A stretch of DNA of 47,200 nucleotides from Archaeoglobus sp. JdFR-27 (lineage in GTDB: Archaea > Halobacteriota > Archaeoglobi > Archaeoglobales > Archaeoglobaceae). The first letter of the stretch is position 1, and each line of letters begins with the position of its first letter. Positions 1 through 47,200 of the stretch are shown here, one piece after another. The translations under genes and the position numbers were made by a program. The DNA lies in the NCBI GenBank assembly GCA_002011235.1, contig MTMO01000044.1, positions 79,025 to 126,224 on the forward strand. The letters are read 5' to 3'. The notes under the pieces were generated by a model. The model saw only the letters and a program-made list of their open reading frames with translations. It had not been told where the DNA came from and ran no database searches.

Positions 1-623
1 AGATCTTCTTTTGAATCGGAAATGAAATCAATGACGCCAGCTTTATACGCCTCCCTGGCTGTGAGGCTCAGACTTTCAGTCACAAACTTCTCAATTATAT
101 CAACTGGCCTTCCCCTTTTCTCGGCAATGCTTCTTGCATAGCTGGCGATGTAGTTTATGGTTTTGTTCTCAACCATAGTTCCGGTAATTCCCATTCCAAC
201 AGGCGTTGCTGCTCCAGTAGAAGTTCCATTGGACATCGCTGCTATATGGCCGGAAATGAGTATGAATGAGCCTGCAGAAGCAGAAAATGCACCTTGTGGG
301 TGAACATAGGTTATAACAGGAATTTCACTGTTGAGAATGAGCGAAACGATTTTCTCCGTTGACGAGACGAGTCCACCAGGTGTGTCCAAGACAATAAGTA
401 TCGCTGTAGAATTTCTTTCTCTAGCCATCTCAAACGCCTTTTCAACGATAATTACGGTGCCTTCGTTTATCTCTCCGTTTATATCAACCTCCACTATCTC
501 AGCTCTAGCTGTGGATTGTGCAAGAAATAGGAAAATTGTGAGGGAAAATAAGATTGTAACCGTGACCGCGATGAGGACTGATTTGACATCAGTACTTTTA
601 ATCAGTTTCTTCATGTTCTTCAT
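1..623 (-). CDS. NfeD-type membrane serine protease (ClpP-class), N-terminal part
   Basis: The reading frame runs leftward off the window edge, so only about 207 N-terminal residues are present. Residues about 15-40 form a hydrophobic signal anchor ending in an Ala-rich cleavage-like site. The ClpP/crotonase-fold protease domain follows: LDTPGGLVSS near residue 80 is the oxyanion-side glycine motif, and GAFSASAG near 111-118 carries the presumed nucleophile Ser116. Family members (Pyrococcus 1510-N) are extracytoplasmic proteases that cut hydrophobic stretches of membrane proteins such as stomatin, usually encoded next to it; that partner would lie beyond the left edge. Start: ATG at 623, with a second in-frame ATG at 614; neither has a strong ribosome-binding site. 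Confident in family, not in exact substrate. Confidence 0.85.
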   Translation of the reverse strand, partial: MKNMKKLIKSTDVKSVLIAVTVTILFSLTIFLFLAQSTARAEIVEVDINGEINEGTVIIVEKAFEMARERNSTAILIVLDTPGGLVSSTEKIVSLILNSEIPVITYVHPQGAFSASAGSFILISGHIAAMSNGTSTGAATPVGMGITGTMVENKTINYIASYARSIAEKRGRPVDIIEKFVTESLSLTAREAYKAGVIDFISDSKED

Positions 624-711
624 GCTTCTTACTCAGTAAATACAGATATAAGGGTTTTTAGCTAGCAGCACCATAAACTTCATAAACCAAAAGCATAAGA
701 ATACAACACGA

Positions 712-785
712 GGGCTCGTAGTCTAGCTGGTTATGACGTTGCCTTGACGAGGCAAAGGTCCCCGGTTCGAATCCGGGCGAGCCCA
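712..785 (+). tRNA. tRNA-Val (anticodon GAC)
   Basis: Acceptor arms GGGCTCG (712-718) and CGAGCCC (778-784) pair perfectly, with discriminator A at 785. The anticodon stem TTGCC/GGCAA encloses the seven-base loop TTGACGA, giving anticodon GAC (valine). The T arm CCCGG-TTCGAAT-CCGGG is canonical. No CCA is encoded and no intron is visible. It is followed at once by a T7 run. Confidence 0.97.
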
Positions 786-1061
786 TTCTTTTTTTAAAGT
801 ATAAATCGTAGCAGGTTTATTCATTTTAACGATCTCTATTATCCCCTCAATATCTCTTTCCAGTTTAGAGATCCTCCTTTCCTGACTCTGGAAATTTAAA
901 CTTTTAGCTTTATTTCCGATACAATGATTAAGAGAGCTGTACACACATATCTCAAATTTATATATCTGTCCCGTCTTTCCAACATTGTCAAGTGCCCTAG
1001 GGACTCTTATCATCAAATACTCCCTTGATCCTCTATTAATCTTTCCTGATCGATAAATCAT
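723..1061 (-). pseudogene. Possible int(N) fragment of an SSV-type integrase abutting tRNA-Val
   Basis: A 112-codon frame reads leftward into the antisense of the 3' part of tRNA-Val. The last ~20 residues (beginning WARPDSNRGPL) are simply antisense tRNA, a classic spurious translation, but the first ~90 residues are not. They contain a short beta-type stretch (REYLMIRVPRALDNVGKTG, then YKFEI) and a coiled-coil-like segment (ERRISKLERDIEGIIEIVK). Archaeal SSV-type integrases have this build: N-terminal domain, coiled coil, then codons made by the tRNA 3' half that serves as att site, so integration splits the gene and leaves int(N) reading into the tRNA. No int(C) or second tRNA copy is seen in the window, so this is at best a remnant. 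It could also be a chance frame. Confidence 0.42.
789..795 (+). terminator. T-tract terminator of tRNA-Val
   Basis: Seven consecutive T residues start three bases after the tRNA discriminator base, the usual form of an archaeal intrinsic terminator (no hairpin required). Confidence 0.7.
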
Positions 1062-1102
1062 AAAATCATAAAATTTAATAATTATAAAAATGAGATTCTA
1101 CC

Positions 1103-2650
1103 ATGATCAAGGAATTCGACTTTTTGTGGCAGTATCTTGACTACTGGGCAGAGGTTGATGGAAGCTACCCAGCTTTAAAATTCAAGGGCAATGAGATCAG
1201 CTACGGAAAGTTCAAGAATTTTGTTGATGGATTAGCTGCATCCCTTGTCAAACTTGGAGTAAAGAAAGGGGATAGAGTTGCAACCGTACTTCCAATGAGC
1301 CCAGAATATGCCTACACATTCGTAGCATGCTCCAAGGTGGGGGCAATTTGTGTGCCGATGGATGTGAGGTATAGGGCTACAGAACTCAGAGGATTTCTTG
1401 GCCATGCAAGGCCTAAAGTGGTAATAGCACTCGATAGCTTTCAAGAAAATGACATAAAATCCACTTTGGCTGAGATTAAAGCAGAAATTGGTGATCCGGA
1501 GGTCTTTTTCCTAAACTCAGAACCTTACTTTAAAGATCTTCTCAAGGAGGAGCCTTTAAAGGATTCTATTACCCAATCACCGGATGAGGACGTTCTGATA
1601 ATCTTTACGGGTGGTACAACGGGAGTGCCAAAAGCCACGCTGCTATCTCATAAAAACGTCATATCGATGGCTATCGTCGAGCTGAAGAGTATTTTGAGTT
1701 ATATAGGAAGGGAAGAAAGAATGAAGTCCCTCGTCCATCTACCTCCAAGTCATGTCGGTGGGACAACAGAACTTCTTTCCGTTGGATTGATTAATGGTTC
1801 TAAAATGGTCTTAATTGATCACTGGAGACCAGATATAGTCCTAAAAGAGCTTTCAGAAGAAAAGATACCATTTTTCGGTGGAGTGCCAACAATGTTTGCA
1901 TTGATCTTCTCAATAGCAAGTTCTAATTTAACCCTACCACCAGTTGAACTGCTTGTTACAGCAGGAGAGAAACTCAATCCTGAGCTTCTAAAACGGATGC
2001 TATCTTGGTGTGAAAAAATTGGCGTAGGCTATGGATCCACAGAAACCGCTGGTTTTGCCACCTTCTCAACTCCCAAAGACCCAGCAGAAAAATTTACCGA
2101 GGGATACGTAGGGGTGCCATTCAAGGGAGTTGAAATAAAGATAGTAAACGAGAAGGGCGAAGAAGTGGAAGAAGGGGTGGTTGGAGAGATACTCGTCAAA
2201 GGGCCAATGGTTAGCAAAGGATATTTTAATCAGCCTGAAGAAACGGAAAAAGGATTTTTGGATGGATTCTGGGTAAGCGGCGATCTTGGATACATGAAGG
2301 GAAACGAGCTGTACATCGTAGGAAGGAAAAAAGAAGTAATAAGGGTTGGCAGCTATACAGTCCTGCCTTCTGAAGTTGAGGAGGTTGCGATGAAGAACCC
2401 CAAGGTTGCAATTGCTGCAGCTTTTGGCATCCCTCACGAGATCTACGGAGAGGTTGTCTGGCTGGCAATCGTTCCAAAGCCCGGAGAGGGCGTGACTGAA
2501 GAGGAGATCATAGAGGCTTGCAAAAAAGAGCTTGCAGATTTCAAGATTCCGAAGAAAATACTGGTAAGGGAATCAATCCCCTTAACGAGACTCGGAAAAG
2601 CGGATAGGATTAAATTGAAAGAAATTATTCTGGGGGAGTTTTTCGAATGA
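1103..2650 (+). CDS. AMP-dependent acyl-CoA synthetase/ligase
   Basis: Class I adenylate-forming enzyme (515 aa), expected to activate a fatty or other carboxylic acid with ATP and CoA via an acyl-adenylate. The ATP-binding P-loop motif reads FTGGTTGVPKATLLSH near residues 168-183, the A5 motif is YGSTET near 311, the A7 motif is SGDLG near 393, and the hinge region GRKKEVIRVGSYTVLPSEVEE near 407 precedes the C-terminal lid. The catalytic lysine of A10 is probably in LGKADRIK near the C-terminus. Length is normal for fatty acyl-CoA ligases. It is convergent with, and overlaps by 26 bases, a MaoC hydratase gene, which fits fatty acid degradation. AT-rich promoter-like DNA lies directly upstream. 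Substrate cannot be told from sequence alone. Confidence 0.92.
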   Translation: MIKEFDFLWQYLDYWAEVDGSYPALKFKGNEISYGKFKNFVDGLAASLVKLGVKKGDRVATVLPMSPEYAYTFVACSKVGAICVPMDVRYRATELRGFLGHARPKVVIALDSFQENDIKSTLAEIKAEIGDPEVFFLNSEPYFKDLLKEEPLKDSITQSPDEDVLIIFTGGTTGVPKATLLSHKNVISMAIVELKSILSYIGREERMKSLVHLPPSHVGGTTELLSVGLINGSKMVLIDHWRPDIVLKELSEEKIPFFGGVPTMFALIFSIASSNLTLPPVELLVTAGEKLNPELLKRMLSWCEKIGVGYGSTETAGFATFSTPKDPAEKFTEGYVGVPFKGVEIKIVNEKGEEVEEGVVGEILVKGPMVSKGYFNQPEETEKGFLDGFWVSGDLGYMKGNELYIVGRKKEVIRVGSYTVLPSEVEEVAMKNPKVAIAAAFGIPHEIYGEVVWLAIVPKPGEGVTEEEIIEACKKELADFKIPKKILVRESIPLTRLGKADRIKLKEIILGEFFE

Positions 2651-3089
2651 GTGCAGAGTACTCAGCGATTAGAACTATCTCCTCCCTCTGATTTTTTACT
2701 TCCAAATGGTATGTAACGATCCCTAGATCTCCGCCTTTATCTCTCTTATCCGCAACTTTTGCCACAGCTTTTACCGTGTCCCCTATGAAAACCGGTCGCA
2801 AGAATCTTACATCCTTGAGTCCATAAAAAGCCACTACCGAGCTTACATCGTATTTGGAGAGAATCACCTGATCTACCATTCCAAGAGCTATGGAGAGTAC
2901 GAGCATTCCTTGAGCTATTCTTTGCCCAAAGGGTGTTTTTTTGGCAAATTCAACGTCTGTGTGGAGGGGGAAGAAATCGGCGGTAAGATAGGCAAAAAGC
3001 CAGATATCAGATTCAACAATCGTTCTCGGAATTGACTCTATTCTATCTCCCACTTCAATCGACTCGAAATATATAGGTTCTCTAGGCAT
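2625..3089 (-). CDS. MaoC-like (R)-specific hydratase, hot-dog fold
   Basis: A 154-residue single hot-dog domain. The hydratase motif is visible: TADFFPLHTDVEFAKKTPFG followed by QRIAQGML, with Asp and His in the D-x4-H arrangement used to hydrate enoyl-CoA. Family members hydrate trans-2-enoyl-CoA or act on related thioesters; oligomers are cytoplasmic. The tail-to-tail position with an acyl-CoA ligase suggests a shared role in acyl-CoA metabolism, although the two are transcribed toward each other. Start ATG at 3089 fits the usual N-terminus of the family (FESIEVGDRI). Confidence 0.9.
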   Translation of the reverse strand: MPREPIYFESIEVGDRIESIPRTIVESDIWLFAYLTADFFPLHTDVEFAKKTPFGQRIAQGMLVLSIALGMVDQVILSKYDVSSVVAFYGLKDVRFLRPVFIGDTVKAVAKVADKRDKGGDLGIVTYHLEVKNQREEIVLIAEYSALIRKTPPE

Positions 3090-3213
3090 AAAACAAGTAT
3101 TCTGGAATGATAAAAAACTTTAGGCAACGAATTTGAGGTGATGAAGTCTTAGATTGATTGAAATGGATTGAGCATAAGATCCCCAAAGCAAAATGTTAAA
3201 GGTCAAAATTTAA

Positions 3214-4149
3214 GTGGTTATCCAACCATTAGATACAATGGCCAGCGAAAAAGCAGACATCCTAAAACCATACGGTGAGCTCGATGTTCTTGGCCTTTAT
3301 AGCGAGGTTGCTCCCTATTTGGAAGCTTTCTTAAAGGGGAGAGAGATAGCATCTAAAACCTGGGTACCTAAGGCAAAGGTGCCATACTTCCTTAATAGAG
3401 CTGGAAAGCTTGGGGAACTTTGGATAGAGGATTTCAATCACATTGATAATGAATTTTTACAGTCAAGGGCGAATCGCCACCTCTCAGAAGTAAAAAACCA
3501 GTTAAACGAAAGACAAATTTTGCTGTGGAGGTATTTCGTGCCAAGAAAGTACTCCGAGTTTTTTTACGCAACAAATGGTAAAGGAGAAGGCAAACTGATT
3601 GACAGGATCTTCATCGACATTGACAGAACGAACCTGCCGCCCGACAAATCTCTTGAGGTTACAAGGCTCCTGCTTGAAGAAATGGAGAGGCAGAGGGAAG
3701 ATTATGAGGATTTTGAACTGGTTGAATCCATAGCCGTTTACTGGAGTGGTTCGAGTTTTCACGTTTACTGCTTTCTTTCTCGACCTCAGCCTCCAAAATT
3801 CTATGAGGAAAAGCTCCAATTTCATTCTGGAAGGGTGCTTTTTGAGTCATGGACCGATATGTGGGTGAGAAAAATCAGGCAGAAGGTTAGCTTCAAGATT
3901 ACCGGAGGACACGAGAAAAGAGACAATTACATTGTTATAGATCCTTCTCAGACTCCAAGCGGGAAGTTGGCGAGGGTTCCTTTGGGTTGTCTGCATATAA
4001 GGAACTTTGAAATTGATGGAATTAGCATCCCATTAAGCGAGAACATAATTTACGATGATGACATTGTCGAATGGCTCAAAAACTTGACTTTAGAGTACGT
4101 CGTAAAGAATGCTGAAAGCCTGTCGAAGCATTTGTGGAGTTTTAAATAG
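3214..4149 (+). CDS. Stand-alone archaeo-eukaryotic primase (AEP) superfamily protein
   Basis: Shows the AEP polymerase core: metal-binding DxD in RIFIDIDRTN (Asp135, Asp137), the nucleotide-binding S-x-H motif in SGSSFHVY (His183), and a third acidic residue in YIVIDPSQ (Asp243), followed by KLARVPLGCLH, equivalent to the RLPGSLH-like segment of PriS and LigD polymerase domains. At 311 aa it is about the size of PriS, but the N-terminal ~100 residues lack the usual PriS zinc-binding cysteines, so it is more likely an AEP paralogue for repair, lesion bypass or NHEJ-like gap filling than the replicative primase. The start is uncertain: GTG at 3214 with AAAGGT about 10 bases upstream, or in-frame ATG at 3238. 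Convergent with the RFC-large gene. Confidence 0.72.
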   Translation: MVIQPLDTMASEKADILKPYGELDVLGLYSEVAPYLEAFLKGREIASKTWVPKAKVPYFLNRAGKLGELWIEDFNHIDNEFLQSRANRHLSEVKNQLNERQILLWRYFVPRKYSEFFYATNGKGEGKLIDRIFIDIDRTNLPPDKSLEVTRLLLEEMERQREDYEDFELVESIAVYWSGSSFHVYCFLSRPQPPKFYEEKLQFHSGRVLFESWTDMWVRKIRQKVSFKITGGHEKRDNYIVIDPSQTPSGKLARVPLGCLHIRNFEIDGISIPLSENIIYDDDIVEWLKNLTLEYVVKNAESLSKHLWSFK

Positions 4150-4345
4150 CCCGTTAGCATTCCATTAATACGGCAGTATATATAAAAGAAAAAAGGTGGA
4201 AAGAAAAAGATTAAGAAAAGATTTGAAAGGAGAAAGAAAGTAATCAAATGATCTATAAAACTATAACCCTATTTTCTGTCCAATCTAAGGTGTTTCAATA
4301 GTTCCTAACATATCTTAAAAATCGATATAATAACGAAGGATCAAG

Positions 4346-5815
4346 CTATTCTGGACTGAAGAAAGTATCCAGAGTTGGTGTTTTTGTCTTCACTTTTTTC
4401 CCCTTTTCTATTTCTTTTTTCCGTTCTTCCTTCAGTTCTTCTTCAAAATCTTCTTTTATATCTTCTACACCCTCAACCCTTGATTCCAAACTCACTTCTA
4501 AAGCCTCATAACCAGAAAGAAAACTCTCATCAACCCTGTGCAGATTTTTCTCCTCGATGTAATGCCAAATCCTCTCAGCCTTTTTCTCATCTCCAGTTAT
4601 AAACTCTATATCTTCCTCGTCGAATTCATAAAATGCAGCAATTTTTGCTGCTTTCTCAATTTCAAGATCGATGATCAAACTCCTTATAAGATAGTACATC
4701 TCCGTGTATGCTTTCTTTGAGGAGAGATGGGAATATTTCCCAATCTTTCTCAGAACCTTCTTGAGCTTCTCTCTTTTCGATCTTGTGTAGACATACCTCT
4801 GCCACATCGCTGGAACCTTATATCTTGTGAATCCCCTTTTCTCCTCCTTCTTTGCCTGCTGAACTCCAACAGTCATAAGATAACCAGCATATTTCCATAG
4901 CCGATAGAACTGTCTCCTCCTCACCCTCCCCAAGAAGATATCGGCCCTCGAAAGCACAAGCGAGGCTTTCAGGAGATCATTTCTCCCATACTCTAAAGGG
5001 AGATTCTCACTAACCCACCAGATGACGTTATCGGGGGTTTCATCCAACAGCATTGTCATCGAATAAACTTCCGGATCAAAGCTCTTGAAGACCTTCTGTA
5101 TAACCTTGAAGATGTCCGTTTGCTGGGTTCTGATCGTGGTGGCCACATCCTCTACTGTAAGCCTCTCCTTTCCTTCAGCCGCCGCCTGAAGATCGTTTAT
5201 CGCAGCTCTAAGATCGCCAGTACTATTCTTTGCTATCAGAACCAAAGCATCGTTTTCAGCCCTTATTCCCTCAAGTTTGCAGATGCGTTGAAGAACCTTC
5301 ACTATCGACCTGTAATCGACCCTTCTGAAGTTGATAACTTTACAGTGGTTTCTGAGATCTTTCGACAGGGCGAAGGGATCGTTTGCTATGAGAATCATTG
5401 GCTGAAGGGGATTTTTTCTTATAATCTTCAAAAGTGCCCCCTCACCTCCTGCATCCTCCTTCTTGTGAAGGTTGTCAACCTCATCCAAGATTATTACCTT
5501 CCTCCTACCCTCTGCAGAACTCAAAAATTCCCCTTCATCACTTAAAGTCTCGTTGAAAACCCCCTCTCCAACGATTCTTGATATTACAGGCCAGCTTCTT
5601 TGATCGCTCGCATTGAGCTCGACAGTCTCCCACCCAAGGCTATTCGCAAGAGCCAAAGCGAGGCTCGTCTTTCCTGTTCCTGGAGGGCCAGCCAAAAGCA
5701 AAGGTTTGTGATGAGAATCCCACTCCCTTGCCCATTTCAGAATCTCATCGAGCAGCTTTTTTGATATCACAATCTCTTCAAGCTTTTTTGGCCTGTATTT
5801 CTCAACCCAGAGCAT
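4346..5815 (-). CDS. rfcL: Replication factor C large subunit
   Basis: Clamp-loader AAA+ ATPase (489 aa) that opens the PCNA ring with RFC small subunits. Walker A GPPGTGKT lies at residues 43-50 and Walker B VIILDEVDN at 107-115. After the collar region a long charged, coiled tail ends in TPTLDTFFS, a PCNA-interacting PIP box at the extreme C-terminus, typical of archaeal RfcL. Upstream on the minus strand a TATA-like ATATATTTT lies about 25 bases before the ATG and no Shine-Dalgarno is seen, so a leaderless mRNA is likely. No intein is present. Divergently transcribed from the methylthiotransferase gene. Confidence 0.96.
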   Translation of the reverse strand: MLWVEKYRPKKLEEIVISKKLLDEILKWAREWDSHHKPLLLAGPPGTGKTSLALALANSLGWETVELNASDQRSWPVISRIVGEGVFNETLSDEGEFLSSAEGRRKVIILDEVDNLHKKEDAGGEGALLKIIRKNPLQPMILIANDPFALSKDLRNHCKVINFRRVDYRSIVKVLQRICKLEGIRAENDALVLIAKNSTGDLRAAINDLQAAAEGKERLTVEDVATTIRTQQTDIFKVIQKVFKSFDPEVYSMTMLLDETPDNVIWWVSENLPLEYGRNDLLKASLVLSRADIFLGRVRRRQFYRLWKYAGYLMTVGVQQAKKEEKRGFTRYKVPAMWQRYVYTRSKREKLKKVLRKIGKYSHLSSKKAYTEMYYLIRSLIIDLEIEKAAKIAAFYEFDEEDIEFITGDEKKAERIWHYIEEKNLHRVDESFLSGYEALEVSLESRVEGVEDIKEDFEEELKEERKKEIEKGKKVKTKTPTLDTFFSPE

Positions 5816-5954
5816 TCAAAAAAAGAACGCTGGGAAAATATATTACTTTATTGCTTTGCTTGTATGGGCAAGAGCATTATCTAAAATTCAAGTTCTGATT
5901 CCATTAACCAAGGTTTCAGTTACCTTTTTAATCAGCATTTGTTAATTTTAGACG

Positions 5955-8581
<2,627 letters not shown>

Positions 8582-8709
8582 TTAAATCTTACCATAATTC
8601 GCTATGGATTTTAATTTTTAACCACCAATTTTAAAACGACACTTTTTTCGAACCGAGAACAATAACTGACAACAATAAAACTTATCTATTTATTGTGATT
8701 AATTGAATT

Positions 8710-9963
8710 ATGGAAATTATGAAGTATAGCTACCGCCATCGGTGGATCATTTTCGGGATTCTTGCTGCGATATACTTCTTCGTTTACTTTCATCGCACAT
8801 CTTCGGCAGTTATTGCAAAGGAACTCATGGCGGAGTTTGCCGTTTCAGCTGTGGCTATCGGTTTGATGTCTTCCCTCTACTTCTACCCTTATGCAGTAAT
8901 GCAAATACCTGTAGGCACACTATCCGATACGCTTGGAACAAGGAAGACCGCCACCTTTTTCACATTCATAGCTTTTGTTGGAGCAACCCTTTTCGGTTTG
9001 TCTACTAATTTCTCTATGGCATTGGTGGCAAGGCTGCTCATGGGTATCGGAGTCTCTGGAGTCTACATCCCCACACTTAAAATCTTATCCCAGTGGTTCA
9101 GAGAGCAGGAATTTGCAAGCTTGACTGGCGTTTTGCTTGCGGTCGGCAATTTCGGGGCCATATCTTCAGCATATCCGCTTGCGATGATGGTCATATTCTT
9201 CGGCTGGAGGAATTCCTTTCTGGTGATAGGAGCGATAACTTTGATTCTCGCTATCCTCTGCTGGGTAATCGTGAGAGATTCTCCAGCTTCCGTTGGTCTG
9301 AAACCGATCGTGAAAGCTGAAACCGGGAAAGTAGATATCAAAAAGGGGATAAAAGATGTTTTAAAAAATAGATACTTCTGGCCCCTCGCAATATGGTTCT
9401 TCTTTGAATACGGTGGAATAATGGGCTATCAGGGATTGTGGGGAGGGCCATACTTGATAGAAGTCTACGGTCTTAACAAGGCAGAAGCTGGAGCGATCCT
9501 GATGATGGTTGGAATCGGAATGATGCTTGGTAGCCCAATCATAGGCTTTTTATCGGACAAGATACTCAGGGCGAGAAAGTGGACGCTGATAATATTCACA
9601 ATCATCTACTTCCTTACATGGATTCCCTTCGCCTTCGCAACCTCAGCTTTAAGCATTCCGATCCTCTATGCCCTTTCCTTCATCCTGGGTTTCTCAGGAG
9701 GCGTGCTAATCATAACCTTCACATCAACAAAAGAACTCTTTCCCTTGGCAATAACGGGAATAGCTACAAGCATGGTGAACATATTTCCGTTCATTGGAGG
9801 TGCAGTCTTCCAGACGATCATGGGGTATCTTATGGATATGGTTGGGAAGGTAGGAGCTGTGTATCCTCCTGAAGCTTATTCGATTGCTTTTAAGTTTTGC
9901 TTCGTCGCAGCCTTAATATCACTGATCTGCTCTTTGATTACTAAGGAGACGTATCCCCAGTAG
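8710..9963 (+). CDS. MFS transporter
   Basis: A 417-residue protein with about 12 hydrophobic membrane segments. The MFS loop 2-3 signature appears as GTLSDTLGTRKT after TM2 and again in the second half as GFLSDKILRARKW after TM8, and a basic central loop (VKAETGKVDIKKG) separates the two six-helix halves. Sequence style (YFHRTSSAVIAKEL at TM1) resembles the anion:cation symporter/hexose-phosphate group of archaeal MFS proteins, but the substrate is unknown. ATG 8710 is used; ATG 8719 is an alternative. It stands alone between divergent purA and the next gene. Confidence 0.9.
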   Translation: MEIMKYSYRHRWIIFGILAAIYFFVYFHRTSSAVIAKELMAEFAVSAVAIGLMSSLYFYPYAVMQIPVGTLSDTLGTRKTATFFTFIAFVGATLFGLSTNFSMALVARLLMGIGVSGVYIPTLKILSQWFREQEFASLTGVLLAVGNFGAISSAYPLAMMVIFFGWRNSFLVIGAITLILAILCWVIVRDSPASVGLKPIVKAETGKVDIKKGIKDVLKNRYFWPLAIWFFFEYGGIMGYQGLWGGPYLIEVYGLNKAEAGAILMMVGIGMMLGSPIIGFLSDKILRARKWTLIIFTIIYFLTWIPFAFATSALSIPILYALSFILGFSGGVLIITFTSTKELFPLAITGIATSMVNIFPFIGGAVFQTIMGYLMDMVGKVGAVYPPEAYSIAFKFCFVAALISLICSLITKETYPQ

Positions 9964-10073
9964 TTGTTACCGTTGTCATCGCAAATAATGAGATCTCGAT
10001 AGGACTCCAATAATGTGTGCAGACAACCCTGATAACAGAAATCTCTTTATTTTTTGGATTTCAACCAAACTTA

Positions 10074-10568
10074 ATGGAAAAACCAACCGAGACATCCGAT
10101 ATATCCGACAAGGTCACTCCCTATGTCGATAAGGCTGAGGTGAAAGAAAAAGTCAAAAAATTCCTACTTTCAAAGGGATATTCAGAAAATGAGGTTTTTG
10201 AAGATGTTGTTCTTGAGTTAAGGGATACCCTCGTCCTCATCGATTTGCTTGTGAAGGTAGAAGATAAGAACAAAATTCTAATCCTCTGCGACTCTCCAAG
10301 CGAAACTCTCACCCTTACATCCAGGCTTTCAACACTGATTTCAAAAATTCTTGATCCGCCAGCAAGAATTTCAGTTGCAACGAACTGGATGGAAAGCGAG
10401 GTAACCGATTTGCTTACTGGGAGGACGTTGTATGCTTTGGAAGCCATTCCTCCAAGAAATGAAATCAAAGAGATGCAAAATCCTTATTTTGACAGAAAAA
10501 ATGATGAGAAGATAAAAAAGGTTATTTCAGGTCTTTATTCAATGAAATGCCGAAAATGTGGGATTTAG
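10074..10568 (+). CDS. Small protein resembling the type I restriction HsdR N-terminal nuclease domain
   Basis: I choose ATG 10074 (164 aa) rather than an upstream GTG at 10017, because a TATA-like TTTATTTTTT lies about 25-30 bases upstream and the extra 19 residues look non-conserved. The body has the alpha/beta pattern of HSDR_N/PD-(D/E)XK domains: a helix with a GYSENEVF turn, Asp57 in LVLIDLLV, then KILILCDS where an E-x-K would normally stand. The catalytic Glu and Lys are therefore missing or moved and nuclease activity is doubtful. The C-terminus ends in CRKCGI. No other restriction-modification gene is nearby, so it is not a working R-M subunit. Function unknown. Confidence 0.55.
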   Translation: MEKPTETSDISDKVTPYVDKAEVKEKVKKFLLSKGYSENEVFEDVVLELRDTLVLIDLLVKVEDKNKILILCDSPSETLTLTSRLSTLISKILDPPARISVATNWMESEVTDLLTGRTLYALEAIPPRNEIKEMQNPYFDRKNDEKIKKVISGLYSMKCRKCGI

Positions 10569-10608
10569 ATTTAGATTTTAGTAAAATTCCATAAAAATTC
10601 CGGTAAAT

Positions 10609-11841
10609 CTAGTAGGGTGTTCTCGGATTTATCTCACCCACGATGTTCTTCTTTATAAGCTCTTTGGCCTCCTCAAGCGAAAAATTGCCAAGCAACCACA
10701 TCGTTTTTATTAAAGCAACCTCTGGTAGCATGTCTTCGCCCTCTATCACCCCAGCGTTAATCAGATCTCTGCCCGTATCGTAAACCCTGTCGCATATTCT
10801 ACCCCAGATGCACTGAGATGTCATTACAACGAGTGAGTCATCGCAGATCCTCTTGAGCGTGTCGATCCAGTCCGTTGAGACATGTCCCAGCCCTGTCCCT
10901 TCAAGCACAAAACCCCTGTAGCCCTTGTCATAATAGAAATCAAGAACATCTGGAGGTAAACCCGGGAAAAACTTCACTAGAACACATTTTTCTTCTAACT
11001 TGTCCCTCAAAACCAGCTCCCTCTCGTTCCGTTTGATAAAGTCGATGTTCCATTCGATCTTCCCAGACGGATATTCAACTTTACCGATGGGAAGCTGATT
11101 TACCGATTGGAACGCATCTCTCCTAGAAGTATGGTTCTTTCTAACCTTCACGGCTCGATGGATGTAGCAATAATTATCGCTGGTTGTTGCATGCATTACC
11201 ACTGCAACCTCTCCAAGCTCAGAAGACGCAGCATGAGCAGCACATAACAAATTCATCGTAGCATCACTCGATGGGCGATCGGAGCTTCTCTGGGAGCCCA
11301 CGAAAATGATTGGCACGGGGGTGGATAGCATAAAGGCTATTGCTGAACTTGTGTACGCCATCGTGTCGGTGCCATGGGTAACGATAACCCCATCGTGTCC
11401 ATCTTTTACGCTTTTATAGATCTCATTTGAGAGTTCAATCCAGTTTCTGGGCTTCATGTTCTCTGATAAGATGTTGTAGAGCAGCATCGAATCGATGTTA
11501 CATATTTCCTTGAGTTCGGGAACCTCTGCAAGTATCTCTTCTGAGGAGAATTGGCTAGTAACTGCTCCGGTTCTGTAATCGACCTTGCTCGCGATCGTTC
11601 CGCCAGTTGAAATTATCTTTAAGCTCGGCAAGCCCAGATGTTTCTCAAAAGTTTCTTTAAAGGTGGGAATCGGCTCAACTTCAAAGACCTCGAGTATTTC
11701 ATAATCTTTCAAGCCAATATTGTATCCGTTATCGAGCTTAAGCACAAGATTATCAGACCTCGTGGGCATTACAACCCCTTCGAATACTTTGCCTTTAACC
11801 TTAACCTTTATCCTCTTCCCAATCAACCCATCCAAATCCAT
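10609..11841 (-). CDS. gatD: Glutamyl-tRNA(Gln) amidotransferase subunit D
   Basis: Asparaginase-like subunit of the archaeal GatDE complex that turns Glu-tRNA(Gln) into Gln-tRNA(Gln) by releasing ammonia from glutamine. An N-terminal SH3-like AnsA-fusion domain (residues ~1-70) precedes the asparaginase domain with TGGTIAS near 80 (nucleophilic Thr), HGTDTM near 156 and the Lys-bearing VRKNHTSRR near 235. Length (410 aa) is normal. It follows argH by 11 bases on the minus strand, so the two are probably cotranscribed. GatE is not in this window. The gltX gene in the window supplies the misacylated substrate of this pathway. Confidence 0.96.
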   Translation of the reverse strand: MDLDGLIGKRIKVKVKGKVFEGVVMPTRSDNLVLKLDNGYNIGLKDYEILEVFEVEPIPTFKETFEKHLGLPSLKIISTGGTIASKVDYRTGAVTSQFSSEEILAEVPELKEICNIDSMLLYNILSENMKPRNWIELSNEIYKSVKDGHDGVIVTHGTDTMAYTSSAIAFMLSTPVPIIFVGSQRSSDRPSSDATMNLLCAAHAASSELGEVAVVMHATTSDNYCYIHRAVKVRKNHTSRRDAFQSVNQLPIGKVEYPSGKIEWNIDFIKRNERELVLRDKLEEKCVLVKFFPGLPPDVLDFYYDKGYRGFVLEGTGLGHVSTDWIDTLKRICDDSLVVMTSQCIWGRICDRVYDTGRDLINAGVIEGEDMLPEVALIKTMWLLGNFSLEEAKELIKKNIVGEINPRTPY

Positions 11842-11852
11842 TTAAACCACCA

Positions 11853-13403
11853 TCACGATATAAGTTCCTGAAGTTCTTGGTATAGTCTTTCAAGCGATTG
11901 AGAGGCACTTTCAACCACAGAATCAAGCTCCTCCCACTCAATCTGTAACTTACCGTATCTCTCTTCTATCATTCTTCTTACTTCAGCTTTTGATGGTGAG
12001 CCAATATTTTTCCTCTTTTCTACCAAATTTTCTGGTTCAACAGATAGATCGTCCTTAGAGACTTTATCTTTTATTTTTTCTACATACTCCTCAGCCACTT
12101 TTTCGGCAGCTTCGAGTAAATCTTTCAAGTCTGGATTTGTTTTTCCTTTTAAAGCCAGCTGACCTACGATTCGGTGAGAGATTCTGAATGGAATTCCAGC
12201 CTTTTGGACGAGTATGTCTGCAATATCTGTTGCAGCAGAAAATCCCTTGGAGGCTTTTCTTTCCATTTCATCTGCTTTGAATTCAAGGGTTGATAGCATT
12301 CTCGAAGCTAAAATCGTGCAAATCTCTGCACTTTCCAAACTGAAATACATTAGCGGATTCACCTCCTGGAAATCCCTATTGTATGCAAAGGGCATGGCTT
12401 TGTAGATCATCATAGCAGAACTCAGACTTCCGCAAACCCTCGCTGCTCTCGCCCTAATCAGTTCAGCTATATCGGGATTCTTTTTCTGGGGCATGATGCT
12501 TGATGATGAAGCGAAAGCATCGGAAAGCTCGAGAAAGTTGAATTCTGAACTCCATAGAATAAGTTCTTCAGCGATTCTGCTCAAAGAGAGCATCAGCGAC
12601 GAACAAACGAATATAGTTTCAATGGCAAAATCTCTTGATGCGACAGCATCCATCGTGTTCTCAACTATCCCACCAAATCCCAGTAAGCTAGCAGTAAGCT
12701 CTCTATCGAGCTCAAATGAAGTTGAGGCAAAGGCAGCTGCACCCAAAGGGTTTTTGTTCACCCTTTTGAAGGTCTGAAACGCTCTCTCGTAATCTCTCCA
12801 TAACATGTCATGATAGGCAAGCAGATGATGTGATATCCGAGTTGGTTGGGCATATTGCAGATGGGTGAAGCCCGGAAAAACCACATCTATATTTTCTTTT
12901 GCAAGCCTTAGAATCGTTTCTCTCAGCTCAAGAATCGCCCTTAAGATCGCAAGCAATCTGTCTCTCGCATATAATCGCAAGCAAGCAGCCACCTCATCGT
13001 TTCTCGATCTTGCTGTATGCATTTTTGCAGCACAATTAGTTAGCTCGCTAAGCTTAGCCTCGATAGCCTCATGAACGTCTTCATAGCCTTTATCTAGTTT
13101 TTCAAACCCTTCATCCTTGATTTTCATCAATCCCAGAACGATTTCCCTTGCATCGTTTTTCGTTAAATGTCCTTTTTTGTACAATCCAAGAGTATGGGCA
13201 AAGTCAACGAGTATATCGTAGTAGAAGATGTTTTTATCATCTTCAAGAGACGAAGAAAATTCTAAAGCAAGTTTATCCATCGAGGCTTTGAGGCGACTCC
13301 TGATGATCTCTTTGCTAATTTCATCGTTAATTTTAGTTTTTTTATCTTTTTTATTTTCATTTTTGCCTTCCTCATTTGATTCTTCAAATTCTAATTCCCT
13401 CAT
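11853..13403 (-). CDS. argH: Argininosuccinate lyase
   Basis: Fumarase/aspartase-superfamily enzyme that splits argininosuccinate to arginine and fumarate. The family signature SSSIMPQKKNPD is near residue 300 and TARSRNDEVAACLRL near 131 carries substrate-binding residues. At 516 aa it is slightly long: the first ~35 residues (MRELEFEESNEEGKNENK and following) are a highly charged Lys/Glu extension not typical of the family, and the core may begin nearer IIRSRLKASMDKL. Located 11 bases upstream of gatD; the DUF504 and regulator genes precede it in the same direction with gaps of about 50 bases, so a four-gene unit is possible. Confidence 0.95.
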   Translation of the reverse strand: MRELEFEESNEEGKNENKKDKKTKINDEISKEIIRSRLKASMDKLALEFSSSLEDDKNIFYYDILVDFAHTLGLYKKGHLTKNDAREIVLGLMKIKDEGFEKLDKGYEDVHEAIEAKLSELTNCAAKMHTARSRNDEVAACLRLYARDRLLAILRAILELRETILRLAKENIDVVFPGFTHLQYAQPTRISHHLLAYHDMLWRDYERAFQTFKRVNKNPLGAAAFASTSFELDRELTASLLGFGGIVENTMDAVASRDFAIETIFVCSSLMLSLSRIAEELILWSSEFNFLELSDAFASSSSIMPQKKNPDIAELIRARAARVCGSLSSAMMIYKAMPFAYNRDFQEVNPLMYFSLESAEICTILASRMLSTLEFKADEMERKASKGFSAATDIADILVQKAGIPFRISHRIVGQLALKGKTNPDLKDLLEAAEKVAEEYVEKIKDKVSKDDLSVEPENLVEKRKNIGSPSKAEVRRMIEERYGKLQIEWEELDSVVESASQSLERLYQELQELIS

Positions 13404-13455
13404 TTTATCTTACTCCTAGCAATTTCGTTTTATTTCCAATATAAATTATATAATA

Positions 13456-13737
13456 TCATTCATCATTTTCACCCGTCATCCCACGTTTCTTCCACCAGAC
13501 TTCGCCTTTATAGGTTATTCTCACAATTCTGTGATACGGCAAGGGAGTTTCATCGTCCAGATAGATAAACTTATGTCCTATATCCTTTATCGAGTCCCCA
13601 TCAACTATCCTTGTACCCTTTGGTCTATCGATGAATTCTATTTCTACTTCTCGAATATCTTCTTTCGGATTCCACTTGAAATAATTTAAAAGATCCCTGA
13701 TCGTCCTGAATTTTGAATTTCTGCTCTCATTTCTCAT
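13456..13737 (-). CDS. DUF504 (UPF0248) family protein
   Basis: A 93-residue protein with the DUF504 pattern: RTIRDLLNYFKWNPKED at the N-terminus, a central IEFIDRPKGTRIVDGDSI, and PLPYHRIVRITYKGEVWWKK at the end. The family is archaeal and uncharacterised; occasional links to RNA processing have been suggested, but nothing here proves a role. The start lies in a run of three GAAATGA-like heptamers (13724-13750 region), so the exact ATG is uncertain; ATG 13737 is used. Confidence 0.82.
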   Translation of the reverse strand: MRNESRNSKFRTIRDLLNYFKWNPKEDIREVEIEFIDRPKGTRIVDGDSIKDIGHKFIYLDDETPLPYHRIVRITYKGEVWWKKRGMTGENDE

Positions 13738-13781
13738 TTCTCATTTCAGTTTACTCCAATTTACAATCAAAAAAAAGAAAG

Positions 13782-14297
13782 TTAAATTTCCTCATTTTTT
13801 GCAAGTTCTACAAGCTGGCCCTTTATATTAAGCTTAAGTGACCTCTTTGCAGCGGCCCTTATGAAAAGGGGATCAAGTTGAAGACTCCTGCTTATATGCG
13901 GTACTGACATCCTGCCCACGTTTATTTCCTGAATTATTTTGGAAACTATTTCCTCAAGTTCGTCATCCGGTAGAAAGATAACCTCGAGTATTTTGTTTAG
14001 ATCTTTCAATGAGGCGAAGAAGTTAGCGCTAAGATGAGTATAGCTGACATGATATTCCTTCTCTGGTGTACCTCCAGGGTTCAAGGGCATCCTCCATCTA
14101 ACCTCAAGCATTCCAGCATGCTTCAAGATTTTTAATGCCTCTTCAACACCATCGCCGAATTCTCTCTCCAGTTCCTCATGGGTCATCCATCTGTCAAGCA
14201 GAGATTCATAAACTCTTCTGTATATTTTAGTTGAAAATATCTGAAGAATCGGAACCAGTTCCACGATATCGCTGACGAGCTTTGCCCTTTTTGCCAT
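13782..14297 (-). CDS. ArsR-like winged-helix transcriptional regulator
   Basis: Start fixed at ATG 14297 by a good archaeal ribosome-binding site, GGTGAT at 14306-14301 with a three-base spacer; the frame extends eight codons further but those overlap the RBS. The 171-residue protein has a winged-helix section (IYRRVYESLLDRWMTHEELE through ALKILKHAGMLEVRW, residues ~25-75), a beta-hairpin wing rich in Pro/Gly, and a C-terminal helical part with a second possible HTH (MSVPHISRSLQLDPLFIRAA). It resembles conserved archaeal regulators of unknown ligand; no metal-binding cysteine pattern is seen. It heads the leftward run ending with argH-gatD and may be autoregulatory. Confidence 0.72.
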   Translation of the reverse strand: MAKRAKLVSDIVELVPILQIFSTKIYRRVYESLLDRWMTHEELEREFGDGVEEALKILKHAGMLEVRWRMPLNPGGTPEKEYHVSYTHLSANFFASLKDLNKILEVIFLPDDELEEIVSKIIQEINVGRMSVPHISRSLQLDPLFIRAAAKRSLKLNIKGQLVELAKNEEI

Positions 14298-14453
14298 TCC
14301 ATCACCTTCAAAAATAATCAAAAAAGATTGACCTCTGGGATATTTTTAGTTTTCTATCCTTTTTTGTTTACACTTTGCTTAGCTTCAAAATCTCAAATTA
14401 CAAAAACACGAAAGACATAAAACTCCAGCCGAGAACCATCAAAGGGTGCAATT

Positions 14454-14954
14454 ATGGTTGATGTGAAAGTGAAAAAAGATGCGGGAACTTCCAAAAAATT
14501 GAGACCAGACCTTGATACGTACTTCATGAACATAGCAAAGGTGGTTGCAAAAAGATCGACATGCTTAAGGCAGAATGTTGGGGCGGTTATAGTGAAGGAT
14601 AAAAGAATCCTATCTACGGGTTACAATGGTGCTCCCACGAGTTTACCCCATTGTCTCGATATAGGCTGCTTGAGAGAGGAGCTGAACGTTGCTTCTGGAG
14701 AGAGACATGAACTTTGCAGAGCCGTACATGCTGAGCAGAATGCTATAATCCAAGCTGCAGTCCATGGAGTCAGTATTGTTGGAGGGACACTCTATACAAC
14801 TCATCAACCGTGCATAATGTGTGCAAAAATGATAATTAATGCGAAAATAAAGAAAGTCGTTTACGGAAAAATGTATGCCGATGAGAAAGGACTGGAATTT
14901 CTGAAACAAGCCAATGTAGAATTAGTTTACCGACCATCAAATGAAGAAGATTGA
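14454..14954 (+). CDS. dCMP deaminase / ComE-type zinc deaminase
   Basis: Cytidine-deaminase-fold enzyme (166 aa) that converts dCMP to dUMP for dTTP synthesis. Zinc ligands and the catalytic Glu are in HAEQNAI (His92, Glu94) and PCIMC (Cys120, Cys123). A second zinc-site-like set (His66, Cys67, Cys72 around [12 protein letters not shown]) is also typical of dCMP deaminases. It has its own promoter-like AT-rich upstream region and no close neighbour on the same strand. Confidence 0.93.
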
Positions 14955-15000
14955 AACGAAAACAAAGAGGCAGTACGAATTAACTGGGAAATCTGGAGCC

Positions 15001-15006
15001 AAAAAA
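15001..15006 (-). terminator. T6 terminator of the H/ACA sRNA
   Basis: Reading on the minus strand, six T residues follow the ACA box by one base; a T-run directly after a structured RNA is the expected archaeal terminator. Confidence 0.6.
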
Positions 15007-15065
15007 GTGTAGCCCACCCTGTGGGATTCCCCTCATCGCTCAGGGAACTCATGGCGGGTGGGCAT
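15007..15065 (-). ncRNA. H/ACA guide sRNA (predicted pseudouridylation guide)
   Basis: On the minus strand a GC-rich hairpin has all parts of an archaeal single-hairpin H/ACA RNA. The lower stem is GCCCACCC (15063-15056) with GGGTGGGC (15019-15012), eight perfect pairs. Above it is a pocket with strands GCCATGAG and TCCCACA, then an upper stem TTCCC/GGGAA closed by a loop TGAGCGATGA that fits a K-loop (CTGA plus GATGA) for L7Ae. After the lower stem comes one base and then ACA (15010-15008). The top of the pocket is 16 bases from the ACA, as the 14-16 rule requires. Predicted target form: 5' UGUGGGA-Psi-N-CUCAUGGC 3' (up to partial pairing). The rRNA site is not identified here. Confidence 0.8.
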
Positions 15066-15084
15066 TCAGAGTTGAATTTACTGG

Positions 15085-15100
15085 TATAAAATTCCTTCGC
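15085..15100 (-). promoter_or_regulatory. BRE/TATA promoter of the H/ACA sRNA
   Basis: Minus-strand GCGAAGGAATTTTATA: purine-rich BRE followed by TATA box AATTTTATA (15093-15085), centred about 25 bases before the first base of the predicted sRNA stem. Confidence 0.65.
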
Positions 15101-15178
15101 GTAAACTGAATTTTGTTGGTTTTTTAAGATTCTAAAAATGCCAAAAATAATTAAATATCCACTGCCAAATTTCTCTCA

Positions 15179-15616
15179 ATGATACGAAAGCTAGCTTTAA
15201 TTCTAATAATCTCAGGGTTTATTCTTATTCTTGCATCCCAGATAAATTCCGGTTCAGATAGAGTTGAGTGGAAAAATTACCGGCAAGCACTCGATCTGGC
15301 AAAAAAGGATGACAAACTCATTTTTATCTATTTCTATTCCGAATCCTGCGAATACTGTAGAGCGATGAGTGATAATGTTTTCTCTGACGAACACATCGCA
15401 AAAATCCTTAACAAAGACTTTGTCCCGGCAAAGGTTAACGTGATGACGGACTCTGCGATCGTTAAGAAATTCATACCTATCTTTAAAGAAAAAAAGGTAT
15501 ATTTTGTTACACCATCCTACATTATCTTGGATTCAAATGAACGGATAATCGACATTAAGAATGGTTATCTCGAAAAAAAAGAGTTCGAGAATTTTATAAT
15601 CAATATAAATAAATAA
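15179..15616 (+). CDS. Membrane-anchored thioredoxin-like protein
   Basis: A 145-residue thioredoxin-fold protein (thioredoxin_7/DsbD-gamma style). Residues 5-22 form an N-terminal signal anchor, placing the domain outside the membrane. The redox motif is CEYC in YSESCEYCRAM near residues 57-60, and the cis-proline is in VTPSYI near residue 113. Probably reduces or oxidises disulfides of extracytoplasmic or membrane proteins. TATA-like AAATATCC lies upstream of ATG. It precedes htpX in the same direction by 45 bases, suggesting a shared envelope quality-control role, though this is inference. Confidence 0.85.
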   Translation: MIRKLALILIISGFILILASQINSGSDRVEWKNYRQALDLAKKDDKLIFIYFYSESCEYCRAMSDNVFSDEHIAKILNKDFVPAKVNVMTDSAIVKKFIPIFKEKKVYFVTPSYIILDSNERIIDIKNGYLEKKEFENFIININK

Positions 15617-15661
15617 TCCAGGTAGGCAGAATTTAAATACAGTAAAATCTATACCTCAATC

Positions 15662-16534
15662 ATGGGATGGATTAGGGACAGGGGTTTAACCCTTAGAATG
15701 TTCTTGACGATGTTCATGCTGGGAATAATATACTTGGCATTCCTTACGATACTTTTTGCATTTGGTGTCGGGTATACAGGGCTGATAATCTTTGCTGGAG
15801 TCTTTCTCTTCCTGCAATACTATTTCTCAGACAAAATTGTGCTTTATGTGAGCGGTGCAAAGATCGTAGATGAAAACGAAGCCCCAGAACTTTACTCAAT
15901 GGTGAGGGAGCTTACAATGGCCGCAAACCTCCCAATGCCAAGGATAGCAATAGTCGACACACCCATGCCCAACGCTTTCGCTACTGGGAGAAATCCAAAA
16001 AATGCTGTCGTTGCCGTCACAACCGGGTTGCTGAAAACGCTAAATAGGGAAGAGATCAAGGCCGTTCTCGCTCATGAGTTAAGCCATGTGAAGAACAGAG
16101 ATGTTGCAGTGATAACCATAGCAAGCTTCCTCTCAACCGTCGCATGGTTTGTGATGAGGTGGGCGATGTTTGCAGGGATGTTCGGAGGTAGAAGAGAGGG
16201 TGGTTCAGCAAACCTCATAATCTTCGGTGTTTCTGCTTTGGTTTGGTTCATAAGTTTCCTCCTTATAAGGGCTCTGAGCAGATACAGGGAGTTTGCTGCT
16301 GATATGGGGGGCGCTTATCTGACAAGAAATCCAAATGCATTGATCTCAGCCTTACTCAAAATTTCTGGGAAGATGGATAAAATCAGGCCAGAGTACAAGA
16401 AAGATGCTGAAGGTTTGAATGCTTTCTACATAATACCTGCCCTCTCAGGAGATTCGATTCTTTCACTTTTCTCAACACACCCACCAATCGAGAAAAGGAT
16501 TGAAAGACTTCAAAAGCTTTCGGTTGAGCTATAA
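15662..16534 (+). CDS. htpX: HtpX membrane zinc metalloprotease
   Basis: M48 family membrane protease (290 aa) for quality control of membrane proteins. Two N-terminal membrane helices (residues ~10-55) precede the zinc motif HELSH at 138-142 (in LAHELSHVKNRD); the third ligand Glu is in REFAADMGG near residue 214. Two further helices lie between them. Length and layout match HtpX. Start ATG 15662 (MGWIRDRG) is typical. Followed by egsA 18 bases downstream. Confidence 0.95.
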   Translation: MGWIRDRGLTLRMFLTMFMLGIIYLAFLTILFAFGVGYTGLIIFAGVFLFLQYYFSDKIVLYVSGAKIVDENEAPELYSMVRELTMAANLPMPRIAIVDTPMPNAFATGRNPKNAVVAVTTGLLKTLNREEIKAVLAHELSHVKNRDVAVITIASFLSTVAWFVMRWAMFAGMFGGRREGGSANLIIFGVSALVWFISFLLIRALSRYREFAADMGGAYLTRNPNALISALLKISGKMDKIRPEYKKDAEGLNAFYIIPALSGDSILSLFSTHPPIEKRIERLQKLSVEL

Positions 16535-16552
16535 CTTTATTGGAGGTTTAAA

Positions 16553-17629
16553 ATGAAGAGAAAACTAAAAAGGGAATTTTTGAACACGGTAGACATGCCC
16601 CTTTTCGTGGAGATTGGAGAAGGGCCAAGAAAGTATATTGGAGATCTCATTGAGAATCTAGACCTCTCAAGCGTTTATCTTATAACCGGAAGGACTTCCT
16701 TTGAGCTTGTAGCATCAAAGATAAAAGAGCGGATCGAGGAAAGCCTGGCAGGAATCTATTTCGTTCAGGGAGGAGGAATGGAAGAGGTAAGAAGGCTTAT
16801 AGTTGATCTTGGTTATAGAGATGTGGACTGTGTTATGGGTGTTGGAGGTGGGAAGGTTCTCGATGTGGCCAAAGTTTTTGCCTCCGAAATGAACATTCCT
16901 TTTATAAGCGTTCCAACAGTTGCATCCCACGATGGTATAGCTTCTCCTATAGCAAGTTTTAAAGAGGGTGGAAAACCGATATCGGTCACGGCAAAGCCGC
17001 CAGCTGCAGTAGTGGCAGATCTCGTAATTTTGCGGCACAGTCCGATAAGGCTTCTAAGATCAGGTTATGGTGATCTGATCTCCAATACCGTAGCAGTCAA
17101 AGACTGGATACTTTCCAGAGAGAAAACAGGAGAAGACTACAATGAGATAGCCGCAAGCATGGCGGTATTGCCTGCAAACCTTATGCTGAGCGCAGCTGAA
17201 AAACTAGACCTGAAGCAGATTAACCATTTGACTATGTTAGTGAGAGGACTCATCTTAAGTGGTGTTGCAATATCAATTGTGGGAAGTAGCAGACCTGCCA
17301 GCGGTTCAGAACACAAATTCAGTCATGCTTTGGACTTTCTTGGATTTGGAAGAGCAACCCACGGGGAGCAAGTTGGCATAGGTTCCATCATAATGGAGTA
17401 CCTTCATGAAAAGCATTATGGTACAGGAAACTGGGAAAGAATGAAGATCTCGCTGGAAAAAATCCAGGCCCCAACTACAGCAAAGGAAATTGGATTGAAA
17501 AAGGAAGAAGTACTACAGGCGCTGATGTATGCGAAAAAGATCAGAACAAAGAGATACACGATTCTTGAAGATGTAAACCCAAGTGAGGAGGATTTTGAGG
17601 TGGTTCTGGCGAAAACAGGTGTTGCCTAA
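16553..17629 (+). CDS. egsA: sn-Glycerol-1-phosphate dehydrogenase
   Basis: Makes sn-glycerol-1-phosphate from dihydroxyacetone phosphate with NAD(P)H, which sets the stereochemistry of archaeal ether lipids. The Rossmann-type GVGGGKVLDVAK motif lies near residue 97; PTVASHDGIASPIAS near 122 contains Asp and neighbouring ligand residues, and the zinc-binding histidines are in the SGSEHKFSHAL (~247) and ATHGEQVG (~265) segments. The 358-aa length is standard. GGAGG lies just upstream of ATG (TTGGAGGTTTAAA). It complements the isoprenoid cluster at 37.6-40.7 kb. Confidence 0.96.
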   Translation: MKRKLKREFLNTVDMPLFVEIGEGPRKYIGDLIENLDLSSVYLITGRTSFELVASKIKERIEESLAGIYFVQGGGMEEVRRLIVDLGYRDVDCVMGVGGGKVLDVAKVFASEMNIPFISVPTVASHDGIASPIASFKEGGKPISVTAKPPAAVVADLVILRHSPIRLLRSGYGDLISNTVAVKDWILSREKTGEDYNEIAASMAVLPANLMLSAAEKLDLKQINHLTMLVRGLILSGVAISIVGSSRPASGSEHKFSHALDFLGFGRATHGEQVGIGSIIMEYLHEKHYGTGNWERMKISLEKIQAPTTAKEIGLKKEEVLQALMYAKKIRTKRYTILEDVNPSEEDFEVVLAKTGVA

Positions 17630-17656
17630 TTCACAATTTTATTTTTGTATTAAAAT

Positions 17657-17947
17657 TTAATCTGATCTATCAACCTGCCTGATTTCAACTTCAACAACAT
17701 CCCCAACCTTTAGATCCATGAGATTATAGCTTTCGTAATCAACTGTAATGAAGGAATCGTACTGCATCTCCTCTAGAGCTTTAACGTATGCCGTACCAAC
17801 CTGTTTTCCAAGCTCTATTATTTTCATCGGATCTGAGAAAATCGAGTCTGGAGCAGGTAGAACAGTTGCATCCTTCTTTAACCGTTTTAACCATAATTGA
17901 ACCGTATCCTCGTCCTTCAACTCGATCTTTATTATTTTGAATCTCAT
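17657..17947 (-). CDS. Conserved hypothetical protein, 96 aa
   Basis: I do not recognise a named family with certainty. The protein is acidic, with a predicted beta-alpha pattern: MRFKIIKIELKDED, a helix through VQLWLKRLKKD, a long helix ELGKQVGTAYVKALEEMQ, and C-terminal strands SFITVDYESYN and VGDVVEVEIRQVDRSD. No cysteines, no membrane segment. Codon use resembles its neighbours and the GDVVEVEI ending suggests a small OB/SH3-like barrel element. It is convergent with egsA with a 27-base gap. Confidence 0.65.
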   Translation of the reverse strand: MRFKIIKIELKDEDTVQLWLKRLKKDATVLPAPDSIFSDPMKIIELGKQVGTAYVKALEEMQYDSFITVDYESYNLMDLKVGDVVEVEIRQVDRSD

Positions 17948-18090
17948 AAGGGAGTGTTTGATGAGAGAGAAGAAATAATTTTTGCTCTTTTGGTTTGTTA
18001 AAATCTCCTTGCTCCTTTGAAAGATAGAAATGATACCTGCTTCTTAGATTTTTGATTTTACGAGATGTGTAAACTTAAGATATATTACTT

Positions 18091-18106
18091 CATGAATACA
18101 TTCATG
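18091..18106. promoter_or_regulatory. 16-bp palindrome in a 293-base intergenic gap
   Basis: CATGAAT-AC-ATTCATG has seven-base perfect arms around a two-base centre, followed by a half-copy GCATTC. It sits in an AT-rich gap (17948-18240) that otherwise shows no gene. The form is that of a dimeric repressor site, but the nearest gene on each side reads away from or ends at this gap, so the controlled gene is unclear. Confidence 0.35.
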
Positions 18107-18240
18107 CATTCTATAACACTTTTCAACCTTTTTATTGAGGTTATTTTGAGGAAATCTCTTAACTTCTGTTCTTCGCAATTAATAGCTGCTTATCTACTAT
18201 TTATAAAAAGTGTCAAGTATAAAAACACAAAACTCAGTTT

Positions 18241-18921
18241 TTAAATCAAACCTAAAAACTCCAACGCCTCAATAACGCCTTCCCCATCCTTTTTGCTTGT
18301 GACTATGTCAGCCATCTCCTTTAGCTTCAAATCCGCATTGGCAACTGCAATCCCGATGCCTGCCGTCTCCAGCAGATCGATGTCATTCTCCGAATCGCCG
18401 ATAGCTGCAAACTCCTTTACGTTGAGACCTAGTTCCTTAGAAATATATTCCAAAGCCTTTCCTTTGCTCACCCTTGCATCAACGATGTGGTAGGCAAAAC
18501 CGGAGTCTATCAGCCTGATCTTATCAAATCCACCTTTTTTCAACGCCTCCCTTCCTTCTTCAAGCTCAAATTTCCTTCTTAGACATACCTCAGACTTTCT
18601 GTACTCTGAATCGAGTAATTCAACCTCAAAGAAATTTCTCAGATACTCTGCTGCCCTAAGGCATTCCACTACATCTCCAAGGACGATATCATCGCCGTCA
18701 TATTCAAATCTAACAACTCCTCCATTTTCGCATATCACAATATCAGAAACACCTATCAGCTTTGCAGTTGTGCGAGCGTAGCATGAGATGTTACCTGTTG
18801 CGAGTACAACGGGAATCTGAAGCTTTCTGATTGCCTCTACCGTCTTGCAGTTTAGGCTCCTATCCTTAAATGTGATTGTCCCATCGATATCTATCGCAAT
18901 CCCTTTTATCTTGAAAACCAT
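18241..18921 (-). CDS. Phosphoglycolate phosphatase, archaeal HAD type
   Basis: HAD hydrolase with Cof/TA0175-type C2 cap (226 aa from ATG 18921; a TTG three codons earlier also keeps frame). Motif I is AIDIDGTIT, motif II ATGNIS, motif III Lys in VSKGKALEYI, and motif IV IGDSENDIDLL. Archaeal members hydrolyse 2-phosphoglycolate, a product of oxidative DNA damage repair, though substrate range is broad. The gene begins 15 bases after the end of the broken histidine-kinase gene upstream, and both are transcribed leftward. Confidence 0.9.
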   Translation of the reverse strand: MVFKIKGIAIDIDGTITFKDRSLNCKTVEAIRKLQIPVVLATGNISCYARTTAKLIGVSDIVICENGGVVRFEYDGDDIVLGDVVECLRAAEYLRNFFEVELLDSEYRKSEVCLRRKFELEEGREALKKGGFDKIRLIDSGFAYHIVDARVSKGKALEYISKELGLNVKEFAAIGDSENDIDLLETAGIGIAVANADLKLKEMADIVTSKKDGEGVIEALEFLGLI

Positions 18922-18936
18922 ACTCAACAAAACAGC

Positions 18937-20501
18937 TCACTCGTTTAAATCCGTTTTGGAAATCTTCAAGAAATCTTCGCTTATATCGGATTTCACAAAC
19001 TCCAGAACGAATACACTGCCGTAAGGCTCGTTGTCTTCAACCCAAACCCTTCCCCCATATCTTTTCATCGTTTCTTTGACGAGGTAAAGTCCTAATCCCG
19101 ATCTTCCTGTTGTTTCACCTTTGAAGTTCTCTTCAAATATTAGCGTTTTAAGTTCATCAGGAACGCCTGGCCCGTTATCCGCAATTCTAACGTAAACCTT
19201 GTCGCTTTTTTCTATTACCATTACATCGATTTCAGGGATCTCCTTGTCATTATGGAAGATCGCATTTTGGATTATGTTATGGATTACAGAGTTTATTGCG
19301 CTATCTGCTTCAACGTAAATCCATTCTGGTATTTCGTAGGTTATTCTAGCTTCTCTGTTAAATTCCTCGACGACCTTCATCAATACCGCTGATAAATTAA
19401 TCCCAACAAGCTCTCCAACCTTGAGCATTTTTTCTATCTCTCTAGCATCTCTTATCGTTGATATAGCGTGACCAACCCTCTCGTCAAGTTTCTGAAGGAA
19501 TGTCTGTATATCTAACTCTTCTCCCTCCTTCACAAGGTCTGCATACATCTTTATTACAGCCAAATCATTTTGAATATCATGTCTTAAAATCTTGTTTAAA
19601 ACAGTCAAGTACTCATTCATAGACCTTATATTCCTCTCTGCTTCAATTATATCAGAAATATCTCTTGCTATTCCTTCTAACCTTTAAGCATACTTCTTTC
19701 CATCCAAGGCCACTCAATTATTTCCATTTCAACGATTTCACCTGATTTTTTCATTACCCTCACTCTAAACTTCTCTCTACTCCCTTTCAAAACGCTTTTG
19801 AATCTCTCTATCGTCGTCTCTCTATCTATTCTAGAGATGAGCTTTATTGACCTCCTTCCAAGTACCTCTTCTCTGCTGTATCCAAGAACTTGGATCTTAG
19901 GATTAACGTCGACGAACCTCTCTCTCACATCCAGCCTAAAGAGAATGTCATCGGCATTATCAAAGAACTTTTTATAGCTCGAAATGCTCTCCAGTTTCAC
20001 CATGTATTCAGAGAGCATCCTTTCAGGGACTTCAATTGAGGGGAGAGGTCTTCCTGAGTATGCATAGTAAAAAGCGAAAAGGGTAAAAGGATACAATTAT
20101 GATCGTCGGGTTAATTAAAAGAATTGAGCTATCTCTTTAATTCTCAGATATCTCCAAATCCTAGGATAAATGTAGGAACAGGCTGATATTACCGGTATCA
20201 CAGCAAAAAGCCTCAGAGGATCGGGGTTGTAGAAGATTCCCAGTCCCATGAAGTCTTTAAGGAAAACATAGAGATTCATCAAAAGAATGATCAAAGAGAA
20301 AATGGAGAACGAGAGGGAAAAATGCTTTAATTCACTTTCATTGCTGAGATAAACAATCAATGCTGTAAGAAAGATTATCCCAGGAATAAAAACTTGGAAA
20401 ATGAAGAATTTTATCAAGCCTATCTCTGGAATATAAAGTAAATTTATGATGAAAGTGATGAGTAGGGCAACAAACAATGAAATGTACATACGATCCGACA
20501 T
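18937..20501 (-). pseudogene. Membrane PAS histidine kinase, broken by frameshifts
   Basis: Three consecutive leftward pieces make one recognisable sensor kinase. Piece 1 (20501-20115) has four membrane helices. Piece 2 (about 20096-19677) finishes the membrane part and carries a PAS domain (FFDNADDILFRLDV ... VLGYSREEVLGRRS). Piece 3 (19620-18937) has the H-box LRHDIQNDL, N-box NIIQNAIFHN, G1 DNGPGVPD and G2 GRSGLGLYLV. Between 1 and 2 the third frame encodes ILLINPTIIIVS, the missing membrane helix, so two compensating frameshifts at T4 runs are likely. Between 2 and 3, at AAAGGTTAGAAGG, a one-base loss separates the PAS end from RLEGIARDISD, the normal PAS-kinase linker. The kinase core itself is intact. 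Sequencing error at homopolymers is the main alternative. Confidence 0.8.
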
Positions 20502-20610
20502 ACTTTAACAACTACTTGCCCAAGTATAAAAAAATTCTCCTTTTACTCATTATTATTATCATAGAAAACCCCACCGAAATATTCAAGTAACTGAGGTAAA
20601 AAAGAGGAAT

Positions 20611-21462
20611 ATGGACCTCAGGGCATTTTACGAGGTTATAAAACCTAAACAAACTACATTATTAATGATTACTTGCATAATATCTTTTCTTGTAGCTTCA
20701 GAGTTCTCTACAGATATTTTTTCATTTGTAAAAATGTTTCTAGCGGTTGTCCTAGCCATAGCAGGTACGACTGCTTTGAACATGTGGCTTGACAGAGATA
20801 TCGACATCCTTATGCCAAGAACGATGCTCAGGCCTGTTCCCTCGGGAAGGTTGCCACCCAAGGTATGTGCGATTTATGGAGGTAGTCTTGTCGCCATTGG
20901 AATTCTCATCGGGTATACCATAAATGTCCTTGTAGCCATCATCCTCTTCTTAGGCCTATTCTTTGATATCGTGATTTATACAGTAATGCTAAAAAGGAGA
21001 AATCCGTATTCGATCGTGCTAGGAGGTTTGGCTGGAGCCATGCCATCTTTCGCCGGCTGGACCGCTGCCAAGGGTTACTTCGATTTGGCCGGTGTTATTG
21101 TCTCAGCTATAATCCTACTCTGGATTCCCGCCCATATCTGGTACCTTTCAATGCACTTCGAAGAGGACTACAGGAAAGCAGGAATACCCATGCTGCCCCT
21201 CATCGTGGGAATGGAGAGGGCTTCCTGGGTTATAGTTTTTAGTGTTGGATTAATGCTCCTCATGGTATCTGCTCTCTTCTTTTTGCTACCCTTTGGACCT
21301 GCATATCTAATAACTGCAGTTATTATCACAGCATACTTCCTTTTCAAGGCTGTAAAATTTGCAAAATCTCCAAACAAGGTTGCTGCAAGGAGGATGTACA
21401 AACTCGCCAGCATGACTTTGGGAATAATATACTTTTCAATGATCCTAGGTGCATTGTGGTAG
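20611..21462 (+). CDS. cyoE: Protoheme IX farnesyltransferase (heme O synthase)
   Basis: UbiA-family polytopic prenyltransferase (283 aa, about eight helices) that attaches a farnesyl-type chain to heme. CyoE/CtaB signatures: NMWLDRDIDILMPRTMLRPV (first Asp-rich motif with the MxRTxxRP element) near residue 57 and WIPAHIWYLSMHFEEDYRKA followed by GIPMLP near 170. The MxRTxxRP element argues against the alternative, archaeal lipid DGGGP synthase. A modified heme implies a heme-copper or similar oxidase or other heme O/A protein elsewhere. It ends two bases before the next gene. Confidence 0.88.
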   Translation: MDLRAFYEVIKPKQTTLLMITCIISFLVASEFSTDIFSFVKMFLAVVLAIAGTTALNMWLDRDIDILMPRTMLRPVPSGRLPPKVCAIYGGSLVAIGILIGYTINVLVAIILFLGLFFDIVIYTVMLKRRNPYSIVLGGLAGAMPSFAGWTAAKGYFDLAGVIVSAIILLWIPAHIWYLSMHFEEDYRKAGIPMLPLIVGMERASWVIVFSVGLMLLMVSALFFLLPFGPAYLITAVIITAYFLFKAVKFAKSPNKVAARRMYKLASMTLGIIYFSMILGALW

Positions 21463-21463
21463 T

Positions 21464-21961
21464 ATGAAGGAAAAAGATCTTGAGAAAGTGAAAAAATTGA
21501 TTTTGAAGAGATGGCAGGATTCTTTATTTGGAGAGAACTTTCGTCCTGTGATAGAGGTTAGAGAATACCTCGAAAATTGTACAACAGGAATTGTTTCAGG
21601 GATTGTAAAACTATTTTCGGGAAAAAAAGCTGGTGAGTTAGAAAGAGCTCTTGATGATTTTATGCGATATCTCGCGACTGATAAAAACATTGGCCCAGGA
21701 CAGGCTGTTATGACTATTATAGACCTCAAAAACATAATCTACAATATCTTCCCCGATATGAGCTTGAAAGACTACAGGAAACTTGATAAAATCATAGATG
21801 ATGTTGCCTCTATGGCATTTGACATATATTCAGCTCTCAGAGAGGAAATATTTGAGCTGAGACTGATGGAGAAGGAAAAAGAAAAGAGAATGCTGGAAAG
21901 ATCGATTGAACTGACCCTTGAAAATCAAGAATTTTACGACAACATAAGGATAAGAAGATAA
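21464..21961 (+). CDS. RsbRD N-terminal-like sensor domain protein
   Basis: From ATG 21464 (165 aa); an upstream GTG overlapping cyoE is less likely because it would place the start inside the preceding gene. Nearly all-helical: LEKVKKLILKRWQDSLFG, a central GPGQAVMTIIDLKNIIYNIF and a C-terminal coiled coil rich in Glu/Lys/Arg (LRLMEKEKEKRMLERS). This is the pattern of RsbRD_N domains, which form helical bundles in stress and kinase regulators. Here it stands alone without STAS or kinase domain. Immediate downstream position to heme O synthase suggests a common transcript. Confidence 0.6.
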   Translation: MKEKDLEKVKKLILKRWQDSLFGENFRPVIEVREYLENCTTGIVSGIVKLFSGKKAGELERALDDFMRYLATDKNIGPGQAVMTIIDLKNIIYNIFPDMSLKDYRKLDKIIDDVASMAFDIYSALREEIFELRLMEKEKEKRMLERSIELTLENQEFYDNIRIRR

Positions 21962-22013
21962 CGTAATATAGCTATAACCGATATTTTGGTTAAATTAAGG
22001 TAGTTGATAACCT

Positions 22014-22538
22014 ATGAAAAGGATTATTGCAATTTCAGATACCCACATGGAAGAATGGATGCCAATGCTAAAACTTGAAGAGTTAATGGAAAAGGCAGAT
22101 TTGGTAACACATTGCGGTGACTTTCACACTTATGAAGTTTATAAAGAAATAAAAAAGGAATGTGAACTAAAGGCAGTTTTTGGAAATGCAGATGACATAG
22201 AAATCAAAAAAGAGCTACCAGAGGTTGAAAAGTTTAATTTAGAGAGACTAAAAATTGGATTGATTCATCAAGGGAATTACCTTAACGATTTTTATGACCT
22301 CGGATACAAAGCAAAAGAGTTGGGTGTTGATATCCTTATTTTTGGCCATATACATAGATTTGCTCTGGAAAAGATAGGGAATACCCTACTAATTTCTCCC
22401 GGAAGTCCAACAAATCCAAGATTATCAATAGCAAGCTGTGCAGAGATATTGATCGATGGTAGCAGGGTCGATGTTGAGATGAAAATAGTTCAAGAAAAAT
22501 TTTGTGGAATGGAAACAATGACAAGGGTGAAAAGATGA
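22014..22538 (+). CDS. YfcE/MJ0936-type metallophosphoesterase
   Basis: Calcineurin-like phosphodiesterase (174 aa). Dinuclear-metal ligands: ISDTH near residues 7-11, CGD near 34-36, GNADD near 58-62, and FGHIHRF near 111-117; SPGSPTNPR near 128 is the typical end motif. Physiological substrate unknown; relatives act on cyclic nucleotides or phosphodiesters. The ATGA overlap with the MoaE-fusion gene downstream means they are translationally coupled. Confidence 0.93.
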   Translation: MKRIIAISDTHMEEWMPMLKLEELMEKADLVTHCGDFHTYEVYKEIKKECELKAVFGNADDIEIKKELPEVEKFNLERLKIGLIHQGNYLNDFYDLGYKAKELGVDILIFGHIHRFALEKIGNTLLISPGSPTNPRLSIASCAEILIDGSRVDVEMKIVQEKFCGMETMTRVKR

Positions 22539-23176
22539 GGGTATATTTTGCTTCTGATTTAGATTTTAAGGGAAAATTAGAGGAAAAGACCGTTTTTTTG
22601 AAAGAAGTGGACGGAAAGATAGTCTGTGAATCTGATACTCTTAGCCTTACAACTTCCCATAACTTAAGGGAAGTACTGCAGGCTCTTGCTAATCTTGGCT
22701 ATAAATCAGTCGTTTTGGACGTGGACAAAAATAAAGTTCCTCAAATGTTTAGAGGAGAACTAAAAACACTTCCAGAACTCATAGACGAGGTAAAAAAGGA
22801 AAAAAACTCAGAATTTTGCGGAGCAATAGGTGTTTTTATAGGCTTTGTCAGGAAGTTTTCGGATAAAAAAGAAGTTATAAGGCTGGAATACGAGGTTTAC
22901 GAACCTGTTTTTTCAGAAAAAATAAAGGAGATTGAAAGAAGGCTAAAAAATTATCCTGGGGTTGAGGGGGTTAAAATATTTCATAAAACTGGGATGCTCA
23001 AGCCGGGAGAGGACATAGTTTATGTCGTAATTATGGGAAGACATAGAAAAGATTTGTGGAAACCTCTAGCTGATAGCATGGAAATCGTCAAAAAAGAACT
23101 CCCAGTCTGGAAAAAAGAAGTTTACATGGATGGGGAAGTTTGGGTTCATGATATCGAGAAAGAGTATAAGAAATAA
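22535..23176 (+). CDS. moaE: Molybdopterin synthase catalytic subunit (MoaE) with an extra N-terminal domain
   Basis: Start ATG 22535 is supported by GGTGA with a four-base spacer and by an ATGA overlap with the phosphoesterase stop; earlier in-frame ATG lacks an RBS. The last ~125 residues are a MoaE domain: CGAIGVFIGFVRKF, LEYEVYEPVFSE, HKTGMLKPGE, GRHRKDLWKP and PVWKKEVYMDGEVW, the last holding the active-site lysines. The first ~85 residues (MRVYFASDLDFKGKLEEK onward) are not MoaD: no C-terminal Gly-Gly tail is present. MoaE with MoaD inserts sulfur into precursor Z to form molybdopterin for molybdenum/tungsten enzymes. A partner MoaD is not in the window. Confidence 0.9.
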   Translation: MRVYFASDLDFKGKLEEKTVFLKEVDGKIVCESDTLSLTTSHNLREVLQALANLGYKSVVLDVDKNKVPQMFRGELKTLPELIDEVKKEKNSEFCGAIGVFIGFVRKFSDKKEVIRLEYEVYEPVFSEKIKEIERRLKNYPGVEGVKIFHKTGMLKPGEDIVYVVIMGRHRKDLWKPLADSMEIVKKELPVWKKEVYMDGEVWVHDIEKEYKK

Positions 23177-23226
23177 CGAAACGACAAGTATTAAAAGGAA
23201 GCATAGGTGGGGTGTTTATGGGCTTA

Positions 23227-23301
23227 TAGCGGGGCGTGGATTTGAACCACGGATCTGCGGGTTATGAGCCCGCCGGGATTACCTGGCTACCCCACCCCGC
23301 T
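23227..23301 (-). tRNA. Initiator tRNA-Met (anticodon CAT)
   Basis: On the minus strand the acceptor arms AGCGGGG (23301-23295) and CCCCGCT (23234-23228) give the archaeal initiator A1-U72 pair. The anticodon stem GCGGG/CCCGC ends in three G-C pairs around the loop CTCATAA (anticodon CAT), the initiator hallmark. The T arm CGTGG-TTCAAAT-CCACG is intact. Discriminator A at 23227; CCA is not encoded. Confidence 0.96.
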
Positions 23302-23323
23302 TCGTAGAAAAAATGGCCATTAG

Positions 23324-23340
23324 GTTATTTAAATTTTCGG
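23324..23340 (-). promoter_or_regulatory. BRE/TATA promoter of the initiator tRNA
   Basis: Minus-strand CCGAAAATTTAAATAAC combines a BRE (CCGAAAA) with a TATA box (TTTAAATAA) centred about 28 bases upstream of the tRNA 5' end. Confidence 0.7.
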
Positions 23341-23355
23341 ATGGGGTAAGATTAT

Positions 23356-23778
23356 CTAAAACCTCTCCTCTCTAAAGGCGGTTATAAGTTTTACTGAGGT
23401 TACTCCTTTTAAGGAATTAAGCCTGCCAACCATCTTCTTTATCTTCGACATGTCACCTCTAACAGTTATCATCTCCAAACAGTTCTCTTCATCGAGGTGT
23501 ATATGCATGGTTGTCGTTATTATTTCGTTAAAGTCATGCTGAAGAGAGATTATCATATCCGTGACTCCTTTGAAATTGTGGTCGTAGATAACACTCACAA
23601 CCCCGATTACTTCTCCACTTTCCCTCTCAAGCCATCGAAATTCGTTTATGTACATTCTGATTGCATCCCTTATGGCTTCTGAACGAGAAGAATAGCCCCT
23701 CGACCTTATAATGGAATCAAACTCGTTGAGGAGGTTTTTAGGAAGGCTAACACCGATCCTAGTAATACTGTCCTCCAT
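23356..23778 (-). CDS. nikR: NikR-family nickel-responsive regulator
   Basis: Ribbon-helix-helix DNA-binding domain at residues 1-50 ([20 protein letters not shown] ... [11 protein letters not shown]) and a C-terminal ACT-like nickel domain. The four square-planar nickel ligands are all present: His81 in LQHDF, His92 and His94 in MHIH, and Cys100 in NCLE. With 140 aa it is standard size. NikR represses nickel uptake genes when nickel is bound; no nickel transporter is seen in the window. No operon partner. Confidence 0.95.
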
Positions 23779-23911
23779 GCAATGAGTCTTATTCTACCAT
23801 ATAAAAAACTTTTTAAAAAACAGAAAAAGTAAAATAAAATAGGGAACTGTCTGAAAACTCTAAAATCACTCTTTGTCGTTCTATTCAGTCCAATAATCTA
23901 TCCCAGATCCA

Positions 23912-24169
23912 TTATTCCTGTTCTCTATACGCACTTAAAATTGCATTTACAATTTTTTCTCTCGCCTCTTTGCTAGCAGGATGGAAGATATCTTGGAAGG
24001 TACCATCTTTGGCTTTCCTACTGGGCATACTAACCCAGAGGCCGTTTTCCCCTTCCAAAACCTTCAACCCTTTCACGATAAATTCATTATCTAAGGAGAC
24101 CGTGGCATAAGCCTTTACAGCCCCCTCCGTTTTCGGCTTATATATCCTCACTTCAGTTATTTCTACCAA
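23912..24169 (-). CDS. spoVG: SpoVG family nucleic-acid-binding protein
   Basis: An 85-residue protein matching SpoVG along its full length: ITEVRIYKP, VKAYATVSLDNEFIVKGLKV, then GLWVSMPSRKAKDGTFQDIF and a final helix. Bacterial SpoVG binds DNA/RNA and affects many regulons; an archaeal function is not established. Translation appears to start at TTG 24169 (no ATG in reach): a strong AGGAGG lies about 9 bases upstream on the minus strand. A TATA box is visible at the right distance. Confidence 0.9.
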   Translation of the reverse strand: MVEITEVRIYKPKTEGAVKAYATVSLDNEFIVKGLKVLEGENGLWVSMPSRKAKDGTFQDIFHPASKEAREKIVNAILSAYREQE

Positions 24170-24216
24170 GACAAACTCCTCCTGTTCGGTTTGATTTCCA
24201 GCAATTTCTTTCCAAG

Positions 24217-24226
24217 CTATATAAAG
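24217..24226 (-). promoter_or_regulatory. TATA box of spoVG
   Basis: Minus-strand CTTTATATAGC about 50 bases before the TTG start, leaving room for a roughly 25-base leader that includes AGGAGG. Confidence 0.55.
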
Positions 24227-24305
24227 TTTGCTGTGTTCTGGTATCTGTGCTCAGACTTTGCAAACGTGCTGATGTAAAAGCAATTCGTCTTAAACTCCAA
24301 CCATT

Positions 24306-25076
24306 TTAAACTCTGAAAAATTCTTTTGCATTTTTAAAAGCGAGTTGCTTCACAATTTCAGCGTCAACATCATTCTCAACAAGATACGTAATTGCTCGAA
24401 CGGTTGATAGGTAGTCAAGAGAGGTAAATCCCGTATCGCTATTGATCATAAGTTTATCTGGGCCGAATTTTGTGATTATTTCAAAAACATCTCTTTCCGA
24501 AAGCTTTCCCTCTTCAACAGTTAACCCAGCATGATAACCTCTGCTTAAAATCTCTGAGGCGGTTTCTAGACCCACATGATCAATAACAGCCAATTCCTCT
24601 GGAAACTGAAGCATATCAAGAATATCTAAGATTTTTTGAGTGATTTCATTTTTGTTTCTCCTAGGTGTGTGTATAATACACGGAATATCGAGCTTTTTTG
24701 CCAAATTAAGATGGACTTTCAAAACCTCTATCTCAATTTCCTCGGCTGTTTCCAAACCTATCTCTCCAAAGATTTTAGGCTGGGATTCTTCGAGAAAATC
24801 AATTACCTCCTGCCAGTTTCCAGGTATGCACCTCGGATGGATACCAAAGGCAGGCACAACTTTCAACCCGGCCTTTTCCCCTCTGTAAGTCTCAAACTCT
24901 TCAAGCTTCCGAAAAAGATCAATGAGAGTTCCCGGATATCGTGGTTTAACAGGATAGAAGGCACAGGAGTTTACTGTTTTGATTCCAGAATCTGACATTT
25001 CAGAAAGCTCTTTCTGACTCCTTCCTTCTGAATGAATATGGGAATCGTATATCTCGTATATTTCGTAAAGCTCCAT
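24306..25076 (-). CDS. TatD-related metal-dependent hydrolase
   Basis: TIM-barrel amidohydrolase-like protein (256 aa). Metal ligands: DSHIH near residues 11-15, FGEIGLE near 100-106 (Glu), IIHTPRR near 133 (His), VIDHVG near 163 (His) and MINSDTGF near 209 (Asp). The set matches TatD-type deoxyribonuclease/phosphohydrolases but the N-terminus and middle are divergent, so nuclease activity is not certain. Divergent from the metallo-beta-lactamase gene, sharing a short promoter region. Confidence 0.85.
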   Translation of the reverse strand: MELYEIYEIYDSHIHSEGRSQKELSEMSDSGIKTVNSCAFYPVKPRYPGTLIDLFRKLEEFETYRGEKAGLKVVPAFGIHPRCIPGNWQEVIDFLEESQPKIFGEIGLETAEEIEIEVLKVHLNLAKKLDIPCIIHTPRRNKNEITQKILDILDMLQFPEELAVIDHVGLETASEILSRGYHAGLTVEEGKLSERDVFEIITKFGPDKLMINSDTGFTSLDYLSTVRAITYLVENDVDAEIVKQLAFKNAKEFFRV

Positions 25077-25115
25077 AGAAAAATGTAAATTTAATTGCTA
25101 ATAAAGTTTAGGCAT

Positions 25116-25751
25116 ATGAGAATGTTTAAAGGGCTTTACGCTTACGTCTGGGGAACTGCCTTTCTAGATTCATCGAATTCTTATATAATAAAGGATGATA
25201 CCAACATAATAATCGATCCGGGATGTTACAAAAGCTTCACAAACCTCTTTGGGCTGATGAGAAACGATAAGATAGAACTATCAGATATAGATGTCGTTTT
25301 AAACACCCATCTGCACAAAGATCACTGTGAATCGAACACCATTTTTTTGAAAAAAGGAGCGTTGCTTGCTTTCCACGAACTCGAGAAGGATTCTGCCTGC
25401 TACAACTTCACTCCCGACCTACCAATCTCTAATCTAAAATTCTACAATACAGGAAAATTCAATCTCGAACTCATTCACACCCCTGGCCATACTCCTGGAA
25501 GTATCTCGATATACATCGATGAATTCAGCACAACAATTACTGGAGACCTAATTTTTGAGAGTGGAGTTCCTGGAAGGACCGATCTTTTTGGCGGTAACAC
25601 CAAAAGCATTCTAAAATCCCTTGAAAAAATCCAGTCTCTCGATTCAGACTACATTCTACCCGGTCATGGAAGGATTTTGAACGGGAAAAGTGGTATTCGA
25701 GAGCTTTTCGAAAAGGCCATTCAGATTATAGCCACCAAAAACTCCGACTGA
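25116..25751 (+). CDS. Metallo-beta-lactamase fold hydrolase
   Basis: I use ATG 25116 (211 aa); a TTG seven codons upstream is unlikely. Zinc motif THLHKDH (HxHxDH) near residues 65-70, then HTPGHTPGS (third metal His) near 127, TGDLIF (bridging Asp) near 150 and LPGHGR (last His) near 185. Layout is that of glyoxalase II/flavodiiron-type small hydrolases; the substrate is probably a thioester or phosphodiester but cannot be told. Divergent from the TatD-like gene. Confidence 0.88.
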   Translation: MRMFKGLYAYVWGTAFLDSSNSYIIKDDTNIIIDPGCYKSFTNLFGLMRNDKIELSDIDVVLNTHLHKDHCESNTIFLKKGALLAFHELEKDSACYNFTPDLPISNLKFYNTGKFNLELIHTPGHTPGSISIYIDEFSTTITGDLIFESGVPGRTDLFGGNTKSILKSLEKIQSLDSDYILPGHGRILNGKSGIRELFEKAIQIIATKNSD

Positions 25752-25858
25752 AAAATTTCATTATTTTTCATTAGGTTACCATTTTTAATAATAACCATTA
25801 GGAGATAACTTTCACAACATCCAGAAATGTTATCTTTCATTCCCATCAGTCTTCACTA

Positions 25859-28800
25859 ATGAACACAACTCTTGACAAGTTTTTTCCATTGTTCCTTAAA
25901 AAAGATTCAGAGAACAAGATCGACATAAGATTTTTCCGAGAAATAAACGAGTATCACTCTAGTTTACTTAAAAAAGTCGAAGAAGTATATTCAATAGCAG
26001 AAAAAGCCAGAAAAAAAGGGCTAGACCCTGAGAAAAAAGTCGAGATACCCGTTGCAAGAAACATGCCGGAAAGGGTTGAGAAATTACTCAACCTCCCCGG
26101 GATATCAAATTTGATACATGAACTCGAGGAAAAAGGTGTTAGCAGAGAGAAGATATGTTTTATAGTTGCAGAAGAGCTTATGAAAGGAAAATTCGGCGAA
26201 TTCAGTGTCGAAGAGGCGATGGATAGGGCTGTAAGGGCTTCGGTTGCAATTCTTACAGAAGGTGTGGTTGCTGCTCCGATAGAAGGGATAGCCCGTGTTA
26301 ATCTTGGAAGAAATTACGATGATACAAAATACCTGAGGATATACTATGCCGGACCTATCAGAAGCGCCGGTGGTACAGCTCAAGTGATTTCAGTTCTCGT
26401 TGGAGACTACGTAAGAAGGCTCGCCGGATTGAATCGGTTCATCCCTACAGAGGATGAAATTCTCAGATACATCGAGGAGATTCCGCTTTACAAAAAGGTT
26501 GCTAACCTCCAGTATCTTCCATCCGATGATGAGATACGATTGATTGTCTCGAAATGTCCCGTTTGTATCGATGGAGAACCAACAGAGGATGTCGAGGTCT
26601 CTGGCCATAGGGATCTCGATAGAATAGAAACGAATAGAGTTAGAGGGGGTATGGCTTTAGTTATCGCTGAAGGTATAGCTCTCAAAGCTCCAAAGCTGAA
26701 AAAGATCGTTGAAGAGCTAAAAATCGATGGGTGGGATTGGCTTGACAAGCTCGTGAACAAAGGATCTACAAGCGATGAGATAAGCGTCGCACCCACAGAC
26801 AAGTATCTAACCGATATCGTAGCTGGAAGACCTGTTTTCAGCCACCCTTCTAGGAAAGGTGGTTTCAGGTTGAGATATGGCAGGGCGAGAAACTCTGGAT
26901 TTGCAACGGTAGGAATCAATCCCGCTGTGATGGCCATTACCGGAGATTTCATCGCAGTTGGAACTCAGCTTAAGATCGAGAGACCTGGAAAAGCAGGAGG
27001 GGTTGTGCCTGTAACTTCCATAGATGGGCCAACTGTAAGACTGAAGAACGGGGATGTTGTAAAGATAAATTCCGAAAAAACTGCCTATCTCTACAGGGAG
27101 CAGGTTGATGCGATTCTTGATCTTGGTGAAATTCTGATTAACTTCGGAGACTTCTTAGAGAACAACCACCCGCTACTTCCAGCCTCCTATACCTACGAAT
27201 GGTGGTTGGAAGAGGTGGAAAAAATTCTTCCGCCGGGGGATTATCATGGTATAGATGAGGAAAAGGCAATAAAATTATGCGATGAGTATGGCATTCCTTT
27301 ACATCCCGATCATACATATTTATGGCATGACATAACGCTGGATGAACTCCGATACCTCAGAGATTTCATATCAAACGAGGGAAAGATTGAAGGTAAATAC
27401 GGGAAAAGCACTCTTGTAGTTCCTAAAGATTCAAAAACGAAGGAGATCTTGGAAAAGATCCTACTTGAGCATAAGGTAAGGGATGGTTTTATAGTTATTG
27501 GAAAATGGAGAGTTTTGGTCAGGTGTTTGGGCTTAGATAACGATCTTAGCATAGTAAAAGAGATCAAACCAGAAAAAGACGTCCTCGAGAACATAAGATA
27601 CATCTCCGGGCTAGATGTTAGAGTAAAGGCTCCAACACAAATTGGAGCAAGAATGGGGAGACCTGAGAAAGCTAAAGAAAGAAAGATGAGTCCTCCTCCC
27701 CATTTTCTTTTCCCTCTAGGTCAAAGTGGAGGTAAAACTAGAGACTTAAAGAATTCTATTAACTTTACGAGCAGCTATAATTCCACAAAGGGGGAGATAG
27801 TTGTAGATGCTGCGGTAAAAATCTGCGAGAAATGTGGAGAAGAGACAATCTGGACAAGATGTGATTGTGGAGGAGAAGCGAGGCAAGCTTTCTATTGTCC
27901 TAGGTGTAGAATTAAGACCGATAACCAAAGCTGCCCTAGTTGTGGAGGCGAGGCACAAGGTTTCAGAAAAAAGAAGATTAACGTAAGGCGACTTTATGAG
28001 GAGGCCCTTGAAAAACTTAATGAAAGGGATGTTAAATCACCCATAAAAGGTGTTCTTGGTTTAACAAACAAAAACAAGATTTGTGAGAGAATAGAAAAAG
28101 GAATATTAAGGACAAAACACGATGTTTTTGTTTTCAAAGACGGAACGATAAGATACGACATGACTGATCTACCTTTGACTCACTTCAAACCCTCGGAGAT
28201 AGGGGTTAGTGTTGAAAAACTCAAAGAGTTGGGCTATAATTTTGACTACAAGGGGAATCCACTAACGAGCGAGGATCAAATAGTCGAACTCAAACCCCAA
28301 GATATAATCTTAGCAAAGGATGCTGCAAATTACATGCTGAGGGTTGCGAATTTTGTAGATGAACTCCTCACAAAGTTCTATGGACTTGAGGCTTTTTACA
28401 AAGCAAGAAAGATTGATGATCTAATTGGCCATCTCGTTATCGGTTTGGCTCCGCATACATCTGCTGGAGTATTAGGAAGAATTATAGGTTTCTCAGATGT
28501 TCTCGCAGGTTATGCACATCCATACTTCCATGCGGCTAAGAGAAGAAACTGTGACGGAGATGAAGATTGTATCATGCTCTTGCTTGATGGACTACTGAAT
28601 TTCTCGAGACATTTCCTACCAGAAAAGAGGGGAGGCCAGATGGATGCTCCCCTTGTTCTGACAACCATTCTGGATCCAAGAGAAGTTGATAGCGAAATCC
28701 ACAATATGGATATTGTCGAAAGGTACCCTCTCGCTTTTTACCATGCAACCCTTAATTACTCAAGCCCAAAAGAGCTGGTTGGAAAGATTGAAAGGGTCGA

Positions 28801-29302
28801 AGACAGGCTTGCTACGGAAAAGAGATTCTTTGGGCTCAGATTCACCCACGACACAGACAACATAGCGGCGGGCGTTAAAGTTTGTGCGTACAAATCATTG
28901 AAGACCATGAAAGATAAGGTAAAGGCCCAGATGGAGATTGCAGAGAAGCTTGTCGCAGTTGATGAGCATGATGTGGCCGAAAGGGTTATCTCAACTCACT
29001 TTTTGCCTGACTTGATAGGCAATCTCAGAGCTTTCTCCAAGCAAGAGTTCAGATGTGTAAAATGCAATACCAAATACAAAAGAGTTCCCCTTGCCGGAAA
29101 ATGCATCAAGTGCGGTGGAAATCTAACTCTATCCGTTCACGAAAGCTCAATAAAGAAATATCTGGACATATCAAAATACTTAAGCGAGCGATACAGGGTA
29201 AGAGAATATACCAAGCAAAGGCTAATGCTAATTGAACTCGAGATAAATTCGCTCTTTGAAAACGATCTAAGGAGACAGGTTAAGATCAGTGATTTCTTCT
29301 GA
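25859..29302 (+). CDS. polC: DNA polymerase D (pol II) large subunit DP2
   Basis: Replicative family D polymerase catalytic subunit (1147 aa), unique to archaea. The double-psi barrel active-site loop is RRNCDGDEDC with Asp899, Asp901 and Asp903. Zinc-binding motifs: a cluster CEKCGEETIWTRCDCGG plus CPRC and CPSC near residues 658-700, and CVKCNTKYK...CIKCGG near 1065-1085. The C-terminus ends in QVKISDFF, a PCNA-interacting motif. The frame is continuous with no intein. The small subunit DP1 is not in the window. ATG 25859 is preceded by AT-rich promoter-like DNA without a strong RBS. Confidence 0.97.
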   Translation: MNTTLDKFFPLFLKKDSENKIDIRFFREINEYHSSLLKKVEEVYSIAEKARKKGLDPEKKVEIPVARNMPERVEKLLNLPGISNLIHELEEKGVSREKICFIVAEELMKGKFGEFSVEEAMDRAVRASVAILTEGVVAAPIEGIARVNLGRNYDDTKYLRIYYAGPIRSAGGTAQVISVLVGDYVRRLAGLNRFIPTEDEILRYIEEIPLYKKVANLQYLPSDDEIRLIVSKCPVCIDGEPTEDVEVSGHRDLDRIETNRVRGGMALVIAEGIALKAPKLKKIVEELKIDGWDWLDKLVNKGSTSDEISVAPTDKYLTDIVAGRPVFSHPSRKGGFRLRYGRARNSGFATVGINPAVMAITGDFIAVGTQLKIERPGKAGGVVPVTSIDGPTVRLKNGDVVKINSEKTAYLYREQVDAILDLGEILINFGDFLENNHPLLPASYTYEWWLEEVEKILPPGDYHGIDEEKAIKLCDEYGIPLHPDHTYLWHDITLDELRYLRDFISNEGKIEGKYGKSTLVVPKDSKTKEILEKILLEHKVRDGFIVIGKWRVLVRCLGLDNDLSIVKEIKPEKDVLENIRYISGLDVRVKAPTQIGARMGRPEKAKERKMSPPPHFLFPLGQSGGKTRDLKNSINFTSSYNSTKGEIVVDAAVKICEKCGEETIWTRCDCGGEARQAFYCPRCRIKTDNQSCPSCGGEAQGFRKKKINVRRLYEEALEKLNERDVKSPIKGVLGLTNKNKICERIEKGILRTKHDVFVFKDGTIRYDMTDLPLTHFKPSEIGVSVEKLKELGYNFDYKGNPLTSEDQIVELKPQDIILAKDAANYMLRVANFVDELLTKFYGLEAFYKARKIDDLIGHLVIGLAPHTSAGVLGRIIGFSDVLAGYAHPYFHAAKRRNCDGDEDCIMLLLDGLLNFSRHFLPEKRGGQMDAPLVLTTILDPREVDSEIHNMDIVERYPLAFYHATLNYSSPKELVGKIERVEDRLATEKRFFGLRFTHDTDNIAAGVKVCAYKSLKTMKDKVKAQMEIAEKLVAVDEHDVAERVISTHFLPDLIGNLRAFSKQEFRCVKCNTKYKRVPLAGKCIKCGGNLTLSVHESSIKKYLDISKYLSERYRVREYTKQRLMLIELEINSLFENDLRRQVKISDFF

Positions 29303-29321
29303 TGTAATTAAGGTTGAAAAT

Positions 29322-29340
29322 GGATCAGATCTTCTGACCC
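29322..29340 (+). repeat. Hairpin just after polC
   Basis: GGATCAGA-TCT-TCTGACCC: eight-base arms with one mismatch, 20 bases after the polC stop and followed by AT-rich DNA. Possible transcript 3' end structure. Confidence 0.4.
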
Positions 29341-29420
29341 TCATTCAATTATTTTAAATTCAATTATTTTAACAACACCTGACAAAAATCTTGAAATACA
29401 CGTCTGACTATTCTCTGAAA

Positions 29421-30308
29421 ATGATTATAATTCGGTACGATGAAATTGGACTGAAAAGCAAGTTTGTAAGAAGAAAATTTGAGGATACCCTTGTTAACAA
29501 CATCAGAAGAGCCCTTAGTAAAGAATTTGAAATAAAAGCTAAGGTAAAAAGAGATTACGGTAGGATTTATGTTCTTCTTAATGAAAAAAGGATCGCAAAA
29601 AGGGTCTCAAAGATTTTTGGAATTGTAAAAGCAGAAATGGCTGAAAGAATGGAGCTTGATTTGCCCAAGAACGCCATTGAAATAGCAAAAAAGTGGGAAA
29701 GAAAGGTAAAAGGAAAAAGTTTTGCCGTGAGAGTGAGAAGAACAGGAGATCATGATTTTACGTCAATGGATGCCGCAAGGATAATCGGTCAGAAGGTAAA
29801 AGAGCTTACAGGATCAAAAGTCGATCTGAAAAATCCAAAAGTTGAGATACAGGTTGAGATCAGGGATGATAGCATCTATTTGATTGCAGAATCCTTCCCA
29901 GGTTACAGAGGGCTCCCTACGGGTACACAAGACAGGGTTATCTCGATTCTTTACAACGAGAAATCACTGCTTTCAACGTGGTTTGCTCTTAAAAGGGGTT
30001 GCGATGTTGATGTTTTGTATAATCTGAAAAACGAGAAACTAGGTAATGAAATTAATATTCTTGAATACTGGGCAGCATACAGGAAAATCAATGTTTTTCA
30101 TTCTGAAGGTAGCCTGAAAAAGATGCTCGAGAGAGCTTACGAGCTCGACCACAAAGGCATATGCTGCTCAATTACAACAGAAGAACTCGATTTTGTTTAT
30201 AAAGTGCTTACAAAGAGAACTAAACCTATCTACATGCCTCTTCTTCCATTCTCCAATAAAGAAATTGGAAGAATGGTAAAGACGATAGTTGAAGAGGTTG
30301 AGGTGTGA
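29421..30308 (+). CDS. ThiI-like THUMP protein lacking the PP-loop motif
   Basis: From ATG 29421 (295 aa) the protein begins MIIIRYDEIGLKS, the standard ThiI start (an upstream TTG is not needed). The N-terminal ferredoxin-like and THUMP domains (residues ~1-165) are well kept, including GYRGLPTGTQDR, the linker before the PP-loop domain. At the place where ThiI has SGGxDSP the sequence reads LYNEKSLLSTWFALKRGC: the ATP-pyrophosphatase loop is gone though the following WFALKRGC helix is recognisable. The catalytic cysteine of ThiI is not evident either. It therefore should not make 4-thiouridine and may be a tRNA-binding pseudo-enzyme. Overlaps panE. Confidence 0.82.
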   Translation: MIIIRYDEIGLKSKFVRRKFEDTLVNNIRRALSKEFEIKAKVKRDYGRIYVLLNEKRIAKRVSKIFGIVKAEMAERMELDLPKNAIEIAKKWERKVKGKSFAVRVRRTGDHDFTSMDAARIIGQKVKELTGSKVDLKNPKVEIQVEIRDDSIYLIAESFPGYRGLPTGTQDRVISILYNEKSLLSTWFALKRGCDVDVLYNLKNEKLGNEINILEYWAAYRKINVFHSEGSLKKMLERAYELDHKGICCSITTEELDFVYKVLTKRTKPIYMPLLPFSNKEIGRMVKTIVEEVEV

Positions 30309-30310
30309 AT

Positions 30311-31219
30311 ATGAAAGATATTATGGAAGATATTAGGGTTCAGATAATGGGTGCTGGTGCCATAGGATCTCTTTTTGGAGCTTTAATTCAACTTTCGGGC
30401 TTTAAAGTGCATTATGTTGCCCGAGGTAAGCAACTTGATGCTTTAAAGAAAAACGGATTAACCCTTACCGGATTGATTGAGGGGTATCTGAGAGTTGATG
30501 CAAGTAATAAACCAAAGGAGGCGGATCTAACAATCGTGGCTGTCAAAGCGTACGATACCGAAAATGCTGCGAGAATGCTTTCACAGGTTGACTGCGGAAT
30601 CACCTTCACAATTCAGAATGGAATAGGTAACGTTGAGACTCTTTCAAAATACTTGGAAAAAGTTGTTGGAGGCGTCACCACTTATGGAGCCAATCTTGTT
30701 GCACCCGGAGTAATCAATTACGCTGGAAAAGGTATAGTTTATGCAGGGAACGATGGATACATAAGCGAGGAGGCGAGATTTGTTAAAAGAGTCCTTGAAA
30801 AAAGCGGGTTCAGCTGTGAGCTCGTTGATGATATAAGCTTTAGAATCTGGAGCAAGGCTATAGTCAATGCTGCAATAAATCCATTAACAGCGATCTGCCG
30901 GGTCAGAAACGGGAAGATCGTTGAAGTTGAGGAGTTATGGAGCATTGCCAAAGAGGTTGTTAAGGAAGGAGTTGAGGTTTTGAAGAAAATCGGTTTGCCA
31001 GAGGCAGATTTTGTTGAACTCGTAAGGGACGTTGCAACAAAAACTTCAGAGAACAGGTCATCGATGCTTCAAGATATCGAAAATAAAAAGAGAACGGAGA
31101 TCGATTTTATAAACGGAGAGATTGTGAGAAGAGCCGAAAAACTTGGATTGGAAGCTCCAATAAACAAAATCCTTGTGAATCTCGTAAAAGGGGTTGAGAA
31201 GACTTATGGAATTAAATGA
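30311..31219 (+). CDS. panE: 2-dehydropantoate 2-reductase
   Basis: NADPH-dependent ketopantoate reductase (302 aa) of CoA synthesis. Rossmann motif GAGAIGSLFGA near residue 15, NGIGN near 99, and the catalytic Lys in SFRIWSKAIVNAAINPLTAI near 177-190. ATG 30311 is chosen: GGTGTGA precedes it by about five bases, and an in-frame GTG two codons earlier overlaps the thiI-like stop. Cotranscribed with neighbours on both sides by overlap. Confidence 0.93.
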   Translation: MKDIMEDIRVQIMGAGAIGSLFGALIQLSGFKVHYVARGKQLDALKKNGLTLTGLIEGYLRVDASNKPKEADLTIVAVKAYDTENAARMLSQVDCGITFTIQNGIGNVETLSKYLEKVVGGVTTYGANLVAPGVINYAGKGIVYAGNDGYISEEARFVKRVLEKSGFSCELVDDISFRIWSKAIVNAAINPLTAICRVRNGKIVEVEELWSIAKEVVKEGVEVLKKIGLPEADFVELVRDVATKTSENRSSMLQDIENKKRTEIDFINGEIVRRAEKLGLEAPINKILVNLVKGVEKTYGIK

Positions 31220-31661
31220 GCTAATTAATGTCGTAATAGTCTCTGCTTTACCGATTTCTGAGTTAAGAGGCGGCATACCGCTGGCTCTTTACTACGGTAT
31301 TCCCCCATTACAAGCGTATCTGATATGTGTACTTGCAAACGCATTGCCTGTTCCATTTCTCCTGCTGTTTTTAGAGAAAATAGGAAAACTCATGGACAAA
31401 TGGGGCCCTACTTCAAAAATCTACAGATATTTCATTGAGAGGAGTGAAAAGAAAAGGGACATTATAGACCGATATGGGTATGCTGGATTGGCTATTTTCG
31501 TTTCCATTCCTCTACCCGTGACAGGAGCATGGACGGGGAGTCTCCTAGCTTTCATTCTCGGGCTAAAAACGATAAAATCCTTCTCTTTCATATTCATTGG
31601 AATATTGATTGCCGGATTAGTTGTTTCTTTTGCATCTTTGGGGATTTTCAGTCTTTTTTGA
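31206..31661 (+). CDS. Small multidrug export-like membrane protein (COG2426)
   Basis: A 151-residue membrane protein with four to five helices. Family features: ALPISELRGGIPLALYYGI after the first helix, PVPFLLLFLEKIG, and FVSIPLPVTGAWTGSLLAF. ATG 31206 lies inside the 3' end of panE (14-base overlap), so translation is coupled. Transport substrate is unknown; the family name rests on weak evidence. Confidence 0.85.
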   Translation: MELNELINVVIVSALPISELRGGIPLALYYGIPPLQAYLICVLANALPVPFLLLFLEKIGKLMDKWGPTSKIYRYFIERSEKKRDIIDRYGYAGLAIFVSIPLPVTGAWTGSLLAFILGLKTIKSFSFIFIGILIAGLVVSFASLGIFSLF

Positions 31662-31767
31662 CTTTTACTTTTATAAAAAATTAAAAGAAAATTCCTTCGA
31701 TTCCTAATCATCCCCATCCAAAAAACTTTAAAACCCCCCATTGTTCTTGATTTAGCGGGTGATGGAA

Positions 31768-32322
31768 ATGCAGCATAATATACCAGTGAAGGAAGTAATG
31801 ACAAGAGAGGTTTGTACCGCACTTTTGGAAGATTCCTTACTTAATGCCTCAAGGAAAATGATTGAATATGGTGTAGGAAGCATCGTTGTGATGGAAAATG
31901 GTAAACCTGTAGGGATTGTTACTGAAAAAGATATGATTGAAAAGGTTATTTCAAGAAATAAAGTTCCATCCGAGGTACTTCTCAAAGATATTATGACCTA
32001 TCCCCTAATTGTAATCTCTCCCTTAACAAGCCTAAGAGAGGCAGCTCAGATTATGTTGAGAAAAGGAATAAGAAGGCTTCCTGTTGTCGATAACGATAAA
32101 CTTGTTGGAATTATAACAGATAATGACATCCTTAGTGTTTCACTTGACTTGATAGAGTCAAGTGATATTGAAAACTACAAGATGTTGCTAAGAGAGAACA
32201 CCTTTGCTCTTGAAGAAATTGGCTTTGGAAAGTGCGAAAAATGTGGAAAGTTGACCGATAGCCTCGTTGAAATTGACGGCCTGAAGCTCTGCGAAGACTG
32301 TGCAGAGCTTAGCGAAGAGTGA
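31768..32322 (+). CDS. Two-CBS-domain protein with C-terminal zinc ribbon
   Basis: Start ATG 31768 is supported by GGTGAT four bases upstream; earlier GTG and ATG codons overlap the RBS. Two CBS motifs (residues ~8-62 and ~72-128) bind adenine nucleotides such as AMP, ATP or SAM as a Bateman module: IPVKEVMTREV ... VGIVTEKDMI and LLKDIMTYPL ... LVGIITDNDIL. The tail carries CEKCG and CEDC, a zinc ribbon. Such proteins act as energy or ligand sensors with unknown partners. It heads a run with a second CBS protein and an RNA ligase. Confidence 0.9.
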   Translation: MQHNIPVKEVMTREVCTALLEDSLLNASRKMIEYGVGSIVVMENGKPVGIVTEKDMIEKVISRNKVPSEVLLKDIMTYPLIVISPLTSLREAAQIMLRKGIRRLPVVDNDKLVGIITDNDILSVSLDLIESSDIENYKMLLRENTFALEEIGFGKCEKCGKLTDSLVEIDGLKLCEDCAELSEE

Positions 32323-32336
32323 TCGGAGGAAATTGA

Positions 32337-33275
32337 ATGATAAACAAGGACAGTTATTCTCGTGAAAAACCAGGTAGAGAGAAGAAAGTATCAAAAAAGC
32401 AAAAAAGCGGAGAAATAATGGATTTATGCACGACAAACGTTGTAACTATACCACCAACATCAACTATCATGTCTGCCGTAAAATCGATGCTGAAGTACAA
32501 CTTCAGAAGGGTTCCCATCGCAGATGCGGGAACTAGAAGGCTAGAAGGCATCATCACTGTTACAGATATCCTTAACTTTTTTGGTGGTGGACCAAAACAC
32601 CAGATCGTCCAGAACAGGTATGATGGAAATTTAATGGCTGCTGTGAACGAAGAAGTCGAGGAGATAATGGAAAAGGATGTTGTAAGTGTGGAGTTCACAT
32701 CCTCACTCGAAGAGGCCATCGAACTTATGCTTGAAAAAAGAGTCGGTGGCTGTCCTGTAATCGACAAAGAAAATATCATACTTGGAATAATAACAGAAAA
32801 GGATGTTCTGAACTATCTCTCAGAAAATGGGGAAATTGACGGCTATGTTAGCGATTACATGACGAGGGGTGTCATCACAGCTACTCCAGACACCACAATC
32901 GAGGAGGCTATGAAGTTAATGATCTCTGAAAGAATGAGGAGACTTCCCATAATCAAAGATGGGATACTGATAGGCCTCATAACCGCAAGGGAATTGTTGA
33001 GATACTTTGGTAAAGGAGAGGCTTTCAAGATGTTGATAACTGGAGACATCAAGGATGCTCTTCTCCAGCCCGTTTCCAAGATACTTTCCAATGAAGAGCT
33101 TAGAGTATACAAAGAACCTCTAACAGTCTCACCCAACACGAGAATTTCAGAAGTGGTTCAGCAGATGAGGGGGGCTGGATATGGAGTTGCACTAATAGTG
33201 AACGACGGAAGTTTAGAGGGTATCATTACGGAAAGAGACATTGTTAAATTCCTTTATTCAAAAATGAGGAAATGA
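32337..33275 (+). CDS. Four-CBS-domain protein
   Basis: A 312-residue protein made of a Lys-rich N-terminal tail (~1-25) and four CBS motifs: around GEIMDLCTTNVVTIPPTSTI, VEEIMEKDVVSVEFTSS, VSDYMTRGVITATPDTT and LTVSPNTRISEVVQQM, each ending in a GIIT-type strand. Two Bateman modules can form a disc-like ligand-binding unit. No enzyme domain is attached. It starts 14 bases after the preceding CBS gene and its stop overlaps the RNA ligase start by ATGA. Confidence 0.9.
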   Translation: MINKDSYSREKPGREKKVSKKQKSGEIMDLCTTNVVTIPPTSTIMSAVKSMLKYNFRRVPIADAGTRRLEGIITVTDILNFFGGGPKHQIVQNRYDGNLMAAVNEEVEEIMEKDVVSVEFTSSLEEAIELMLEKRVGGCPVIDKENIILGIITEKDVLNYLSENGEIDGYVSDYMTRGVITATPDTTIEEAMKLMISERMRRLPIIKDGILIGLITARELLRYFGKGEAFKMLITGDIKDALLQPVSKILSNEELRVYKEPLTVSPNTRISEVVQQMRGAGYGVALIVNDGSLEGIITERDIVKFLYSKMRK

Positions 33276-34414
33276 ATTTTGTTGCAGAGGCTTTAAACCT
33301 CTCACCCTCGGCTGCTAAAAGGCTAGAGGAGAGAAATATTCTAAGAAGAGCTCTTATCTCCCATAATTTCTTTTCTGATGTTCTTGATGCTTTCAAACTC
33401 GATAAGAAGTTTGGTGAGTTTGAAGAAGGAACCGTTATAGCCAAAACGACCGATGGATTTGAGGTTGTAAGAGGTTATCCAAAAATCCGCAGGGCTTTGA
33501 CTTTTTATCCCACAATAAAGCGACATTTTAGAGACAAAGTTGTAATAGAAGAGAAGATGAATGGATACAACACAAGAATCGTGCTTTTTGGGAAGAACAT
33601 ATATGCCATTACAAGAAGGGGATTCTTTTGCCCTTACACAACTGAGAGGGCTAGAGAAATAGTAAATGATGACTTCTTTAAGGACTATCCTGAACTCATG
33701 CTCTGTTGTGAGGCCGTTGGAAGTGAATCTCCGTTTGTTGTAAAGGACATATATGGAAAAGGAATTGATTTTTATGTATTTGATATCAGAGAGAAAAAAA
33801 CGAACAAACCCATGCCAATAAGGTTTAAGGAGTATGTGAGTGAAGAATATGGATTTAAAATTGTACCAATTCTTGAAATCTGCACTAAAGAAGCCGCTCA
33901 CGTCAAATGCATAGAGATTGTAAAGGAATTGGGAGAAAAAGGGAGGGAGGGAATAGTATTAAAGGATCCAGAGATGGAAATCCCTCCAATAAAATATACC
34001 TCCAGCCAGTCAAATGCAGCAGATTTAAACTATGCGTTTAGATTTTTTAACGATTACGGCAAGGATTTTATGCTCTCAAGAATCGTAAGAGAGGGTTTCC
34101 AGAGCTTCGAATTCAACGAAAATGATGAGGAGATGGATGAGAGATGTAAAAGACTTGGAGTGGCAATTCTTAAACCCATGATAGAAAGTATAAAAGAGGT
34201 TTCGAAAGGAAATAAAGTCGTAGAAAATCATAGATTAAGATTCAAAGATCGAGAGGTGCTTGACCTTTTTAAAATTCAGCTTAAGAAGATGGGAGTAGAA
34301 GCTGAATTTTCAGAACCATATTTCGAAGATGGATATCACATCCTTGAATTCAAAAGGATTATGGTTAGCACTACTGACAAGATCTCGCATATTTTGAAAG
34401 GGAATCTTTGGTAA
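33272..34414 (+). CDS. ATP-dependent RNA ligase, archaeal Rnl3 (Pab1020/MthRnl) family
   Basis: Nucleotidyltransferase of 380 aa. Motif I is EEKMNGYNTR with the adenylated Lys95; motif III DFYVFDI near 165-171; motif IV EGIVLK at 226-231; motif V IKYTS with Lys241. An N-terminal extension (residues ~1-85) and a C-terminal helical dimerisation region match this archaeal family, which circularises RNA and seals single-stranded ends in vitro. ATGA overlap with the four-CBS gene indicates one operon, so its activity may be linked to nucleotide sensing; that link is inference. Confidence 0.92.
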   Translation: MNFVAEALNLSPSAAKRLEERNILRRALISHNFFSDVLDAFKLDKKFGEFEEGTVIAKTTDGFEVVRGYPKIRRALTFYPTIKRHFRDKVVIEEKMNGYNTRIVLFGKNIYAITRRGFFCPYTTERAREIVNDDFFKDYPELMLCCEAVGSESPFVVKDIYGKGIDFYVFDIREKKTNKPMPIRFKEYVSEEYGFKIVPILEICTKEAAHVKCIEIVKELGEKGREGIVLKDPEMEIPPIKYTSSQSNAADLNYAFRFFNDYGKDFMLSRIVREGFQSFEFNENDEEMDERCKRLGVAILKPMIESIKEVSKGNKVVENHRLRFKDREVLDLFKIQLKKMGVEAEFSEPYFEDGYHILEFKRIMVSTTDKISHILKGNLW

Positions 34415-34420
34415 AGTGAC

Positions 34421-34464
34421 ATGAAAGAGAGTGACCTGAAAGAGTGAGAAATGAAAGAATGAGT
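34421..34464 (+). repeat. Three imperfect 15-bp tandem repeats
   Basis: ATGAAAGAGAGTGA (34421), CTGAAAGAGTGAGA (34436) and ATGAAAGAATGAGT (34451) recur at exact 15-base steps in the gap between the RNA ligase and the next gene. No long frame uses them; stops occur in each frame. Confidence 0.6.
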
Positions 34465-34508
34465 CAAAAAAGAGATGAAATAAATACAGAAGGGTAATTC
34501 GATTTTTA

Positions 34509-35525
34509 ATGAGGTTTGCCGGAATCGATCCAGGAACTGCAAGTTATGAAATTTTCATTCTTGAGAATGAGAAACCCTTTAAAAAAATAGAGGTTTCTAC
34601 AGCAGAAGTAAGAGAAAACCCTGAAAAATTTAGGGAGATTTTAGCCAAGATCGAGGCTGATTTAATTGCTGGACTTTCCGGATACGGTATGCCAATTAGA
34701 AGGTTTTCAGAGCTAACTGAGAAGGATGTTTTCCTCTTAACTCTCAATACCGATCCAAAAGCTACGATGGGAATGAGAATGCTCATAGAAATTGCAAAAG
34801 AACTTGACTTAAACATCTACACAATTCCAGGGGTTATCCATCTTCCAACTGTTCCAGAGTATAGAAAGATCAACCGGATAGACCTGGGAACTGCCGACAA
34901 ACTTTGTTCAGCTATCTTGGGCATTAAACAGTTAAATGAGTCCCCTAACTTTTTACTCGTCGAATCTGGTTTCGGTTTTAATGCGTTTATTGCTGTCAGG
35001 AACGGGAAAATAGTTGATGGATTGGGTGGGAGCTCCTCTTTTCCCGCTTTCTCTTCCTTAGGAGCGATAGATGGAGAACTCGCGTACCTCCTTAAACCGT
35101 TCCCTAAAGAAATGCTTTTTTCGGGTGGTATAAGGAGCTATTTTAAAGACAAAGGGATGAGTATCAGAAAGATCTCGGATCTTCCTTTAGAAGCTCTACA
35201 GTGGTTCGCAGAATATCTTATGAAGGGGATTAGAGCGGTAGAAGTTTCATGCAAGGTAGAAAGGATTCTGCTCTCTGGAAAAAATTTCTCTTATGCAGAA
35301 TTTACAAAAATTTTCAGAGAAATGGCAGAAGATTTTGGATATGAATGCGAAAGGCTAAAAGGATTTGGAATTGCCAAGCAATCAGCTGAGGGAGCTGCAG
35401 TAATAGCTAACGGATTGGGAGGAGGTAAATTTAAAGAGATCATAGAGAAAGCAGAGATTTTAAATGCAAGGGGAACCGTTTTAGATTACATAACCTCTGA
35501 CATAAGAAAATATCTCAGAATTTAG
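34509..35525 (+). CDS. DUF1464 predicted butyrate kinase (COG2441)
   Basis: ASKHA-fold protein of 338 aa. The phosphate-1-like motif is MRFAGIDPGTASYEIF at the N-terminus; further glycine motifs are LVESGFGFNAFIAV near 155, GLGGSSSFPAFSSLGAIDGE near 172 and LLSGKNFSYAE near 256. The family has been predicted to phosphorylate butyrate or another small acid, without proof I know of. Leaderless-looking start with TTTTTAATG. Confidence 0.82.
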   Translation: MRFAGIDPGTASYEIFILENEKPFKKIEVSTAEVRENPEKFREILAKIEADLIAGLSGYGMPIRRFSELTEKDVFLLTLNTDPKATMGMRMLIEIAKELDLNIYTIPGVIHLPTVPEYRKINRIDLGTADKLCSAILGIKQLNESPNFLLVESGFGFNAFIAVRNGKIVDGLGGSSSFPAFSSLGAIDGELAYLLKPFPKEMLFSGGIRSYFKDKGMSIRKISDLPLEALQWFAEYLMKGIRAVEVSCKVERILLSGKNFSYAEFTKIFREMAEDFGYECERLKGFGIAKQSAEGAAVIANGLGGGKFKEIIEKAEILNARGTVLDYITSDIRKYLRI

Positions 35526-35578
35526 CACTGTTAGAAAAAAGCAAAAAGTCACCTAAAAGCAAAACCTAAACTTAAATT

Positions 35579-36562
35579 TTAACCTAAGATTTTACGTTTA
35601 AGCTTAAGTACTTTTACCAAACCTTTTTTGTATTCAATCTCAGCGTTCTTAATTCTTTTGATAGGAGTTCCATCCCTCGATATAACTTCATCAGAGAGTA
35701 TTCTTACTTTTTCCCCCTCATCAAAGCTTAGAGAAGTAGTAACAAAGGGTTCAACACTCCTTAACTCTTCCTTCGAGTAGCGATAGATCATCCCCTCATT
35801 CGTGCATGCAACAACAGCTTTAAATCCAGCAAAGGTTGAGATTGCCGCTCCTCCTGCGATTCCCTTTCCAAGATACCTCTCTCCCGTCAGCGACACAAAA
35901 ATATTCCCGAAAGTGCCTTCAATCGATTTCAAAACTTCATCACCTCTAACAATTTCTACTCTCGCATAGAATTTTCTCGGCCTTGATTCAATTTTTCTCC
36001 TCTCCAAGAAGGATTCCGCATCAACCTGTGTTTTTTTGCCATCTATTGTGCTGAGGATGGTTGATCCTACAACAACATCGTTAAAGGCGTTGAAGTAAGA
36101 GTCTTCAAGTTTTAAAATTAAACCATCGATTTCTTTAACAACGAACCTCTTCGGATCTATTTCTTGTAAGCTGAAACTAGTTGAATCGTTGAAAATGAGT
36201 GGACTAACGTTTGTTGTGCCGGTAGGAATGCACAACAGTGGATGTTTAGAGATCGATGCATCACTCATCGTACCATCGCCTCCAAAAACAACAATTGCAT
36301 CGAGATCGAGTTTGTTAAGTTTTTTTACAAGCTGAACGGTATCATCAGCCTTCTCTCTGAGCGTTAATTCAAGCTCGATGAAATCATATTTCGAATCCTC
36401 AACACCCCTAAAATAAATCTCTCCAATCTCTTCCGGGCCTCCAAACACCTTAATAGGTGAGATTCTATTGATTACTTTCCTAATTAGCTCTGCTTCGATT
36501 CCCTTCCCAGCTTTTGGATTTACAATCAGCCCAATCCTTTCCAATTTGATGAGGCGAGACAC
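35579..36562 (-). CDS. ATP-NAD kinase-like protein (COG3199)
   Basis: Diacylglycerol/NAD kinase-fold protein of 327 aa. Starts with IGLIVNPKAGKGIEAELI; the hallmark VFGGDGTMSDAS near residue 93 binds ATP phosphate and PTGTTNVSPL near 113 matches the NAD kinase T/N motif. The C-terminal beta domain is present (KGIAGGAAISTFAGF, KVRILSDEVISRDG). The COG3199 branch is distinct from canonical NadK, so the substrate may not be NAD. It is divergent from the Memo gene. Confidence 0.86.
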   Translation of the reverse strand: MSRLIKLERIGLIVNPKAGKGIEAELIRKVINRISPIKVFGGPEEIGEIYFRGVEDSKYDFIELELTLREKADDTVQLVKKLNKLDLDAIVVFGGDGTMSDASISKHPLLCIPTGTTNVSPLIFNDSTSFSLQEIDPKRFVVKEIDGLILKLEDSYFNAFNDVVVGSTILSTIDGKKTQVDAESFLERRKIESRPRKFYARVEIVRGDEVLKSIEGTFGNIFVSLTGERYLGKGIAGGAAISTFAGFKAVVACTNEGMIYRYSKEELRSVEPFVTTSLSFDEGEKVRILSDEVISRDGTPIKRIKNAEIEYKKGLVKVLKLKRKILG

Positions 36563-36698
36563 AGAATGAATCCTACTAAGCTTAATTAACTCTTTTCCTT
36601 TTTATAAACCCCCAAAGATCGAACAAGTTTTAAAAAGTATGATAAAAAATAAATCAAGCAATCAACATCTTTAAGTAAGTGGGGAATAATTTAAGTTC

Positions 36699-37484
36699 AT
36701 GAGAAGACCGGTAGTAGCAGGCTCATTTTACCCTGTGAACCCTGAATCATTGAGAGTGGAGGTATCAGAATACACGTATAAAAACCCCGATGATTCAATT
36801 ATCGCTTGCGTCTCCCCACACGCCGGTTACATGTACTCAGGAAGGACGGCTGGCAAAATACATTCTATCTTACCAGATGTAGAAACATATGTCATCTTAG
36901 GGCCTAACCACAGCGGTTATGGTTCTCCGGTAGCAGTCTCGGTTGACACTTGGAGCACTCCTTTAGGAGAGGTTGAGGTGGATAGAGAATTCGTTGATGC
37001 GATGCCTCACCTCATCATCGATATTGATGAAACTGCTCACAGATATGAACACTCTCTAGAAGTTCAGGTTCCGTTTCTCCAACTTCTCCATGAAGATTTT
37101 AAAATCGTACCGATATGCGTTGGTATGCAGGATGAGGAGACCGTAAAAGAGATCGCAGAAGAGATAATCCAAGCTCAAGAGAAAACAAGAAAGAGTGTAG
37201 TTGTTATCGCATCAAGCGATATGCATCACTATCTCCCCGACACCCAATGCAGACAGCTCGATGCTAAGGTTATAGACTCAATAAAAACGATGAACGTCGG
37301 CGAGTACTATTCGACAATATACAATCTTCAAGCGAGTGTATGTGGGTATGGAGTTATTGCCGTGGCTATGAACTATGCAAACCACTACGGAGCAAGAGCA
37401 GAGCTCGTAGACTACTCAACAAGCGGAGATGTGGCAGATAGATCCACAGTTGTTGGATATGCAGCTATAGCCTTCAAGGTTTAA
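36699..37484 (+). CDS. MEMO1 family protein (AmmeMemoRadiSam protein B)
   Basis: Dioxygenase-like fold protein of 261 aa. Family residues: RRPVVAGSFYPVNP start, SPHAGYMYSGRTAG near 46, LGPNHSGYGSPVAVS near 76, EHSLEVQVPFLQ near 120 and ASSDMHHYLPD near 176; the histidines line the putative metal/active-site pocket. Archaeal memo genes often stand next to the mevalonate genes, as here (mvk follows at 112 bases). Reaction unknown; a role in isoprenoid metabolism has been suggested from this context only. Confidence 0.92.
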   Translation: MRRPVVAGSFYPVNPESLRVEVSEYTYKNPDDSIIACVSPHAGYMYSGRTAGKIHSILPDVETYVILGPNHSGYGSPVAVSVDTWSTPLGEVEVDREFVDAMPHLIIDIDETAHRYEHSLEVQVPFLQLLHEDFKIVPICVGMQDEETVKEIAEEIIQAQEKTRKSVVVIASSDMHHYLPDTQCRQLDAKVIDSIKTMNVGEYYSTIYNLQASVCGYGVIAVAMNYANHYGARAELVDYSTSGDVADRSTVVGYAAIAFKV

Positions 37485-37595
37485 AAGTTTAAAAAAATAT
37501 TAACCTTAAAGTTAGGCTGGCTGCTCTAACGTTCAAAAATAAAAACTCAAATCCAATTCAATATTTTTAAATAACTCCCTAATTAAGAAAGCTTA

Positions 37596-38498
37596 ATGAA
37601 AGCATCCGCCCCTGGAAAGATCTTCCTCTTCGGAGAACATGCAGTTGTTTATGGTAAGAGAGCTTTAGTTACTGCGATAAACCTTAGATGTTTTGCAACT
37701 GTGAAGAAAAGGAGCGATTTTCGCATCTCTTCATCCTTAGGTATAACCGGATTGGATTACGAAAAGCATCCTTATATTAGCTATGCAATCAGGAGATTTA
37801 CCGAATTCAAAAAAATAAACGGAGCCGATATTGAGATTGAAAGCCAAATCCCAATTGCGTCAGGCCTTGGCAGCTCTTCTGCTGTTACTGTTTCAGTTTT
37901 AAAAGCATTGGATGCTGAATATGAAGCAGGTTTGACAAACGAAGAAATCTACGAGATTGCAAAAAAGGTTGAACTGGATGTTCAGGGGATAGCAAGTGGA
38001 ACAGATCCATTCATCTCAACTTACGGTGGCTGCTGGCTCATACCGGAAAGAAAACCTGTAAAGATCGGAAACATTTATTTTTTAGTAATAGACACAGGAA
38101 TAAAATCTATAACAGGAGATATGGTCAAAAAGGTGGCTGAACTGAGGAGGGAATTTCAAGAGATTGTCGATGGAATAATGGACGTAATAGATAAGATAAC
38201 GGTTGCCGCGATTCCCAATCTAGATAAGATGGATTTGACTTCAATTTCAAAGCTGATGTTTATAAATCAAGCATTACTCAATGCTATTGGCGTGAGTACA
38301 AAAACAATCGATGAGATCGTCGCTGAACTCAATTCGATGGGTATTGCGGCAAAACTAACCGGAGCTGGTGGAGGAGGTTGCGTTATTGGAGTTGGTGAAA
38401 TAGACATGCTTACAAAGGCTACAGAAAGATTTAAATCGGCATTTTTCGTAAAATCAGAGAAAGAAGGCGCAAGAATTGAGGAGCTGGAAAAGGAATAA
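37596..38498 (+). CDS. mvk: Mevalonate kinase
   Basis: GHMP kinase of 300 aa that phosphorylates mevalonate at C5 for isoprenoid lipid synthesis. Motif 1 is APGKIFLFGEHAVVYG, the ATP loop is PIASGLGSSSAVTVS near 87-101, GTDPFISTYGG near 134-144 carries the catalytic Asp, and GAGGGGCVIG near 255-264 is motif 3. A TATA-like ATATTTTTAAAT about 30 bases upstream of ATG suggests a near-leaderless transcript. First gene of mvk-fni-idsA-gltX. Confidence 0.95.
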   Translation: MKASAPGKIFLFGEHAVVYGKRALVTAINLRCFATVKKRSDFRISSSLGITGLDYEKHPYISYAIRRFTEFKKINGADIEIESQIPIASGLGSSSAVTVSVLKALDAEYEAGLTNEEIYEIAKKVELDVQGIASGTDPFISTYGGCWLIPERKPVKIGNIYFLVIDTGIKSITGDMVKKVAELRREFQEIVDGIMDVIDKITVAAIPNLDKMDLTSISKLMFINQALLNAIGVSTKTIDEIVAELNSMGIAAKLTGAGGGGCVIGVGEIDMLTKATERFKSAFFVKSEKEGARIEELEKE

Positions 38499-38539
38499 GC
38501 TGGTAAGCATGGTACAAAAATCGGTTTAGGAGAGATTTG

Positions 38540-39685
38540 ATGAGAAGGTTTGAGTCTGATTTAGGATCCTCTGATTTAGAATCTAACGATTCAAAATCTA
38601 AAAGACTTACTTCCAAGACTTCAAACAGAAAGCTTGATCATATAAGAATTTGTCTGGAAGAGGAGGTAGAGTCAGATTATTCCGGTCTGGAGGAAATCAT
38701 GTTCGTAAACAACTCCCTTCCGGAGCTTAACTTCAATGACATAAATACTGAGGTCGAATTTCTTGGGAAAAGACTCTCGGCTCCGTTCCTCATAGCCTCA
38801 ATGACAGGTGGTCATCCGGATACGACAGAGATAAACAGAAATCTTGCTATTGCAGTAGAGGAGAGCGAAATCGGAATGGGGGTGGGAAGTCAGAGGGCAG
38901 CTCTCGAGGATAAGGTGCTTGAGGAGAGTTTCACAGTTGTAAGGGAATTTGCTCCGAATGCCTTTATCTATGCAAACATCGGGCTCCCTCAGATCCTACA
39001 ACATGGGATTGAGTATGCTGAGAAGGCGGTTGAGATGATCGATGCTGACGCGCTCGCAATCCACCTCAACTTCATGCAAGAGATAATTCAGCCAGAAGGG
39101 GATGTAAATGCGAGGAGCGGTTTAAAAGCAATTAAAGAAGTTAGCGAAAGCCTGAAGGTTCCGGTAATAGTTAAGGAGACGGGTGGTGGTGTTGCAGCAT
39201 TCGTGGCTGAAAGGATCCGAGATGCAGGGGCAGATGCTATCGATGTTGGTGGAGCAGGCGGTACGAGCTGGATTGGGGTTGAGGTTTATCGAACGAAGGA
39301 TGAGATTTCAAAGAAAATAGGCTATGAGTTCTGGGATTGGGGATTGCCGACTGCCTTCTCGATAGTTGAATGTAGGAGTTACCTGCCTTTAATCGCGACA
39401 GGCGGCATAAGAAGTGGCCTTGATGTTGCAAAATCCATTGCGATAGGAGCTGAAATTGGAAGTGCTGCTCTTCCATTCCTTTCTCCAGCAACTAAATCTT
39501 CTGACGAGGTTTTAAAGTTGATAGAATTCTTCATTAGGGGTTTGAAAATCGCGATGTTCCTTACAGGATGTAGAAAAATTAAAGAGCTAAGAAACCGCCA
39601 ATTAATCATTCACGGTAGGTTTAAAGATTATCTAGAGATAAAAGGAATAAATATCCAAAAATTCTGCCAGAATAGGGAGGTATGA
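38540..39685 (+). CDS. fni: Type 2 isopentenyl-diphosphate isomerase (FMN-dependent)
   Basis: Interconverts IPP and DMAPP using reduced FMN. ATG 38540 follows AGGAGAG by a few bases; a TTG one codon earlier is not needed. FMN/substrate motifs: NRKLDHIRI, APFLIASMTGGHPDT, MGVGSQRAAL, IVKETGGGV, DVGGAGGTSWIGVE and ATGGIRSGLDVAKSIAIGA. Between the start and RKLDHI is a ~30-residue Ser/Asp/Lys-rich stretch (GSSDLESNDSKSKRL) that is unusual and probably disordered. The gene ends one base before the idsA start. An isopentenyl phosphate kinase gene, often placed between mvk and fni, is absent here. Confidence 0.95.
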   Translation: MRRFESDLGSSDLESNDSKSKRLTSKTSNRKLDHIRICLEEEVESDYSGLEEIMFVNNSLPELNFNDINTEVEFLGKRLSAPFLIASMTGGHPDTTEINRNLAIAVEESEIGMGVGSQRAALEDKVLEESFTVVREFAPNAFIYANIGLPQILQHGIEYAEKAVEMIDADALAIHLNFMQEIIQPEGDVNARSGLKAIKEVSESLKVPVIVKETGGGVAAFVAERIRDAGADAIDVGGAGGTSWIGVEVYRTKDEISKKIGYEFWDWGLPTAFSIVECRSYLPLIATGGIRSGLDVAKSIAIGAEIGSAALPFLSPATKSSDEVLKLIEFFIRGLKIAMFLTGCRKIKELRNRQLIIHGRFKDYLEIKGINIQKFCQNREV

Positions 39686-39686
39686 G

Positions 39687-40661
39687 ATGATAGAAGAGAA
39701 CCGGCTGAAAGAAGAGATCTCAAAAAGATCAAGGGTAATCGATAGGGCTATCAGCGAACTCCTCCCTCAGAAAGATCCGGATGGCCTTTATAAAGCAACA
39801 AGGCATCTGCTAAAGGCAGGAGGAAAACGCTTGAGGCCAGTGATGTCCCTAATAGTCGCCGAAGCCTTGGGAAAAGATTATGAAAAAATTCTGCCCGCTG
39901 CAGTTGCAATCGAGACCATTCACAACTTCACCCTGATCCATGACGACATAATGGACAGAGATGAAATGAGAAGGGGTGTTAAAACTGTTCATGTGCTCTG
40001 GGGTGAGCCAACAGCCATCCTTGCTGGTGACACACTTTTTGCTGAAGCTTTCTACCTCCTCACTCTCTGTGATGTTGAAAGTGGAAACTTGGTTAGGGCA
40101 AGCAGGATGCTGGCGGATGTATGCGTAAAGATTTGCGAGGGACAGTTTCTCGATATGAGCTTTGAAAAAAGGGAGATGGTCAGCGAGGAAGAATACATTG
40201 AGATGGTTACTAAAAAAACATCAGTACTTATAGCAGCTTCATGCGCGATTCCCGCTGTGCTTTTTGGTGAGAGGGAAGAGATAGTAAATGCACTTTGGGA
40301 CTTTGGCGTCAATTGTGGGATTGGTTTTCAAATCCACGATGATGTTCTGGATCTAGTTGGTAAGGATAAGACCGGAAAGGACTGGGGAAGCGATCTTATC
40401 GAGGGGAAGAAGACACTGATAGTCATAAAAGCATTCAGAGATGGAAATATACCAAAAATTTTCGGCAAAAAGAGGGCAACACAAGAGGAGATTGAAGAGG
40501 CTGTTAAAATGCTCAAAGAGAAAGGAGCGATTGATTATGCTTCATTAAAGGCTGAAGAGTTCGTTGAAAAAGGTAAGATGAGGCTTGATGTACTCCAAGA
40601 CTCTGAAGCTAAAAAATTGCTTATTGGAATTGCAGATTACCTTATAAAAAGAGAGTACTGA
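39687..40661 (+). CDS. idsA: Polyprenyl diphosphate synthase (GGPP/FPP synthase)
   Basis: Trans-prenyltransferase of 324 aa. First Asp-rich motif DDIMDRDEMRRG (Asp86, Asp87, Asp90), second HDDVLDLVGKDKTGKDWGSD near 219. Phe81, five residues before the first motif, is the position that limits chain length to C20 in type I archaeal GGPP synthases, so GGPP is the likely product. It follows fni almost without gap (GGGAGGT precedes ATG) and is followed by gltX at 10 bases. Confidence 0.94.
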   Translation: MIEENRLKEEISKRSRVIDRAISELLPQKDPDGLYKATRHLLKAGGKRLRPVMSLIVAEALGKDYEKILPAAVAIETIHNFTLIHDDIMDRDEMRRGVKTVHVLWGEPTAILAGDTLFAEAFYLLTLCDVESGNLVRASRMLADVCVKICEGQFLDMSFEKREMVSEEEYIEMVTKKTSVLIAASCAIPAVLFGEREEIVNALWDFGVNCGIGFQIHDDVLDLVGKDKTGKDWGSDLIEGKKTLIVIKAFRDGNIPKIFGKKRATQEEIEEAVKMLKEKGAIDYASLKAEEFVEKGKMRLDVLQDSEAKKLLIGIADYLIKREY

Positions 40662-40671
40662 GCGTGATCCC

Positions 40672-42369
40672 ATGGATCTCGAGCTTAGGGAGCTCGTACT
40701 TAAGTACGCTGCTATTAATGCATCGAAATACGGCAAGGCTGATTTTAAGTCCGTTATGGGTAAAATTATCTCTGAAAAGCCAGAGTTAAAGGCAAAGGCC
40801 AAAGAAATTGTTCCTATCGTTAAAGAAGTTGTCGAAGAATTCGAGAACCTTCCTGAAGATGAGAAAAAAAAGCTAATGGAGAAATATAAGGAGACAGAGA
40901 AAAAAGAAGAGAGAGAAAGAATAGCAATTCTCCCTCCTCTCCCTAACGCACAAAAAGGCAAGGTAGTAATGAGGTTTGCCCCCAACCCCAATGGTCCAGC
41001 CACACTCGGATCTGCCAGAGGTATGATTGTAAACGGAGAATACGTGAGGATTTACGATGGAAGACTCGTTTTGAGGTTCGATGATACCGATCCAAGAACG
41101 AAAAGGCCGATGCTCGAAGCCTACGATTGGTACATCGAAGATTTGGAGTGGTTAGGATATAAGGCTGATGAAGTTGTATATGCATCAAAAAGGATCCCTG
41201 TTTATTATAAGCACGTGGAGAAGCTTATAGAGATGGATTATGCTTATGCCTGTCTCTGCAAAAAAGATGAATTCAAAAAGTTCAGAGATAACGGAATGGA
41301 ATGTCCTCACAGAAATTTGCCTCCCGAAAAATCGTTGGATATCTGGGGGAGGATGCTTGAAGGGGAATTCAGAGAGGGTGAGGCGGTTATAAGGATAAAG
41401 ACCGACATGAAGCACAAAGATCCAGCGATAAGAGATTGGGTTGCATTCAGGATAATTTTTGAAAGTCATCCTCTTGTTGGAGATAAACACATCGTTTATC
41501 CAACGCTTGACTTCGAATCAGCCATTGAAGATCATCTTTGCGGCATTACTCACATAATAAGAGGTAAAGATCTGATCGATAGCGAGAGAAGGCAAAAATA
41601 CATTTACAGATATTTTGGCTGGGAGTATCCAGTTACAAAGCACTGGGGAAGGATAAGAATTCATGAGTTCGGCAAGCTTTCAACCAGTTCGATTAAAAAA
41701 GAGATCGAGAAAGGAACGTTCACCGGATGGGATGATCCGAGGGTTCCAACCCTGAGGTCTCTTAGGAGAAGGGGGTTTGAGAGTGAGGCGATTAAAAAAT
41801 TCTTCCTCTCTCTCGGAGTTGGTGAGAACGACGTCTCTGTTAGCATGAAAAATCTTTATGCTGAGAACAGAAAGCTTATAGATGAGAAGGCCAATAGATA
41901 CTTTTTTGTTGAAAATCCCGTTTTAATAGAGATCTCGGGTTTTCAACCTGAAGGAGTGGTAAAACTTCCATTAAACCCAGTTAAAGGAGGTACAAGGATT
42001 CTGAAAGCTTCAAACAAAGTATACATCTCTGAAAATGATTTTAGGAAGTTTGAAGAAGGGGAAATAATTCGGCTCAAGGATTTCTGTAATCTTAAGCTTA
42101 ACGATAAGCAGAAACTTGAATTTGAGTTTGCGGGTTGGGAGATGAAAGGAGTTAAAAAAGGCAAAAATATTATCCACTGGCTTCCGATAGAGGATGCGAT
42201 GGAATGTATAGTTTTGGCTGAAAGAGATCATTCAGGAAAAGTTGAAAAAGCAGTTTCAAAAGAAGTTGGCAAGGTGGTTCAGTTCGAGAGATTCGCTTTC
42301 TGCAAGATCGAAAAGGTTGAGAAGGTTGGAGAAGAAAACTATATCAAAGCAATCTTTACTCACCCGTAA
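40672..42369 (+). CDS. gltX: Glutamyl-tRNA synthetase, archaeal type
   Basis: Class I synthetase of 565 aa that charges tRNA(Glu) and, non-discriminating, tRNA(Gln); the GatDE pathway (gatD in this window) needs that. The HIGH box is altered to NPNGPATLGSARG (residues ~105-117), where TLGS replaces HxGH, and the KMSKS box is LSTSSIKKE near 336. Both changes resemble those I associate with some euryarchaeal GluRS. An N-terminal helical extension (~1-95, Lys/Glu rich) precedes the Rossmann core, and a GlnRS-like beta-barrel anticodon domain ends the protein. Last gene of the isoprenoid run. Confidence 0.95.
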   Translation: MDLELRELVLKYAAINASKYGKADFKSVMGKIISEKPELKAKAKEIVPIVKEVVEEFENLPEDEKKKLMEKYKETEKKEERERIAILPPLPNAQKGKVVMRFAPNPNGPATLGSARGMIVNGEYVRIYDGRLVLRFDDTDPRTKRPMLEAYDWYIEDLEWLGYKADEVVYASKRIPVYYKHVEKLIEMDYAYACLCKKDEFKKFRDNGMECPHRNLPPEKSLDIWGRMLEGEFREGEAVIRIKTDMKHKDPAIRDWVAFRIIFESHPLVGDKHIVYPTLDFESAIEDHLCGITHIIRGKDLIDSERRQKYIYRYFGWEYPVTKHWGRIRIHEFGKLSTSSIKKEIEKGTFTGWDDPRVPTLRSLRRRGFESEAIKKFFLSLGVGENDVSVSMKNLYAENRKLIDEKANRYFFVENPVLIEISGFQPEGVVKLPLNPVKGGTRILKASNKVYISENDFRKFEEGEIIRLKDFCNLKLNDKQKLEFEFAGWEMKGVKKGKNIIHWLPIEDAMECIVLAERDHSGKVEKAVSKEVGKVVQFERFAFCKIEKVEKVGEENYIKAIFTHP

Positions 42370-42390
42370 TCACCAAAACTTAGTTTGAGC

Positions 42391-42815
42391 TTAAATCCAT
42401 CCTGGAAGAACCAAACAAGCATCTTTTAACTCACAGGAATCACAATCTTTGCCTTTCAAGGCTTCTGTTTCATTCGATTTGCCAGCTGGATGAAATTACG
42501 TTTTTCAGATGGAGAAATCAAGAGTTCTACCCATTCCCTGTTTTCAAGAAGGAAAATAAAGACTTTTCCAATTTCTGAGCTTAACAACTCTTCAAGCAAA
42601 ACTACCTTGCCAACGATTTCTAGCTTCCAGTTATAATTCTCCCTGAAATTAACCGATTTGGCAAAAACAGGGATGTATTCCTTCTCTGTAAAAATCAGCA
42701 TGTCTATCTTAGCTTTCAGTGGGAATCTTTTACTTTTTACTATCAGATTGAACTTCAAATCTTCAGAATTTAAGTTTTTAACAGGCATTTCTTTTGCTAA
42801 AATCCTTTGATCCAA
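42391..42815 (-). pseudogene. Cas4-like PD-(D/E)XK nuclease, frameshifted and lacking a catalytic Glu
   Basis: The main frame (42815-42456, TTG start, 119 codons) reads like the middle of Cas4: KAKIDMLIFTEKEYIPVFAK has the metal-binding Asp and the Lys of the D...ExK site, but the Glu is Phe. Helices and strands matching Cas4 follow (KLEIVGKVVLLEELL, KVFIFLLENREWVELLIS). The frame stops at NRMKQKP; one base out of frame the sequence goes on as NETEALKGKDCDSCELKDAC to a stop at 42391, restoring the CxxC...C cysteines of the Cas4 iron-sulfur cluster. The N-terminal cysteine region is also missing. A decayed gene is the simplest reading. No CRISPR array or other cas gene is in the window. It converges on gltX. 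Confidence 0.6.
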
Positions 42816-43112
42816 TCTCCTTCTTTAACAATTCTCCTCTTCCCCTCTCTCGACCTTATTTTTGGTTATATATGGCACAAAATAGTAAAAATTATATTTC
42901 ACACGTCTTCAACGTGACAGAAAGGTTTAAGGCTTATAACGCCGAATTCTTCGCTCATTTTTATTAGTAAATTTTGTAAAATAAAAACCTTTCTTTTCCA
43001 TTTAAAAATTCAAATAAAAGTGAGTTAAAATTTGTTTTTTAAGTTGAATTTTGATTTTGATCGCAGTACTTTCTAATACTTTTTAATACTTTTAATGTGG
43101 ATAAAACAGAAA

Positions 43113-43122
43113 GATATAAATA
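43113..43122 (+). promoter_or_regulatory. TATA box upstream of the C-rich RNA candidate
   Basis: GATATAAATA preceded by purine-rich AACAGAAA (BRE-like); a start about 25 bases downstream falls near 43142. Confidence 0.5.
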
Positions 43123-43141
43123 TCAGAAATTATAATGATTA

Positions 43142-43200
43142 TTTGGGTACGTTTGCCCCACCCCCCCTTCCCTGCCACCGAAACTGGTGGCACTATTCTT
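43142..43200 (+). ncRNA. C-rich small RNA candidate
   Basis: In otherwise AT-rich DNA a short C-rich segment (CCCC-A-CCCCCCC-TTCCC, 43156-43172) runs into a hairpin TGCCACC-GAAACT-GGTGGCA (43173-43192) and then a T-rich tail (CTATTCTTTCTTG). An upstream TATA box sets the probable start near 43142, giving a transcript of about 60 nt. GC-rich islands in AT-rich hyperthermophile genomes are often structured RNAs. The C tract could pair with G-rich Shine-Dalgarno sequences, but no target is shown. The strand is inferred from the promoter. Confidence 0.45.
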
Positions 43201-43364
43201 TCTTGTTTAGTTATTTGTTTATTTATCAGATCTAATATTTGAAATTTAATTTTATTTAATTTTACTGTTTGGGCAAGGAAATTGGGTAAGGAAGATTAAT
43301 GGAATAAAAAACTGGATTGCTTTTCTTGGAGGCTCAATAAAAGTCTCTTAGCTATATGTGTCGT

Positions 43365-43389
43365 TTTGAGACATAGTTCCTGTCTTAAA
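43365..43389. repeat. Inverted repeat with 9-bp arms
   Basis: TTTGAGACA-TAGTTCC-TGTCTTAAA: nine-base arms with one G-T type mismatch around a seven-base loop, within the non-coding region downstream of the attC-like site. Confidence 0.45.
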
Positions 43390-43433
43390 GATTGTATTCA
43401 GTATATCGCCTCGAATGTAAACTCTTTCTATCT

Positions 43434-43505
43434 CCCTAACAGGGGCGGAATTACAACTTATAAACGAAGTTGCGTAGCAAACGTAGCTGTTGTCTGCCGT
43501 TATGC
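43434..43505 (-). repeat. attC-like site (59-base element) after the methyltransferase gene
   Basis: On the minus strand GCATAAC (43505-43499) opens and GTTAGGG (43440-43434) closes a 72-base segment. Inside, CGGCAG-ACAAC faces GTTGT-AATTCCG as imperfect L boxes with unpaired bases between, and a variable stem-loop region fills the middle. This is the R''-L''-L'-R' order of integron attC sites, and the length is typical. The site starts 25 bases after the methyltransferase stop, as in a gene cassette. Consensus fit is imperfect: GTTRRRY ends in G. Confidence 0.4.
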
Positions 43506-43529
43506 GATGTTGTATCCTCTAAGTTAATC

Positions 43530-44189
43530 CTACGTGGTTTTCTTGTTGAATGTGAGTACATAGTGTAGAACTCCCACATTTTCTCTATCCAATTTAAAAC
43601 CAGCATCTTCACACCAGCGAATCACAGTCTTTCGGCGAGGGTAATCTGGATCCGGTAAGAATTCTCCTATCGCTAATAAGCCATCATCCTTCAGTACACG
43701 CTTAATTTCAACTAATGCTTTCTTCTTATCTGGAATTTCTGCCAATACTGCGATCATAAAAACTCTATCAAAGTTTTTGTCAGGAAAAGGAAGTTCATAA
43801 GCGGATGCCACCTTTGTTACCACATTTTGTATTTTCTCTCTTTGTAGCTTGCTATTAAGCTTTGAGATTACAGTAGGTTGTATATCTACAGCAAATACCT
43901 TCCCTTCTTCACCAACACGTTTTGATGTTTCAATTGTAAAAGTTCCTGGTCCAGGACCTATTTCCAAAACATTCATACCTTCTCGTATACCTATCCATTC
44001 AATTACTTTTGCAGGTGGTTGTATTCGTCTTCTAATAGGATTATCAATAAAGCGGGCAATAAAGGCGGGGATTGGAAAGTGTATAAATCGGCGGATAATC
44101 CTGATTACAACCTCAACGAAGATAAACCAACCTATTAAGATGATAAATATCCACAGAAGCACCGTAAATACTGTAGAAATAACAGACAT
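43530..44189 (-). CDS. Membrane-anchored class I SAM methyltransferase
   Basis: A 219-residue methyltransferase (UbiE-like fold). Residues ~5-32 form an N-terminal membrane helix. SAM motif I is LEIGPGPGTF near 74-83, the acidic loop AVDIQP near 99, motif II/III around DRVFMIAVLAEIPDK, and GEFLPDPDYPRR near 175 resembles lipid-modifying methyltransferases. The start has a very strong AAGGAGGA about 7 bases upstream of ATG 44189, unlike most genes in the window, and the flanks carry attC-like sites. Both facts suggest bacterial origin. Substrate unknown; possibly a lipid. Confidence 0.85.
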   Translation of the reverse strand: MSVISTVFTVLLWIFIILIGWFIFVEVVIRIIRRFIHFPIPAFIARFIDNPIRRRIQPPAKVIEWIGIREGMNVLEIGPGPGTFTIETSKRVGEEGKVFAVDIQPTVISKLNSKLQREKIQNVVTKVASAYELPFPDKNFDRVFMIAVLAEIPDKKKALVEIKRVLKDDGLLAIGEFLPDPDYPRRKTVIRWCEDAGFKLDRENVGVLHYVLTFNKKTT

Positions 44190-44208
44190 CTATCGTCCTC
44201 CTTAGCTC

Positions 44209-44237
44209 GCCTAACGTTCCATATACCTGTTATAGGC
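44209..44237 (-). repeat. Shortened attC-like site between cupin and methyltransferase
   Basis: Minus-strand GCCTATAAC (44237-44229) pairs with GTTAGGC (44215-44209): seven base pairs with one bulged T around a 13-base loop. GTTAGGC fits the GTTRRRY core. It lies between the two genes and overlaps the cupin stop codon. L boxes are lacking, so it would be a truncated or minimal site. Confidence 0.35.
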
Positions 44238-44589
44238 TGTTTGGACGATGCAACTTCATTTTATATCTATCTTTTTGGTTAAAAAATGTTATATCCTTGT
44301 AACCTTTCTTTATCTTTGCACTATGTTTCATACCTTTGGGAATAAAATATGTATCTCCTCTTCTGAGAGTGTATTTCTTGCCCTCTATGGTTAACTCGAT
44401 CTCACCATCCAAAATAACGCCCCATTGTGCTTCATGTGAATGTTCTGGAATTTCTGCATCCTTTTCAAAGCTCATAAAAAGGATCTGTTGATTTTCACCT
44501 TGAAAAAGATAGGCGTCTACTCCTTCAATAGGAATATCTGCTTTTGGTAGTTTTGTGATTATATCTGGAAAGAAATCTTCTTCTGACAT
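44230..44589 (-). CDS. Cupin-domain protein
   Basis: Small beta-barrel cupin of 119 aa. Cupin motif 1 is HSHEAQWGVILDGEIEL (two His and a Glu/Gln position near residues 50-66) and motif 2 GDTYFIPKGMKHSA (near 79-92, last His). Many such proteins bind a metal and a small ligand or cap detoxification pathways; function here is unknown. ATG 44589 is preceded by AAAGGAGGA with an eight-base spacer, a bacterial-style RBS. Reads in the same direction as the methyltransferase and sits between attC-like core sites. Confidence 0.88.
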   Translation of the reverse strand: MSEEDFFPDIITKLPKADIPIEGVDAYLFQGENQQILFMSFEKDAEIPEHSHEAQWGVILDGEIELTIEGKKYTLRRGDTYFIPKGMKHSAKIKKGYKDITFFNQKDRYKMKLHRPNSL

Positions 44590-44943
44590 TTTTCAATCCT
44601 CCTTTCCTTAACTCTTAGCCTTATTCCTATTTATTCTTCTTTATTGGATCAAGAACGATGCAAATCTTTAAAAGATTGTGGTTTAAATTTAGATAAAGGT
44701 AGTTACGTCGCTCTTTAAAAAGACCTAGCTTAATCGAATCTTATACCCTCAATTTTTTACTTCTCTATAAATTGTTTTTTGTAAACCATTGACTTAATCG
44801 AGCATTCAGATTTAACTCCTTAAAACTGAGTCACTCCTGAAGTTCTCTAAGAATTCTTCTAAGAGTTCTTGACTTATCTCCATCTCTGATGATAGAAGGA
44901 TGACTTAAAAATAATTTTTAATCCTTTTACCCTTTCATCCTTT
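44590..44943. other. 354-base gap upstream of the cupin gene
   Basis: AT-rich, no coding frame of note. A possible cassette boundary GTTAAGG (minus strand, 44612-44606) lies next to the cupin RBS. Imperfect AGAATTCTTCT/AGAGTTCT palindromic bits occur near 44850, and CCTTTTCATCCTTT repeats run into the 3' end of the acyl-CoA ligase gene. Nothing else seen. Confidence 0.5.
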
Positions 44944-46494
44944 TCATCCTTTCTCTTTCTCCTTGAGCACCCTCCTCAGAACCTTCCCTGCAGGAGATCT
45001 AGGGATGCTGTCAACGAATTCGACCTCCCTTATTCTCTTGTATTCAGCTATTCTTCCTCTCATCCACTCAATGAGTTCTTTTTCCCTGACTTTTCCCTTG
45101 TATTCATCTTTCAAGGCCACAAATGCCTTTGGGATCTCTCCTGCAACTGGATCTGGTTTGCCGATAACTGCAGCATCAAATACCGCTGGGTGCTTGAGCA
45201 GCAATCCCTCCACCTCTGCCGGAGCAACGGTATGTCCCTTGTACTTTATCACCTCTTTTATCCTGTCGATGAGGTGGTGGTAGCCCTCTTCATCGATATA
45301 CCCGAGATCGCCGGTTCTGAGCCATTTTTGTCCTGCAATTTCAATGAATCCCTCATCAGGGTGATTGAGGTAGCCCTTCATTATGTTCGGCCCTCTCAGG
45401 ACTATCTCTCCGAGCTCACCTGGGCCAACCTCTCTTCCATCCTGATCGATAACCTTTACTTCAACATCGGACAAAGCTATCCCCTGAGTTTCTGGCCTGT
45501 TCGCATAGAATGGATTCAACGCGACGCAGGGCGATGCCTCGGTCATCCCCCAGCCATGCTGGAAGATCAGAGAATCGTTGTTGCATTTCTTTTTGAGAAT
45601 CGGCTTTATCCTTCTCATAACATCCTCGGGCACGGGAGCAGCTCCAATGATCGCAAGCCTCCAGGAACTCCAGTCGTAGCTTCTCTCGCTCTTCTCAAGA
45701 AAATCGGTGAGGTAGATGATCATCGCTGCTGTTGTTCCGATAACGGTAACCTTATATCTATCTACAAGCTCGCAGAAGTCCCTAACATCAAATCTCTTCA
45801 TGATTACGAAGCTAACCCCCGTCCATACCCCGCCAAGCATTAGCATGTGCAAGGCATAGGAATGATAGAGGGGAAGTGTTATAAGCGAAACATCATTCTC
45901 GTGGATCTCCGAAGCTACCGCAAACTGAATCGCATTTGAGACAGCGTTATAGTGGGTGAGCATAACACCCTTCGGAGTTCCAGTCGTTCCTGCGGTGTAG
46001 GGAATAACGGCAATATCCTCCTTTGGATTGATTTCAGAGCTTAAAGGCTTTCGAAGCACTTTAAAGATGGCATTCACTTCGCTTTTCCCTATAACTATAC
46101 TCTCAACCTTCAACCCCAGATTCCTCACAATCGGATATAGGCTCTCATCAACCACTATGCCTTTTGCTCCGCTATCTTTCAGGTGGAATTCCAGTTCATA
46201 CTCCTTGAAGAGCGGGCTCAGCGGAATAACTGTGCATCCAGCCCTTATTATCCCGAAGTAGGCTATAATCCACTCGATGCTGTTTGAGGCGTAGATTGCT
46301 ATTCTGTCTCCTTCTTTCATTCCAAGCTCTCTCAACTTGGAGGCGAATCCATCAACCTTTGAATTGAATTCGCTGTAGGTAAGCTCGTAAGGATAGAGGA
46401 AAGCGAGCTTATCACAGCGTTCAGCGGTTTCCTGCAGAACCTGGTCAACTCCCATTAAGGGATAATAAAGGTGGGGTCTTTTCAGATAAACCAT
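44944..46494 (-). CDS. AMP-dependent acyl-CoA synthetase/ligase
   Basis: Class I adenylate-forming enzyme of 516 aa, only distantly like the first ligase in the window. ATP loop YTAGTTGTPKGVMLTH near residues 167-182, A5 motif GWGMTE near 320, A7 RTGDLGYIDEEG near 401, A8 DRIKEVIKYKGHTVAPAEVE near 414, and the A10 lysine in PRSPAGKVLRR near 500. The motif set and LPLYHSYAL near 209 match 4-coumarate/fatty acyl-CoA ligases, so a medium- or long-chain or aromatic acid is the likely substrate. ATG 46494 is used; the flanking island genes end at 44590. Confidence 0.93.
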   Translation of the reverse strand: MVYLKRPHLYYPLMGVDQVLQETAERCDKLAFLYPYELTYSEFNSKVDGFASKLRELGMKEGDRIAIYASNSIEWIIAYFGIIRAGCTVIPLSPLFKEYELEFHLKDSGAKGIVVDESLYPIVRNLGLKVESIVIGKSEVNAIFKVLRKPLSSEINPKEDIAVIPYTAGTTGTPKGVMLTHYNAVSNAIQFAVASEIHENDVSLITLPLYHSYALHMLMLGGVWTGVSFVIMKRFDVRDFCELVDRYKVTVIGTTAAMIIYLTDFLEKSERSYDWSSWRLAIIGAAPVPEDVMRRIKPILKKKCNNDSLIFQHGWGMTEASPCVALNPFYANRPETQGIALSDVEVKVIDQDGREVGPGELGEIVLRGPNIMKGYLNHPDEGFIEIAGQKWLRTGDLGYIDEEGYHHLIDRIKEVIKYKGHTVAPAEVEGLLLKHPAVFDAAVIGKPDPVAGEIPKAFVALKDEYKGKVREKELIEWMRGRIAEYKRIREVEFVDSIPRSPAGKVLRRVLKEKEKG

Positions 46495-46826
46495 GGAGAG
46501 AGATTATAGTTGAGGATGATAAAATGTTTTTGATAGATACGGGTAAGAGTGGCTAGAGACGAAAAGTCTGTTTAAGTTAATATGTATTAAGCATTAAACA
46601 TTAAATAAGAATTAGTTAATCTGAACCGGAAAGAGTCCGAATAGAACCAGAGCTAACCGAGCTTCAGAGGACACACTCCATGCTTTACTCACTCTGACGA
46701 GGTCGCTCGTTAAAGGAAGGAAATTGCCAGCATGTTGAATCGAAATCTAATTTCGGTGAGAAACCAATACAGGTGTTAGGGGTTCCATGGGTTGAGGGTG
46801 TTTCGGGACTAAAGGGAGGTTACAAG
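46495..46826. other. 332-base gap with a GC-richer unassigned block
   Basis: 46495-46620 is AT-rich and empty apart from promoter-like DNA. From about 46625 to 46826 base composition becomes more GC-rich and one plus-strand frame is open in two pieces broken by a TGA (EPERVRIEPELTELQRTHSM, then SLKEGNCQHVESKSNFGEKP). A hairpin CGAAAT-CTA-ATTTCG sits inside. It may be the tail of a decayed mobile-element gene or an RNA; I cannot assign it. Confidence 0.3.
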
Positions 46827-47200
46827 CTACTGCAAAAGCCTACGAAATGCTCTGCGTAAATAGGCTGGCGCTAGGATTTCTCTTATCAGAAACGGTGAAT
46901 TGGAAAACTGAGTTGTTGAGAAGATAAGCTTTCCCTCAGTGTCTGGCACACTATGGGCAAGAGAATACTCAGTGATCCTTGCTGCGAGCTCTTCCTTGCC
47001 AAGTATTCTCAAGAACTGCTTAAGAACACTCTTAATTCGTTCTTTGTTGATACTTTCCACCAACAACCTCGATCTGCGAGAATCTCTATCAGCTTTTCCT
47101 CATCGATTTCTCCAAGTTCTACTCCAAATCTCTCGCAGAGGACTCTTAAGGAAACGAGTTCTCTATGAACTCTGGCAAAGCTTACACCATCAGCTATCCT
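46827..47200 (-). pseudogene. Unknown gene, frameshifted and cut by the window edge
   Basis: From the right edge one minus-strand frame reads FARVHRELVSLRVLCERFGV, then VELGEIDEEKLIEILADRG, and then turns to poor sequence; from there a neighbouring frame continues naturally as LLVESINKERIKSVLKQFLR and ILGKEELAARITEYS to a stop at 46827. One missing base in CGAGGTTGTTGG (about 47064-47076) would join them. The protein is helical and charged, with no motif I recognise. The N-terminus lies beyond the window. Confidence 0.5.

Follow-up and report, generated by a model that had tools for sequence, protein, structure and literature searches.

The window analysed here, a stretch of 47,200 nucleotides from Archaeoglobus sp. 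JdFR-27, carries an H/ACA guide sRNA gene on its minus strand (15063-15001), a single hairpin accompanied by a TATA box and a T6 tract. The gene occupies the 224-nt spacer between two plus-strand genes, which serve here as context only: a dCMP/cytidine deaminase-like gene (14454-14954; PF00383, 5.4e-28) and a thioredoxin-like gene (15179-15616; PF13098, PF03190). An earlier sequence-only reading described the sRNA as antisense to the flanking genes. It does lie on the opposite strand, but it overlaps neither of them. An ArsR-type regulator gene (PF09824, 7.6e-63) at 13782-14321 is divergent from the deaminase gene, and the window also contains two tRNA genes (712-785 and 23227-23301).

The minus strand from 15063 to 15001 reads GCCCACCC-GCCAUG-A-GUUCCC-UGAGCGAUGAG-GGGAAU-C-CCAC-A-GGGUGGGC-U-ACA-C-UUUUUU and folds into a hairpin with an internal loop (-28.9 kcal/mol, z = -3.75), a stability equalled by no shuffled sequence. 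The lower stem is formed by the 5' arm GCCCACCC (15056-15063) and the 3' arm GGGUGGGC (15012-15019); its 8 bp are followed by one nucleotide and then by the ACA box (15010-15008), in keeping with H/ACA stems of 7-9 bp having an ACA or ANA just 3'. The internal loop is lined by the 5' guide strand GCCAUG (15050-15055) and the 3' guide strand CCAC (15021-15024). Above it, the upper (GA) stem pairs GUUCCC (15043-15048) with GGGAAU (15026-15031) and is capped by an apical K-loop, UGAGCGAUGAG (15032-15042), which is a putative L7Ae site. The UGA columns flanking the apical loop are nearly invariant among 52 homologs, and the UGA...UGA pattern, present in 46 of them, matches a K-loop for L7Ae at the level of sequence. 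The 8-bp lower stem, pocket, upper stem with K-loop, ACA box and T6 tract named in the sequence-only reading could thus each be located on the minus strand.

The motif alone does not prove an H/ACA RNA, since a loose H/ACA descriptor is matched about 1.3 times per random 47-kb window. A second match in this window (plus strand, 34548-34601) was rejected because it is AT-rich, lies inside an ORF and folds otherwise. We therefore turn to the relatives, and this comparison of sequences settles that the H/ACA gene is real and conserved. A DNA search found relatives of the sRNA in eight other genomes of Archaeoglobaceae. The covariance model built from nine sequences detects the sRNA in 49 of 55 Archaeoglobaceae genomes, always as one single copy and covering all 13 genera, with E values of 1e-8 to 1e-16 (around 1e-15 for a genome). 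Among 295 genomes of the phylum, it finds three copies outside the family (G036, G038 and G170): one genome comes from another family within the order, one from another within the class and one from another within the phylum. Scans against Rfam returned no family matching the sRNA. Across 52 sequences, standard pairs make up 94.4% of the pair cells, and pairing falls to 52-59% when partners are slid by one base. Two-sided changes occur in 9 of the 14 pairs (51 distinct sequences), five of them among the eight lower-stem pairs and four among the six upper-stem pairs, so stem covariation, whose loss in relatives would have spoken against the sRNA, is retained. The covariation score is 0.261 versus 0.125 for shuffled alignments, and none of 500 shuffles scored as high; as the 52-sequence alignment was fitted to the covariance model, this result is biased towards the structure. 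A nine-sequence MAFFT alignment agrees, with 0 of 500 shuffles reaching the observed values for either paired cells or covariation score. Conservation, covariation and the invariant ACA (52/52) and pocket together give strong support to the H/ACA sRNA that the earlier reading had placed on this strand. Two homologs have a longer apical part: the one in G007 (L152:268-351) has an added stem, AUCCCC/GGGGGAU, and apparently a K-turn instead of a K-loop, and the one in G170 (L154) is without a clear fold there.

The deaminase gene (window 14454-14954) adjoins the sRNA in several same-genus relatives (L126, L125, L134 and L111) and lies near it in G017. No deaminase match was found beside the remaining homologs, for some of which only about 250 bases of flank were available. 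The sRNA therefore appears to have changed its genomic surroundings over time.

We then inspected the signals for transcription. A BRE/TATA promoter element, CGAAGGAA-TTTTATA, is located at 15085-15099 on the minus strand, beginning and ending some 35 and 21 nt, respectively, ahead of the hairpin, with the TATA-like TTTTATA at 15091-15085. In 52 aligned homologous upstream regions, the AT fraction reaches 0.90-0.96 at -27 to -23, which is the place of the archaeal TATA box, and positions -33/-32 are A-rich. The T6 tract at 15001-15006 is a likely terminator in the window; it is not a conserved feature, as a run of at least five T follows the sRNA in only 16 of 52 homologs. The complete transcription unit proposed earlier is thus plausible, its own promoter being strongly supported, with the AT peak as evidence, and its likely terminator being present but unconserved.

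To define the guide pocket, we compared the unpaired columns of the homologs. None of the 52 sequences departs from GCCAUG or CCAC, whereas on each side the single base that separates the guide strand from the upper stem is variable. As the pocket letters are invariant and the adjoining bases variable, GCCAUG and CCAC are assigned as the guide strands, with the ACA at 14 nt. This spacing, counted to the ACA from the first base of the 3' guide strand, is found in 50 of 52 homologs and falls within the 14-16 nt expected from the pocket-closing pair. The sequence-only reading had set the ACA at 16 nt; counting the conserved G-U pair, together with the mismatched layer under the upper stem, brings the distance to 14 nt. 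This single mismatched layer (A.C in the window) lies between guide and upper stem, and the earlier pocket was too wide because the upper stem continues further. The archaeal rule, as given in PMC4652768, is 14-15 nt to the ACA and a GA stem of 10 layers.

The draft genome of JdFR-27 is 99.7% complete and has no detectable 16S or 23S rRNA gene, a common assembly gap in drafts. The pairing was consequently tested on relatives only, with 13 usable 16S rRNAs and four 23S rRNAs. The guide strands form 10 of 10 Watson-Crick pairs with 16S GUGG-[U]G-CAUGGC, GCCAUG pairing with CAUGGC and CCAC with GUGG, at one site per 16S in 13 of 13 relatives. The four 23S rRNAs contain no match to the GCCAUG/CCAC pocket, so that the bipartite U-N pairing has a unique 10-pair site in the rRNA of relatives. 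On the 3' side the guide duplex is short, at 4 bp. Among 1000 shuffled pockets, 5 reached 10 contiguous pairs. The wider pocket of the earlier reading, GCCAUGAG/UCCCACA, has no site in 16S or 23S rRNA with at least three contiguous pairs on each side, and scanning both for its target string UGUGGGA-UN-CUCAUGGC gave no usable site, whereas GCCAUG/CCAC(A) pairs 10/10 with 16S. Our first pocket scans, in which the upper stem was closed too high and which also covered the flanks of rRNA loci, had returned scattered weak sites. The target U is position 1004 of the 16S rRNA in G035 and corresponds approximately to E. coli U1052 in helix 34, beside the decoding nucleotide C1054. Hence, the sRNA most likely directs pseudouridine formation at one 16S uridine near the decoding site, as predicted from this pairing.

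G035 is a one-contig assembly of 2.2 Mb with a single homolog of the sRNA (C1:220967-221026). Over 117 residues, its L7Ae has the same sequence as PDB 1rlg, which is the L7Ae of A. fulgidus, and on this ground we identify G035 as A. fulgidus. The A. fulgidus sRNA Af190 has been assigned to 16S position 1004 (PMC4652768, citing Tang et al., 2002). Given that the G035 target is also at 1004, the window sRNA is most likely the Af190 ortholog; the assignment is based on the shared target position together with the single-copy G035 homolog. The proposed comparison with known Archaeoglobus H/ACA RNAs thus yields a match by position rather than by sequence. The two share RNA type and predicted 16S U1004 target, but they belong to different species and differ in stem and loop sequences. 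Another close system is the single-hairpin H/ACA sRNAs of Pyrococcus abyssi ('10/5/9' fold, subfamily 65; PMC4652768), which share the 6-nt 5' and 5-nt 3' pocket strands, the 14 nt to the ACA and, if the window's mismatch is counted, the GA stem of 10 layers. Their guide sequences differ from that of the window sRNA. Pa19-S1017 of P. abyssi may be a site equivalent to its target. Cbf5, L7Ae, Nop10 and Gar1 are all encoded in the JdFR-27 genome.

Three other explanations were weighed. An inverted repeat or a bidirectional or intrinsic terminator between two genes could resemble an H/ACA RNA by chance, as the descriptor frequency allows and as the comparable stability of the plus strand (-29.2 kcal/mol) might suggest. 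Such an element would not keep a pocket, an ACA and covarying stems, and all 52 sequences, many of them flanked by different genes, have the same unpaired letters in pocket and ACA, which makes this reading extremely improbable. We give equally little credence to a decayed or silent copy: transcription in JdFR-27 is predicted from the DNA, but the invariant positions, stems and TATA box are all intact in what is the sole copy in the genome.

A real guide with another or an additional target, be it UGUGGGA-UN-CUCAUGGC, another rRNA uridine, a tRNA or an mRNA, is unlikely, though less so than these two. For other archaeal guides, targets outside the ribosome have been suggested (PMC4652768), and when the pocket is set in other registers, as many as 9 contiguous pairs can form with rRNA. 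However, invariance is limited to GCCAUG/CCAC while the bases between strands and stem vary, the earlier target string lacks an rRNA site, and the chosen register fits the 14-nt rule and 10-layer GA stem published in PMC4652768. We therefore regard it as very probable that the predicted gene encodes a single-hairpin archaeal H/ACA guide sRNA, orthologous to Af190, with its own promoter and the 16S U1004-equivalent as target. In JdFR-27, the sRNA would be transcribed from this promoter and assemble with L7Ae at the K-loop and with Cbf5, Nop10 and Gar1. GCCAUG and CCAC would pair with GUGG-[U]G-CAUGGC, placing the U within the active site of Cbf5, which would isomerise it to pseudouridine.

The sRNA is of a class already known, and it most likely corresponds to a guide reported earlier from A. 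fulgidus. The analysis provides a corrected target, a pocket register and a structural model for an sRNA without a matching Rfam family, and shows that 49 of the 55 Archaeoglobaceae genomes have kept the guide. That hyperthermophile ribosomes carry a pseudouridine next to their decoding centre is a testable prediction, but biology of a known kind. As the guide is kept with an invariant pocket beyond Archaeoglobaceae, the helix 34 pseudouridine may be old and functionally constrained in this archaeal lineage, a suggestion that we offer tentatively and at somewhat less than even chances.
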